Made by a program: the position numbers and the translations under genes. Source: a virus. Taken from it: DNA of 42,127 nucleotides. The notes beneath the pieces were generated by a model. It worked only from the letters and a program-made list of their open reading frames with translations, searched no databases and had not been told where the DNA came from. Where the stretch lies: IMG/VR virus record IMGVR_UViG_3300010403_000034, positions 1 to 42,127 of that record; one strand, 5' to 3'. Every line of letters begins with the position of its first letter. Position 1 is the stretch's first letter. Of the stretch, positions 1 through 42,127 are shown piece by piece.

Positions 1-1661
1 GTATCGGTCGCTGGCGGCTGCGGCGGCTCAGGCGGCACAATGCCCTGCCCCGCCTGCGTACTGCCGTGATCAGGCTGATTGTCCACGTAGTACGCCTGGG
101 TCATGCCTGGCGCACTCAGCGCTGGCGCGCTATTCACCGCACCACTGCCCGAGGGGAGTGTGAAGTCAGGGAGCGGCTTCTTGTACCACAGGGTGTCCCG
201 GTAGATATTTTTCTTGCTCCCCCAGCGCACGTCGCCCCAACTCGACAGGTCGTCAACCGAGTTGAGGATGTTTTCGACAAACACAAAGGGGAGTTCGACA
301 TGCTCGCCGTCACTGCCCACGTCCACCGCCCAGCCGGTGCCGGCATGGCTGTTCTGGTACACGGCGACGGTCGAATCCCCTGGTTGCCAGGAGGGCGGGT
401 TGAAAAAGAGATGTTTGCCGGTGCCCTCTGGTTGCCAAAAACTATTGGCGTACACGGCCCACTGCAGGTTGTTCTGGGTGCTCTGGAAGCGCATCAGGTG
501 GTCGCAGTCGTAGACCAGATTGTGATGGAACTGCACGCTGGAGAAATCGGAATTGATGTAGACACAATTATCGGCGTGCCGATAAATCTGATTCCCCGCG
601 ATTTCCGCGTCATGCGTGGTGCCGTGGAACGTAATCCCGGCGTTCGAGTCTCTGAGCACGTTCTGGAAGATTTTGGTCCCGTTGTCATGGATGAGTTCAA
701 TCTGCGAGTCATCCGTCTCGGTGTCGCCAATCAAGAACTTGTTTTCATCGTACCTGTGCCGATTGACTTTGCGGGCATTCGATACGCTTGACCAGTCCCC
801 GGCTGGCAGATTCGGGTCGGCAAAGCCGATGCCATCATACGTCAGGAGGTTGCGCTGGATCACCGTGCCAGACGCATTGCCTTCCACCACAATGCGGTGC
901 TTGCCGTGGCTCAGGTAGTTGTCCTGGATGACGGCATTCTGCGCGCCGGCGGTGACTTTCACGGCGTACTGCCCCCCGACAATTTTCACGCCCTCGATCG
1001 TCACGTTGTTGGTGCTGATGGTCACCACCGCCCCGGCTGGCGCGGCCCGCACCTGCATGTCTTTTGGGTGCTCCTTATTGCGGAAGCGCAGGTGCGTCCA
1101 GCCACCATTCACCCCGAACAGGGCACTGATGCCGTCCCAGAATTTCACCGGACCCAGCGCGGTGCTGGCGTCCTCATCGGGGGGAATGCCAAACACCCCA
1201 GGCGCGCGCGGTCCTTCCTCCCAGGCGTGGTTGCCCACACGCCAGATGGCGAGCCCTTTACTCGTCATCGAGTAGGGCGTATACCCGAGTTGCGCCTTGT
1301 AGCTGCCATCCCCGACCGCCTGCCACTCGGCACTCACCGCCGTAGAACCATCGAGGACGGTCTCATAGCCGCCGTCTTTGCTGCGCGTGCCTTGGACGAC
1401 GAGCGGCTTCCCGAGCGTGCCACCGCGGCGCAGCGTCAGACGCTCGACAAAGCGCCCGGCCCCGAGCGTAATGGTATCGCCAGGGCGGGCCTTGAGGACC
1501 GCATGTTGCAGGGTCCGCCAGGCGCACGGCCCGCGCTGCGTGGCGGCCGGGGCGGTGCCGGAGCATTTGGTATTGTCGCCATCCTGGCGTACAAAGAAGG
1601 TCCCGGCCCAGCCGGGCAGGGGTGTGAGGACACAGAGCAGCAGCAGCAGTGCACGTCGCAT
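1..1661 (-). CDS. Secreted right-handed beta-helix protein (partial, runs off left edge)
   Basis: An open frame starts with ATG at 1661 behind an AAGGA site and continues past base 3 without a stop, so at least 552 residues are present and the C-terminus is missing. The N-terminus is a typical signal peptide (arginines, a leucine run, then a cleavage site near GWA-G), so the product is probably exported. The body has many short segments of the type N-x-V/I-x-G-x-x-I with H-D-N, R-N and G-N turns (for example ISTNNVTIEGVKIVGGQYAV). This is the pattern of parallel beta-helix (pectate-lyase-like, NosD/PbH1) proteins that bind or cleave polysaccharide. The visible C-terminal end is proline-rich. 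A depolymerase or a cell-surface protein made by a lysogen are both possible; no catalytic residues can be assigned. It is the last visible gene of a minus-strand group. Confidence 0.75.
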   Translation of the reverse strand, partial: MRRALLLLLCVLTPLPGWAGTFFVRQDGDNTKCSGTAPAATQRGPCAWRTLQHAVLKARPGDTITLGAGRFVERLTLRRGGTLGKPLVVQGTRSKDGGYETVLDGSTAVSAEWQAVGDGSYKAQLGYTPYSMTSKGLAIWRVGNHAWEEGPRAPGVFGIPPDEDASTALGPVKFWDGISALFGVNGGWTHLRFRNKEHPKDMQVRAAPAGAVVTISTNNVTIEGVKIVGGQYAVKVTAGAQNAVIQDNYLSHGKHRIVVEGNASGTVIQRNLLTYDGIGFADPNLPAGDWSSVSNARKVNRHRYDENKFLIGDTETDDSQIELIHDNGTKIFQNVLRDSNAGITFHGTTHDAEIAGNQIYRHADNCVYINSDFSSVQFHHNLVYDCDHLMRFQSTQNNLQWAVYANSFWQPEGTGKHLFFNPPSWQPGDSTVAVYQNSHAGTGWAVDVGSDGEHVELPFVFVENILNSVDDLSSWGDVRWGSKKNIYRDTLWYKKPLPDFTLPSGSGAVNSAPALSAPGMTQAYYVDNQPDHGSTQAGQGIVPPEPPQPPATD

Positions 1662-1689
1662 GGTCATCCTTCCATGAAAGTGAACGGGT

Positions 1690-1830
1690 ATGCGTTGTAT
1701 GGTGATCACCGTGGGGAGTGGCCTCCTCTGCTTCGTCGTCGGGTGGATCGTGGGGTACGTCCGGACCTCGCGTTTCTACGTGCGGATCACGCGTCCGGTC
1801 TACGGCGATGATCCGACACAGCCGTTTTAG
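1690..1830 (+). CDS. Small single-span membrane protein (46 aa)
   Basis: A short plus-strand frame encodes 43-46 residues, with in-frame ATGs at 1690 and 1699. The first part is a hydrophobic segment (about residues 5-23: VITVGSGLLCFVVGWIVGY), followed by a positively charged tail containing RTSRFYVRITR. That is the layout of a one-span inner-membrane protein with a cytoplasmic basic tail. Third codon positions are strongly G/C, as in the neighbours. It fills the gap between two minus-strand genes and its TAG overlaps the stop of the 1827 gene. No good ribosome-binding site is visible and no family is recognised, so it may be spurious. A holin-like or accessory membrane role would be guesswork. 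Confidence 0.4.
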   Translation: MRCMVITVGSGLLCFVVGWIVGYVRTSRFYVRITRPVYGDDPTQPF

Positions 1831-2033
1831 TCCACGCGTAGCGGGACCATCAACGGCAGGGGGGGCTCAGGGTCCCGCTGCGCCCGCCTGGCGGCCTCGA
1901 CGGTCCACTCCTCGCGCGGAATCCTGCGGCGCCGTGGGCATCCTTGCCACCCGCAGACGATGTAGACATGCGTGCCCCCCATGGCGACGGTGGGCGAGTA
2001 GGCGAGATCAAGCGGGTGCGTGTCGGCACACAT
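1827..2033 (-). CDS. Small hypothetical protein (68 aa)
   Basis: The ATG at 2033 follows an AGGAG site about seven bases upstream. The 68-residue product carries a CGWQGCPRRRR segment mid-protein and ends in a proline-rich tail. Only two cysteines are close enough to pair (C-x4-C), so a full zinc site is not obvious. It lies 9 bp downstream of the zinc-ribbon gene at 2043-2249 and is likely co-transcribed with it and the XRE gene. No family recognised. Confidence 0.6.
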   Translation of the reverse strand: MCADTHPLDLAYSPTVAMGGTHVYIVCGWQGCPRRRRIPREEWTVEAARRAQRDPEPPLPLMVPLRVD

Positions 2034-2042
2034 AGGGCTCTC

Positions 2043-2249
2043 CTAGTTGCCACGCACGAGGCGGAGCTCCGCCGCGTGCTCGGTGAGCAGGCGTTGCACC
2101 AGACTGTCGCAGACATGCGGCGCATGCCGGCGGCCGCGCTGGTCAATGGAGTCAATCAGATTGGGCAGGCAGCCCTGGCAGAGGGCGCTCGAATCATCCT
2201 GGGTGGCGTGCAGCGCGACGGCGGCGCCGCAGATGGTGCAGGTGGTCAT
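2043..2249 (-). CDS. Small zinc-ribbon protein (68 aa)
   Basis: The product starts MTTCTICGAAV and has a second pair, CQGC, about residues 24-27. This CxxC-x(n)-CxxC arrangement is a small treble-clef/zinc-ribbon fold. A GGAGGGT site precedes the ATG, which overlaps the stop of the upstream XRE gene in an ATGA junction (2246-2249), implying translational coupling. The C-terminal half (QRLLTEHAAELRLVRGN) looks helical. The partner is unknown; small zinc proteins like this are common next to phage regulators. Confidence 0.7.
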   Translation of the reverse strand: MTTCTICGAAVALHATQDDSSALCQGCLPNLIDSIDQRGRRHAPHVCDSLVQRLLTEHAAELRLVRGN

Positions 2250-2491
2250 GACACCCTCCGCGTACAGCGTGGGGGGCCTTCGGGGATCCAGGTGCCGTGG
2301 AGTGGCTCAAAGAGAATGCGCTTCTCCAGGCGGAAATAGCAGGAGAGCTTGGTGAGTAAGCGGTTGGACGCCTCTTTTTTGCCCGCCTCGACCTGGGAGA
2401 TGTACGCCGAGGACACGCCGAGCTCCTCCGCCAGGGCGCGCTGGCTCAATTCATGAGCCTCACGAAGAAGTATCAGTCTCTCCGGGATCAT
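2246..2491 (-). CDS. XRE-family helix-turn-helix regulator (leftward)
   Basis: An 81-residue product with a classic Cro/CI-type helix-turn-helix at about residues 6-60 (LILLREAHELSQRALAEELG, then VSSAYISQVEAGKK). A longer GTG start at 2497 exists, but the ATG at 2491 has a GAGGTGA site five bases upstream and is preferred. The gene is divergent from a second XRE gene at 2747, with an AT-rich, operator-like spacer between them, and is translationally coupled to a downstream zinc-ribbon gene. It probably represses or activates one or both divergent promoters. Which of the pair is the CI-like and which the Cro-like partner cannot be told from sequence alone. Confidence 0.88.
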   Translation of the reverse strand: MIPERLILLREAHELSQRALAEELGVSSAYISQVEAGKKEASNRLLTKLSCYFRLEKRILFEPLHGTWIPEGPPRCTRRVS

Positions 2492-2538
2492 ATTCACCTC
2501 GAGCTGGTGCGAGGGCAGAATGCTTTTAGTGAAGAGCT

Positions 2539-2567
2539 GTTATGCCACGTTTAACCAAGGTCTGCAA
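2539..2567 (-). promoter_or_regulatory. Candidate leftward sigma70-like promoter of the XRE/zinc-ribbon operon
   Basis: On the minus strand a TTGCAG (plus 2562-2567) and a CATAAC (plus 2539-2544) are separated by 17 bp, an acceptable though imperfect -35/-10 pair about 45 bp upstream of the 2491 start. A TTGGTTA motif lies inside the spacer (2552-2558), where a bound repressor would block polymerase. Confidence 0.4.
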
Positions 2568-2676
2568 GCTGATTTTTTGCTACCAGTGAAATTTTCTTCC
2601 CATTGGTTATAGTTACATGATACACTCATAGTGTAACCTCCTTATCATCAAGCGATTGGCACTGACTCTTGGTTAA
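2551..2676. promoter_or_regulatory. Operator-like repeats between the divergent XRE genes
   Basis: The divergent intergenic region holds three copies of TTGGTTA: inverted at 2552-2558, direct at 2603-2609 and 2669-2675. The outer two form a 9-bp inverted repeat (TTAACCAAG and CTTGGTTAA). Between them lies a perfect 15-bp dyad, TACACTCATAGTGTA (2621-2635), flanked by the further inverted repeat GTTACA/TGTAAC. This is the architecture of a phage switch region with several repressor sites. Two different motif families would fit two different XRE proteins. Confidence 0.6.
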
Positions 2677-2746
2677 GCCTCTATTAACTGTCACAGCACG
2701 CAGCAGAGCTGCATCCTCAGAAAGGAGGTTCAGCATAGGAGCACGC

Positions 2747-3154
2747 ATGAAACGGATTGGTCGCAACGTGCGCATGTACCGCGAGCGCCATGAGTGGACC
2801 CAGGAGTATCTGGCGGGTCTGGTGGGCTACGCGCAAGCGGCGATGATTTCGCAAATCGAGGATGGCCTCAAGTCGCCGTCGCTGGAGAAGGCCCAGGACC
2901 TGGCGATTCAGTTGGGGGTGTCGCTCTCCGATCTAGTGGGTGACGCGCCGCCGCCGCATGTCGTGACGAACAATGCGACGGGCGATCATACCGTGATTCA
3001 AAATATCGAGGGGCACTACTGCGCCATTACGCGCGAGGACCTCACGGCCATGGTGCAGGCGGAAGTGGCGCGGGGCCTCGAGGAGCTCAAGGCGATGCTG
3101 CAGACGGCACTGGCCGAGATCAAGGTCTGGGTTCGGCAGGGGGAGTGCCGATAA
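2747..3154 (+). CDS. XRE-family helix-turn-helix regulator with C-terminal helical domain (rightward)
   Basis: A 135-residue product. The start is placed at ATG 2747, which has an AGGAGC site, rather than at an upstream in-frame codon. Residues about 3-62 form an XRE helix-turn-helix (RNVRMYRERHEWTQEYLAG, AAMISQIEDGLKSPSLEKAQ). A linker NNATGDHTVIQN leads to a C-terminal amphipathic helix (LTAMVQAEVARGLEELKAM) that could mediate oligomerisation. It is divergent from the XRE gene at 2246 and is the only plus-strand gene in this part of the window. It ends before a strong hairpin and convergent minus-strand genes. It is the likely repressor or antirepressor half of the switch. Confidence 0.88.
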   Translation: MKRIGRNVRMYRERHEWTQEYLAGLVGYAQAAMISQIEDGLKSPSLEKAQDLAIQLGVSLSDLVGDAPPPHVVTNNATGDHTVIQNIEGHYCAITREDLTAMVQAEVARGLEELKAMLQTALAEIKVWVRQGECR

Positions 3155-3189
3155 CTTGTCCCCCTATGGGACTTTGCAGGGTACAAACT

Positions 3190-3224
3190 CTGGGGCTGTT
3201 CGCCCTACGAAGGCGCAGCCCCAG
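3190..3224. terminator. Large GC hairpin between convergent genes
   Basis: A 9-bp perfect stem (CTGGGGCTG / CAGCCCCAG) is extended by a TT bulge and a further 4-bp stem (CGCC/GGCG) around a 7-nt loop. It sits between the convergent ends of the XRE gene (3154) and the SWIM gene (3280). There is no T-tract, so it is either a weak bidirectional terminator or a transcript-stabilising structure. Confidence 0.55.
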
Positions 3225-3279
3225 CAAATCCAGCTAGTTCAGGGTGGACTCAAGTTGACATAAGGAAGGTTATCGGAAG

Positions 3280-3651
3280 TCACGAGGCCACCGGGTGATC
3301 GGCGAGGGCCAGCCGGGCCGCGGCCACACGCGTGAGAAAGACGGCCCAGCGGTGCTTACAGCGGCCGCCGGGGGCGCGGCCAAAATCCGGGCAGTCGCAG
3401 TGCGTCTCCTGTACCTGGTACGCCACCTCGGGATCGCTCGAGCTCCGCACGCGCGCCTGGTGGCCGTGGAACGTGACGCCTTCGTTCAGGGCGATCTCCA
3501 GGCCACGGCCCAGGCGGCCCTCTTCGCCGGCGTAGAACTGGCGGTACACGGTCGCCGCCCAGCGCAGCTCCTGCGCGCGCTGGCGGTCCTGCGCGCGGTC
3601 GGCTTCCGCCCAGTGCTGGGCGTCACGGTGATCGTCACGGGGGATGTTCAC
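3280..3651 (-). CDS. Small SWIM-type zinc-finger protein (123 aa)
   Basis: The start is a GTG at 3651 placed behind an AGGAG site; a longer open frame upstream overlaps the next gene. Residues 85-100 carry C-x-C-x10-C-x-H (CDCPDFG...RCKH), the SWIM zinc-finger signature, which in known proteins binds DNA or mediates protein contacts. The N-terminal half is charged and helical (RAQDRQRAQELRW). It is the last gene of the long minus-strand operon. A second, larger SWIM protein is encoded at 11849. Specific function unknown. Confidence 0.75.
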   Translation of the reverse strand: MNIPRDDHRDAQHWAEADRAQDRQRAQELRWAATVYRQFYAGEEGRLGRGLEIALNEGVTFHGHQARVRSSSDPEVAYQVQETHCDCPDFGRAPGGRCKHRWAVFLTRVAAARLALADHPVAS

Positions 3652-3679
3652 GGGCAACTCCTTGTGTGGTAGTATGGTG

Positions 3680-3706
3680 GTCCCGCTGGCTCGTCGCCAG
3701 CGGGAC
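3680..3706. terminator. Perfect 11-bp intergenic hairpin
   Basis: GTCCCGCTGGC and GCCAGCGGGAC flank a 5-nt loop (TCGTC), between the stop of the 3771 gene and the start of the SWIM gene. No T-tract follows on either strand. It belongs to a series of GC hairpins separating blocks of this operon and may act as a partial terminator or RNA-processing/stability element. Confidence 0.5.
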
Positions 3707-3770
3707 GCATTCCGTAGACCGTGTCGCTGGTTACGGCATTGCTGGCGGCACGGGAGGGGAGGGGAGCATG

Positions 3771-3962
3771 TCAAGGGTGATAGTGGGCGACGTCATCCTG
3801 TAACTGGTGCTGATCGACTGGTGCGCCAGCGTCGAGGTCATACGCCTCGATACCGGCCACGCTGTTCTCCGCAAGCCAGCGACACATGGTGTCGTAGTCA
3901 TCAAACTTTGCTGAGGCAATCAGACCATTGTCGAGGGTGGCGCGTGCTTCGTAATTGGCCAT
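3771..3962 (-). CDS. Small hypothetical protein (63 aa)
   Basis: The ATG at 3962 follows an AAGGA site. The 63-residue acidic product (MANYEARATLDNG...) ends in a histidine-containing tail (DQHQLQDDVAHYHP). No domain recognised. It sits 14 bp downstream of the zinc-ribbon gene at 3977 and is presumably co-transcribed with it. Confidence 0.65.
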   Translation of the reverse strand: MANYEARATLDNGLIASAKFDDYDTMCRWLAENSVAGIEAYDLDAGAPVDQHQLQDDVAHYHP

Positions 3963-3976
3963 GGGCTTCGTCCTTC

Positions 3977-4441
3977 TCAGTGCAAGGGTTCGCTCGTCCC
4001 TTCGTCCGGAGTGGGGATCGTCAGTCCAGTATAGCCTGTGAGGGTGTACACCTCATCCCAGGCGGCGCCGCAGTCCAGGCAGTGCGCGTGCTGCACCAGC
4101 TCGCGGCCGGTGGCACAGTTCCAATCCATCTCTGCCTGGGTGTCGGTCCCGCGACAGTGGGGGCAGACGCCGCCGCCCGCGGCCACGTAGCCTTCGGGGC
4201 GCAGGGGCGCAGGTATCGTGGGGGCCTTCTCCTTGAGACGAAAGTCCGTGACGGTGGCATGGTGGGCACACTCGTAGCACTCGCAGTAGGACGTGTCATT
4301 GTAGTTGATCTCTCCGCCTCGCTTGTCGTAGTCGGAGCCATCGTCATACATGAGCACGAGGGTACAGACCTCGATCCGGAACGGTTCCTCGCTCTGGCAC
4401 TTGGGGCATTGTAAGCCTTGTAAGCAATTCTCATTCGGCAT
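3977..4441 (-). CDS. Zinc-ribbon protein, paralogue of the 10087 gene (154 aa)
   Basis: The start is set at ATG 4441, behind a GAGGAA site. Three cysteine clusters are visible: CPKC near residue 12, CECYEC near residue 54, and CPHC plus CLDC in the C-terminal third, implying two zinc ribbons. The first half resembles the protein at 10087-10494: both have L-x-CPKC, an acidic region with D-G-S/A, then C-x-x-C and a D/H-E/D-F/L-RL motif. The start overlaps the stop of the tiny zinc protein at 4431-4562. Such proteins are frequent in phage early regions, with unknown roles. Confidence 0.75.
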   Translation of the reverse strand: MPNENCLQGLQCPKCQSEEPFRIEVCTLVLMYDDGSDYDKRGGEINYNDTSYCECYECAHHATVTDFRLKEKAPTIPAPLRPEGYVAAGGGVCPHCRGTDTQAEMDWNCATGRELVQHAHCLDCGAAWDEVYTLTGYTGLTIPTPDEGTSEPLH

Positions 4442-4562
4442 GGGGCTCTTCCTCATCGCATGGGCCACAGACAAACAGCCCGTTGTAGCACACGTAGTCA
4501 TCGGTATCCTTGTCGATGGTGCACTGACAGCAGGCGCAGATTTCCGTCTTCTTATTCGGCAT
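4431..4562 (-). CDS. Tiny zinc-finger protein (43 aa)
   Basis: A 43-residue product, MPNKKTEICACCQC... with a later CGPC. This makes a C-x-C-C-x-x-C / C-x-x-C metal site with an acidic tail. An AGGAG site lies seven bases before ATG 4562. Its stop overlaps the beginning of the next zinc-ribbon gene by 11 bp. The leader around the start (AGGAGAGCCCCATGCC) is nearly the same as that of the following gene, suggesting local duplication of the translation start. Function unknown. Confidence 0.7.
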   Translation of the reverse strand: MPNKKTEICACCQCTIDKDTDDYVCYNGLFVCGPCDEEEPHAE

Positions 4563-4574
4563 GGGGCTCTCCTT

Positions 4575-4790
4575 CTAGAGTTCGTCACTGTCGCCGTAGC
4601 TGCCGTCCTCGTTGAGTTCGCAGCCATAGGCACTCACGTAGTCGGCATACTCACGGTCAGCTACCTTCTCGATCATCTCCGTATCCTTGGTGTAGGCATC
4701 GGCGAGGGCCTCAGCCGCCTCGATGTCGGGAGCTGTGACGTGGTACTCGTCCACGTACTCGTGATAGAAGCGGATACTAAACTTGGGCAT
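4575..4790 (-). CDS. Small acidic hypothetical protein (71 aa)
   Basis: The start is set at ATG 4790, which has a GGAGGAA site and overlaps the preceding stop in a TGATG junction. The product, MPKFSIRFYHEYVDEY..., is strongly acidic, with two beta-strand-like segments then a helix (EAAEALADAYTKD). It resembles small phage host-takeover proteins in general character only; no family is assigned. Confidence 0.7.
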   Translation of the reverse strand: MPKFSIRFYHEYVDEYHVTAPDIEAAEALADAYTKDTEMIEKVADREYADYVSAYGCELNEDGSYGDSDEL

Positions 4791-4981
4791 CAGTCGATTC
4801 CTCCCAACATATCGTTCAGTAGCACGGCCGTGCAGTGGATGGCCTGCGTGAGGAACTCCTGTTGCGTGGGCGTCAGCTCCTGCGTGTAGCGGTTCCTGAA
4901 CAGGCACAGTTCCGCCAGGGCACTCTCCAGGGGGGCTTGCCTGGTGAGGGCGGCCTCGAGGCCGGCGAGGTCATGCTCCAT
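4790..4981 (-). CDS. Small hypothetical helical protein (63 aa)
   Basis: The start is set at ATG 4981 behind a GGAGA site. The 63-residue product looks all-helical (LAGLEAALTRQAPLESALAE, then TPTQQEFLTQAIHCTAVLLN). It is translationally coupled to the next gene through TGATG. No family recognised. Confidence 0.65.
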   Translation of the reverse strand: MEHDLAGLEAALTRQAPLESALAELCLFRNRYTQELTPTQQEFLTQAIHCTAVLLNDMLGGID

Positions 4982-4992
4982 GGGTGGTCTCC

Positions 4993-5181
4993 TTATGCGA
5001 TCCATACAGCGTTGGAAATGAGGGTGGCCCAGCGGTATTCACCGATAGGCTTCACCTGGGTAATGCCTGCACGGGTGCGGGCACGGATGATACGGGTCTG
5101 ATGTGGGATGTCGCCAAAGGTCCAGATGGCGATGACAGGTTTGTCACGCCGGATGGCGGCGTTGATCTCCTGTACGGTCAT
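4993..5181 (-). CDS. Small hypothetical protein (62 aa)
   Basis: ATG 5181 follows GGAGGAC and overlaps the preceding stop by ATGA. The 62-residue product (MTVQEINAAIRRDKPVIAIW...) has alternating hydrophobic strands and a basic middle (HQTRIIRARTRAG), like a small beta-rich nucleic-acid-binding fold. That is inference only. Confidence 0.65.
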   Translation of the reverse strand: MTVQEINAAIRRDKPVIAIWTFGDIPHQTRIIRARTRAGITQVKPIGEYRWATLISNAVWIA

Positions 5182-5381
5182 GCGTCCTCCTTGCTCGCTT
5201 CAATCTTGAGAATGCGTGGGTTTTTGTAGTCTCCGCCGACCCAATCAATATCGTTGGGTTCATACGTCTCGCCCTTCTGGATGCGCCAGAACTTGCGGCG
5301 GGCTGCCTGCGCACTCGCGGCCTCGACTTCCAGCCAGCCGTACTTGATCTCGACACGTTTGACCTGGATGTAATACTTCAT
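5178..5381 (-). CDS. Small hypothetical protein (67 aa)
   Basis: MKYYIQVKRVEIKYGWLEVEA... is 67 residues with beta strands followed by a basic helix (AQAARRKFWRIQKG). The protein resembles the short proteins widespread in phage early operons. It overlaps both neighbours by 4 bp (ATGA at each end), indicating tight translational coupling. Confidence 0.7.
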   Translation of the reverse strand: MKYYIQVKRVEIKYGWLEVEAASAQAARRKFWRIQKGETYEPNDIDWVGGDYKNPRILKIEASKEDA

Positions 5382-5605
5382 GCTTCCTCCTTCTGGGGAT
5401 AGTCCCCCTCGCTATGCACCTGCCCGGTGTGGCCGGTGGTGCGTCGGATGGAGAACAGGGTCCAGCGCCGGAGCTCGGGACGCTCCTCCCCGAAACGGTC
5501 CTTGTCACAGACGGCGTGCCAGAGCTTGGTGTAGGTGCCAGCGAACTCCCACTCGGTATGGAGGGAGTTGCCGTCCTGGTCGGTGAGAAACAGATCGTAC
5601 GGCAT
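5378..5605 (-). CDS. Small hypothetical protein (75 aa)
   Basis: MPYDLFLTDQDGNSLHTEWEFAG... is 75 residues with no metal site or membrane segment and a lysine/glutamate tail (YPQKEEA). It is coupled to the upstream gene through a TGATG overlap at 5605 and to the downstream gene by ATGA. Family not recognised. Confidence 0.7.
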   Translation of the reverse strand: MPYDLFLTDQDGNSLHTEWEFAGTYTKLWHAVCDKDRFGEERPELRRWTLFSIRRTTGHTGQVHSEGDYPQKEEA

Positions 5606-5787
5606 CAGTCGTCCTCCTTCGTGGTCATCTGCGCCAGCGCCTTGGCTAGCGAGAGGGCGACTGCTCGTGCACTGTCCTCGCTCTCAAAGGGACCGCTGCG
5701 TTCAATCCAGTTGGCGCTGTGATGCACGACGATGCGCCATACCTTCCCGTCGTGCTCAAGCGTGACGACTGGTTTGCTATATTCCAT
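5605..5787 (-). CDS. Small hypothetical protein sharing a C-terminal motif with its neighbour (60 aa)
   Basis: A 60-residue product: an N-terminal beta hairpin (VVTLEHDGKVWRIVVHH) and a C-terminal helix ending LAKALAQMTTKEDD. The stretch LAKALAQMTT also ends the adjacent upstream protein (5777-6037), and the two DNA segments are similar, so part of one gene was probably copied onto the other. It overlaps that gene by 11 bp. Confidence 0.7.
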   Translation of the reverse strand: MEYSKPVVTLEHDGKVWRIVVHHSANWIERSGPFESEDSARAVALSLAKALAQMTTKEDD

Positions 5788-6037
5788 CGGTGGTCTCCTC
5801 TGCTATCGTGGTCATCTGCGCCAGCGCTTTCGCCAGCCCACAGATGAGCGTGCGCAGTTCCTCGGGGGTGTGGAAGCACAGGAAGATCGGCGCCGTCTTG
5901 CTGTGGCTCTTGGAGTACAGGTTCACGTAGACTTCCGGCACGCCGGGGTACGCGTTGATCAGGCCCTCGCGCAGCTGGAACCAGCCGTTCCGGCCGCGCG
6001 CCTCGGTCGTGCCATCGAACTGCAGGTCTATCGACAT
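5777..6037 (-). CDS. Small hypothetical protein (86 aa)
   Basis: MSIDLQFDGTTEARGRNGWFQLREGL... is 86 residues, followed by a beta-rich middle and a helix containing LAKALAQMTT, shared with the neighbouring 60-aa protein. This is the larger of the pair and so perhaps the original. It lies 3 bp from the upstream gene's stop. Function unknown. Confidence 0.7.
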   Translation of the reverse strand: MSIDLQFDGTTEARGRNGWFQLREGLINAYPGVPEVYVNLYSKSHSKTAPIFLCFHTPEELRTLICGLAKALAQMTTIAEETTDGI

Positions 6038-6040
6038 CGG

Positions 6041-6337
6041 TTATTCCTCCTGCCAGAAGTAGCGCCCTACCGTACTGGTGCGGGCGAGGTAGCAGAGCGC
6101 GTCCAGATAGGCGCTCCACATCGAGCCGTCTGTTTTGTCGACATGCAGCCCGGCGTTCTCGATCTCATCGAGGAGTCCGATCACGATGTCGGGCAGGTTC
6201 AGGGGACTGGTGTCGAGACCCGGGTCCCACGGCACGTACTGCGCTGCGGGGGTCTCGCACTCACACGGCGCGGCGACAAAGCCGGGATGGTAGATGGTGC
6301 GACAGCCGGAGCATTGGACGTAGAGCAAGGTGGTCAT
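6041..6337 (-). CDS. Hypothetical protein with N-terminal zinc-binding motif (98 aa)
   Basis: The start is set at ATG 6337, which has a perfect AAGGAGGT site. A longer frame upstream lacks such a signal and overlaps two genes. The product begins MTTLLYVQCSGCRTIYHPG and has a later CEC, a plausible CxxC...CxC metal site. An acidic helical region and the C-terminal tail GRYFWQEE follow. It overlaps the next upstream gene by ATGA. Confidence 0.7.
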   Translation of the reverse strand: MTTLLYVQCSGCRTIYHPGFVAAPCECETPAAQYVPWDPGLDTSPLNLPDIVIGLLDEIENAGLHVDKTDGSMWSAYLDALCYLARTSTVGRYFWQEE

Positions 6338-6522
6338 GGGGTGGGTACCTCCTTGGTAATGGTGAGTGTGAGGCCGCCCGCGCGGTGCGTGTCCGTGGTC
6401 AGCAGGGTCGCTGCCAGGCGGTACGCTTTGGCACGGGTGGGGGCGCGGTGTGTCATGGTGATCATCGTGCCTCGACTGCTCACGGTGGTAGAGGTAACAG
6501 TCCAGTGCGGGGGTTGTGCCAT
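6334..6522 (-). CDS. Small hypothetical protein (62 aa)
   Basis: The start is set at ATG 6522 behind AAGGAGA, in a TGATG junction with the upstream gene. The 62-residue product is threonine-rich and beta-strand-like (WTVTSTTVSSRGTMITMTH ... GLTLTITKEVPTP) with one basic helix between. It could be a small double-stranded beta-sheet protein; no family assigned. Confidence 0.65.
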   Translation of the reverse strand: MAQPPHWTVTSTTVSSRGTMITMTHRAPTRAKAYRLAATLLTTDTHRAGGLTLTITKEVPTP

Positions 6523-6767
6523 CAGCGGGTCTCCTTGCACTGCGAGCAGCGCGGGTCGTTGGCCATGGTCTCGGTGCAGGTGTCCGGCCAGGCGGAGGTG
6601 CCGTACCGGATGACGCCAGCCGTGAAGAGATGGGTGGTATAGTCGGCGCGGGCCTCGTCAAGCTGGGGCTTGTTGCGGGCCAGCTTCGCAGACCGGGCCA
6701 GGATAATGAGACTCCAGGCGTGGGTGCAGCGGTGTCCCTCGCCGTCGTTGGTACAACAACAGGACAT
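6522..6767 (-). CDS. Small cysteine-rich hypothetical protein (81 aa)
   Basis: The start is set at ATG 6767 behind AAGGAGA. The product begins MSCCCTNDGEGHRCTH and ends with CTETMANDPRCSQCKETR. It therefore has cysteine/histidine clusters at both ends that could join in one zinc site, around a helical middle (LIILARSAKLARNKPQLDEA). Unknown function; one of several zinc proteins in this operon. Confidence 0.7.
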   Translation of the reverse strand: MSCCCTNDGEGHRCTHAWSLIILARSAKLARNKPQLDEARADYTTHLFTAGVIRYGTSAWPDTCTETMANDPRCSQCKETR

Positions 6768-6780
6768 ACGGTCTCCTTGT

Positions 6781-6796
6781 GGGGCCGTGCGGCCCC
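6781..6796. terminator. GC hairpin after the stop of the 6808 gene
   Basis: GGGGCC-GTGC-GGCCCC forms a 6-bp stem with a tetraloop. It sits between the stop codon of the upstream gene and the ribosome-binding site of the next. The stop is followed by the conserved stretch TAACCACCCACACC, also seen after the 7237 gene. Confidence 0.5.
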
Positions 6797-6807
6797 GGTG
6801 TGGGTGG

Positions 6808-7191
6808 TTAGCGATTCTCGCGCCGGGCGTCATAGAGAAAGTCACTGTCAGCATCGCAGGCACTACAACCGTCCTTGTAGCGGTTGCCGTGCACGCAGGA
6901 GCCCGTCTCCTGACAGGGGGTACACAGGGCATAGGGGAAGGTGTCCGCCAGGGGGGTGTGGCAGTGGATGCAGGGGCGCATCATCACTTCGTAGCCCGCC
7001 TCCTCGGCGTATGCCTGCTCCTCAGCCAGGCGCTCCGCTTCCATGGTTTCGGCGAGGCACTGGAGCATGGTTATGGCACGACGGTAGGTGAGGTGCTCCG
7101 TTGTCCACGCCGGGTAGCCCTGGCTGCGGCCATGGGCGTAGGCGATCAGGTCGCCGATGGTGTAGTAGCGTTTCTCGGTGGTGCTGTGCAT
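6808..7191 (-). CDS. Zinc-binding hypothetical protein (127 aa)
   Basis: ATG 7191 follows AAGGAGA. The N-terminal half is helical with an acidic coiled segment (AETMEAERLAEEQAYAEEAG). The C-terminal third carries CIHCH, CTPC, CVHG and CSAC motifs, i.e. two candidate zinc ribbons. It is flanked by GC hairpins on both sides, so it may be a separately processed unit within the operon. No family recognised. Confidence 0.72.
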   Translation of the reverse strand: MHSTTEKRYYTIGDLIAYAHGRSQGYPAWTTEHLTYRRAITMLQCLAETMEAERLAEEQAYAEEAGYEVMMRPCIHCHTPLADTFPYALCTPCQETGSCVHGNRYKDGCSACDADSDFLYDARRENR

Positions 7192-7205
7192 GGTTGTCTC
7201 CTTAC

Positions 7206-7224
7206 GGGGGAGCGCTGCGCCCCC
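7206..7224. terminator. GC hairpin after the ArdC-like gene
   Basis: A GGGG(A)GCG / CGCCCCC stem of about 7 bp with one bulge lies directly downstream of the ArdC-like gene's stop. It is preceded on the coding strand by the conserved TAACCACCCACACC stretch and followed by the AAGGAGA site of the next gene. Confidence 0.45.
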
Positions 7225-7236
7225 GGGTGTGGGTGG

Positions 7237-8115
7237 TTAGGCGTCGTCCTGCCCCGGCTCCCGCGTCACGAGCTCCGGTCCCAGGATATGATCGACCGCC
7301 TTCTGCGCCTGCCCTGCTGCAGTGACCAGCAGTTTCACATCGCCGCGTAGGCACTCGAGCCAGCCCTTGAGATACGCCGCGCTGTTATCGATCACGTCGT
7401 TCTCGATGCCGCAGTGGCCGCACAGATAGGCGGCGCCCATCTCGGCAACGAGCTCCTCCCTGGCATAGCGCGGCGTCCCGAACGCGACGGCGTCCACCAG
7501 GCTCTCGCGGCTCAGGCGGTCCGTGTGCCCGGTTGAATGCGTCAGCTCATGGAAGAGCGTGGCGTAGTAGGCTTCGCGCTTGGGGAAGCGGGCCAGGTCG
7601 GGCATGTGCACCTCGTCCGTGCGCGGGCGGTAGAAGGCCTGGCTGCTGCCGTGCATGATCGCCGGGCGTAGCGGGTAGTTGGTCACCACCTTCTCGCACT
7701 GCTCGAGGGGTGTGTGATCGAAGACCGTCTCCTCCGGGAGGGCGGGTATGGCCACGCCCTCAAGCTGCGGGGCACAGAACACATTGTAATACTTGAGGAC
7801 AAAGCGGCTCTCGATCTCGCCGTCGCCGTTGGTCCCTTCGTACTTCTTCCAGAACACAATCGGCGTCGACTTCTCGCCCTTCTTGACGTTCCCTCCGGCC
7901 TGTCGGACCTGGTTGAACGTCGCCCAGAACGGCGAGCTATACGACTGCGCGCCGAGCATCCACACGTTGATGCCACGGTAGGCGCGCTGGCTGAAGAGGT
8001 TGCGGGGCAGACCGGCCTGGCTGTTCCACGGTTTCGTCCAGGCGCAGACGCCGTCTTCCAGCAGCTTCGTGATGCGGTCGGTGATAATCTGATAGGCAAT
8101 GCTCATGGTCGCCAT
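7237..8115 (-). CDS. ardC: ArdC-like antirestriction protein with zinc metallopeptidase domain
   Basis: A 292-residue product with the two-domain layout of ArdC/DUF1738 proteins. The N-terminal region, about 5-130, is of the ssDNA-binding type (ITKLLEDGVCAWTKPW, NVWML, GGNVKKGEKSTPIVFWK). The C-terminal zincin domain carries HELTHSTGH at about residues 187-195 (HExxH with a third ligand), followed by a conserved E/A-E-ELVAEMGA helix. ArdC proteins protect incoming DNA against host restriction and bind single-stranded DNA. Length matches the family. It is the most clearly functional gene of the minus-strand operon and supports an early, host-defence role for that operon. Whether the peptidase site is active is unknown. 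Confidence 0.9.
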   Translation of the reverse strand: MATMSIAYQIITDRITKLLEDGVCAWTKPWNSQAGLPRNLFSQRAYRGINVWMLGAQSYSSPFWATFNQVRQAGGNVKKGEKSTPIVFWKKYEGTNGDGEIESRFVLKYYNVFCAPQLEGVAIPALPEETVFDHTPLEQCEKVVTNYPLRPAIMHGSSQAFYRPRTDEVHMPDLARFPKREAYYATLFHELTHSTGHTDRLSRESLVDAVAFGTPRYAREELVAEMGAAYLCGHCGIENDVIDNSAAYLKGWLECLRGDVKLLVTAAGQAQKAVDHILGPELVTREPGQDDA

Positions 8116-8150
8116 GGTATACTGTCCTTTGCTGTGCGGTCATGATGGTG

Positions 8151-8184
8151 ACGGCCCGGTGCTGTCTCAAGCAGCCCGGGCCGT
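8151..8184. terminator. Long GC hairpin after the 8190 gene
   Basis: ACGGCCCGG-T-GCTG pairs with CAGC-CCGGGCCGT, a 13-bp stem with a single bulge and a 7-nt loop. It lies between the stop of the 8190 gene (again followed by TAACCAC) and the ArdC-like gene. No T-tract. Confidence 0.5.
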
Positions 8185-8189
8185 GGTGG

Positions 8190-8687
8190 TTAGAGGCGAT
8201 GTGTCAGTGCCAGCGCGACTGGCGTGGGTGGACTGGTCGCGGCGGCCTCCTCGATGGCCTGCCAGTCGGGCTCGGGTCCCTCGAGCGGCACCTGGCAGAC
8301 AACCACCCAGCGGTAGCAGGGCTCCATCCACCAGTGGCCTGTGTCATTCTCGCGCCGGCGCTCCTCGCCGGTCGGCTCGTTGGTGAAGATCGTCAGCACC
8401 CGGCGGCCGAGCACGTACACCCACTCGATCATCAGGGCGAACTCGGTCTCGTCGTCATGCGTGTAGGTCATCTCGCCGCATCCACTGTCCTCATACGGCT
8501 CGCCCAGGTGGCGTAAGCCGCCAGGGTTGCGGTCAATCACGTTGGTGACAAAGTGTTGCAGGCTCGGGTAGCAGTGGTAGGTGCGCCAGAGCTCGGGTCC
8601 AAGCCAGGTCGGGTAACTATCCATCCCGTGATAAATCCCACGCCAGCCATCAGATTGTGCAACAGCAATGACTCCTCGGGTACTCAT
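8190..8687 (-). CDS. Conserved hypothetical protein with RG-N-terminus and YHGMDSYPTWLG motif (165 aa)
   Basis: The product begins MSTRGVIAVAQSDGWRGIYHGMDSYPTWLG. This resembles a class of actinobacterial and phage hypothetical proteins that start with an M-x-TRG segment followed by a Y-H/N-x-x-D-x-YPxxLG motif; that resemblance is from memory and not tested. The rest alternates acidic and aromatic segments (TGHWWMEPCYRWVVVCQ). No catalytic motif can be assigned. The next upstream stop reads TAACCACCCAAGGAGA, so the conserved post-stop stretch merges here with this gene's ribosome-binding site. Confidence 0.75.
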   Translation of the reverse strand: MSTRGVIAVAQSDGWRGIYHGMDSYPTWLGPELWRTYHCYPSLQHFVTNVIDRNPGGLRHLGEPYEDSGCGEMTYTHDDETEFALMIEWVYVLGRRVLTIFTNEPTGEERRRENDTGHWWMEPCYRWVVVCQVPLEGPEPDWQAIEEAAATSPPTPVALALTHRL

Positions 8688-8705
8688 GTGGGTCTCCTTG
8701 GGTGG

Positions 8706-9179
8706 TTAGGCTGCGACGGTTGTCAGGTCATACTCGTACGTCAGTCGTTCCTCCTCTTTGGCCCGGGCCTTGAGCCACTGCCGCACCTTGCCGCGAATCA
8801 TGACCATGAAGTAGCCGACAGGATTGCCACCGTGCGTCGTGGCATGGCGTCTGTACCAGCACTCGGCGAGTAACTCCTGCGTCCAGTCATCGAAGGTGGC
8901 GCGGTCGAGATGGCCCCGGTAGAGGCGCACGCACTGCGCCAGTTGGGAGATGACGAAGCCTTCGGGGTCGTAGAGCTCGCCGTACCCACCACTGCCCTCG
9001 TGCTGGGGATACGCGCGCTTGCAGTAGCCGGGGCAGTAGTAGCCGCGGTGCCGCGCGGCGTGGGCGGTGGACTCGGGGATGCCGCGGGCGCGGAGTTCGG
9101 CGATGGTCTCGGTGCCGGTGAGGTAGACGCGCTCGGCGGTCAGGTCCGGGCGGTAGGTGAGGCGGCGTGCTATAGTCAT
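8706..9179 (-). CDS. Possible sigma-factor-like or zinc-binding regulatory protein (157 aa)
   Basis: The start is set at ATG 9179; a longer start at 9203 is possible. The N-terminal half has a helix-turn-helix-like segment (TIAELRARGIPESTAHAARH) and a CPGYCKR motif. The C-terminal half (ATFDDWTQELLAECWYRR ... PVGYFMVMIRGKVRQWLKAR) resembles sigma-70 region 2, where D-x-x-QE-x-x-x-x-x-W is followed by a helix ending in R/K-x-x-x-R. I infer a transcription-related role, weakly. The ribosome-binding site lies in the loop of a small hairpin (9183-9199). Confidence 0.6.
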   Translation of the reverse strand: MTIARRLTYRPDLTAERVYLTGTETIAELRARGIPESTAHAARHRGYYCPGYCKRAYPQHEGSGGYGELYDPEGFVISQLAQCVRLYRGHLDRATFDDWTQELLAECWYRRHATTHGGNPVGYFMVMIRGKVRQWLKARAKEEERLTYEYDLTTVAA

Positions 9180-9182
9180 GGC

Positions 9183-9199
9183 GTATGATCTCCTCATAC
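9183..9199 (-). promoter_or_regulatory. Hairpin presenting the Shine-Dalgarno sequence in its loop
   Basis: On the coding strand GTATGA-GGAGA-TCATAC forms a perfect 6-bp stem whose 5-nt loop is the GGAGA ribosome-binding sequence of the 8706 gene. The ATG follows three bases after the stem. This could set or regulate translation efficiency. Confidence 0.45.
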
Positions 9200-9219
9200 A
9201 CATGTGGGTATGTGCGTAA

Positions 9220-9250
9220 GGGCCGGTGCCCCTGGCGTGGGGCCCGGCCC
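9220..9250. terminator. GC hairpin between the 9257 and 8706 genes
   Basis: GGGCCGG-T-GCCCC pairs with GGGGC-CCGGCCC, a 12-bp stem with one bulge and a 6-nt loop. It is located just after the stop of the 9257 gene. No T-tract. Confidence 0.5.
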
Positions 9251-9256
9251 GTCGTG

Positions 9257-9595
9257 TTACAACTGCTCGCTAAAGTTCTCCTCGATCCACTGCGCCAGCT
9301 CCTCGAAGCTGAATCCTCCATCGTTCCGCAGGCTGGCTCTGCCTACCGGATCGTCGATCGTCACGCTGGCCCACTCCCGCACGCAGGTGGGCAGATGGCC
9401 GGTCTCTCCTTCGTAGAGATACCAGCGCATGCGGGGATTCTTCTTGGTCCACTCGCCACCGATCCACTGGCGGTGCAGGTCGGTGAGGACACCGAGGACG
9501 CAGAAGCCCTCGTCGTCATGCAGGGAACCACAGACCTGTGCATACGTCCCACTGCGTAACGCTTCCACCCACTGCTGCTTTATCGCTGTGTTCAT
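9257..9595 (-). CDS. Phage protein of the ALRSGxYxQ / CVLGVLxDL type, copy 1 (112 aa)
   Basis: MNTAIKQQWVEALRSGTYAQ..., then CVLGVLTDLH and a C-terminal FSFEELAQWIEENF. I recognise the pattern, K-x-x-W-x-x-ALRSG-x-Y-x-Q followed by C-x-LGVL-x-DL, as a widespread phage hypothetical family of unknown function. The gene is adjacent to a clear paralogue (9605-9946), only 9 bp away, so it arose by tandem duplication. Confidence 0.8.
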   Translation of the reverse strand: MNTAIKQQWVEALRSGTYAQVCGSLHDDEGFCVLGVLTDLHRQWIGGEWTKKNPRMRWYLYEGETGHLPTCVREWASVTIDDPVGRASLRNDGGFSFEELAQWIEENFSEQL

Positions 9596-9604
9596 CCGGT
9601 TCTC

Positions 9605-9946
9605 CTAAAGATTGTTCTCGATGTACAGCGCCAACTCCTCGAAGCTCAGGCCCTCTCTCCCGCGTGCATCGTTCAAGCGCTCGAGTTCAGTGAGCGTGTC
9701 CTCGTGAATGTCCGCCCAGGCTCGGACTGCCTTGGCCGGGAAGCTGTGGTTCTCCAGGTAGAACCAGGCACGTCTGTGGCCGAGCTGGATCCAGCCCTTG
9801 CGACCATGCGCCTGGCTGTGCAGGTCGCAGAGCACGCCGTTGACACAGTACCTGTCGTCCTCCATGGCGCGGAGCTCCATCTGGCCCTGCGCATACGTCC
9901 CACTCCGTAACGCGTCGACCCATTGCTGCTTAATCTGCTGGTTCAT
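9605..9946 (-). CDS. Phage protein of the ALRSGxYxQ / CVLGVLxDL type, copy 2 (113 aa)
   Basis: The start is set at ATG 9946; the frame is open further upstream but that part overlaps another gene. The product starts MNQQIKQQWVDALRSGTYAQGQ and has YCVNGVLCDLHS and a C-terminal LSFEELALYIENNL, matching the neighbour at 9257 along its whole length. The middle (about residues 40-80) has diverged most. It overlaps the upstream gene's end by 17 bp. Confidence 0.8.
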   Translation of the reverse strand: MNQQIKQQWVDALRSGTYAQGQMELRAMEDDRYCVNGVLCDLHSQAHGRKGWIQLGHRRAWFYLENHSFPAKAVRAWADIHEDTLTELERLNDARGREGLSFEELALYIENNL

Positions 9947-10202
9947 CGGTGCTCTCCTCAAAGGGATTGTCGTTGTCGGCTGGCCTGGACACACTCCAGA
10001 CCTGGCCATGGTGGGCAAGCCACGCGAGCAGGCTGTCGCGCTCCTCGCCCATGAGGTACAGGGTATAGGTCTCGAGGACGTCCATCTCATTGGGCAGGAC
10101 GGGCGTGCAGACCACGACCAGCGTGTGCTTCTGCTCGCACACTTCCACGATCTGATCCAGGTTGAGCCAGTGGCCCTGGCTGAGGCGTAGCATCTGGGGC
10201 AT
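9930..10202 (-). CDS. Small acidic hypothetical protein (90 aa)
   Basis: The start is set at ATG 10202 behind AAGGAGA. The product begins MPQMLRLSQGHWLNLDQIVEV, continues with a beta strand (TLVVVCTPVLP) and an acidic tail (NDNPFEESTDEPAD). It looks like a small single-domain protein whose N-terminal segment resembles SH3-like or LysM-like strands. Its first 116 bases are also inside the open frame of the upstream zinc-ribbon gene, an unusually long overlap. Confidence 0.68.
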   Translation of the reverse strand: MPQMLRLSQGHWLNLDQIVEVCEQKHTLVVVCTPVLPNEMDVLETYTLYLMGEERDSLLAWLAHHGQVWSVSRPADNDNPFEESTDEPAD

Positions 10203-10494
10203 TGGTTCTCTCCTTCTCGCTGACGCTGGCATCGACCAGCGTGTAGGGGATAGGGGTGTCGTCGTCCTCGCCCGGATGCGCCTCCTCGTAGGTGAGACGC
10301 AGCTCGTGCTCGTCACTCAGGTGGCTGCACGCCACACACTCGATCGTCCCCCACTCATCGAGCTGGAGAAACTCCACCTCCTCGATGAACGTGTAGCTCG
10401 CGCCATCCGGATCGCACTGGATGCGCGTGCGTTGCCAGAGGTGCTCCTGCACAATGAACTCGTCTTCGTTCGTACACTTCGGACACCGTAGCAT
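10087..10494 (-). CDS. Zinc-ribbon protein, paralogue of the 3977 gene; C-terminus uncertain
   Basis: MLRCPKCTNEDEF..., later CVACSH and HELRLTYEEAHPGEDDD, matches the first half of the 3977 protein (CPKC, acidic strand region, C-x-x-C, RL motif). The expected end is near residue 95. The frame instead stays open for 116 bases into the next gene, and that tail (PDATPQPGPLAQPGSDRG...) looks like out-of-frame translation. Either a base is missing or extra near 10205, or the overlap is genuine. Confidence 0.72.
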   Translation of the reverse strand: MLRCPKCTNEDEFIVQEHLWQRTRIQCDPDGASYTFIEEVEFLQLDEWGTIECVACSHLSDEHELRLTYEEAHPGEDDDTPIPYTLVDASVSEKERTNAPDATPQPGPLAQPGSDRGSVRAEAHAGRGLHARPAQ

Positions 10495-10749
10495 CTAGTC
10501 CTCCTTCGTGGTCGGCCAGGGGGCACAGCCCCGGGCCTCGAGCCAGCGTTGATCGCGGGGTGTGAACAAGCGGCCTAACTGTTGGAAGCGCTCGGCGGCT
10601 TGCTTGAGACAGGGCTTTTCAATCGAGGGCATGCCGGCGAGGCGGACCTCCTTGAGCACCAGGTCGCGGAGTTCCGGCCAGGTGACGTAGCGCTGGGCCT
10701 GGTAGACGCGCAGCGCCACACGCACGGGATAGAGCAGCTTCGCTGTCAT
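10495..10749 (-). CDS. Small basic hypothetical protein (84 aa)
   Basis: MTAKLLYPVRVALRVYQAQRYVTWPELRDLVLKE... is an 84-residue, mainly helical, basic protein. The segment YVTWPELRDLVLKEVRLAG could be a helix-turn-helix, but this is not convincing. The stop (TAG) directly abuts the ATG of the next zinc-ribbon gene. It starts 4 bp after the preceding gene's stop without a clear ribosome-binding site, implying coupled translation. Confidence 0.68.
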   Translation of the reverse strand: MTAKLLYPVRVALRVYQAQRYVTWPELRDLVLKEVRLAGMPSIEKPCLKQAAERFQQLGRLFTPRDQRWLEARGCAPWPTTKED

Positions 10750-10753
10750 AGGG

Positions 10754-11077
10754 TTACGCCTTCCCCCGAAAGTTGAGGGCGCTCTCCAGCAGGTTCCAGG
10801 CCCACTCGAACGCGCCGCTGTCGTTGTGCGCCACGATGCGCCGGGCGTACCAGTTGGCGAGGCTCTTCTCGAGGAGTGGGTTCACCGTCCAGAGCACATG
10901 GCCCAGGTACTCCTCCATGGGGAAGCGCACCGGGAGCGGATCGTTGCGATCGTCCGCGGTGTACAGACACAGGGCGCCGCCGACACAGTAACAGGTGTCG
11001 CTCCAGGCGTTCGGGTTCGTCGTCGGGTTGGGATAGGCCGCGCGAATCTCGGCCATGGTGAAGACAAGAGGGGGCAT
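10754..11077 (-). CDS. YCxGGA-type phage protein, copy 1 (107 aa)
   Basis: The start is set at ATG 11077 behind AAGGAGT. The product has CYCVGGALCLYTAD, a middle FPMEEYLGHVLWTVNPLL and an end ARRIVAHNDSGAFEWAWNLLES. These features match the next upstream gene (11121-11432): YCIGGACLMFE, FPEEAILANTLQTYNP, ACSIIEHNDASRFEEGWAAL. The C-x-GG-x-x-C core is also distantly like the C-x-LGVL-x-D core of the 9257/9605 pair. Function unknown. Confidence 0.78.
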   Translation of the reverse strand: MPPLVFTMAEIRAAYPNPTTNPNAWSDTCYCVGGALCLYTADDRNDPLPVRFPMEEYLGHVLWTVNPLLEKSLANWYARRIVAHNDSGAFEWAWNLLESALNFRGKA

Positions 11078-11092
11078 GGCACGACTCCTTGA

Positions 11093-11110
11093 GGGGAGCG
11101 GAGGCTCCCC
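11093..11110. terminator. GC hairpin after the 11121 gene
   Basis: GGGGAGC-GGAG-GCTCCCC gives a 7-bp stem with a tetraloop. It lies between the stop of the 11121 gene (followed by TAACCAT) and the next ribosome-binding site. Confidence 0.5.
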
Positions 11111-11120
11111 CGGTGCATGG

Positions 11121-11432
11121 TTAGTGACTGACGCGGATGCTGGCCAGGTCGAGGGCGGCCCAGCCTTCCTCAAAGCGGCTGGCATCGTTATGCTCGATGA
11201 TCGAGCAGGCGAACTCGTACGCCTCGCGGTCGGACAGCGCCGGGTTGTAGGTCTGGAGTGTGTTGGCAAGGATGGCCTCCTCGGGGAAGCGCTCGCAGTT
11301 GGGGTACGAGGTGATCGGGTTGCCCTTCTCGAACATGAGGCAGGCGCCGCCGATACAGTACGTGCCTGCTTCGGCCCGGCTCTCTTCGACCGGGTGCGGG
11401 TAGTGGTGTCGGATGTCGTCAGCAAGGGACAT
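11121..11432 (-). CDS. YCxGGA-type phage protein, copy 2 (103 aa)
   Basis: ATG 11432 follows AGAGGAG. The 103-residue product begins MSLADDIRHHYPHPVEESRAEAG and shares the YCIGGAC core and the IIEHNDASRFEEGW region with its downstream neighbour. The two form a second tandem paralogue pair in this operon. No metal site beyond the two core cysteines; function unknown. Confidence 0.78.
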   Translation of the reverse strand: MSLADDIRHHYPHPVEESRAEAGTYCIGGACLMFEKGNPITSYPNCERFPEEAILANTLQTYNPALSDREAYEFACSIIEHNDASRFEEGWAALDLASIRVSH

Positions 11433-11444
11433 GGGCAGACTCCT

Positions 11445-11774
11445 CTAGTAGCGGGTGGGATCACGGACGATCGTCCGTTGGCTTTCTGTGCGGGCCGCCT
11501 CCTGGCACTCGCGCCAGACGCTGTCGCGCATGCGGGGAAGGAAGCCGAACTTGTGGACGTGGCGCGTCCACCAGGCCGCCTCGTCCCACTCGCTCTCGAG
11601 GGTCATGCCACGCACGTAGGCGAGTGAGTCGTGCATGGTCCATCCCAGCCGGTACTCGGCCTGGCGTGCGTCGACAAAGGCCAGGCGCGCGCGGCAGTCG
11701 CTCAGATTGGCCGCCATGGCAGCGGGACTGACGAGCAGACAGACGAGGGTGGCAGTCATGATGCGTCGGTACAT
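11445..11774 (-). CDS. Small exported protein with signal peptide (109 aa)
   Basis: The start is set at ATG 11774 behind GGAGC. The N-terminus, MYRRIMTATLVCLLVSPAAM-A-A, is a clean signal peptide with an A-x-A cleavage site near residue 21. The mature part has two cysteines (DCRARL and WRECQEAAR) that could form a disulphide. A periplasmic phage protein could serve superinfection exclusion or lysis control; there is no motif to choose. It overlaps nothing and is 12 bp upstream of the 11121 gene. Confidence 0.72.
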   Translation of the reverse strand: MYRRIMTATLVCLLVSPAAMAANLSDCRARLAFVDARQAEYRLGWTMHDSLAYVRGMTLESEWDEAAWWTRHVHKFGFLPRMRDSVWRECQEAARTESQRTIVRDPTRY

Positions 11775-11814
11775 AGCGATGCTCCATTTGCATGAGATGC
11801 AAGTCGAGGGCGAT

Positions 11815-11838
11815 GTGGCCCGGTTCACCCCGGGCCAC
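11815..11838. terminator. GC hairpin after the larger SWIM gene
   Basis: GTGGCCCGG-TTCACC-CCGGGCCAC is a perfect 9-bp stem with a 6-nt loop. It is positioned between the SWIM gene's stop and the exported-protein gene. Confidence 0.5.
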
Positions 11839-11848
11839 GTGGCAGGCA

Positions 11849-12841
11849 CTACTTGCCCGTGTAGCGTGAGGGCTTCGGGAAGAACGCGTGCAGCAGGCGT
11901 TTCATGAAGCTCTCATCATGATCCACCTCGGTCTTCATCAGGCGCTCCAGGGTGGCGAGCACGGTGGGCAGGCGCTCGAGCACCTCGCCGTCCTGGTGGC
12001 CACGCATGGTGTACATCAGCTCGAAGTTTTCGACCTTCACTTTGATGTTGAGGGACGCGCCGGCCTCGGGCAGGAACGGCCCGAGGTCTTCCTTGAGGAT
12101 CACCGGCGCGGGCTCGTACTCGGTGGTGGCGAGCACCAGCGGGGGCAGCTCGGGGAGCGTCTCACCGGCAGGTTCGGACGTCTCTGCGGTGGGGTGAAAG
12201 CCGTTCAGGACGTGCGTGATGGTCGAGCCAAGAGTCGTCAACATGGTCGGTTCCTCCGGTTCCTCGGTGTAAGGGCTGTCGTCGTCGTCACAGGGTTCGT
12301 CGTCCAGGTGATCGGTGTCCCGCGCGATGCGGGTGTCTTCGTCGTCCGTGCGGGTCACGAGCTCCGCCAGCGCGGGGGCCGCGGCCTGGCAGGTCGGGCA
12401 GGCGATCACGAACGGATCGGGGCAGACGCGCTGCCAGCACACGACCTCGAGCTCGCGGTGTCCGTCACAGTCCCAGCGGTGGGGATGGGGCACGCGCAGC
12501 TCGGCGAGCTCCTTCAGGTGTTCCTGCACCTTCTTGTGGATGACCACGGCCATGCGGTGCTTGCAGAAGCCAGCGGGGGCGCCCTTCGGGTGCTTCTTCA
12601 GGCCCTTCTCGGCGTCGGGGCAGTGGCAGGCGCCGTTGACGATGTACGTGAGCCCGGCCGTCGTGCCGCTGTCGACTTCGTACTCGCCGTTGCCGAGGGC
12701 CTTGACGCCCTCGCGCAGGACGAGCTCCCCGGCGCGGGCGATGCGCGAGCCGTAGCCCTTCTGTTTTTCCTGGTCGCGCGTGATGGCGTCGGCTACCTGG
12801 GTCTCGACGAGGGCGGCAATGAGTTGCTCTTTCAGTTTCAT
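11849..12841 (-). CDS. SWIM zinc-finger protein with acidic linker (330 aa)
   Basis: ATG 12841 follows GGAGA. Residues about 72-95 hold C-H-C ... F-C-K-H (CHCPDAEKG ... GFCKH), a SWIM zinc finger. Its N-terminal flank has the strand pattern EYEVDSGTTAGLTYIVNG typical of SWIM domains, and further cysteines follow (VCWQRVCPD, CPTCQ). A very acidic linker (DDEDTRIARDTDHLDDEPCDDDDSP) separates a C-terminal domain with predicted beta strands and a helix (DGEVLERLPTVLATLERLM). Phage proteins of this kind are usually unannotated. DNA binding is plausible. It is related in its zinc finger to the 123-aa protein at 3280. Confidence 0.8.
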   Translation of the reverse strand: MKLKEQLIAALVETQVADAITRDQEKQKGYGSRIARAGELVLREGVKALGNGEYEVDSGTTAGLTYIVNGACHCPDAEKGLKKHPKGAPAGFCKHRMAVVIHKKVQEHLKELAELRVPHPHRWDCDGHRELEVVCWQRVCPDPFVIACPTCQAAAPALAELVTRTDDEDTRIARDTDHLDDEPCDDDDSPYTEEPEEPTMLTTLGSTITHVLNGFHPTAETSEPAGETLPELPPLVLATTEYEPAPVILKEDLGPFLPEAGASLNIKVKVENFELMYTMRGHQDGEVLERLPTVLATLERLMKTEVDHDESFMKRLLHAFFPKPSRYTGK

Positions 12842-12908
12842 CTGCTAGAATCTCCATCGGTTGTGTTGAGCGAAGCGCCGGGTGCTGCGAACATCCGGCG
12901 TGCTGTGG

Positions 12909-13178
12909 CTAACGGGCGGTGTGAGTCTGCTGGGTCTTGCATACGGGACACAGGCGGCTCGCGCCGCCTTGTTTTTTGAGGGCGCGCTCGCGCTGACGAT
13001 CTCCTTTCCAGGTGCGCGCGAGCTGCCAGGTAATGCCGGCCTGGCGCACGACTTGCGTGAGCCGGGCTCCCTGCCCGGCCGCATGCTGGGCGAGGCGGGC
13101 ATCCAGGTCCTTGGCGATGCCAAGGTAGTGCCTGGCGTGTTTGTACGGGGCGTCAAAGTGCAGTAAATACACGGTCAT
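12909..13178 (-). CDS. GIY-YIG-like nuclease (89 aa)
   Basis: MTVYLLHFDAPYKHARHYLGIAKDLDARLAQH matches the small phage GIY-YIG family (a YLLHFD strand, HYLGI as the YIG equivalent, then the R-L-x-x-H helix). The C-terminal ERALKKQGGASRLCPVC is also typical. These proteins are single-domain endonucleases, possibly acting on host or competitor DNA, or free-standing mobile nucleases. Length matches that small class. No clear ribosome-binding site is visible, so translation efficiency is uncertain. Confidence 0.85.
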   Translation of the reverse strand: MTVYLLHFDAPYKHARHYLGIAKDLDARLAQHAAGQGARLTQVVRQAGITWQLARTWKGDRQRERALKKQGGASRLCPVCKTQQTHTAR

Positions 13179-13426
13179 GGCGTTTTCCTAAACGTGAAGG
13201 ATGGTTTCGTGTGGGTGCCTGGGTCGCACGCGGCGCCCAGATCTGAGAGATGGCCGAGGAGCCAGCCGGGCGGAGCGCGCCCGGCGGGGCGCGGCGGTGG
13301 CCCGGCGCCCGTCCCCTCCCGGGGGTGGCCTCCGGATCCGGCGCGTGCGCGGCGCCGTGGTGGTCGCGGCCCGGTCTGGTGCGCGGCCGTGGTGCGTCGG
13401 GGGACAGACGTTGCCGCTGCCGCAGG
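13179..13426. other. GC-rich gap without a gene
   Basis: About 250 bp of very GC-rich sequence between the NADAR and GIY-YIG genes. A perfect 7-bp hairpin (GCCGGGC / GCCCGGC, 13265-13285) and other short inverted repeats are visible. Open frames exist on both strands, but they are proline/arginine-rich, lack ribosome-binding sites and do not resemble genes. Confidence 0.5.
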
Positions 13427-13882
13427 CTAGCGCGTCCGGTCCTGGGTCACGAGTTCCGACCGGATCTGCATGAGGAGACGGCCCAGGTGGTTCTCCCCCT
13501 GGCCCTGGCACACGCCCCAGAAGCGGTCATGCCAATAATTGCCTTCAATCAGCTCGACCTCCCCGGTGGAGAGCAGGGCCTTGGTCATCGTGGGATACGT
13601 GGTGAACTTCTCACGCACCAGATGGCGCATGATGTCCACTTTGATGCCATCCCACCCGGGCCGCAGCCTGACGCGGCGGCCAAGGCGTTTGGCGGCGCCG
13701 GGCGAGGGGGCCAGGCGTATCTGCTCGCGTGCCGCCAGGTCGAGGGTCTTGGCCGCCTGGAAGGCATGCTCCACAGTCGGATAGCGCACGCTGCGGTAGA
13801 CGACGGGCGTGGCGTGAAAGTTACTGAGGAAGGCCCACTCGCCCGTAAACGAGGTAATGGGCTCGGTGGCGATACAGGTCAT
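13427..13882 (-). CDS. NADAR-family (YbiA-like) N-glycosidase
   Basis: The start is set at ATG 13882 behind AAGGAGT, giving 151 residues, the normal family length. The conserved features of NADAR/DUF1768 are present: EWAFLSNFHATPV, the YPTVEHAFQAAKTLD segment with its EH pair, and the C-terminal WHDRFWGVCQGQGENHLGRLLMQIR. Family members hydrolyse N-glycosidic bonds in riboflavin-pathway intermediates (YbiA) or remove ADP-ribose from modified nucleic acid (NADAR in DarT-type systems). Phage copies are therefore candidates for counter-defence or NAD-related metabolism. The window also encodes an ART-like protein (23936), which could be functionally linked. Confidence 0.9.
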   Translation of the reverse strand: MTCIATEPITSFTGEWAFLSNFHATPVVYRSVRYPTVEHAFQAAKTLDLAAREQIRLAPSPGAAKRLGRRVRLRPGWDGIKVDIMRHLVREKFTTYPTMTKALLSTGEVELIEGNYWHDRFWGVCQGQGENHLGRLLMQIRSELVTQDRTR

Positions 13883-13915
13883 ACGGAGACTCCTTCTGGG
13901 CACAGGGTTGGAGGA

Positions 13916-13935
13916 GGGGCGCGCACGCACGCCCC
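13916..13935. terminator. GC hairpin between the DUF4326 and NADAR genes
   Basis: GGGGCG and CGCCCC flank an 8-nt loop (CGCACGCA), just after the stop of the DUF4326 gene and before the NADAR gene's ribosome-binding site. Confidence 0.45.
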
Positions 13936-13947
13936 CAGACAGGACTC

Positions 13948-14511
13948 CTACGCGGCGCGCACGGCGCAGGCACCGAGGGCCGCCAGGGTCTGCGCGCTGG
14001 CGGCCAGATCACGCTGGCGTTTCGCGGCCTGCGCGCGGCGGGCTTTCCGGGTGGGTGCCTGGGCGGGCGTGGCGCTCGCCGCACGCTGCGTCTCCTGCCA
14101 CTCGGCGTGTGCGGCCTGGGCAAGCTGGGCGGCGCCTGCCTCAGCGACACGGCCAAGGGTGGACGCGTCGTGGTTGGCGTAGACACAGGGATCGATCCAG
14201 CCCTGGCGCACGCCCCACGCCCAGGCGTTCATGATGACGTGGCCGTGGCAGAGTTTCGGGGCACAGGAACAGACGAGCACGCTATCGGCCTTGAGGCTGC
14301 GGAGGGCCTCGATCACGTGCGCCTGGCCTTCCTGGATCTGCGTCCACAGCCAGCGGCGGTACTGGCGCAGGACCACCGCCCGCTCCTTGGGGCTGTCGCC
14401 GCGCCAGGGGAACGGATTGGCCAGCGGGGACGCCGGGCGGTTCTGGGTCGCGCGGCCGATATAGACGGTACGGGACGAGGGACGGGTCTCTTGCATATGG
14501 GCAACGTACAT
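13948..14511 (-). CDS. DUF4326 domain protein (187 aa), first gene of the leftward operon
   Basis: The start is set at ATG 14511; a later ATG within the leader is possible. The N-terminal 100 residues contain RTVYIGRATQNRPASPLANPF, an arginine-rich helix and the end LVCSCAPKLCHGHVI. This is the DUF4326 signature, with its conserved C-x-C-x-P-x-x-CHG metal-like site. The C-terminal third is alanine/arginine-rich and probably disordered or coiled-coil. DUF4326 proteins are common in phages, and their role is unknown. This is the promoter-proximal gene of the long minus-strand operon. Confidence 0.85.
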   Translation of the reverse strand: MYVAHMQETRPSSRTVYIGRATQNRPASPLANPFPWRGDSPKERAVVLRQYRRWLWTQIQEGQAHVIEALRSLKADSVLVCSCAPKLCHGHVIMNAWAWGVRQGWIDPCVYANHDASTLGRVAEAGAAQLAQAAHAEWQETQRAASATPAQAPTRKARRAQAAKRQRDLAASAQTLAALGACAVRAA

Positions 14512-14560
14512 GGTGGAGGTGCTCCCTGGTAGCGGGTTGCGAGGATTGCAGGCCCGGGGC

Positions 14561-14682
14561 CTCGCCCTCCATGGGCGAGACCCGGACACACACGGACACA
14601 CGAATAGGACAGAACGTACGACACGGGATCCGAAAATTTTTTTGTGATCTGGCGCACACCGTCAGCGTCCGGTGTGCGCCAG
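14561..14682 (-). promoter_or_regulatory. Structured leader of the leftward operon: two hairpins
   Basis: Two inverted repeats lie between the putative promoter and the first leftward gene: a perfect 12-bp stem with a 10-nt loop at 14649-14682 (CTGGCGCACACC / GGTGTGCGCCAG) and a 7-bp stem with a 5-nt loop at 14561-14579 (CTCGCCC / GGGCGAG). In the direction of transcription the first is followed by an A-run and then TTTT, so it could act as an attenuator or antitermination site. Confidence 0.45.
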
Positions 14683-14811
14683 GCATCCTGGTTTCTCCTT
14701 CCATACGGGTTGCGCTGGGACATGGGGCACAGGGGAAAGATCGTTGGGTCTGAAGGGAGACAAAGATTGATAGGGCGGTATGAACCGGAGTGACATGCAG
14801 GATATTGCCTC

Positions 14812-14839
14812 ATACTAGCAGAGTTTTTGATGGTCTAAA
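14812..14839 (-). promoter_or_regulatory. Candidate leftward promoter
   Basis: On the minus strand TTTAGA and TAGTAT are 16 bp apart (4 of 6 consensus matches each), about 300 bp upstream of the DUF4326 gene and ahead of its structured leader. The surrounding bases are AT-rich compared with the rest of the window. Confidence 0.3.
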
Positions 14840-14848
14840 ATTGCCCTT

Positions 14849-14960
14849 GCTCTGGTAGCGTGCGAGCAGTGCTCAAGCTTGGCAAGTGCACTGCATGTTC
14901 TCTCGGTCGTGCGCTCTGGTAGCAGGGGAGTAGGCGGCTGTCCTGGCAAGTCAGCGCATG
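14849..14960. repeat. Imperfect direct repeat, about 48 bp, 64-bp spacing
   Basis: Copies at 14849-14897 and 14913-14960 both begin GCTCTGGTAGC, continue through a TGGCAAGT core and end GCATG. Weaker matches continue to the right (GTCTGGTAC near 14982, TCTACTGCCGAGGCTGGCAG near 15062). The pattern resembles degenerate iterons. Confidence 0.5.
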
Positions 14961-15276
14961 GGGCGTCAAGTGGAGCAGTGGGTCTGGTACTTGCATGCAG
15001 TGACTACCTTGGCGGGACATGAAGTCCAGGCCGTCTCGTCCTATGCTTTCCCATACTGCGGTCTACTGCCGAGGCTGGCAGTACCACAACGGGGCTCGTC
15101 ACCCCGTACTATGCGCTGGCTCTCCAGGCAATTGATACCTTCAGCTAGCACTGTCTCCCGACAGGACTTGGGCCTACACTGGTATCCAGAGAGCTATAAG
15201 AAAGAGCGGGTGGGGGAGATTGCCCCCGCGTGCCAGGTGTCCAGCCCGGCTGCGCAACCACAACATATTGAACTAT

Positions 15277-15318
15277 ATTAATTGTACAACTAATCACGGT
15301 ATAAAACATCTTTTTATA
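15277..15318. other. AT-rich island with palindromes (possible unwinding element or operator)
   Basis: An 18-bp near-perfect palindrome, ATTAATTGTACAACTAAT (15277-15294, one mismatched pair), is followed by a 7-bp AT stem TATAAAA / TTTTATA with a 5-nt loop (15300-15318). It sits in about 180 bp of AT-rich DNA, strongly unlike the GC-rich surroundings. This is the sort of site found at replication origins or strong regulated promoters; neither is proven. Confidence 0.4.
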
Positions 15319-16427
15319 TGTTTCTAACCTCTATAAGTGGTTGTATTTATATATGTTACGGCTATTACGACATACCTTAGCAGGCTATCATCCATTAGGA
15401 ACTATTATAATAATTTCTTTGCTGATAGGTCGCTCTGGCATGGCCCTTGCAATCCCCCCACCCTGATAGTCCTCCGAAGATCCCCAAACGGTGGTAGGGG
15501 CTGTGACTGTCTTGGATGCCATCATGGAGGGCGTCTGCCGTGTTGCCCCCCTCCGATACGCTGATCCCCGCGCCATGATGGCGCTACGCGGCGACACGCT
15601 GCGCGGCACCCACGCTGCACTGGGGACCCCCCCTGCGCAGGCTCGTGAGGGATGGCGCGGCGCGTCGTGCAGGGGGCACGACCCCTGCGCTCCCCAGCCA
15701 TAGAAGCCCCTGGGCGGGACGCGAGAAGGGGCGCTACCTTCGTCCTAGTGGGGCTTGAGGGGGGCTGTTGCCATCCCCTCATCTCCCCACTGCCTCCCTG
15801 CTGATGTTCGAGCGTAGCGAGTCGTGTTCCTTCCTCTCAGTGGGGTGCATGGCCGTCCTCGGCCACAGGGGGGCGGATGCCACCCCCTCTCTCCCCAGCG
15901 CCCTACGCCTACGCCGCCCTCCCCCGACGTGAGCCTGCGAACGCGACTACCACGCGACCAGGCCAGACTCTGAAGGCCGCATAGGCCGCTACCTCAGCCC
16001 CGCAGGGTGGGTCTGGGGGCGCCAGCCAGCCCAGGCTGCCTCCAGTACAATAATCACGCGACGGCCGCCCGCTCGCACCGAGCCCCGCGGCCTGCCTCGT
16101 GTGGGTGAATGCGCAGCAGAGGGGGCAGACGTCCCGGCTGCCATCCCTCCTCCTCACTCCCCTCTGAAGCCGCCACTGACTCCCCTCCCGTCGCCAACGA
16201 GCGACACCACTGACGCGCGACGGCGCTACCTTCCACTCCCCCTCCCAGCGAGGACGACCTCCGTCCTTGTGACCACGCCACGCCGCACGACTGACGCCGC
16301 CATCATCCGAGTCCCAGCGTCCACACCACGCCGCCACAGACGCACGCCGCATCTTCAAGTACGCCCCCCACGCCACAACACACGCCAGACACCTCGACGC
16401 ACGCCGTACACCCAGACACACGCCAGA

Positions 16428-16484
16428 CACACGCCAGTGACACACGCCAGTGACACACGCCAGTGACACACGCCAGTGACACAC
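16428..16484. repeat. 13-bp tandem repeat (minisatellite)
   Basis: Four exact copies of GCCAGTGACACAC-type units start at 16433, 16446, 16459 and 16472. They are preceded by degenerate CACGCCAGACAC units from about 16380. The unit length is not a multiple of three, and no gene is supported across it. Confidence 0.85.
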
Positions 16485-16896
16485 ACCGCCCACGCATACG
16501 CATACATCCGCTGTGCACTGCACACGGCGATCATCCCCACACCACCACTGCACGGGACGCAGATGGCACGGTTCTTGTATACGATGGGGCTTGATGTCCT
16601 ATGCGTGCACGACACGCAAGTGAGGCTGTAAGTGGCTGTAAAAGCAATGGGTTATGGCCGATTCCCCCAACCACCCGGAGCATTAACGGTTAAAGGTAGA
16701 CGGTTCCACAAGTGGTTGAAAACGTTACAAGAGGGAAGGGCCTTCTGGTGTATCACAGTGCACGGGAGGTTTCCGCAGCTTTGCAACGAATTTAAGGTTC
16801 TAGGACGCTCCCTATCTGGCCTATGGTTGCACAGGCGCGGGCGGGAGGGGTATGCTGCGGGGGTGCGGGCGCGACTCTGTGCGTGGGGGGCGACGG

Positions 16897-17472
16897 ATGA
16901 CGGACATCTACCAGACGGATCTCACGGCGGGGGCGCCGGACTGGCCGGTGGGGAAGAAGTGGCACTGGCATGAGCAGGTGCTCTATACGTTTCCCGCGCA
17001 GTGGTGGGAGCTGGCGCAGCTCGGGCTCTCCAGCACCCAGTACCGCGTGCTGCTCGCGCTGCTGGCCTGCTGCGATTGGGGCAATCGGTGTCGCGCCACG
17101 TGCGCCTATCTCGGGCGCCGGATCGGGCTGCACCGCAGTACCGTCTCGCGCATCCTCCGCACCTTAGTGGCCCGCCAGCTCTGCTACATCGAGAGCGCCC
17201 CCGGCCAGCGCGATCACGTCGTCGTGCTCTCCCCCGCGCTCGCCTGGAAAGGCCGACCCTGGCATCTGTCCTACGCCCGGGACGCCTTCCTCGCGGCCTG
17301 GCGTCTCCGGGCCCTGGCGTCTGCCAGCGCCACCAGCAGCCAGGCCACCGACGCCCTGGCGTCCCACCCCCGCGTCCGCGTGGGGTCCGAGCCACCCCCC
17401 ACCCGGTCGAGGATTGGGGGGGCCGCCCCATTTCTCCCCCACCCCCCCTTCGAGGAAGTGGGTCCTCTCTGA
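16897..17472 (+). CDS. Winged-helix DNA-binding protein, possible replication initiator or regulator (191 aa)
   Basis: The start is set at ATG 16897. An upstream in-frame start at 16852 adds an arginine/glycine-rich stretch that looks non-coding. Residues about 45-105 form a winged helix: LSSTQYRVLLALLACCDWGN, then the recognition segment LGRRIGLHRSTVSRILRTLVARQL and the strand pair CYIESAPGQRDHVVVL. This resembles plasmid/phage initiators and MarR-like regulators (d-x-x-N-x-x-x-a-T-x-x-x-L-g). The C-terminal 50 residues are serine/proline-rich and disordered. It is the first rightward gene after the 2.4-kb control region. Replication initiation at the adjacent repeats, or control of the packaging operon, are both possible. 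Confidence 0.75.
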   Translation: MTDIYQTDLTAGAPDWPVGKKWHWHEQVLYTFPAQWWELAQLGLSSTQYRVLLALLACCDWGNRCRATCAYLGRRIGLHRSTVSRILRTLVARQLCYIESAPGQRDHVVVLSPALAWKGRPWHLSYARDAFLAAWRLRALASASATSSQATDALASHPRVRVGSEPPPTRSRIGGAAPFLPHPPFEEVGPL

Positions 17473-17499
17473 CTCCCCGGTCCCCCTGCCACAAGTGGG

Positions 17500-17529
17500 T
17501 TCACTCGGTCTGCTAGTGTGTGCTATACT
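17500..17529 (+). promoter_or_regulatory. Candidate rightward sigma70-like promoter of the packaging operon
   Basis: TTCACT (17500-17505) and TATACT (17524-17529) with an 18-bp spacer. It lies between the winged-helix gene and the box/8-nt-spacer array, whose first box begins two bases after the -10 element. The array would therefore form the leader of the transcript leading to the terminase genes. Confidence 0.5.
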
Positions 17530-17530
17530 C

Positions 17531-18355
17531 ACCGCCGTGCCTCTGCGGCGTCCGGTGTAAAGGAGATACCCGATTTGTAAGAGGCGCTGGGAGGATGCGA
17601 GAGGGCCGTGGCAAACGAGGCGCCGTGGTCTACGAGCTTCCCGGGCAGCGTCAGCGTGCCGAGGGCACAAAGGAGTGGCCCATGGTCAATGAGGGGCCGT
17701 GTGCCGCCAGCTTCCCGCACCCCAGGTGTCAGCGGACAGCGGGCCGTCGAAACAGCGCGTCCCGAAACCATGAGCCCGTACCGCTGGTGGCGAGCGTGCC
17801 GTGAACGAGGCGCGTCTCTGGAGCCCGGATGGACAGAGCTCGCCGTCGATCATGCGGCCGTTGTGGGTGAGTTCCCCGTGGAAACCGCGCCGTACCAAAC
17901 GAGCCCGCCGTCTAGGTCGCGCGTCCGGGTGTCATGAGCGGCCTGGTGGAGAGGAGGCCCTGGCGTGGTCAGCGCTTCGGAGCGAGGGAGGCCCGAGCTC
18001 TGAGAGGTCCCCGTTGTCAGAGAGGCGTGCCGTTCCCGCAGTGCTCGCCGGAGCAGGAGAGCTCGACAAGGAAGAGCTTGCCGATGAATAGGAGAGTCCG
18101 GCTCATACGAGCCCCCCGAATCCAGAGAGGTCGCAGTGGTGGAGGGTCCCGAACGCCAAGAGTCCGTCATTGAAGAGCCCCCCGAATCCAGGGAGGCCTG
18201 GCAGGCCGAAGTCCTCCTGCTGCTGCGCGTCCTCGTCGCTGGACAGAAAGAGCTCACCGAGGCACTCGTGCGTCTGGCCGGGCGATCGCAGCTTCCCGAT
18301 TCCCAGCAGCCCGCGGACGTCTCCAAAGAGCTTCCCGGCGAGGAAGAGCCGCTCG
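17531..18355 (+). repeat. Box / 8-nt spacer array, segment A
   Basis: Short GC boxes beginning GAG (or GCG/CAG) and ending CCG are separated by exactly eight variable bases. Examples: GAGATACCCG at 17563, spacer ATTTGTAA; GAGCTTCCCG at 17634, spacer GGCAGCGT; GAGCTCGCCG at 17836, spacer TCGATCAT; GAGTTCCCCG at 17869; GAGCCCCCCG at 18109 and 18175. Box length varies between about 6 and 12, but the spacer stays at eight in nearly every case. The last part runs through the 18136 open frame (GAGCTTCCCG at 18328, spacer GCGAGGAA). Open frames in this segment before 18136 are poor and I do not call genes there. Confidence 0.85.
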
Positions 18356-18447
18356 GGACGTGGATTCTCACCGATCAGCGCGTGCACGGGCTCGAGGCGG
18401 CGATTGAACAGGAACAACGGGTCAGAGGACAGGCGTATGGCGGGTAG
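18136..18447 (+). CDS. Hypothetical acidic, helical protein preceding the small terminase candidate (103 aa)
   Basis: A GTG start at 18136 follows GAGAGG by five bases. The product has an acidic N-terminus (VEGPERQESVIEEPPESRE), a convincing helix (AWQAEVLLLLRVLVAGQKELTEALVRLAG), an ELP/EEP-rich linker and a coiled C-terminus (DQRVHGLEAAIEQEQRVRG). The ends overlap the box array, and ELPE/EEPPE residues come from box sequence. Its stop overlaps the next gene by 11 bp, which supports coupling. It could be a small structural or terminase-associated protein; it is not recognised. Confidence 0.55.
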   Translation: MVEGPERQESVIEEPPESREAWQAEVLLLLRVLVAGQKELTEALVRLAGRSQLPDSQQPADVSKELPGEEEPLGTWILTDQRVHGLEAAIEQEQRVRGQAYGG

Positions 18448-18784
18448 GCAGCAGTACCAGCACGGCGGCATCAGTCAGCACGACCGCACGGCGTTTGCCC
18501 AGGCGGTGCTGGAGGTGCTGGAGGCCCACGGCGATGTGGCCAGTGAGCTGACCTGGCAGCGGCTCTCCAAGGTGATTGCGGAATACTGGCTGGTGTTCCA
18601 GACCGACCAGAGCCCGCTGAGTACCTGGAACATGCTGACCCGGTGCGCGGAAACGGTCCTCCGGATTCGCGCCTTTGGGGCCGGGCGTGGCGCCGGCAGT
18701 GGCGCCGATGCCCTCGAGGAGTTCCGCAGTTTTATGGGGGAGGTGCTCGGCGAGCGGCCCGGCAAGACCGAGCTCCCAGAGTAA
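18437..18784 (+). CDS. Candidate small terminase subunit (115 aa)
   Basis: ATG 18437 follows AGAGGACA. The 115-residue product has an N-terminal basic segment (MAGRQQYQHGG), a mostly helical centre (DRTAFAQAVLEVLEAHGDVASELTWQRLSKVIAEYW) and a C-terminal acidic helix. Position directly ahead of the large terminase gene, size, and an N-terminal helical DNA-binding-like region suggest a small terminase subunit. I cannot match it to a named family, so the call rests on context. The region between it and the large subunit is entirely array plus hairpin. Confidence 0.55.
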   Translation: MAGRQQYQHGGISQHDRTAFAQAVLEVLEAHGDVASELTWQRLSKVIAEYWLVFQTDQSPLSTWNMLTRCAETVLRIRAFGAGRGAGSGADALEEFRSFMGEVLGERPGKTELPE

Positions 18785-18787
18785 GCA

Positions 18788-19135
18788 GAGGCGCCGACTC
18801 AACAGAGCTGCCCGAAAGACCGTAGCGCCGTCCCCACAGCGTTGCCCGAAAGACCGCAGTGCCGGGGTAAAGGAGCTGCCCGAAAGACCGTAGCGCCGAG
18901 TGCCGTGAGATCGCCGTAGGGGGAAGCGCCGGCACATCGAAGCCCCCCATCACCAAGGAGCGCCGGAGGTGAAGAGCCCCCCGCATAAGAAGAGCGCCGG
19001 AGAAGCTGAGCCCCCCGTGAACGAGGAGCGCCGCTTCTCCGGCGCCCCCCGAAGAGATCGAGCGCCGCGCCAGACACGAAGAGCCCCCCGTGAGCGAAGA
19101 GCGCCACCCGACTTGACGAGGCGCCGCGCCGCCCG
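18788..19135 (+). repeat. Box / 8-nt spacer array, segment B, with exact 34-bp period
   Basis: The most regular stretch. Ten-base boxes start at 18805, 18839, 18873 and 18907 (34 bp apart), then 18940, 18974, 19008 and 19042 (33, 34, 34, 34), then 19081. Eight- to nine-base boxes of the GAGCGCCG type fall between them, and every gap is eight bases (for example GAGGTGAA, CATAAGAA, GAGAAGCT, TGAACGAG). The first units use GAGCTGCCCG with the spacer AAAGACCG repeated three times, indicating recent duplication; later ones use GAGCCCCCCG with unrelated spacers. 34 is not a multiple of three and no open frame fits. Confidence 0.92.
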
Positions 19136-19154
19136 TATAACTCCCGCATGACTT

Positions 19155-19184
19155 GAGACCCTGGACTCCCAAGCCCAGGGTCTC
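19155..19184 (+). promoter_or_regulatory. Hairpin abutting the large terminase start codon
   Basis: GAGACCCTGG pairs with CCAGGGTCTC (10-bp perfect stem, 10-nt loop). The stem ends two bases before ATG 19187. The only Shine-Dalgarno-like bases (AGGG) lie inside its 3' arm, so translation of the terminase would need the hairpin to open. It could instead be a terminator separating the array from the gene, but there is no T-tract. Confidence 0.6.
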
Positions 19185-19186
19185 CT

Positions 19187-20899
19187 ATGCCTGCTGCCCA
19201 GACCTACCGCCGTCTCATGGAACGCCTGCCGATCCGCACCCCCGACTTGCGGATCGTCCCCCTCCAGTTCAACGCCGCCCAGGAACGCCTCTTTGATGTG
19301 ATCGCCGACGATCTCGAAGCCTCCGCCCCGATCAGAGTCATCATTCTCAAACCACGCCGCACCGGTATGAGCACGTTCTGCGAAGCGCTCTTGACCGCGG
19401 CCTGCATCCTGAACCCCCAGGTCCGCGCCAAAGTCGTGGCGCATGAGAGTATCGCCACGCAGAATATCTGGGAAATGAGCGAGCTGTTCGTGAATCAGAG
19501 CCCGCTGCGGGCCATCGGCGAGGTGAAGGGCCACCGCATCAACTTTGGCACCTCTCGGCTCGATCTGGCCACTGCAGGATCCCCCAACGCCGCGCGGGGC
19601 TCGGACCTCACCGTGTGCCACCTCTCGGAAGTCTCCGCCTGGAAAGATCCCGAGGCCATGTTGGCGACCTTACAATGTTTGCCCCGCGAGTATGGCCACT
19701 TCAGTATCGCCCTGATTGAATCGACGGCCCGTGGCATGACCGGGCAGGGCGAGCTGTTCTACCAGCACTGGCTCAGGGCCCAGGCCGGCAAGAGCCCGTT
19801 CACGCCGTTTTTTTTCGGCTGGCTCGACTTCCCGCAATACTCCGACCCGCCCTATGACGTTCCGCTCGAGGACCTGGACGCCGATGAGACGGCGCTCTAC
19901 GCCGAGATGGGTGCGACGTGGGGACAACTGCGCTGGCGCCGGCGTATTCTGGCGGCAGACTGTGAGGACGATCCGGAGCTCTTTGCCCAGGAGTACCCGG
20001 CCACGCCCGATGAGGCGTTCATCCAGTCCGGGCTGCCGTTCTTTTCCCGGGCGCAGCTCCTCTGGCTCGATCAGGACATGGAACAGGGCTCGGTCGGCCG
20101 GCTGGAGGAGCGCGGCGGCCGCCTCCGCTTCGTCGAAGACCGCGGCGGCTGGCTCACCATGTGGCGCCGGCCGCGTGACGGACATCAGTATGTGATCGGC
20201 GCCGATAGCTCCATGGGCCTGGAAGCCAGTGGCACGGCGGGCAGTCACTCCAGGTCTGCCGCCGAGGTGCTCGACATGGAGAGCCTCGAGCAAGTCGCCG
20301 AGTACGACGCGTCCAGTGCGCCGCACGTCTTCGCCAGACACCTCGCCATGCTGGGCCGCTTCTACAAAGAGGCGCTGCTCTGTCCCGAGGTGCAAAGTAG
20401 CGGCGGCGGCGGCGGCCGCGAGCTGCTCGTCTACCTCCGCGAGACGCACAACTACTTCCACCTGCACATCTGGAAGCAGCCCGATAGGATCAGGCAGATC
20501 CAGGGCAACCTCTACGGCTACGAAACGAACGCGCGCACGCGGCCACGGATGATCGCCCGCTTGCGCGAGCACATGATGGAGCGCAGCTGTACACTGCACT
20601 CCCGGGCGCTCCTGTCGCAGATCCGCAACTTTGGCGAGAACGACTCCGGACGCCTGGAAGCCCTCGCCGGGCATGACGATTTATTATTTGCATTAATGCT
20701 GGCCATGATTAGCCGCAGCGAAAATTATGTGGCGCTCACCCTGCCCGGCACGCAGAAGGACCCGGTGTATGGCGACGTGCGGCTCACGCAGCTCGGGCTG
20801 GCAAACTGGCCGGATGTCGACGATCTCTACGCGCGGCATCAAGAGATTCTCGCCGCCGAGCAGATGAAGACCCAGGCGGTGGACTTCCTCCGGGCTTGA
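19187..20899 (+). CDS. terL: Terminase large subunit (ATPase and nuclease)
   Basis: A 570-residue DNA-packaging motor. A Walker A-like KPRRTGMST lies at residues 55-63, and Walker B is in LTVCHLSEVSAW at about 141-152 (catalytic acidic residue in the SE pair). IALIESTARG at about 173-182 is the coupling motif. The RNase-H-like nuclease domain has candidate metal ligands in IGADSSMG (about 338), LCPEVQSSG (about 402) and GHDDLLFAL (about 493-501). The protein cuts concatemeric DNA and pumps it into the procapsid through the portal. No Shine-Dalgarno lies free upstream; a hairpin covers it. Confidence 0.95.
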   Translation: MPAAQTYRRLMERLPIRTPDLRIVPLQFNAAQERLFDVIADDLEASAPIRVIILKPRRTGMSTFCEALLTAACILNPQVRAKVVAHESIATQNIWEMSELFVNQSPLRAIGEVKGHRINFGTSRLDLATAGSPNAARGSDLTVCHLSEVSAWKDPEAMLATLQCLPREYGHFSIALIESTARGMTGQGELFYQHWLRAQAGKSPFTPFFFGWLDFPQYSDPPYDVPLEDLDADETALYAEMGATWGQLRWRRRILAADCEDDPELFAQEYPATPDEAFIQSGLPFFSRAQLLWLDQDMEQGSVGRLEERGGRLRFVEDRGGWLTMWRRPRDGHQYVIGADSSMGLEASGTAGSHSRSAAEVLDMESLEQVAEYDASSAPHVFARHLAMLGRFYKEALLCPEVQSSGGGGGRELLVYLRETHNYFHLHIWKQPDRIRQIQGNLYGYETNARTRPRMIARLREHMMERSCTLHSRALLSQIRNFGENDSGRLEALAGHDDLLFALMLAMISRSENYVALTLPGTQKDPVYGDVRLTQLGLANWPDVDDLYARHQEILAAEQMKTQAVDFLRA

Positions 20900-20932
20900 C
20901 GGGTGCACGGCACAGCGTCTACCCTCTAGGGG

Positions 20933-21049
20933 CAGGCGCCAGATGAGGAGAGATCCCCGTTGCTGCCCCGCGCCGTCCAGTCAGCGATACCCGGATGGAG
21001 ACAGCGCCGCCCTCATGAGTTCGCCGTAAGAAGGAACCGCGATGACCTG
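20933..21049 (+). repeat. Box / 8-nt spacer array, segment C
   Basis: Directly after the large terminase gene the same grammar resumes: GAGATCCCCG (20950), spacer TTGCTGCC, CCGCGCCG, spacer TCCAGTCA, GCGATACCCG (20984, exactly 34 bp later), spacer GATGGAGA, CAGCGCCG. It fades near the ribosome-binding site of the next gene. Confidence 0.85.
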
Positions 21050-21062
21050 CTGGGAGGGACAG

Positions 21063-21320
21063 ATGCCATACATGAACGAGGACCAACTGCGCCAGGCCAC
21101 GCGGGCCTACTTCCGGGCCGCGATGGACCGCGCCTGGCAGGAGGCCTGGAGGACGCCGCTCAATCACGGAACGACCAGCCAGGCGACTGGCCCGGCATGG
21201 GCGGCGACCGAGCCAACTGAGCCCCCCGCCTCGAAGGAGTCCAGGCGGACGTCGCTGCCCAGGGCGAGCGCCAGCGACAAGGCTGGCGCGATTGACGTGG
21301 CATTTGTGCGGGTGCGCTGA
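21063..21320 (+). CDS. Small hypothetical protein (85 aa)
   Basis: ATG 21063 follows GGGAGGGAC. The N-terminal half is helical (NEDQLRQATRAYFRAAMDRAWQEAW). The C-terminal half is disordered (TEPTEPPASKESRRTS) and ends basic. The disordered part carries array-type DNA: CCG at 21208, exactly eight bases, then GAGCCCCCCG at 21219, eight bases, then GAG. It lies between terminase and portal genes; role unknown. Confidence 0.65.
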   Translation: MPYMNEDQLRQATRAYFRAAMDRAWQEAWRTPLNHGTTSQATGPAWAATEPTEPPASKESRRTSLPRASASDKAGAIDVAFVRVR

Positions 21321-21327
21321 TTTCCTG

Positions 21328-21552
21328 GAGCTCCCCGCTTCCACAGAGCGCTGAAACGGACGGGAGCGCCGAGGGCGCGTGCAGCGCTGGAGCGCAAGAG
21401 CCGTCCGAACTCTCAGAGCGCCGGCTTGGTGCAGCCCCCCGGATGGATTGAGCGCTCATGTTCCAGGAGCCCCCCGAAGATGCAGAGGCGCCGAGGGCGT
21501 GGAGAGACCCATGAGAACGGAGCCCCGCATACGCAGAGCTCCCCAAGGAGCA
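21328..21552 (+). repeat. Box / 8-nt spacer array, segment D
   Basis: An uninterrupted run from GAGCTCCCCG (21328) through GGGAGCGCCG (21362), GAGCCGTCCG (21398), CAGCCCCCCG (21432) and a GGAGCCCCCCG box (21466) to GAGCTCCCC (21536). All gaps are eight bases (CTTCCACA, AAACGGAC, AACTCTCA, GCTTGGTG, GATGGATT, ATGTTCCA, AAGATGCA, CATACGCA). The final spacer, AAGGAGCA, serves as part of the ribosome-binding site of the next gene. Confidence 0.9.
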
Positions 21553-21557
21553 GGAGT

Positions 21558-21797
21558 ATGGCCACAGTCGTTTGCCCGGCCTGTCAGGAACACCAGCGGG
21601 GACGCGTCGAGATGACGCCCACCGGCGAAACGCCGACCGCCTGGCTGTTCAGATGTCGCGTGTGCGATGGACGCCGCGCGGTCACGAAGAACCACATCGG
21701 TGGCACCCTCGGTGCAGGAGATAGACGCGATGACGGTAGTAAGAACGCCATCGGGCGCGGCTTTGGCGGCGGCCCGCGCTACCGACCCGTTACCTAG
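21558..21797 (+). CDS. Small zinc-ribbon protein (79 aa)
   Basis: ATG 21558 follows AGGAG. MATVVCPACQEHQRGRVEM ... LFRCRVCDGRRAVTKNHIGG gives a clean CxxC-x(n)-CxxC zinc ribbon over residues 6-43, followed by a glycine/arginine-rich tail. Similar small ribbons occur near phage packaging genes, with unknown roles. Its last 68 bp overlap the next gene in another frame. Confidence 0.75.
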   Translation: MATVVCPACQEHQRGRVEMTPTGETPTAWLFRCRVCDGRRAVTKNHIGGTLGAGDRRDDGSKNAIGRGFGGGPRYRPVT

Positions 21798-22419
21798 AGA
21801 CGCGAAGACCGGACGCCTGCTCCCGCGCGGGTCCGCCGCTCTGGAGCCTCCCGTGATTGCAGAGACCGAGGAACAGGATCCCTCCGATGAGGCAGCAGTC
21901 GCACTCCTCGCGCTCCCCGAACCATCAGAGCTGCTGGCGCCCGGCCACCCCGAGCTCCCCGTTGAAGAAGAGGCCGATCAGGAAGAGCTCACCGAGCTGG
22001 AACAGCGCGCGCTGGGGCAGCAACGGGCCGCCCTGGTACGCGTCAAGGCCCTCCTCGAGGAGGCCTTGCGCTTAGGCGTTGACTATAAGCTCATCGAGAA
22101 ACATCCGGACGGCACGCTGGTGCTGGCCGGCCAAAGCCACACCAACCGGCGCGAGTCCTCCGACTGTGCCTGCCCCGCGTGCTTTCCCTGGGCGCAGCAG
22201 CACTGGTGGTGTGTGGTCTGTAGCAGTGGCCCGCATGACTGGCAGATGGTCAAACCGCAATATGAGCGGCAGACACTCAAACCAGGCGGGATTGAGGGAG
22301 CGCGGCAAGCGGCCTGTAGCGCGCAGTGCGCCCGCGACTTCCTGAGTAGTCTGGGGCGGCAACCGTCTGGCGCGCCCATCGGCCGCGGCATCGATCCGAC
22401 GCTCGGGCTGCCAGGATAG
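21730..22419 (+). CDS. Acidic-linker zinc-binding protein (229 aa)
   Basis: ATG 21730 follows AGGAGA. Residues 1-35 are basic, about 36-100 a disordered acidic stretch (ETEEQDPSDEAAV ... HPELPVEEEADQEELTELEQ), then a helix (AALVRVKALLEEALRLG). A cysteine-rich domain at about 145-215 follows (CACPACFPW, CVVCSSGPHDW, CSAQCARDF), a probable treble-clef metal site. The acidic linker is encoded by box-array DNA. It could be a packaging accessory or virion protein; not recognised. It overlaps the upstream zinc-ribbon gene by 68 bp. Confidence 0.7.
   Translation: MTVVRTPSGAALAAARATDPLPRDAKTGRLLPRGSAALEPPVIAETEEQDPSDEAAVALLALPEPSELLAPGHPELPVEEEADQEELTELEQRALGQQRAALVRVKALLEEALRLGVDYKLIEKHPDGTLVLAGQSHTNRRESSDCACPACFPWAQQHWWCVVCSSGPHDWQMVKPQYERQTLKPGGIEGARQAACSAQCARDFLSSLGRQPSGAPIGRGIDPTLGLPG
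21833..22010 (+). repeat. Box / 8-nt spacer array, segment E (inside coding sequence)
   Basis: Within the gene at 21730: CCG, eight bases, GAGCCTCCCG (21844), TGATTGCA, GAGACCG, AGGAACAG, a box ending CTCCG, ATGAGGCA. Later GAGCTCCCCG (21952), TTGAAGAA, GAGGCCG, ATCAGGAA, GAGCTCACCG (21985), AGCTGGAA. The spacing rule holds although this is translated, and box length is not in multiples of three. Confidence 0.8.
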
Positions 22420-22604
22420 AGGCGCTCCCCGCCTCTCTTACGCACTTGCCGCGCAAAGCGTGCGCCGCTACGCTGGAGCTCCCCGAAGAAATTGCGCGCC
22501 GTGCTCACGCTCCGCTCCGGAACAGCGCCGTTACTACTGAGCCTCCCCGTCTTGGAGGAGCGTGCGCCGTTCAGTTAGAGCTCCCCGCAAGATAGGAGCG
22601 CGCG
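22420..22604 (+). repeat. Box / 8-nt spacer array, segment F (last segment)
   Basis: From the stop of the 21730 gene: a CTCCCCG box, CCTCTCTT, a TTGCCG box, CGCAAAGC, GTGCGCCG, CTACGCTG, GAGCTCCCCG (22476), AAGAAATT, GCGCGCCG, TGCTCACG; then after one irregular step CAGCGCCG, TTACTACT, a CTCCCCG box, TCTTGGAG, a GTGCGCCG box, TTCAGTTA, GAGCTCCCCG (22578), CAAGATAG. It ends in a CG-alternating run near 22620. Confidence 0.88.
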
Positions 22605-22801
22605 TCTCGCTCGCGCGCGCGCTTCTCACTTTTTTGTCGGACTGCCTGCAGTTTTGTCTTTGACACCCTCGTTCGTTCTCTTCCATACTCCTGCACAATG
22701 TATTCCTCACGAAACACCTTGGGTATGTCGAGGCCCTGGACCGCCGTGACACCATACCGCGTGGGTATGGCGCCACATTGGGTAAAGGTCCCAGGATGCA
22801 C
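22571..22801 (-). CDS. Possible small basic protein (76 aa), minus strand
   Basis: The frame opens with GTG at 22801 and yields a plausible helical, basic product (GLDIPKVFREEYIVQEYGRE, then SKTKLQAVRQKSEKRARERDARSY). Against it: the ribosome-binding site is weak, the 3' end lies in the repeat array, and a 7-bp hairpin (CCATACC / GGTATGG, 22752-22770) occurs inside. It could be a genuine small gene travelling with the nearby HNH nuclease, or chance. Confidence 0.4.
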   Translation of the reverse strand: MHPGTFTQCGAIPTRYGVTAVQGLDIPKVFREEYIVQEYGRERTRVSKTKLQAVRQKSEKRARERDARSYLAGSSN

Positions 22802-22892
22802 GGCAGCCCACTTTCTCTAGTCCAGCCAGGGTCTCCTAGAGACGCGTGTGCGCCGGTGGGCTGCCTGCATCCTGTGTGCAGGAGGGCCGCCA

Positions 22893-23048
22893 GTGGCTAA
22901 GACTCCCTTCGGCAAGTCCAAAGCGCCTCCGTTTGGGAAAGAGAAAGACACCGCCGAGACCGGCGAGGCCTCCGCCCCCGAGAGTAAGTTCCGGGCGGGC
23001 AAGCGTGGCGCTGCGTCCACGCGCAACCGTAAGACCAGCAGGCGCTAG
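22893..23048 (+). CDS. Small basic protein (51 aa)
   Basis: A GTG start at 22893 follows GGAGGG. The product is lysine/arginine-rich: VAKTPFGKSKAPPFGKEKD ... SKFRAGKRGAASTRN, ending RKTSRR. It is one of three tiny, highly basic proteins in this region with an R-rich C-terminus (others at 23709 and 26971). These could be packaged DNA-binding proteins; that is inference from charge and position only. Confidence 0.6.
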   Translation: MAKTPFGKSKAPPFGKEKDTAETGEASAPESKFRAGKRGAASTRNRKTSRR

Positions 23049-23062
23049 GGATGGGCAAACGC

Positions 23063-23581
23063 TTAGGGCATGTAGAATTCCCGCTTCTTGGGACGGCTCG
23101 AGTTGCAGACGAGATGCACCAGTCGCACGTTTGCCGGGAGATTCTCGCCACCAAGGCTACGCGGAATGATGTGATCCAGGGACATCGTATCCCAGGTCAA
23201 ACGCTTCGCACACTCGCCACAGTCCCACCCGTCACGCTCAAGCAACAGGATGAACAGCAGCTCTCGATACGCCTTACGCGTGTCATAGCGCCCTCCTGTT
23301 CTGAGGGTACGAGGACGGAGACCCAGCGCAACCTCTTCACGGTATTTCTTCAGCCAGGCACCAGCCTTCTCTTTGGTACGAGCACGGAATTCTGGGTCAG
23401 TGACATAGCGTGTGCGGCGAGAGATTTGCTGACGCATCAGGCTCGCCTGGTAGCGCTCTTCTTTGAGCACTTGCTGTTCGGGAGTCGTAAAGCGGGCGTA
23501 GTAGCAGGGACCAGAGCAGTACTTGCGATCATCCGTTCCTTGAAAAGACGTACCACAGACGGGACAGGTGATGGTGTCCAT
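23063..23581 (-). CDS. HNH endonuclease (likely free-standing homing nuclease)
   Basis: The start is set at ATG 23581 behind GGAGGT, giving 172 residues. The N-terminus has a zinc-finger-like CPVCGTSFQGTDDRKYCSGPC. The C-terminal HNH motif lies at about 125-165 (DGWDCGECAKRL, then LDHIIPRSLGGENLPANVRLVHLVCNSSR), with the DH pair, the asparagine and CxxC/C-N zinc ligands. The gene is on the opposite strand in the middle of the packaging genes, the usual position of a phage homing endonuclease that spreads by cutting cognate loci. It is convergent with the 51-aa basic gene. Confidence 0.9.
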   Translation of the reverse strand: MDTITCPVCGTSFQGTDDRKYCSGPCYYARFTTPEQQVLKEERYQASLMRQQISRRTRYVTDPEFRARTKEKAGAWLKKYREEVALGLRPRTLRTGGRYDTRKAYRELLFILLLERDGWDCGECAKRLTWDTMSLDHIIPRSLGGENLPANVRLVHLVCNSSRPKKREFYMP

Positions 23582-23708
23582 CGCAACCTCCGAGTGAGTT
23601 GCTCCGAGTATGGGGATGCGCGGCAACCTGCTCGGAAACAGGCTTTTCGGGCTGCAGACCCTAGCCGCACACGACTTCCCATTCTAGCACGGACAGGGAT
23701 GGGGGTCT

Positions 23709-23936
23709 ATGGCTGAGACGACTATCAGGAAAAAAGGGCGGAAGCCAGTTACGTTCTCTGAGGGTGGTTTGCATAGGTCTACGAATACACCTGCAGGGGA
23801 GAAGATTCCGGAGTCCAAGGTGCGAGCAGCAGCGGCTGGGCGCTATGGGCCAAAAGCAAAGAAACAGGCAACGTTCGCACAAGGCATGCTGCGCAAGGGG
23901 CGGAGGACTGCCGCCCGCAACCGGAGGCGCCGCTAA
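23709..23936 (+). CDS. Small arginine-rich protein (75 aa)
   Basis: The 75-residue product is strongly basic, starting MAETTIRKKGRKPVTFSEGG and ending MLRKGRRTAARNRRRR. Its stop overlaps the next ATG (TAATG). Composition suggests nucleic-acid or capsid-lumen binding. The gene lies immediately upstream of the ART-like and portal genes, so it is co-expressed with structural proteins. Confidence 0.7.
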   Translation: MAETTIRKKGRKPVTFSEGGLHRSTNTPAGEKIPESKVRAAAAGRYGPKAKKQATFAQGMLRKGRRTAARNRRRR

Positions 23937-24598
23937 TGGCCGAGCCCGACTGGAGAGCCCTCTACGCGCAGCTCATGGACGCCGTAGGCACGTCTGGCGG
24001 CCAGTACGAGGGGGCGCCGTACAGCTCGAAGGATCCGCAGCGGCCACGCATGATGGAAGGCCAGGTGGATCCGGACGTCGGCTGGCTCGATCCGGTGGAC
24101 CTGCTGGCCGGGACGCTTGGCGGTGGACTGCAGCATGCCCTCACGCCGGCCTATCGTCGCAGTGTACCGAGTTCCATGGTGCGTCTCTATCGTGGGGAGA
24201 CGACGAAGCCACCTGCCGCCAGGCCTGAGTGGATCACCCAGGCGCCAGCGTATCAGGAGATGCGGCAAGCCGCTGGGCGCTGGTGGACCAATGAACCAGG
24301 CATTGCGGATTGGTATGTCCGTGAGTCGTTGCCGGATGCCCGCCTGGTCTGGCAAGACGTGCCCACAGCGATCGCGCGCCAGAGTCACCTTCCCCAGCAA
24401 GCAACGAAGGTGCAGCAATTTTCCCTCGACCCGCAGCATGAATGGTTCTTACCCCCGGCCTACGCGGGGAAAGGCCGCCCCATGCCGACTGGCCCCGGCG
24501 CACAACGCCGTCGCCCGCAGCCCGCAGCGTCCCTTGATCGGACCATTGCGACATTGCAAGCCTTGCTGGCGCGCCTCCAGGGTGGAGGAACGCCGTAA
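23936..24598 (+). CDS. Possible ADP-ribosyltransferase-fold structural protein (220 aa)
   Basis: Residues about 78-180 read like an ADP-ribosyltransferase core: MVRLYRGET (strand with the R/H of the first motif), later GRWWTNEPGIADWYVRE (like the S-T-x and A-x-x-Y segment), and a strand with HEWFLPPAY carrying a possible catalytic glutamate. The N-terminus (DWRALYAQLMDAVG) and C-terminus (LDRTIATLQALLARL) are helical. ART-like domains fused to or encoded beside portal genes occur in other phages. I rate this as inference: motif order fits, but sequence similarity is weak. It overlaps both neighbours by TAATG. Confidence 0.5.
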   Translation: MAEPDWRALYAQLMDAVGTSGGQYEGAPYSSKDPQRPRMMEGQVDPDVGWLDPVDLLAGTLGGGLQHALTPAYRRSVPSSMVRLYRGETTKPPAARPEWITQAPAYQEMRQAAGRWWTNEPGIADWYVRESLPDARLVWQDVPTAIARQSHLPQQATKVQQFSLDPQHEWFLPPAYAGKGRPMPTGPGAQRRRPQPAASLDRTIATLQALLARLQGGGTP

Positions 24599-26328
24599 TG
24601 GCCGAGACCAATGGCACCCTCATCGCCCACCCACGGACCAACGAGCAGGGGCAACGGCCTGGGGAACAGATCATCTGTAATTGGGTCTCCGGGCTCCTCA
24701 CCGACGCCAAGCAGGCCCGCAATCGCCTCCTCAAAGACAGTGACTGGTCCGAGTGGCTCCAGACCTATTGGGGCACCTACTGGCCCGAGTCGCTCCCCAG
24801 CTACAAAGCCCCCATCAACATCAACGAAACGAAGCTCCTCATCTTGAACGAGCTCTCCGACCTCACCGACTCGGCCCCCCAGATCTACGTCACCGGCGAT
24901 CCCAAAACCGGCGCCCGCGATGCCGGGGTGGAAAAAGCCATGCAAGCCTACTGGCGCGCGGCGTTTGTCGACATGACGCTGCTCGAGGCCTACGCCGACG
25001 CGGCGATCTGGCCGTGCGGCTTCTTGGAAGTGGTCTGGCAGCCGTGGCGCTTGCAAGGCCAGGGCGAGATTGTCATTCGCGCCCGGCACCCGCAGAGCGT
25101 CTATCCCGATCCCCGCGCCACGTCCGATGAGGACTGGCGCTACGTCATCTGGGAAGACGTCATGGATGTCGTCGAGGTGCGCCAGCAGTGGCCCGATACC
25201 GGCCGGCGCGTGCTCCCGGATGCTGCCACGCATGGCAGCACGCAGCACGGCCTCTCCGGGGGCGATCCGTTCGGCGTGACGCGCGGCGAGGGGCTCACCT
25301 CGCCGCTCTATCCCTACGGCGGCCCGGTCCCCACAGGCGGCGCCGAGACCGGGGTGCGGGTCTATACCTGCTACACCCGAGACTTGCAGCTCGAGCACAA
25401 GGTCGAAGAGTACGAGGACCTCGACGGCACAAAGAAGTTGCGCCAGGTGGCGCGCTACAAGTACCCCCAGGGCCGCTTGATTCAGTGTACGCAGTCCGTC
25501 GTGCTCTATGACGACATTAGCCCCTATTGGGGGGAGTCGTTTCCCCTCATTCAAGTCAAGCTGCAACCGAGCATTCACGGCTTCTGGCCACGCCAGAGCC
25601 TGGTCTCTGAAGTGCAGGAGCTGCAGCGGGGCAGTGACAAGAACGAGTCGCTGGTGCTGGAAAACGCCCTCCGTATGAACAAGGGCATCTGGCTCGCTGA
25701 TAGTTCAAGCGGCATTAATCCTAAGACATTCGCTGACGTGCCGGGCCAGGTAGTGCTGAAGCGCCAGGGGACGGAAGTGCGCGCACTCTATCCGCAGCCC
25801 ATGCCACCGGAAATGATCACCCACGGCGAGCGGCTACGCGCCAAGATGCGCGAGGTGCTGGGGTTTCAACCCTCCCGCCAGGGCCAGCAGGGGCAGGGCA
25901 ACGTCAGTGCCGAGCTCACCGAGACGGAGATTTCCCAGAGCATGGGCCTGACACGCTTGCGCTCACGCCTGCTGCTGCGCTCAGTGACACGCCTGGTGCA
26001 AATGCTGTTCTCGCGCATGGCGCAGTTTTACACCACCGAGCGGTTCCTGCCGTTCGTCGAGGACGAAGTGTGGAAGCCGATCACCTGGACGCCGCTGATG
26101 GAGTGGGAACGGTACGCCGTGCATGTGGACCCGAACTCGTTTCAAGTCCAATCAAAAACAATGTTAAAGAGACTCTATCTTGCTTTAGCGAAGATGAACC
26201 GAGTGCCCAACGAAGACTTGCTACGGATGCTGGAAATCCCCGGCTACAAGGAGATCGCGCAGCGTCAGCAGCAAGAGATGGCGCTGGCAGCGGCGGCCAA
26301 GGGGAAGAGCCAGGGAGGGAGAAGGTGA
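24598..26328 (+). CDS. Portal protein
   Basis: 576 residues with good SD (GGAGG). The position after terminase, the length, and features such as an N-terminal helical region (WVSGLLTDAKQARNRLL), IYVTGDP, ADAAIWPCGFLEVVW, the D-P-R motif region (HPQSVYPDPRATSDEDWRYV) and a long C-terminal helical crown (IAQRQQQEMALAAAAKGK) fit podovirus-type portal proteins. The dodecameric portal is the DNA entry channel and docking site for the terminase and adaptor. The middle 'tunnel loop' region is about 390-430. Its stop overlaps the next GTG. Confidence 0.9.
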   Translation: MAETNGTLIAHPRTNEQGQRPGEQIICNWVSGLLTDAKQARNRLLKDSDWSEWLQTYWGTYWPESLPSYKAPININETKLLILNELSDLTDSAPQIYVTGDPKTGARDAGVEKAMQAYWRAAFVDMTLLEAYADAAIWPCGFLEVVWQPWRLQGQGEIVIRARHPQSVYPDPRATSDEDWRYVIWEDVMDVVEVRQQWPDTGRRVLPDAATHGSTQHGLSGGDPFGVTRGEGLTSPLYPYGGPVPTGGAETGVRVYTCYTRDLQLEHKVEEYEDLDGTKKLRQVARYKYPQGRLIQCTQSVVLYDDISPYWGESFPLIQVKLQPSIHGFWPRQSLVSEVQELQRGSDKNESLVLENALRMNKGIWLADSSSGINPKTFADVPGQVVLKRQGTEVRALYPQPMPPEMITHGERLRAKMREVLGFQPSRQGQQGQGNVSAELTETEISQSMGLTRLRSRLLLRSVTRLVQMLFSRMAQFYTTERFLPFVEDEVWKPITWTPLMEWERYAVHVDPNSFQVQSKTMLKRLYLALAKMNRVPNEDLLRMLEIPGYKEIAQRQQQEMALAAAAKGKSQGGRR

Positions 26329-26750
26329 GTGACCTGCCTACTTTAATCGCCGCCTTGCTCGACACCGGCCTGCCCTCGGGGAGCTCGGTGACACTGCGGG
26401 TGTGCATTGGCGACCGCAGCCAGCCGTGTGCCCAGCCGGATCTCCGCAAGCCCATCGATCCTATGGCCATGCTGTCTGGCTTACTGCCGTTCCTGCAGGG
26501 CAGCACCGACGATGACGCAATTCCCCCACACGAGGAAGGAGGGATGGCCCATGAGCCAGGAGACCGGCATCAGCCAGATCAGTCACGACGGGGACAGTTT
26601 CCGGGTGCAGGGAGTCCACGAAGGCCGCAGGAGCGATTTCCGGGTGGCGACGGCGGACGTCCAGGCGCTCGAGAAAGCGGGGGGGAAGCAGGCCGTGATG
26701 GACTTCTTCCACCGTTCGCTCGGCGCGGCGCGGGAAGACCAACGCCATGA
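26325..26750 (+). CDS. Small protein downstream of the portal; long overlap with the next gene
   Basis: A GTG at 26325 overlaps the portal stop (GTGA). The first 75 residues look real: SDLPTLIAALLDTGLPSGSS, then RKPIDPMAMLSGLLPFLQG and an acidic end DDDAIPPHEEGG. After about residue 76 the frame runs 200 bp through the gene at 26551 and becomes proline/arginine/glycine-rich, like an out-of-frame shadow. Yet its stop forms an ATGA junction with the lipoprotein gene. Either there is a frameshift error near 26545 or these genes truly overlap. Confidence 0.5.
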   Translation: MSDLPTLIAALLDTGLPSGSSVTLRVCIGDRSQPCAQPDLRKPIDPMAMLSGLLPFLQGSTDDDAIPPHEEGGMAHEPGDRHQPDQSRRGQFPGAGSPRRPQERFPGGDGGRPGARESGGEAGRDGLLPPFARRGAGRPTP

Positions 26751-26763
26751 GGGTACGCCCTGA
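26551..26763 (+). CDS. Small hypothetical protein (70 aa)
   Basis: ATG 26551 follows GGAGGGATGG. MSQETGISQISHDGDSFRVQGVH... is a well-composed 70-residue product with a beta hairpin then a helix (VQALEKAGGKQAVMDFFHRSLG). It is more plausible than the overlapping frame at 26325. No family assigned. Confidence 0.6.
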   Translation: MSQETGISQISHDGDSFRVQGVHEGRRSDFRVATADVQALEKAGGKQAVMDFFHRSLGAAREDQRHEGTP

Positions 26764-26947
26764 GTGGCTGCTGCTGGCGCTGTGCCTGGGCGGGTGCACC
26801 AGCCCGCTGATTGATCAGCTCAACGCCCGCCAGGTGGCAAGCTGTGTCTGGTGGCGTGGGCCCCTGGGCTATCAGCATGGCGTCACGGCAACTGGTGGCG
26901 TGGAGATGCAGACCTGCCTGGCGGTGCCCTGCCAGATGGTGCGCTAG
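26747..26947 (+). CDS. Small lipoprotein (66 aa)
   Basis: MRVRPEWLLLALCLGGC-TSPLID has a charged start, a hydrophobic run and a lipobox (LGGC), so cysteine 17 is probably lipidated and the protein membrane-anchored. The mature part has two or three more cysteines (VASCVW, METCLAVPC-like) that may form disulphides. A lipoprotein encoded among capsid genes is unusual; superinfection exclusion or an outer-membrane spanin-like role are possibilities. ATG overlaps the preceding stop (ATGA). Confidence 0.72.
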   Translation: MRVRPEWLLLALCLGGCTSPLIDQLNARQVASCVWWRGPLGYQHGVTATGGVEMQTCLAVPCQMVR

Positions 26948-26970
26948 GCCCAGGAAGGGAGGTGAGGAGG

Positions 26971-27057
26971 ATGCGCGAAGACCGCTTCCGTCGTGATCGC
27001 CGGGTGCGTACACCCCGGGATACCGGCACGAAGAGTCGGAGTAAAGGCCGACGCTAA
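26971..27057 (+). CDS. Tiny arginine-rich peptide (28 aa)
   Basis: MREDRFRRDRRVRTPRDTGT then KSRSKGRR: 28 residues with about a dozen arginines/lysines. A strong GGAGGTGAGGAGG precedes the ATG, which is better than that of most genes here, so it is likely translated. It is shorter than most gene-finders report. It is the third tiny basic protein in this region. Confidence 0.6.
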   Translation: MREDRFRRDRRVRTPRDTGTKSRSKGRR

Positions 27058-27071
27058 CCCAGGAGGTGCTT

Positions 27072-27311
27072 ATGGCTGAAGCAGGACGTGGCAGCAGTGG
27101 CCGTGTGACGATCGCCTCGCCGCTCTATAGCGAGGGCGTGCACCACGCGGAAGTGACCAGTCCCATGTGGGGGAACGATCCGCCCGATCCGCTGGGCTAT
27201 CTTCCCACGTCGCCGAGTGGCGGACTGCAGATCAAGAGCAGCGGCTCCGGCGATGACGTGAACGACTGGAAAGACACGAGCTTTGAGGGCGACGACGGCG
27301 ACGGCGTCTAG
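27072..27311 (+). CDS. Small acidic-tailed hypothetical protein (79 aa)
   Basis: ATG 27072 follows AGGAGGTGC. The product is glycine/serine-rich, with a PLYSEGVHHAEVTSPMWGN segment and an acidic C-terminus (SGSGDDVNDWKDTSFEGDDGDGV). Low complexity and position suggest a minor virion protein. No family recognised. Confidence 0.68.
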   Translation: MAEAGRGSSGRVTIASPLYSEGVHHAEVTSPMWGNDPPDPLGYLPTSPSGGLQIKSSGSGDDVNDWKDTSFEGDDGDGV

Positions 27312-27321
27312 GAGGTGAGCT

Positions 27322-27777
27322 ATGGCAACCATGCCACGACCGCCCATGCCGCCCCCGCCAGGCCCAGGAGGGCCCGGGCCTCCAGGCCCCGGTGGACCGC
27401 CTGGGGGACCGCCTGGCGGCCCGATGGGCGGTCCACTCATGCAACAAGCCCTGGCTGGTCTGGCCGGGGGCATGCCAGGCGGCGATCCCGCCGCGGCGCT
27501 CCGTTCGCTCCAGGCAACGCCACCGCCCGACAACGTCGAAGTGGCGATTCGCAGAGCGCAGGACACCGTAGGGTACGCCATGAGTCAGATCCACCAGCGC
27601 AGCCCGGAGGTGGCCAAAGAGCTGGCCTCGGCGCTGATGAATCTCAAACAGGCCGCGCAGAAAATGCAAATGCTGCCCCGCGAAGAGGTGCCGCCACCGC
27701 CCGCGGGGTTGCCGATGGGTGGCATGATGATGGGCGGGCCCCCTCCAGGGCCCGCCCCAGGACCACCTGAGATGTAG
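27322..27777 (+). CDS. Proline/glycine-rich protein (151 aa)
   Basis: ATG 27322 follows GGAGGTGAG. The N-terminal 45 residues are PG-rich repeats (PPGGPPGGPMGG-like). A helical centre (VEVAIRRAQDTVGYAMSQIHQ, PEVAKELASALMNLKQAAQKM) follows, then a second proline/methionine-rich tail. The flexible-helix-flexible layout resembles scaffold accessory or minor capsid proteins. Directly upstream of the scaffold gene. Confidence 0.68.
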   Translation: MATMPRPPMPPPPGPGGPGPPGPGGPPGGPPGGPMGGPLMQQALAGLAGGMPGGDPAAALRSLQATPPPDNVEVAIRRAQDTVGYAMSQIHQRSPEVAKELASALMNLKQAAQKMQMLPREEVPPPPAGLPMGGMMMGGPPPGPAPGPPEM

Positions 27778-27848
27778 TGGTAGTCCCATTGCCGCGTAGG
27801 GAGGGAGTCCCGGCCAGGATTGCCCCTCCCCCGCAGATGGAGCATAGC

Positions 27849-28631
27849 ATGGCTGACGTAAGCTGGAACACCATTATCAGGAATCGTGAGGCCTATCCCG
27901 ACGAGATGGTTATCGACGTGAACGGCGCCCCGATCGCCCTGGGTGATCTCCGCAATACCGCTATTCCTAAAGAAGATATGACAAGATTGACCCAGAACTG
28001 GAGTCAGCGCGACCAGGCGGCCCGGGCCCAGATCGATCAGTTGCAAGCCCAGCTTGCCCAGGCGCTCACGGCGGCAAATACCGATCACGCCGCCAACACC
28101 TACGAGGGCAGTTCGCCGTACCCGACGAATGGCGCTCCGTTGGTCGACTACGAGCGCGATCCGATCCTTGCCCCGATCTTCCAGGCCTCCAAGCTGGCCC
28201 TCGAGCGCGCCGCCAGGACCGAAGAAACCATCGCAAGACTCGAGCGCACCCTCGAGGGTATCGGCTCGCAGCTTGGGCAGTGGCCGGTCATGATGGCCTT
28301 AGACCAGATCAAACGGAACGACCCGTATAACGTGGACCCCCAGGCGCTGGTGCAGCACGCGCTGGCGTCGCGCCAGGGGCCACCCAATCTGAACGAATCC
28401 TACACCCTGCTGACGCGCGAGCAACGCGAGGCCGCCATCCGGGCCGACGCCGAGAAGGCCGCCTACGAGAAGGCCCGCATGGAGCTGGCGCGCGGCGCAG
28501 TGCCCTTTCAACCCTTCGGGCAACCCGCCACGATGCGCACGCCCGAGCCGGTCTACGCCAACCTCGACGAAGCCGAGGCCGCGGCCACGATGGATCCGGA
28601 AATGCTGGCGATCCTGATGGGCAGCGCGTAG
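27849..28631 (+). CDS. Scaffolding protein
   Basis: The start is set at ATG 27849 behind GGAGC, not at the longer upstream frame. The 260-residue, acidic and helical product has a coiled-coil stretch (WSQRDQAARAQIDQLQAQLAQALTA), an ALERAARTEETIARLERTLEG helix and a charged C-terminal helical end. Location immediately before the major capsid gene, helical content and lack of other domains are typical of scaffold proteins that guide procapsid assembly. Confidence 0.75.
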   Translation: MADVSWNTIIRNREAYPDEMVIDVNGAPIALGDLRNTAIPKEDMTRLTQNWSQRDQAARAQIDQLQAQLAQALTAANTDHAANTYEGSSPYPTNGAPLVDYERDPILAPIFQASKLALERAARTEETIARLERTLEGIGSQLGQWPVMMALDQIKRNDPYNVDPQALVQHALASRQGPPNLNESYTLLTREQREAAIRADAEKAAYEKARMELARGAVPFQPFGQPATMRTPEPVYANLDEAEAAATMDPEMLAILMGSA

Positions 28632-28653
28632 CCCCCAGAAAGGAAGTAGAGCT

Positions 28654-29640
28654 ATGGCAGAAGTCGGCAGCGCACTCTCGCAGCCGCCTATTACCCTGAT
28701 CAATACGGCTGGGGCGCTTACACAGAAGCATTTTCAAAAGACCCTGGTGGACTCGGTGTTCAAGCCCAGTCCCTTCTTCTGGCGGCTCACGCGTCTGGGC
28801 CGCAAGTTCACGGGAGGCGCGCTGGTCTGGCCTCTGATCAACCAGGAAGAGCTGACTGGGGGGGCCTACTGGGGCGCCCAGCTCCTCTCCACCGATGTCA
28901 CGGACTCCATCCAGCCAGCCGAATTGCAATGGCGCGCCTATCAGCAGCTCATTGCCATCCCGGTGCTCGATGCCGTGCTCAACCAGGGCATGCAGGCCGT
29001 CAGCAACCTGGTGCGCTCCAAAGAGGAAGTGGCCTTCGGCAGCTTGCTCCAGAAGCTGAATAGGGCGGTGCAGCGTATCGCGCCCCAGAACACCGCGATT
29101 GATCTCGACGGCGTGCCCCTGGCGCTCGCCGATACCGGCAGCTACGCCGGCGTCCCCATCCAGTCGAACGCCGTCACTGGCTTTGTCTGGCGCACCAACG
29201 GGGGCAACGGCGTCACCGTTGCGCCGGTCGGCGGCCTCACCCTCGCCAACGTCCAGACGGATTATGGCCGGGCCACCTTCGGCAACGAAGAGCCCACGCT
29301 GATCGTCACGACCCAGGCGGGCTACAACACCTATTGGGGCCTGCTCACCAACAACCAGCGCTTCATCGAGGACGAAGAAACCACGCGGGGCGGCTTCCGC
29401 AACCTGATGTTCAACCGCGCCGTGGTGCTGCACGACCAGTTCTGTCCGGCTGGCGAGGCGCAGATGTACACCGAGAAGTATGTGCGCCCCATCTTTCACC
29501 CGTTCGATCATTTTCGCATCGACCCGTTTATTCAGCCGACGAACCAGCGCGTCATCGTGTCGCATGTCTGGCTGACCATGCAAATGCAGTTCCTCAGCTT
29601 ACGGCAACACGCGCGCATTACCGGGCTGACCAACGCCTAG
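28654..29640 (+). CDS. Major capsid protein
   Basis: 328 residues starting MAEVGSALSQPPITLINTAG, with AGGAAG before ATG. It has the HK97-type character of phage major capsid proteins: an N-terminal helix region (ALTQKHFQKTLVDSVFKPSPFFWRL), a mixed beta domain, an IDLDGVPLALADTGSYAG loop and a C-terminal P-domain/A-domain pattern (FDHFRIDPFIQPTNQRVIVSHVWLTMQMQFLSL). Position after scaffold confirms the call. No delta-domain/protease is seen, so maturation may be protease-independent. Confidence 0.88.
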   Translation: MAEVGSALSQPPITLINTAGALTQKHFQKTLVDSVFKPSPFFWRLTRLGRKFTGGALVWPLINQEELTGGAYWGAQLLSTDVTDSIQPAELQWRAYQQLIAIPVLDAVLNQGMQAVSNLVRSKEEVAFGSLLQKLNRAVQRIAPQNTAIDLDGVPLALADTGSYAGVPIQSNAVTGFVWRTNGGNGVTVAPVGGLTLANVQTDYGRATFGNEEPTLIVTTQAGYNTYWGLLTNNQRFIEDEETTRGGFRNLMFNRAVVLHDQFCPAGEAQMYTEKYVRPIFHPFDHFRIDPFIQPTNQRVIVSHVWLTMQMQFLSLRQHARITGLTNA

Positions 29641-29652
29641 AGGGGGTGCTTC

Positions 29653-30093
29653 ATGGCGCAGACGCTGGGCCAGGCGGCCCGTCAGTATAGTCCGGAGTTC
29701 GATAAGATCCCGGTCGGCATGCCGAATGTGGGGGCGGCCCTGGCCAACGGCGAGTTTGAATTTGCCGATCTCACCACCGCCTCGCCGGTGGCGACCGGGG
29801 GCAACGGCGACTTTGGCTACGCCCGCAACTACTTCCGGGCCGTGGTCAATCTGAAAACGTTTGTCCCAGGCACCGCGGCCTCGGCATTCGCCATCCAGGT
29901 CGCCGATGACGCCGCCATGTCCGTCAACTTGCGGACGCTGGGCGTGCAGGTGATTCCCGCCGCAGCCGGGCAATACTGCCTTGTCCTGCAGGGGGTGTGT
30001 CCGGACGCTCCCAGACGGTACGCCGCGGTCCTGTTTATTCCGGGGGCTGGCGCCTCGGGGACCTGGGACGCCTTTCTCTCCAGTTGTCTCTAG
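29653..30093 (+). CDS. Candidate capsid decoration or head-associated protein (146 aa)
   Basis: ATG 29653 follows GGGGGTGC. The product is beta-rich (FEFADLTTASPVATGGNG ... KTFVPGTAASAFAIQVADDAAMSVNLRTLG) with no catalytic motif. Small beta proteins directly after the major capsid gene are often head decoration (cement) proteins. This is positional inference. Confidence 0.62.
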   Translation: MAQTLGQAARQYSPEFDKIPVGMPNVGAALANGEFEFADLTTASPVATGGNGDFGYARNYFRAVVNLKTFVPGTAASAFAIQVADDAAMSVNLRTLGVQVIPAAAGQYCLVLQGVCPDAPRRYAAVLFIPGAGASGTWDAFLSSCL

Positions 30094-30105
30094 GAGGACC
30101 CGATT

Positions 30106-30438
30106 ATGGAGACCATACAAGTCACCTTCAGCGATGGGGGAGAGGGCCGCCTGGCGCAAGAACAGCCAGGCGGCCCCGTCGTCTGTGAAACGGCGGACGG
30201 CAGCGTGCAGACGGCGGAGGAAGCCGGTACGCTGTACCTCCTGCAAGTCATGGGCGATCCGGAGCCGCCGCAGATCCAGGGCGCCAGGGACGCAGGGTAT
30301 GTGATCGAGGTGCAGTACGGCGCCGCGCTGGTACTGCCACCGCCTCCAGAACCCCCGCCACTCAGGCAGACGGAGGAGGGCGGGGCGGATCTGCGCTCCA
30401 CGCCCGAACCCGAACGGAGCCCTGGCTGGGATAGTTAG
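30106..30438 (+). CDS. Small hypothetical protein with proline-rich tail (110 aa)
   Basis: ATG 30106 follows TAGGAGGACC. The N-terminal 75 residues alternate strands and acidic loops (METIQVTFSDGGEGRLAQEQPGG...). Then a proline run (LPPPPEPPPLRQTEEGG) leads to a disordered end. Probably a minor virion protein. No family recognised. Confidence 0.68.
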   Translation: METIQVTFSDGGEGRLAQEQPGGPVVCETADGSVQTAEEAGTLYLLQVMGDPEPPQIQGARDAGYVIEVQYGAALVLPPPPEPPPLRQTEEGGADLRSTPEPERSPGWDS

Positions 30439-30455
30439 GCCAAGGAGCATGGTGC

Positions 30456-32426
30456 ATGCCACCCCTCTACAGTCATTTGTACCGCGTGGTGCAAGATGTG
30501 CAAGGCAATATCGTGACCGAGGTGCTGGGCACGATTACCCTGGCCGAGACCGGGGCGCTGGCCGTGCTCTACGCCGATGCCGAGGGACTCTTCCCGCTCC
30601 CCAACCCGCTCGTCAACAATAGTCAGTATGGCTCCTTCAGTGTCTACCTGGACGCTGGCACGTACAATATGAGCTTCGTCAAAGCCAGCTACGTCTTTGA
30701 GGATCTCAAAGACATGATCATTGCCGAAGCCTCGGGCGGCGTGGCCTCGCTGGTGGGCACGCCGAACCAGGTGCTGGTCTCCACCAGTACCGGCGACGTG
30801 GTCCTCTCGACGCCACAGAACACGGACCCGGATGCCACGCTGCAGTTCGCGCATCTGGGCATTGGCACGCCAGGAGAAGCTGGGTACGGCCTGGCGGTAC
30901 AGACGGTCAGTCGCTTTGGCGCCCAGCTCACCACGGTGGGGATTACCGCACAGGGCGTGGTCAGTGCCTACTCACACCTGATGAGCGACCGCGCCGGCGA
31001 TGACCTCGTCGCCTTTCATACCGACCTCATGGCGGCCGGAGGGGCCAATCGCTGGGCGCTCTGGGCGGGAGGCACCGCGCCCGCCTATCTCGGCGGGTCG
31101 CTGATGGTGGCCGGGGCGGTCTCGTTCTCAAATACCTTCACTGTCGCCAGCAACATGAGTGTCGGCGGCTCGCTCGCTGTCACAGGCGGCCTGACGGTGA
31201 CCGGCACGGGCCAGATCACCAGCCCGTTGGGGCTGGGCGGCGCGGCCGTGGCGGGCTACTCGCTGACGGCCTACTACAGTACGCAGCTTGCGGCCAATGT
31301 GACGATCGGCATGGTGGGCACGGCGGCGACGTATACGCTCGATGTCAACGGCAACATCCGGGGCCGCGCCGGGTTTTACTTCGATGCTGGCGGTACGGTG
31401 GCCGGCACGATCACCACCACGCATCTCACCGCCACAAACAACATTCAGGGCTTTTACTGTGGCCTCCAGGGCGCGCCGGACGCACGCTTTGCGCTGCGCT
31501 CCTATGGCAGCAGCTATTTTGATGGCGTAGTGGGCCTGGGCATTGTCCCGTCCTACACGCTCGATGTGGGCGGGTATGCCCGCTTCAACGCGCCGGTGGG
31601 CATCGGCACGCCTCCCAGTCCGTCCTGGTCGCTGGCGCTCATTGGGCCGATCCTTACCTATAGCAACGCGCAAGTGAACGGCACGCTCTGGGTCGGGGGG
31701 CAGCTCACCGGCGCGGCGAACGTCACCACCAATACCGTGAGTTGCTCGTCGGTGGCGTGCTCGGGGCAAGTGTACGGGGGGACGCTGGTTGGGGGAAGTA
31801 CCCAGTCGGGGTATCTCGGGGCGGGCTATGCGCCCAACGGCGGCTACTGGATTCGGGCCGGGATAAGCTGGATCGACACACTCTATGTGGGCGGTGGCAG
31901 CGATGGCGCGCATACCTTCCGCTGCTACGGCGCGGCCTATGTCGACGGGACGACGCGCCTGAATGGCGAAACGGCCATCGGCGCGGTCAATCCCGGGCAT
32001 GAGGGGTACTACTTTCATGTGGGCGGCGACAGTAAGTTTCGCGCCAACATCAAGGTGGATGGCACCGGCTATAAGCCAGGCGGGGGGCCCTGGGCTGATT
32101 CGAATAGTCTGGCGCGCTACAAGACCAATATCCGCCCGCTGCAGGGCGCCCTGGCGCAACTCCTCCTCCTGCACGGCCGGGAATGGGAATGGAGCCCGGA
32201 CTATCCGGCCCTGGAGCAGGCGCTTCCCGGCACCCGCACCGGGCTGGTGATCGACGAGGTGGAGTCCGTGCGCCCGCAGTGGGTGGTTGCCGGGCCGCAG
32301 GAGCTGCCAGAGAGCAAGGCCCTGGCGATACACGGCTTCGAGGCGCTGGCGATCGAGGCCATCAGAGAGATGGTGGCGCGCCTGGAGGCGCTGGAGGCGG
32401 CAAGGAGGACAGATGGCGAGTTATAG
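30456..32426 (+). CDS. Tail fibre/spike with C-terminal S74 intramolecular chaperone (656 aa)
   Basis: The N-terminal 90 residues have a phage fibre attachment pattern (YSHLYRVVQDVQGNIVTEVLG ... ALAVLYADAEGLFPLPNPL ... GSFSVYLDAGTYNMSFVKA). The shaft, about 120-540, has repeated beta modules of the type 'GIG-x-PG-x-G-Y-x-L-x-V-x-G-x-x-x-F' (GYGLAVQTVSRFG, TYTLDVNGNIRG, SYTLDVGGYARF). The C-terminal 110 residues resemble a peptidase S74 domain: SNSLARYKTNIRPL with the Ser/Lys dyad, then GLVIDEVESVRPQW and a trimerising coil. This domain assists trimer folding and then cleaves itself off. It binds host receptors. The gene overlaps the next by 14 bp. Confidence 0.88.
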   Translation: MPPLYSHLYRVVQDVQGNIVTEVLGTITLAETGALAVLYADAEGLFPLPNPLVNNSQYGSFSVYLDAGTYNMSFVKASYVFEDLKDMIIAEASGGVASLVGTPNQVLVSTSTGDVVLSTPQNTDPDATLQFAHLGIGTPGEAGYGLAVQTVSRFGAQLTTVGITAQGVVSAYSHLMSDRAGDDLVAFHTDLMAAGGANRWALWAGGTAPAYLGGSLMVAGAVSFSNTFTVASNMSVGGSLAVTGGLTVTGTGQITSPLGLGGAAVAGYSLTAYYSTQLAANVTIGMVGTAATYTLDVNGNIRGRAGFYFDAGGTVAGTITTTHLTATNNIQGFYCGLQGAPDARFALRSYGSSYFDGVVGLGIVPSYTLDVGGYARFNAPVGIGTPPSPSWSLALIGPILTYSNAQVNGTLWVGGQLTGAANVTTNTVSCSSVACSGQVYGGTLVGGSTQSGYLGAGYAPNGGYWIRAGISWIDTLYVGGGSDGAHTFRCYGAAYVDGTTRLNGETAIGAVNPGHEGYYFHVGGDSKFRANIKVDGTGYKPGGGPWADSNSLARYKTNIRPLQGALAQLLLLHGREWEWSPDYPALEQALPGTRTGLVIDEVESVRPQWVVAGPQELPESKALAIHGFEALAIEAIREMVARLEALEAARRTDGEL

Positions 32427-32727
32427 CATGAATCTCACCGAGGCCCAGGAGGTCGCGCTGCTCTACGATACCGAGCGCCAGAACGCCGCCCGCCCGCAGC
32501 ACCCGCTGCCGGGGGCGACCGTGCCACCGCTCCTGACGGCGGCGGAGGTGCTCGAGCGCCATGTGGCGCAGCACCTCGAGATGATCAGCGCCCAGATGCA
32601 AGGGACGCTCGATCCGCTCATGGCGATGCTCGATCAGGTCTCCAGCGCCGGACGCCAGGCGTTGATTGACGCGCTGCCACGGGAGAGCCTGAAACGCGCC
32701 GTGATGCTGCGCTTGCGGCAACTATAG
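32413..32727 (+). CDS. Helical small protein following fibre 1 (104 aa)
   Basis: ATG 32413 follows AAGGAGGAC and lies inside the end of the fibre gene. The product is a predicted helical bundle (LTEAQEVALLYDTERQNAAR ... EVLERHVAQHLEMISAQMQG ... RESLKRAVMLRLRQL). It may be a fibre-associated chaperone, or a head protein. No family assigned. Confidence 0.65.
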   Translation: MASYSMNLTEAQEVALLYDTERQNAARPQHPLPGATVPPLLTAAEVLERHVAQHLEMISAQMQGTLDPLMAMLDQVSSAGRQALIDALPRESLKRAVMLRLRQL

Positions 32728-32737
32728 GAGAGAGAGC

Positions 32738-32974
32738 ATGAACCGCGAGAGGATTGAACAACGCATGACCGAGCTCAAGGCCGAATTCCAGAAGGCCGAC
32801 GAGGAGGCGAGCAAGTTACGTCCGCGCCTGCAGTTCCTCGAGACCATGATGCAGCGCCTTGATGGCGCCCTCACCGTCTGCCTGGAGCTCCTCGACCAGG
32901 ACCAGGCGCCCGTCGTGGTCGGCGTCCCGGTGGGGACGAATCACCAGGACGCGCCGGTGCCGACAGGAGCGTGA
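32738..32974 (+). CDS. Small coiled-coil protein (78 aa)
   Basis: ATG 32738 follows GGAGAGAG. The first 55 residues are a charged helix with heptad-like hydrophobics (RIEQRMTELKAEFQKADEEASKL ... LETMMQRLDGALTVCLELL); the C-terminus is disordered. Probably a structural accessory. Function unknown. Confidence 0.68.
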   Translation: MNRERIEQRMTELKAEFQKADEEASKLRPRLQFLETMMQRLDGALTVCLELLDQDQAPVVVGVPVGTNHQDAPVPTGA

Positions 32975-32977
32975 GGG

Positions 32978-33970
32978 ATGGCCGACGCTGTTGGCACCGA
33001 CAACATCACCGCCCTGGCGTACGCGCCGAATGTCGACTGTCCCAAAGCTGGCGAGATTATCACCGCCGTGCGCGATCTGATGCCCGATCCGGTGTATGAC
33101 CCGCTGACGGACGCGCCGCTGCCGGACGCGAACGGGAGTTTTCTGCGCGCCTCGACACTCTACCGCTGGCTCTCCGGGGGCATTCGGGAGGTGGCCCGTC
33201 GCGCCAACTGGATCGTCATAGACTGGACGGCCGTGCCACAAGCGCCCGGCGAGTCGATCTTCTATCTGCCGCACGCCTTCGCGCATATCGATAGCGCCTT
33301 CTGCAATCAGTACCGGCTGGTGTACCTCGACGAGGTGCATACGATCTACCCCTCGACGTCGATTGCCCAGCCGCTGTGGTACTCGGTGCACAGCCGCAGC
33401 GATCATGTGGAGCTGTCCCTGTGGCCCTTTCCCGATCGACTCGACCCGGCCCCGGCGCTCATGTCGCCCATGGACGCGGTCTCTTCCACGATGGACCTGG
33501 CGAGCACCGCGGGCTTTCTCTCCAACGGCTATGTGCGCTGCGAGGGCGAGCTCATGCACTACAGCCACCTGGCGCAAGACGTGAGTCCCCTGTTGACGCC
33601 CGGGCTGCGCGGTTTGCGGCGTGGCGTCGGAGGGACCAGCGCGGTGATCCATATGCAGGGCGTAGCGGTGCAACATCTGAGTATCTGGGTCCGAGGCTGG
33701 CGCGCGCCGATGCCTGTGACCAGGGCGGCCGACTGTGTCGAAGTGCCGGTGGCCTTCCAGCCCTGCCTCGAGACGTACCTCCTCGCCAGGGTCAAGGAGG
33801 CGGAGCAGAACCGCCAGGGCGCCGCCACCCTCATGCAGGAATTCTTTGCCATGGTGGCCGACATCCTGAACGACCCGAACTGGCAGCAAACCCCCTGGCC
33901 GGCGCAAGCGGCGGCATACGGCTCCCCCAATGTTGGGATGTTGGCCTACGGGCGCGTGGTAGTTCCTTGA
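32978..33970 (+). CDS. Head-tail adaptor-like protein (330 aa)
   Basis: The N-terminus has AGEIITAVRDLMPDPVYDPLTD, then a helix (RASTLYRWLSGGIREVARR) and a mixed beta domain with the strand-rich middle 95-240. A C-terminal long helix with AYLLARVKEAEQNR-type composition (TYLLARVKEAEQNRQGAATLMQEFF) follows. It sits between head and neck/tail genes and has the size and helix pattern of adaptor (head completion) proteins that bind the portal. I assign the role from context and the AEQNR-type helix. Confidence 0.7.
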   Translation: MADAVGTDNITALAYAPNVDCPKAGEIITAVRDLMPDPVYDPLTDAPLPDANGSFLRASTLYRWLSGGIREVARRANWIVIDWTAVPQAPGESIFYLPHAFAHIDSAFCNQYRLVYLDEVHTIYPSTSIAQPLWYSVHSRSDHVELSLWPFPDRLDPAPALMSPMDAVSSTMDLASTAGFLSNGYVRCEGELMHYSHLAQDVSPLLTPGLRGLRRGVGGTSAVIHMQGVAVQHLSIWVRGWRAPMPVTRAADCVEVPVAFQPCLETYLLARVKEAEQNRQGAATLMQEFFAMVADILNDPNWQQTPWPAQAAAYGSPNVGMLAYGRVVVP

Positions 33971-33982
33971 CGGAGGCAGGGC

Positions 33983-35560
33983 ATGGCCGAAGTGCAAGTC
34001 ATCTCCAGGCTCGATTTTTCCGGGGGCGTCAACGCCAGCACCTCGCCGCTCATTGTGGGCGAGAAACAAGTGCTCCGGATCAACAACATGCTGCTCGATC
34101 TTACCGGGGCACTCTACACGCGCGACGGCGCCGTGACCCTCGACAGCGGCCAGTTCGGCACCACGGCGGTGCTGACCCTCTACGATCTGGTCAAAAATGA
34201 CGGCTCGGTGTTCCATCTGGCCGTGCGGCGCTCGGCCAGCGGCCAGTTCCTGAATCACCGCGGCGCCGGCATGCCCTGGCCGCAGCTTGGCACGTTTGCC
34301 ACCTCGTATGATCTCCCCTTTGCGGTGACGCTGCGCGACATGGCGATCTTTGCGGCCGGCTACGAGCCCATCAAATACTTTGACGGGACGACGTTTGGGA
34401 GTCTGACGGCCAATACCGGGGCGGGACAGGTGGCGCCCCCTGGCGCCAAGCATCTGGCGGTGCACCTCTCCTGTCTGTGGGCCTGGAACACCGCGGCTGT
34501 GACCAACACGACGGACGGCCCGAGCAGTCTGCGCTGCTCGTCCGTCAATAATCCCAACTCCTGGCCCCTGGAAAATCAAACGTTCCTCTCCAGTGGCGAC
34601 GGCCAGCAAGGGCAGGGCCTCGGCACCTTCACGGTCGCCGATACGGGCATTAGCCCCCAGGGCGTGCTGGTGGCCTTCAAAGACTTCTCCACCTATCTGA
34701 TCACCGGGCTCTTTGGCCAGCCGAACTTCAACGTGGAGAAGGCGAAGACGGACCTCGGCTGCATCGCGCCGCGCTCGATTCAGTTCCTCAGTTCCAAGGG
34801 AATTATTCGTCTGACGCACCGGGGCTTTGCGGTGTTCGATGGGATTAACGACACGCTGATCTCGGAGCCGATCCGGCCCTATCTCTTCCAGCAACGCGTC
34901 ACCGCGGACATTCAGGCGATCACCTGGGCGCAACTGGCGCGCTCGACGGCCACGCAAGTGCAGAACCCGCCCCTCTATATCTGCGCCTGTCCGTTTGGCG
35001 CCGGGCCGGAGCTCACGCGCGTGTTTGTCTATGACCTCTTGCGCCAGGCCTGGACAATTCTGACGTACCCGATGGCGTTTGCGACCCTGGACGCGCAGTT
35101 TGAGCCGGGCGTCACCCCCTCCGTGCTGGCCGGCGAGCAGGGCGGCGGCCGCGTGCAGCGCCTGTTTGCCGGGGATGAAGGGGACGACGGCGCGGACGTC
35201 GCCTGGTCGGTACGCATTCCCCCGGTGAAGGGCCGCAACGCCACCTCGCGGCTCTATATCCGGCGCTGTCTGCTCAAAGCCATCGGCATGCGCCAGGATC
35301 AGGAGGTGATCATGCGGGCCGTCCTCGGGCCTGCTGCCCAGCGGCAAGGCCCCCAGGTTCGTACAGCGAGAAGCACGGTGTCCACCATGCTCAGTCCCAC
35401 CTCCGGCCTGGAAGGGCAGGCCGCGGCCACGATGAATTTTGACCTGGGGGTGAAGGGCGAAGTGCTGTATGCAGAGCTGGAAGGGGAGGGGCCGATTATT
35501 CTGCGCGAAGTGACGATGCACGGGTTGTCAGAAGCGCCCAGCCGTCCGATGCGGCTCTAG
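33983..35560 (+). CDS. Beta-propeller-like neck/tail protein (525 aa)
   Basis: 525 residues beginning MAEVQVISRLDFSGGVNASTSPLIVG. The repeated four-strand blade-like segments and aromatic repeats (YDLVKNDGSVFHLAVRR, GQGLGTFTVADTGISPQG, FKDFSTYLITGLFG, LSSKGIIRLTHRGFAVFDG) and the start sequence are typical of podoviral tail tubular/head-closure beta-propeller proteins analogous in position to P22 gp10 or T7 gp12. It likely seals the neck. No enzymatic motif. Confidence 0.72.
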   Translation: MAEVQVISRLDFSGGVNASTSPLIVGEKQVLRINNMLLDLTGALYTRDGAVTLDSGQFGTTAVLTLYDLVKNDGSVFHLAVRRSASGQFLNHRGAGMPWPQLGTFATSYDLPFAVTLRDMAIFAAGYEPIKYFDGTTFGSLTANTGAGQVAPPGAKHLAVHLSCLWAWNTAAVTNTTDGPSSLRCSSVNNPNSWPLENQTFLSSGDGQQGQGLGTFTVADTGISPQGVLVAFKDFSTYLITGLFGQPNFNVEKAKTDLGCIAPRSIQFLSSKGIIRLTHRGFAVFDGINDTLISEPIRPYLFQQRVTADIQAITWAQLARSTATQVQNPPLYICACPFGAGPELTRVFVYDLLRQAWTILTYPMAFATLDAQFEPGVTPSVLAGEQGGGRVQRLFAGDEGDDGADVAWSVRIPPVKGRNATSRLYIRRCLLKAIGMRQDQEVIMRAVLGPAAQRQGPQVRTARSTVSTMLSPTSGLEGQAAATMNFDLGVKGEVLYAELEGEGPIILREVTMHGLSEAPSRPMRL

Positions 35561-35570
35561 AGGAGGCCCT

Positions 35571-37034
35571 GTGGCAGCCCTGGACTTACGCGTATTGGTG
35601 CTCGAGCGGCTCTCTCGCAAGTGGATTATCAATGACAGCGGCGGGGGCAGCGGGTCCGGAGGCGAGCCCGGCCCAGGCGCCGGGCAGGTGGGCGCGGTGG
35701 CGTTCTGGACGAGCGGCACCGGGCTCACGTATGACGCTCCCTTCCACTATGATGCGGCCATGCACCGGCTCGGGATAGGGACGCAGGCGCCCACCGCGCC
35801 GCTGACGTTTGCCTCGACCGTGGAGCAGAAGCTGCACCTCTACACCAGCGGCGCGGGCGGGGTGAGTCGCTACGGCCTGGGTATTGCGTCGAGTGTGCTG
35901 CAGATCTTTGCGCCGACGTTTGCGCACATTGATCTCGGGATCATGAGCGACACCGATGGGGTGTCATTCGCCACCAGCATGAGCGTGCTTGGCACGGGCA
36001 CAACGTTTCCGCTCTGGGTAGGGATCGGGTATCCACCGCTGGTGGGGACCTGGCTCAAGTCGGGCGGGGCGATCATCGACAGCCTCCGCCTGGGCGGGGA
36101 CACGACCGTGGCGCGCTGGCAACTCGATTGTCCAGGGCTGGGGTATGTGCAGCAGCTCGGGGTGTACTACGGGCCGGATACTGCGGTCACTGCTGGCGTG
36201 GACTTTCGCACGCGGCTGGCGCAGATTGACAACCTGGGCGTGGGCTACGCGCCGGGCACTGGCTACTCGATACGGGCAGCGTCGGCGTGGTGCGATGGGG
36301 TCTATGTGGCGGGAGGCTATGATGCGCGCTGGAGCTTCGTGAATTGGGGCGCCTCCTATTTCTCGGGCTCGGCACAGTTTGCTGTCGGCGTCGGCATGGG
36401 CTACGCGCCTGGCGCCTATGCGCTGCGCTGCGGCGCGGCGCACTTTGACCACATTGGCGTCAGCGAGGCGCCGGTGGGGGGCTGGTTCGTCACCACCTAC
36501 AATCTGCTGGTGCGCGCCAATACCCAGACGGACTCGCTCCATGTCCTTGGCGCATCGACCTTTACCGGCGTCTGTGGCTTTGGCGTCACGGCCAATCCGT
36601 CTGTCAACATTCGTGCGAATAGCATCTACCCGGATTACTTGTGTGTGCAGGGAGCCCTCGATACGCGCTTTGTCGCGCGCTTCTACAACCTGATCTACTG
36701 TGACGGCGTGCCCTACAGCGCCTATCCTGGTCCCTGGCAGGCGTACAGCGACGTGCGCCTGAAACGCATCCATGGCCCCATTCCTCATCCCCTGGAGACC
36801 ATGACCGCGCTGCGGGGCGTGCTCTTTGCGTATACCGAGAATGACATGGGGAGACCCGCTGGGGTGCGTATGGGCTGTATCGCGCAAGAAGTGGAGGAGG
36901 TGCTACCAGCGTGGGTGGGGGAACTCGACGGCTATAAGACAACACAATTATCGGCTTTTGAAGCCCTCTGCATCGAGGCGGTGAAAGAACTGACGCAGCG
37001 CGTGGCTGCCCTGGAGGCCCGGTTATGTCCATGA
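35571..37034 (+). CDS. Second fibre/spike with C-terminal S74 domain (487 aa)
   Basis: A GTG start at 35571 follows GGAGGC. After a short glycine/serine-rich linker (SGGGSGSGGEPGPGAG) the protein has repeated beta modules (RLGIGTQAPTAPLTF, LGVGYAPGTGYSIRAASAW, GVGMGYAPGAYALRCGAAHF) and a C-terminal S74-type domain from about residue 391: SDVRLKRIHGPIPHPLETM with Ser and Lys as the dyad, GVRMGCIAQEVEEVLPAW, then a helix (FEALCIEAVKELTQRVAAL). It resembles fibre 1 in modules but is shorter and lacks its N-terminal attachment domain, so it may be another fibre subunit or a spike. Confidence 0.85.
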   Translation: MAALDLRVLVLERLSRKWIINDSGGGSGSGGEPGPGAGQVGAVAFWTSGTGLTYDAPFHYDAAMHRLGIGTQAPTAPLTFASTVEQKLHLYTSGAGGVSRYGLGIASSVLQIFAPTFAHIDLGIMSDTDGVSFATSMSVLGTGTTFPLWVGIGYPPLVGTWLKSGGAIIDSLRLGGDTTVARWQLDCPGLGYVQQLGVYYGPDTAVTAGVDFRTRLAQIDNLGVGYAPGTGYSIRAASAWCDGVYVAGGYDARWSFVNWGASYFSGSAQFAVGVGMGYAPGAYALRCGAAHFDHIGVSEAPVGGWFVTTYNLLVRANTQTDSLHVLGASTFTGVCGFGVTANPSVNIRANSIYPDYLCVQGALDTRFVARFYNLIYCDGVPYSAYPGPWQAYSDVRLKRIHGPIPHPLETMTALRGVLFAYTENDMGRPAGVRMGCIAQEVEEVLPAWVGELDGYKTTQLSAFEALCIEAVKELTQRVAALEARLCP

Positions 37035-37360
37035 CCCAGCTCGAGTACGACACGTTAAACACGGCCTTTGCCGTCTGCAAGATGGTCATACAGGAGTTGC
37101 AGCCGCAGCTCCAGGCGTTGCAGCAACAGTACGATTCCGCAGGCGGGGTGAAGGAGACCTTGACCCAGGAAGAGATGGATGAGCAGCCGGCGCTCTCCGG
37201 ATTGACCAAAGCGCAGGCCGATGACGGCCTCTACGCTTTGACCACGGTGCTCCTGCCTGGGATTACCTCGAGCTATCCGGCCCTGTCGCAAATGGCTTCC
37301 CGGGCGCGGGGCTTTACCCCGCCACTCCCCACGCCGATCGTCACGGCGCCGCTCCCGTGA
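37025..37360 (+). CDS. Small helical protein following fibre 2 (111 aa)
   Basis: ATG 37025 follows GGAGG, overlapping the fibre stop. MSMTQLEYDTLNTAFAVCKM... then LQPQLQALQQQYDSAGGVKE is helical, and the last 40 residues are proline-rich. Like the protein after fibre 1, it may help fibre assembly, but the two do not share clear similarity. Not recognised. Confidence 0.65.
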   Translation: MSMTQLEYDTLNTAFAVCKMVIQELQPQLQALQQQYDSAGGVKETLTQEEMDEQPALSGLTKAQADDGLYALTTVLLPGITSSYPALSQMASRARGFTPPLPTPIVTAPLP

Positions 37361-37365
37361 TGACT

Positions 37366-37387
37366 CCCCCTGGCTGCAGCCAGGGGG
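37366..37387. terminator. Perfect 22-bp palindrome / hairpin
   Basis: Arms CCCCCTGGCTG and CAGCCAGGGGG are perfect complements with no spacer. As RNA it would form a 9-bp stem with a UGCA tetraloop. It lies between the 37025 gene and the internal virion protein gene. No T-tract follows. Possible partial terminator or processing site. Confidence 0.55.
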
Positions 37388-37420
37388 TGTGCGGAGGGCT
37401 GGCTCCCCGGAGGATTTTTG

Positions 37421-39811
37421 GTGGCAGAGACGTTCCGGTACTTACTTGGCCCGCACGGGGTCTTTGAGGGCACACCCGAAGAGGTGATCGCGCGGGGCTA
37501 CGACCCGTGGCAGACGCAACTCTTTCCCGAGGCGCACAACCGCGCGCAGTTCGGCGACACGCCCTTTACCTGGAGTGGCTACGGGTTGCCAGGCGGCGCG
37601 GATCTGGGGCTCGATTATCACGTCGGCTATCTGCCGCAGCTCCTCGACTTGCGCGCCAAGGCGCAGGCCGGACAGCTTTCGGAGCTCGAACGCTGGCAGT
37701 ATGATCAGATGGTGCAGGACGCCCGCGCGATCCCGCTCCGGGACATCGCCGGCCTGACGTACGATGCCGGCAGCTCCGGCACCGGGACCGCCCTCAGTGG
37801 AGCCTCGCCCGATCTCGGCGGGATCATGCTGACGCTCGCCGAAAAGCTCGAGCGCGGCACCGCCACGACGCAGGAGCGCGAGCTCTACCAGACCACAGAG
37901 CGTATGCTGCGCGACCAGAACTGGCGCGCCAGCGTGCCGCAGGCGTCCGACAGTCCCCTCGGCCTCGGCGATAATCTCTTTGGGGCGCTCGCCATCCTGG
38001 GGCTCGGGGCCGGGGCAAGCGCAGCCCTGGCGCCACTCCTGGCGGGCGGGGGACTGACGCTCGGCTCTGCGGCCGGTCTGGCTGGCACGGCCGGCAGCAT
38101 GACGAATATGTTTGGCCAGGCCCTCGACAACGAGGCGCTGCAGAAAGCCAGCCTGGCGCTGGGCCTGGCGGGGGGTGTGGGCGGCATCGGCAGCCTGCTC
38201 AGTCAGGGGGTGAGCTCCGTTGGCGACGTCCTCGCCCTGGGGCAGAAAGGCTGGGGCGCCGCCCAGAAGGGCCTCGCCCTGGCGTCCAGCTTCGGTGGCA
38301 GTGACGCGGGCACGAGTCGCGGTGGCAGTGGCAGCAGTGGAGGAGGGGGTATGGATTTCTCACAACTCGGGACGATCCTCTCAGGGGTGGTCGGCGCGGT
38401 CGGCGCGGGTCTCTCCCTGGAAGATGCCAGCCGCTATATGGAGCAGCTCAAAAGCCAGTTCGGCGACCAGCAACAGGTGAAGGACCTGATCGACCAGGCG
38501 TACACGCTGGCGGCCGCGCGCTATGAGACCTTTTACGCGCAGACGCAGCAGGAGCAGCAGCAGAAACAGGCGGCCTACCAGGACGCTCTCGGCAAATACC
38601 AGACGCACTACCAGCAGACGCAGCAGGAGCAGGAGCAGCGCCAGGCCGCGTACCAGAAGGGCGAAGGGCAGCTTGACGAAGACCGCGCCACGCAGTATGA
38701 GCACTACCGCGACCAGCGCGCCAAGTATGACCAGAGCTACGCCCAGAAGGTGCAGGAAGCGGCGCAAGACCGCGACCGGCGCATCAACGTCTTTGGCGAA
38801 GACCGCCAGATCGCCCTGGCCGATTACAACCGGCGTGTACAGGAAGCCCAGCAGGACCGGCAGAAAGAGTACGGAGTCTTCGACCAGCAGTTCGCCCGGC
38901 ATCTCTCGACGGCCGACAAGCGCGAGTTTGAGGCGGCCCAGGAGCGCGGCCTCGATCTCAACGCCTATATGCAGCGCCAGGCCATCGGGGCCACGCTGAG
39001 CGATCCGACAAAGATCAAGGCCGGCGCCGAAGCGCTGTACAATCCGCTGTCTGAGCTGGCACGCGGCAACATCTCGGAGAACGTGCAGGCCGAGATGGCG
39101 AGCCGCGGCGTGGCGGACGGCCAGGCGGCGAACTACATGAGCGCCAAAGCCTTCGCGCCGAGCGAGCAGGCCCTCTGGCAAAACGCCCTGCAGGCCTATC
39201 TCGCGGGGCAGACCGGCGCGGTAAACGCCTACAGCGACATGGACCTGGCGAGCACGCCGCAGTACCAGTGGGCGAACGTCCCCAACTTTACGAGCTCGCC
39301 GCAGTACCAGTACGCCAACGTGCCGGAGATGGGCGGCACGCCGGACTACCGCGGCACGAACCTGCCGAACTTCGCGCGCACCAGCCAGGGCAACGTGCCG
39401 GGGGCGGCGGGGATACCAGGCATGCCGAGCGTGCCAGGCACGGTGCGTCCGGGCGACTCGCCCCGGCCAGATACCTGGGCGCCGACGCCCTACCAGCCGT
39501 ACCAGGGGCAGAACAAGGGCGTCAGCGATCTGGTCAGCAATCTGACCAAGGCGCTGGGCGGGGCAGGCGGCGCCGGCGGGGCCGCCGGCGGCATCATTGG
39601 CCTGGTCAAGCAGCTCTTTGGCGGGGGCGGGGGACTGACGCCGGAGCAGACCGCCAGCATTACCACCGAACTCCAGAACTCCATGGCCACGAACAACGAT
39701 CTCTGGGGCTTTGGCGGCGGCGGCGGCAACTATAACTTTATGCCGGACTACTCCTATGACTACGGCGGCGGGGACTTCAGCCAGGTCCCATATGACGACT
39801 GGAGCTGGTAG
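37421..39811 (+). CDS. Large internal virion / DNA-ejection protein with hydrophobic and coiled-coil regions (796 aa)
   Basis: The start is placed at GTG 37421, six bases after GGAGGA, rather than the TTG just upstream. The first 180 residues are mixed. Long Gly/Ala/Leu-rich stretches at about 183-290 and 311-335 (LFGALAILGLGAGASAALAP, LGTILSGVVGAVGAG) could insert into membrane. A charged coiled-coil with two 'QTQQEQ-x-Q-x-QAAYQ' repeats lies at about 350-490. Three 14-residue repeats of the type TPQYQ-x-ANVPNF occur at about 612-655, followed by a glycine/proline/tyrosine-rich tail. The layout resembles podoviral ejection proteins that form a channel for DNA entry. No lysozyme domain is visible. 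Confidence 0.68.
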   Translation: MAETFRYLLGPHGVFEGTPEEVIARGYDPWQTQLFPEAHNRAQFGDTPFTWSGYGLPGGADLGLDYHVGYLPQLLDLRAKAQAGQLSELERWQYDQMVQDARAIPLRDIAGLTYDAGSSGTGTALSGASPDLGGIMLTLAEKLERGTATTQERELYQTTERMLRDQNWRASVPQASDSPLGLGDNLFGALAILGLGAGASAALAPLLAGGGLTLGSAAGLAGTAGSMTNMFGQALDNEALQKASLALGLAGGVGGIGSLLSQGVSSVGDVLALGQKGWGAAQKGLALASSFGGSDAGTSRGGSGSSGGGGMDFSQLGTILSGVVGAVGAGLSLEDASRYMEQLKSQFGDQQQVKDLIDQAYTLAAARYETFYAQTQQEQQQKQAAYQDALGKYQTHYQQTQQEQEQRQAAYQKGEGQLDEDRATQYEHYRDQRAKYDQSYAQKVQEAAQDRDRRINVFGEDRQIALADYNRRVQEAQQDRQKEYGVFDQQFARHLSTADKREFEAAQERGLDLNAYMQRQAIGATLSDPTKIKAGAEALYNPLSELARGNISENVQAEMASRGVADGQAANYMSAKAFAPSEQALWQNALQAYLAGQTGAVNAYSDMDLASTPQYQWANVPNFTSSPQYQYANVPEMGGTPDYRGTNLPNFARTSQGNVPGAAGIPGMPSVPGTVRPGDSPRPDTWAPTPYQPYQGQNKGVSDLVSNLTKALGGAGGAGGAAGGIIGLVKQLFGGGGGLTPEQTASITTELQNSMATNNDLWGFGGGGGNYNFMPDYSYDYGGGDFSQVPYDDWSW

Positions 39812-39823
39812 AAAGGTCACATT

Positions 39824-41812
39824 ATGTATGGCGGGGTGTTAGGCGATGCGCTCCTCGATGCCAGCAACGCGTATCTCAAAGCCGTCGTGGACGCGCCGCG
39901 AGAGCGCGTGGAGCAGCAGAAGCGTGAGCTCGAGCTGGAGCGGCTCAAGTCGCAGGCGGCGCTGGACAGGGCTCGTGCCGCGTTTGAGGATCGGCGCGTC
40001 AGTGGCGCCACGGGGCGGCCGCAGTACGTCAAGACCAAGCAGGGCGTCATCGAGCGCAATCCGGATACCGGCGAGTGGAGCATGGCCTACGAGGCGCCGC
40101 CCGAAGCGCCCAAAGACCAGAAGGCGAAGGAGGTGTTCGATAACGAGCTCATCCGGCTGATCGAGCAGAAGCTCGGGCCGCGTGGGACCTGGACGTATGA
40201 AGGGCTGCAGCGGACAGACATCCGGGACCTCTACGATATGCTGCGGCGGGGCTCGGACATTCAGATGCTGCCGGGCGGCGGCGGGGGCGCCACGACGAAC
40301 CGCAACGTCCGGGAGGGCAGCGGCACGCCCGCGCCGCCCACGCCCACGCCAGAGCCGTCCAGCTCACCCGTCGCCCCTGCTCCCCAGCCGGCGCCCCGCC
40401 CTGCAGGGGCGGGGACGCCGACGTCTCCAGAGCCCGTCGTGCCTGAGAGTCGCGCGCAACTCCGCACCAACCCGGCCCTGGTGACGCATTACACCACCCG
40501 CTACAAAGCGATTCCCAAGGAGCAGGCGCACAAGGAGATGCAAGCCACGCTGGACGCGGAGGGGCTCACGCCGGCGCAGAAAGACGAGAAGGTGGCGTCG
40601 ATGGCGCAGGCCTACATTACGGCGTACAAGACGCAGCCCCCGGGCTTTGCCCCGGGCGCCACGCCACCCGAGACCTCTCTCACGCGTACGGCGGCGCCCG
40701 GCGCCAGCGCTCCCACCACCGGCCCGGGCGGTACGCGGGTCCCTGTCGTCCGGCCAGGGCTGAGTCCCGAGCAAGAAGCCGAGGAGACCCGCAAGACCCA
40801 GGATGCGGCGCTGAAGGCCGAGGAGAACGAGCGCCAGCGGCGCGAGGCACAGATCAAAGAGGAGCAGGAACGGCGCGCCACAGATGCCGTGGCCCGGCAG
40901 CGGGCGCTCGATCTCACCGGCAAGTTCAGCAACGACCAGGCGGCCATGGCGAACGATCTCTTCGCCCAGGGCAAGGTGCGCCCGGAAACCGAGGGCTACT
41001 ATCCGCTGCTCAATGCCGCCGAGAAAAAGATGGTGAACGATATTCTGCTCGCACCCGAGCTGGTGGAGGAGGAGCGCAAGAAGGCGAAGGAGCTGCGCGA
41101 GGCGCGCACCGAGGAACGGGCCGCGCTCAAGTTGGCGCAGCCCTCCCTCGATGAGCTCAAGGCCCTGAAGATGACGCAGGATCTCAGCGAGATGATTCTG
41201 CCGCTCCTCGAGCGCGGCAACATCGGCATGGGGGGCAAGGGCAAGCAGATCTACAACACCGTCATGCAATACTCTCCGCTCTGGAAGAATCAGAAAATCC
41301 AGGAGGTGGAGGCCCAGCTCAAGAAAGAAGGCGTGACGGGGAAGATTGACGCGGCGATGGTCCTGCCACGGCTCCTGGCGCAGCAGTCCGAAGACCCGAA
41401 AGTGCAGCTCTCCAGCAGCGCCAACTACCTGGCCGGGCAGGCGCGACTCCAGACGCTCTCCTCCATCCTCGTTTACGTGCACGCCATGGCCGTCAAGCGC
41501 AGCGGCGGCGGCACCACCCGCGGCGTCATCAAGGCCGATCTCGACAACGCCGAGCGCCTCTTTAACCCGACGCTGTTTCTCACCAACCCGGCGCAGCTCA
41601 TGGAAAATCTGAAGGCCTTGCAGGATTTCATCCAGAGCGCCCGGCCGGAGATCGAGGAGACGGTGCGCTCGTACGGCATCGATCCCAGGAGCCGCCAGTT
41701 TATTGGCACCGCCACCTCGCCCATGCCCGGACGGACGCCGGGGGCCCCGACCGCGCCGGAGGACGTTGACCGGGTCAATCGCGGGCCGAAGAAAAAAGTG
41801 GCCCAGGAGTAG
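39824..41812 (+). CDS. Large coiled-coil virion protein (662 aa)
   Basis: ATG 39824 follows AAAGGTC. The N-terminus has a long coil (RVEQQKRELELERLKSQAALDRARAAFE). A proline-rich linker occupies about 165-220 and again 270-310. A second, very charged coil (EAEETRKTQDAALKAEENERQRREAQ) is followed by a C-terminal alpha-helical domain with VYVHAMAVKRSGGGTTRGV. The composition suggests an internal virion or ejection partner of the preceding 796-aa protein. No enzyme motif. Confidence 0.65.
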   Translation: MYGGVLGDALLDASNAYLKAVVDAPRERVEQQKRELELERLKSQAALDRARAAFEDRRVSGATGRPQYVKTKQGVIERNPDTGEWSMAYEAPPEAPKDQKAKEVFDNELIRLIEQKLGPRGTWTYEGLQRTDIRDLYDMLRRGSDIQMLPGGGGGATTNRNVREGSGTPAPPTPTPEPSSSPVAPAPQPAPRPAGAGTPTSPEPVVPESRAQLRTNPALVTHYTTRYKAIPKEQAHKEMQATLDAEGLTPAQKDEKVASMAQAYITAYKTQPPGFAPGATPPETSLTRTAAPGASAPTTGPGGTRVPVVRPGLSPEQEAEETRKTQDAALKAEENERQRREAQIKEEQERRATDAVARQRALDLTGKFSNDQAAMANDLFAQGKVRPETEGYYPLLNAAEKKMVNDILLAPELVEEERKKAKELREARTEERAALKLAQPSLDELKALKMTQDLSEMILPLLERGNIGMGGKGKQIYNTVMQYSPLWKNQKIQEVEAQLKKEGVTGKIDAAMVLPRLLAQQSEDPKVQLSSSANYLAGQARLQTLSSILVYVHAMAVKRSGGGTTRGVIKADLDNAERLFNPTLFLTNPAQLMENLKALQDFIQSARPEIEETVRSYGIDPRSRQFIGTATSPMPGRTPGAPTAPEDVDRVNRGPKKKVAQE

Positions 41813-41821
41813 GAGACCACC

Positions 41822-42043
41822 ATGGCCGATGCCACGCTCAGTCCGGAGAAGGTGCAGGAGTGGGAAGACGCGTATAAGGACGACGCGCTGGATGCCGACG
41901 ACAAGGCCTTCTGGGCGGCGCGGCGTGGGCAGTATCTCCCGGCGGTACCGGAACCCGCGCCGCCGCCGCCTGCCGAGGTGCAGGCCCCTCCGCCCCCCCC
42001 CCCCCCCCCCCCCCCCCCCGCCGTGTGGTACAAAAAAAATTAA
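41822..42043 (+). CDS. Small acidic protein, C-terminus unreliable
   Basis: ATG 41822 follows TAGGAGACC. The first 40 residues (MADATLSPEKVQEWEDAYKD..) look like a real acidic protein, then a proline run coded by a C homopolymer leads to VWYKKN. The end lies in corrupted sequence, so the true product may be longer. No family recognised. Confidence 0.55.
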   Translation: MADATLSPEKVQEWEDAYKDDALDADDKAFWAARRGQYLPAVPEPAPPPPAEVQAPPPPPPPPPPPAVWYKKN

Positions 42044-42127
42044 GTTGGGTTTAAATAAAAAAATTATTTTTTTTTTTTCTTACCACAAAAAAATTTAATA
42101 AAAATTTTATTTAATAATTTTTAAAAA
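41985..42127. other. Homopolymer and low-complexity contig end (probable artefact)
   Basis: A run of C bases (about 41991-42018) is followed abruptly by an A/T-only stretch with T and A runs, completely unlike the rest of this GC-rich window. It does not encode anything and resembles sequencing or assembly failure at a contig end rather than biology. Confidence 0.85.

What the first reader, a model, noticed from the sequence alone, without database searches (positions are those of the whole stretch)
17531..22604. Box / exactly-eight-base spacer array threaded around the terminase genes
In six segments on the plus strand (17531-18355, 18788-19135, 20933-21049, 21328-21552, 21833-22010, 22420-22604) short GC boxes that start GAG (or GCG/CAG) and end CCG are separated by exactly eight bases of variable sequence. 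Seen by eye there are roughly 75-80 such junctions, all in one orientation. Box interiors vary in sequence and length, but the spacer length almost never does. The grammar CCG-N8-GAG is that of a bipartite protein recognition site repeated many times. It does not match CRISPR (no constant repeat), iterons (no constant full motif), or a coding repeat (not divisible by three). I do not recognise any described system.
Basis: seen in the sequence. Interest (0 to 1): 0.93.

Follow-up and report, generated by a model that had tools for sequence, protein, structure and literature searches.

The report
Ruler-spaced repeat array in phage operon
The untranslated gaps of one packaging-gene operon in a small group of soil phages are filled with about a hundred short sequence tags held exactly eight letters apart and all pointing the same way, probably a dense set of landing sites for an unidentified protein that controls that operon.

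Summary
In the six segments CCG-N8-GAG occurs 45 times on the plus strand, against 0-4 times at neighbouring spacer lengths, 0 on the minus strand and 4.1 +/- 1.9 in dinucleotide shuffles. Alternation holds in 60 of 62 consecutive steps in two phages. Inside open reading frames the short box drops to 7 nt, so the period becomes 33 and stays in frame while N8 is kept (p = 1.6e-4). The array runs from just after a promoter-like site to an intrinsic terminator, through one terminase operon only: 24-30 sites per noncoding kb against 0.7-1.8 elsewhere. A second phage species has it at the same gene junctions with unrelated spacers. A collinear relative (TerL 53% identical) packs the same genes without it. 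Scans of viral and prokaryotic genome collections found no other case. Best reading: an orientation-dependent array of bipartite protein sites, probably on dsDNA, acting on transcription, like mycobacteriophage stoperators but far denser and unrelated. RNA-level binding is the main rival. The binding protein is unknown.

The parts
17500..17529 (+). sigma70-like promoter with extended -10 (TTCACT-N18-TGcTATACT ends at 17529), just upstream of the array
   Evidence: 9/12 match, one of 2 found where shuffles give 0.6. The other array phage (L006 2337-2345) reads TGGTATAGT just before its array (read by eye; the scan did not list it). Consensus match only.
17546..18355 (+). array A: untranslated up to 18135, then inside ORF1
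   Evidence: chain of boxes joined by N8; 33-bp period inside the coding part
18136..18447 (+). ORF1 (103 aa), N-terminal and middle parts encoded by array; C-terminus (LGTWIL..EQRVRGQAYGG) conserved
   Evidence: 59% identical to L006:3471-3815
18437..18784 (+). putative small terminase (115 aa); its C-terminal ELPE is written by a 10-nt box (GAGCTCCCAG)
   Evidence: position next to terL; no family hit. 60% identical in L006; 41% homologue in the arrayless phage L141
18752..19147 (+). array B, between terS and terL, the most regular one (GAGCGCCG N8 GAGCCCCCCG N8)
   Evidence: Tandem Repeats Finder period 34
19155..19184 (+). RNA hairpin directly 5' of the terL start codon, present in both array phages with one A-U to G-C compensatory change
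   Evidence: z = -4.5 in the window and -2.5 in L006; not seen before terL of L141
19187..20899 (+). terminase large subunit (570 aa), no array inside
   Evidence: PHROG 2, E = 1.7e-19
20937..21030 (+). array C, between terL and ORF 21042
21042..21320 (+). ORF of 92 aa in the operon; holds box-N8-box at 21208-21239
   Evidence: 54% identical in L006
21328..21557 (+). array D
21558..21797 (+). small zinc-ribbon-like protein (79 aa); homologues in the arrayless L060 and L141
   Evidence: weak Pfam zf-LITAF-like, E = 0.018
21730..22419 (+). ORF (229 aa) whose acidic N-terminal linker is encoded by array E; cysteine-rich C-terminal part conserved
   Evidence: 61% identical in L006; homologue in L141
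21833..22010 (+). array E, inside the coding sequence; box lengths 10/7, period 33
22420..22605 (+). array F, whose last box runs into the terminator stem. The near-identical contig L004 carries a 48-bp longer, fully regular version
22594..22635 (+). intrinsic terminator: GC hairpin followed by TTTTTT
   Evidence: window; L006 8160-8189 has a 13-pair stem followed by TTTTTTTT at the same place
22660..22689 (+). next promoter (TTGACA-N18-CATACT), beyond the array
   Evidence: same arrangement in L006 8220-8249
16897..17472 (+). winged-helix (MarR_2/HTH_36-like) protein encoded directly upstream of the array; candidate, unproven, for the binding protein
   Evidence: MarR_2 E = 8.8e-6, HTH_36 E = 1.2e-5; 55% identical in L006; winged-helix order of elements, low confidence; not found in L141 or L060

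Best explanation
The segments form one interrupted array of roughly 100 asymmetric protein-binding sites, each CYG-N8-GAG. The sites are packed head to tail with alternating 4-nt and 1-3-nt gaps, so the strict unit is CYG-N8-GAG-N4-CCG-N8-GAG, about 32 bp, plus a flexible 1-3 nt joint. Two G/C-rich triplets 11 bp apart, one helical turn, lie on the same face of dsDNA, as expected for a dimeric helix-turn-helix protein or a protein with two DNA-binding domains. All sites point along transcription and fill the untranslated parts of a single terminase operon from promoter to terminator. I therefore propose that a protein, phage-encoded or host, coats the operon and gates RNA polymerase passage or initiation in an orientation-dependent way. 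This would act like mycobacteriophage stoperators, holding back packaging genes until late infection or in a prophage. Shown here: the grammar, alternation, strand, confinement, in-frame adaptation, spacer randomness, positional conservation in a second phage, and absence in collinear relatives. Inferred: that selection acts on box sequence and spacing; that the ligand is a protein; that dsDNA rather than RNA is read; that the effect is on transcription. The adjacent winged-helix gene is only a candidate reader.
For: Spacing: CYG-N8-GAG 48 (window) and 75 (second phage) against 0-6 at neighbouring lengths, 0-1 on the minus strand and 5-6 in shuffles. Alternation in 60 of 62 steps. Spacer positions carry <=0.14 bit while box positions carry 1.4-2 bits, the latter partly fixed by the search pattern. 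Spacer 8-mers show almost no relatedness: 5 and 4 pairs at >=7/8 identity against 1.9 and 2.3 expected; a young neutral satellite would not look like this. In coding stretches the period is 33 (6 of 7) against 34 in noncoding stretches (5 of 44 are 33), p = 1.6e-4, with N8 unchanged. Sites per noncoding kb are 23.7 and 30.1 inside the operon against 0.7 and 1.8 outside. No covariation between spacers, and an RNA folding z of -0.3 for the longest array, speak against a structured RNA. A rigid ruler, and arrays inside translated frames, fit dsDNA better than single-stranded RNA. A precedent exists: asymmetric 13-mer sites in short intergenic spaces whose orientation follows transcription and which fail when reversed (PMC9283540).
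Against: No binding protein is identified. The winged-helix candidate rests on position and on presence in two phages. Modules are not in helical phase with each other (18 and 16 bp offsets), so cooperative binding on one face is not supported. The array tracks one transcription unit exactly and overlaps ribosome-binding sites of ORF 21042 and the zinc-ribbon gene in L006, which equally fits an RNA-level role. A conserved hairpin at the terL start suggests that RNA control exists in this operon. Only two independent phages carry the array.
Confidence: 0.4

Rival explanations
1. RNA-level array: the sense transcript carries about 100 single-stranded sites read by an RNA-binding protein with two triplet-binding surfaces, giving translational control, protection, antitermination or a protein sponge.
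For: Sense orientation throughout, limits set by promoter and terminator, placement in untranslated gaps and over ribosome-binding sites, and a conserved hairpin at the terL start codon.
Against: Exact 8-nt spacing with almost no 7s or 9s is unusual for a flexible single strand. No covariation or folding excess in array A, although array B has z = -2.65. Arrays lie inside translated frames. No Rfam family in this stretch passes its gathering score. The spacing differs from TRAP's 11 (G/U)AG repeats (PMC4027176).
Confidence: 0.27
2. Satellite with weak constraint: a 34-bp tandem repeat grew by duplication at gene junctions and is mostly neutral or selfish.
For: Collinear relatives without arrays have compact junctions. 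Local box dialects suggest local duplication. Some near-duplicate units exist (18109/18175; 18791-18899). A 48-bp length difference separates near-identical strains.
Against: Spacers are nearly saturated while boxes and lengths are kept. In-frame adaptation changes the short box but not N8. The 34-bp grammar persists across phages whose array sequences no longer align.
Confidence: 0.13
3. Packaging-related (pac-like) array bound by the small terminase.
For: It surrounds terS and terL; small terminase rings can wrap DNA over several contacts (general knowledge).
Against: L141 has a TerS homologue and no array. Sites extend 1.7 kb beyond terL and stop at a transcription terminator. About 100 sites far exceed known pac sites.
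Confidence: 0.08
4. Replication iterons of the adjacent winged-helix, replication-initiator-like protein.
For: Weak PHROG hits to replication initiation proteins; direct repeats of average 17 bp pitch, and lambda O iterons also lie in coding sequence (general knowledge).
Against: A better origin candidate lies elsewhere: a noncoding region with an AT-rich core and its own 13-bp repeats at 14.5-16.9 kb, in part conserved in L006. The array is confined to a transcription unit.
Confidence: 0.07

Closest known systems
Stoperators of cluster A mycobacteriophages (L5, TipsytheTRex; PMC9283540)
   Same: Asymmetric repressor sites in short intergenic spaces; orientation follows transcription; recognition by two domains of one protein
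   Different: Stoperators are more than twenty single 13-mers scattered over the genome. Here about 100 sites form contiguous alternating arrays in one operon. The motif is unrelated, and no L5-like repressor was identified
TRAP (G/U)AG repeat sites in trp leader RNA (PMC4027176)
   Same: Many GAG triplets at regular intervals in a leader transcript
   Different: TRAP sites are 11 closely spaced triplets; here GAG recurs every 16 or 18 nt with a second fixed CYG triplet, over 5 kb, in a phage
MraZ boxes and other direct-repeat operators (general knowledge)
   Same: Direct repeats at a fixed short spacing bound by an oligomeric DNA-binding protein
   Different: 3-4 repeats at one promoter, with a different motif and spacer
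Plasmid and phage iterons (general knowledge)
   Same: Direct repeats of about 17-22 bp in one orientation, sometimes inside genes
   Different: Iterons share a constant motif along the unit and sit at an origin; here 8 of every 16-18 bp are random and the array lies along a terminase operon
Type I restriction sites (3 bp-N8-3/4 bp, general knowledge)
   Same: Bipartite motif with fixed-length random spacer
   Different: Phages tend to avoid such sites; CCG/CGG offers no adenine for the second methylation; the box alternation would be meaningless

Membership tests
Stoperator system | Asymmetric sites oriented with transcription | tested here: met
   48 and 75 sense sites against 1 and 0 antisense sites in the segments
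Stoperator system | Sites in short intergenic spaces | tested here: met
   Operon noncoding density 24-30 per kb; start and stop codon contexts
Stoperator system | Sites distributed across the genome | tested here: not met
   Confined to one operon
Stoperator system | Repressor binds sites and stops elongation; two-domain L5-like repressor encoded | not testable with these tools
   No binding data. XRE-type regulators (2747-3154, 2246-2449) and a winged-helix protein are encoded, none shown to be L5-like
CRISPR array | Constant repeat of about 23-47 bp with unique spacers of similar length | tested here: not met
   Boxes of 7-10 nt with variable interiors; 8-nt spacers
TRAP binding site | About 11 (G/U)AG triplets, 2-3 nt apart | tested here: not met
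   GAG-to-GAG distance peaks at 16 and 18, not 5-6
Structured RNA element | Conserved base pairing | tested here: not met
   Spacer pairing equals shuffled (3.17 vs 3.09); the only covarying columns are the adjacent GC/CG of the short box
pac / TerS recognition array | Goes with the TerS family | tested here: not met
   TerS homologue in L141 (41% identity) without array
Replication iterons | Located at an origin and bound by the initiator | tested here: inconclusive
   A separate origin-like region exists at 14.5-16.9 kb; no binding data

The most novel reading that the evidence does not exclude
A previously undescribed class of cis-element: a two-phase 'ruler' array, alternating 10- and 8-nt boxes with exact N8 spacers, that coats one whole terminase transcription unit. 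It adapts to the reading frame where it enters genes (34 to 33 bp), and a dedicated protein reads it to silence, insulate or time the terminase operon.
Probability: 0.3. Interest if true: 0.85.

Novelty: new variant of a known kind. Interest (0 to 1): 0.66.

Why it matters
If the array is a binding track, it is among the densest natural protein-site arrays seen in a phage. It offers a directly testable case of a nucleic-acid ruler that natural selection holds in noncoding DNA and bends to the reading frame inside genes. It would reveal a new way for phages to time or silence packaging genes, and a DNA- or RNA-binding protein with an unusual bipartite specificity. The presence/absence contrast with collinear relatives suggests that it arose in one lineage, so its origin can be studied.

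Tried and rejected
- Collagen-like coding repeats: freshwater contigs hit by the generic pattern (L026, L030, L034, L035, L037, L038, L040, L041, L044) have N8 peaks on the antisense of repetitive coding sequence; L026, L030, L035, L037 and L038 were read and look like Gly-X-Y repeats. Not the same thing.
- GTDB hits (L045-L054): GC-rich chance matches, or unrelated Bacteroidales GAGAACTG repeats.
- Wider TerL family: 79 further terminase loci carry no such array, including L060 (44% TerL). The fixed-spacing scan of four distant phages (L055-L058) was empty too.
- RNAP elemental pause consensus (G-10 Y-1 G+1): the Y-G part fits CYG, but the base at -10 is not constrained in either box (reasoning), so rejected.
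- Rho-utilisation (C over G): C is not in excess of G (0.334/0.339 and 0.286/0.330).
- Coding on either strand: open frames over array A are not conserved between phages.
- Hidden helices between spacers: none.
- Literature searches found no description of such an array.
- Structure models of TerS (pLDDT 61) and the winged-helix protein (pLDDT 55) were too weak to decide function. The fold search gave MarR-type regulators first, with no hit at E <= 0.001.
Full report
WHAT WAS CHECKED. The window is a 42,127-bp virus record of IMG/VR. It has a P22-like portal, a terminase large subunit at 19187-20899 and a major head protein, so it is a tailed phage, probably podovirus-like. The claimed motif is real and far above chance. 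In the six stated segments CCG-N8-GAG occurs 45 times on the plus strand, 0 on the minus strand, 0-4 times at N4-N7 and N9-N12, and 4.1 +/- 1.9 times in dinucleotide shuffles.

REAL ANATOMY. A parse that lets spacer (4-12) and box interior (1-6) vary freely returns spacer 8 in 49 of 72 links in the window and 82 of 93 in the second phage. Boxes come in two kinds. Long boxes are GAG-N4-CCG (10 nt; usually GAGCTnCCCG or GAGCCCCCCG). Short boxes are GAG-N2-CYG (8 nt; GAGCGCCG, GAGCGCTG, GAGGCCTG). They alternate in 20 of 21 consecutive steps in the window and 40 of 41 in the second phage, so the repeat is a 34-bp asymmetric dimer. Distances between like boxes peak at 34. Spacers carry almost no information. 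Those before a short box are slightly A-rich. Spacer 8-mers are hardly more alike than expected, apart from a few recent unit duplications.

WHERE IT IS. The array begins just after a sigma70-like promoter with an extended -10 (17500-17529). It continues through the untranslated gaps of the operon ORF1-terS-terL-ORF92-zinc ribbon-ORF229 and ends in the stem of an intrinsic terminator (22594-22635). The next promoter follows at 22660-22689. The second phage has the same layout, with a 13-pair terminator stem and T8 and an extended -10 (TGGTATAGT, read by eye). Junction density is 23.7 per noncoding kb inside the operon and 0.7 outside; in the second phage it is 30.1 and 1.8. All segments point along transcription.

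ENTRY INTO GENES. The array also writes parts of proteins: the N-terminal and middle linkers of ORF1, the acidic N-terminal linker of ORF 21730-22419, and the last residues of the putative TerS (ELPE = GAGCTCCCAGAG). These protein segments are the diverged parts in alignments with the second phage. There the like-box distance is 33 in 6 of 7 cases, against 5 of 44 in noncoding stretches (p = 1.6e-4). The short box gives up one base to keep the frame; N8 does not change. This points to the spacer as the constrained element.

RELATIVES. L004 (IMG/VR 3300005441_000028) is nearly the same phage (>99% identical). It has a 48-bp longer, fully regular array F and a 366-bp insertion at window 18780. 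L006 (3300031538_000002) and L005 (3300032075_000044; identical to L006 where they overlap) are a second species: TerL 87%, portal 89-90%. Its arrays sit at the same junctions, but array sequences mostly do not align. L141 (3300005518_000025) is collinear (TerL 53%, portal 54%, TerS 41%, zinc ribbon and ORF229 homologues). It has abutting genes and no array. L060 (TerL 44%) is likewise compact. Array-like patterns were sought in 2.9 million viral contigs with four patterns and in 85,000 prokaryote genomes with one. Nothing comparable was found beyond these two phages. Exact patterns would miss strongly degenerate arrays, and metagenome contigs could not be scanned.

HOW IT PROBABLY WORKS. Boxes are conserved and spacing is exact while spacers are near saturation. 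That calls for purifying selection on a nucleic-acid signal, not a neutral satellite. CYG and GAG centres are 11 bp apart, one turn of B-DNA. C-Y-x-N8-x-R-G is a weak dyad, as expected for a dimeric helix-turn-helix protein, yet its asymmetry is kept. The strict part is CYG-N8-GAG-N4-CCG-N8-GAG; the short-box joint flexes by 1-3 nt. Single-strand RNA would be expected to tolerate 7 or 9; folding (z = -0.3) and covariation tests show no RNA structure; and arrays lie in translated frames. So a dsDNA reader is somewhat more likely. The orientation and confinement to one transcription unit resemble stoperators, whose function is lost when sites are reversed (PMC9283540). The best guess is therefore an orientation-dependent protein track that gates transcription of the terminase operon. 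Against this stand the hairpin at the terL start codon, present in both array phages with one compensatory change, and boxes that double as ribosome-binding sites. RNA-level control therefore remains a serious rival. The winged-helix gene next to the array (MarR_2/HTH_36-like; 55% identical in the two array phages; not found in L141 or L060) is the obvious candidate reader, but that is only position and co-occurrence in two phages.

VERDICT. Its general kind (a protein-site array) is known. Its density, alternation, frame adaptation and confinement are not matched by any family I tested. Function is inferred, not shown.

Noticed in passing
window 19155-19184; L006 4960-5000: Strong hairpin covering the terL ribosome-binding region in both array phages, with a conserved core (CCUGGACUCC..AGCCCAGG) and one A-U to G-C compensatory change; a possible translational operator. 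Absent before terL in L141.
   Followed up: partly
window 18780; L004 4229-4594: A 366-bp insertion in L004, absent in the window, has hairpin ends (..TCTCCGCCCTGAAGGACGGAGCTTTACG) that look like an IS200/IS605-type non-autonomous element; no match among plasmids or in Rfam.
   Followed up: partly
window 16369-16484: 13-bp tandem repeat (GACACACGCCAGT, about 5-10 copies; L004 has one more copy) in a 2.4-kb noncoding region with an AT-rich core at about 15260-15420; likely replication origin. L006 1-1740 has a similar AT-rich core followed by a shared CTCTGGCATrGCCCTTGCAAT motif.
   Followed up: partly
window 23602-23671 (minus): Rfam int-alpA RNA (RF02996), 41.1 bits, above its gathering score, in the region of an HNH endonuclease gene on the minus strand (23063-23626).
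   Followed up: no
window 13427-13882, 13948-14511, 7237-8115 (minus): NADAR-domain protein, DUF4326 protein and an ArdC-like anti-restriction protein in the leftward gene block; possible counter-defence genes.
   Followed up: no
window 22420-22450 vs L004 8228-8300: A 48-bp deletion in the window relative to L004 is out of register with the 34-bp unit, so arrays also change length by events not guided by the repeat.
   Followed up: yes
L006 6895-6925 and 7180-7204: In the second phage the last short box before ORF 6925 and before the zinc-ribbon gene (AAGGAGCGCGTATG, AAGGAGCGTGTATG) doubles as the Shine-Dalgarno sequence.
   Followed up: partly
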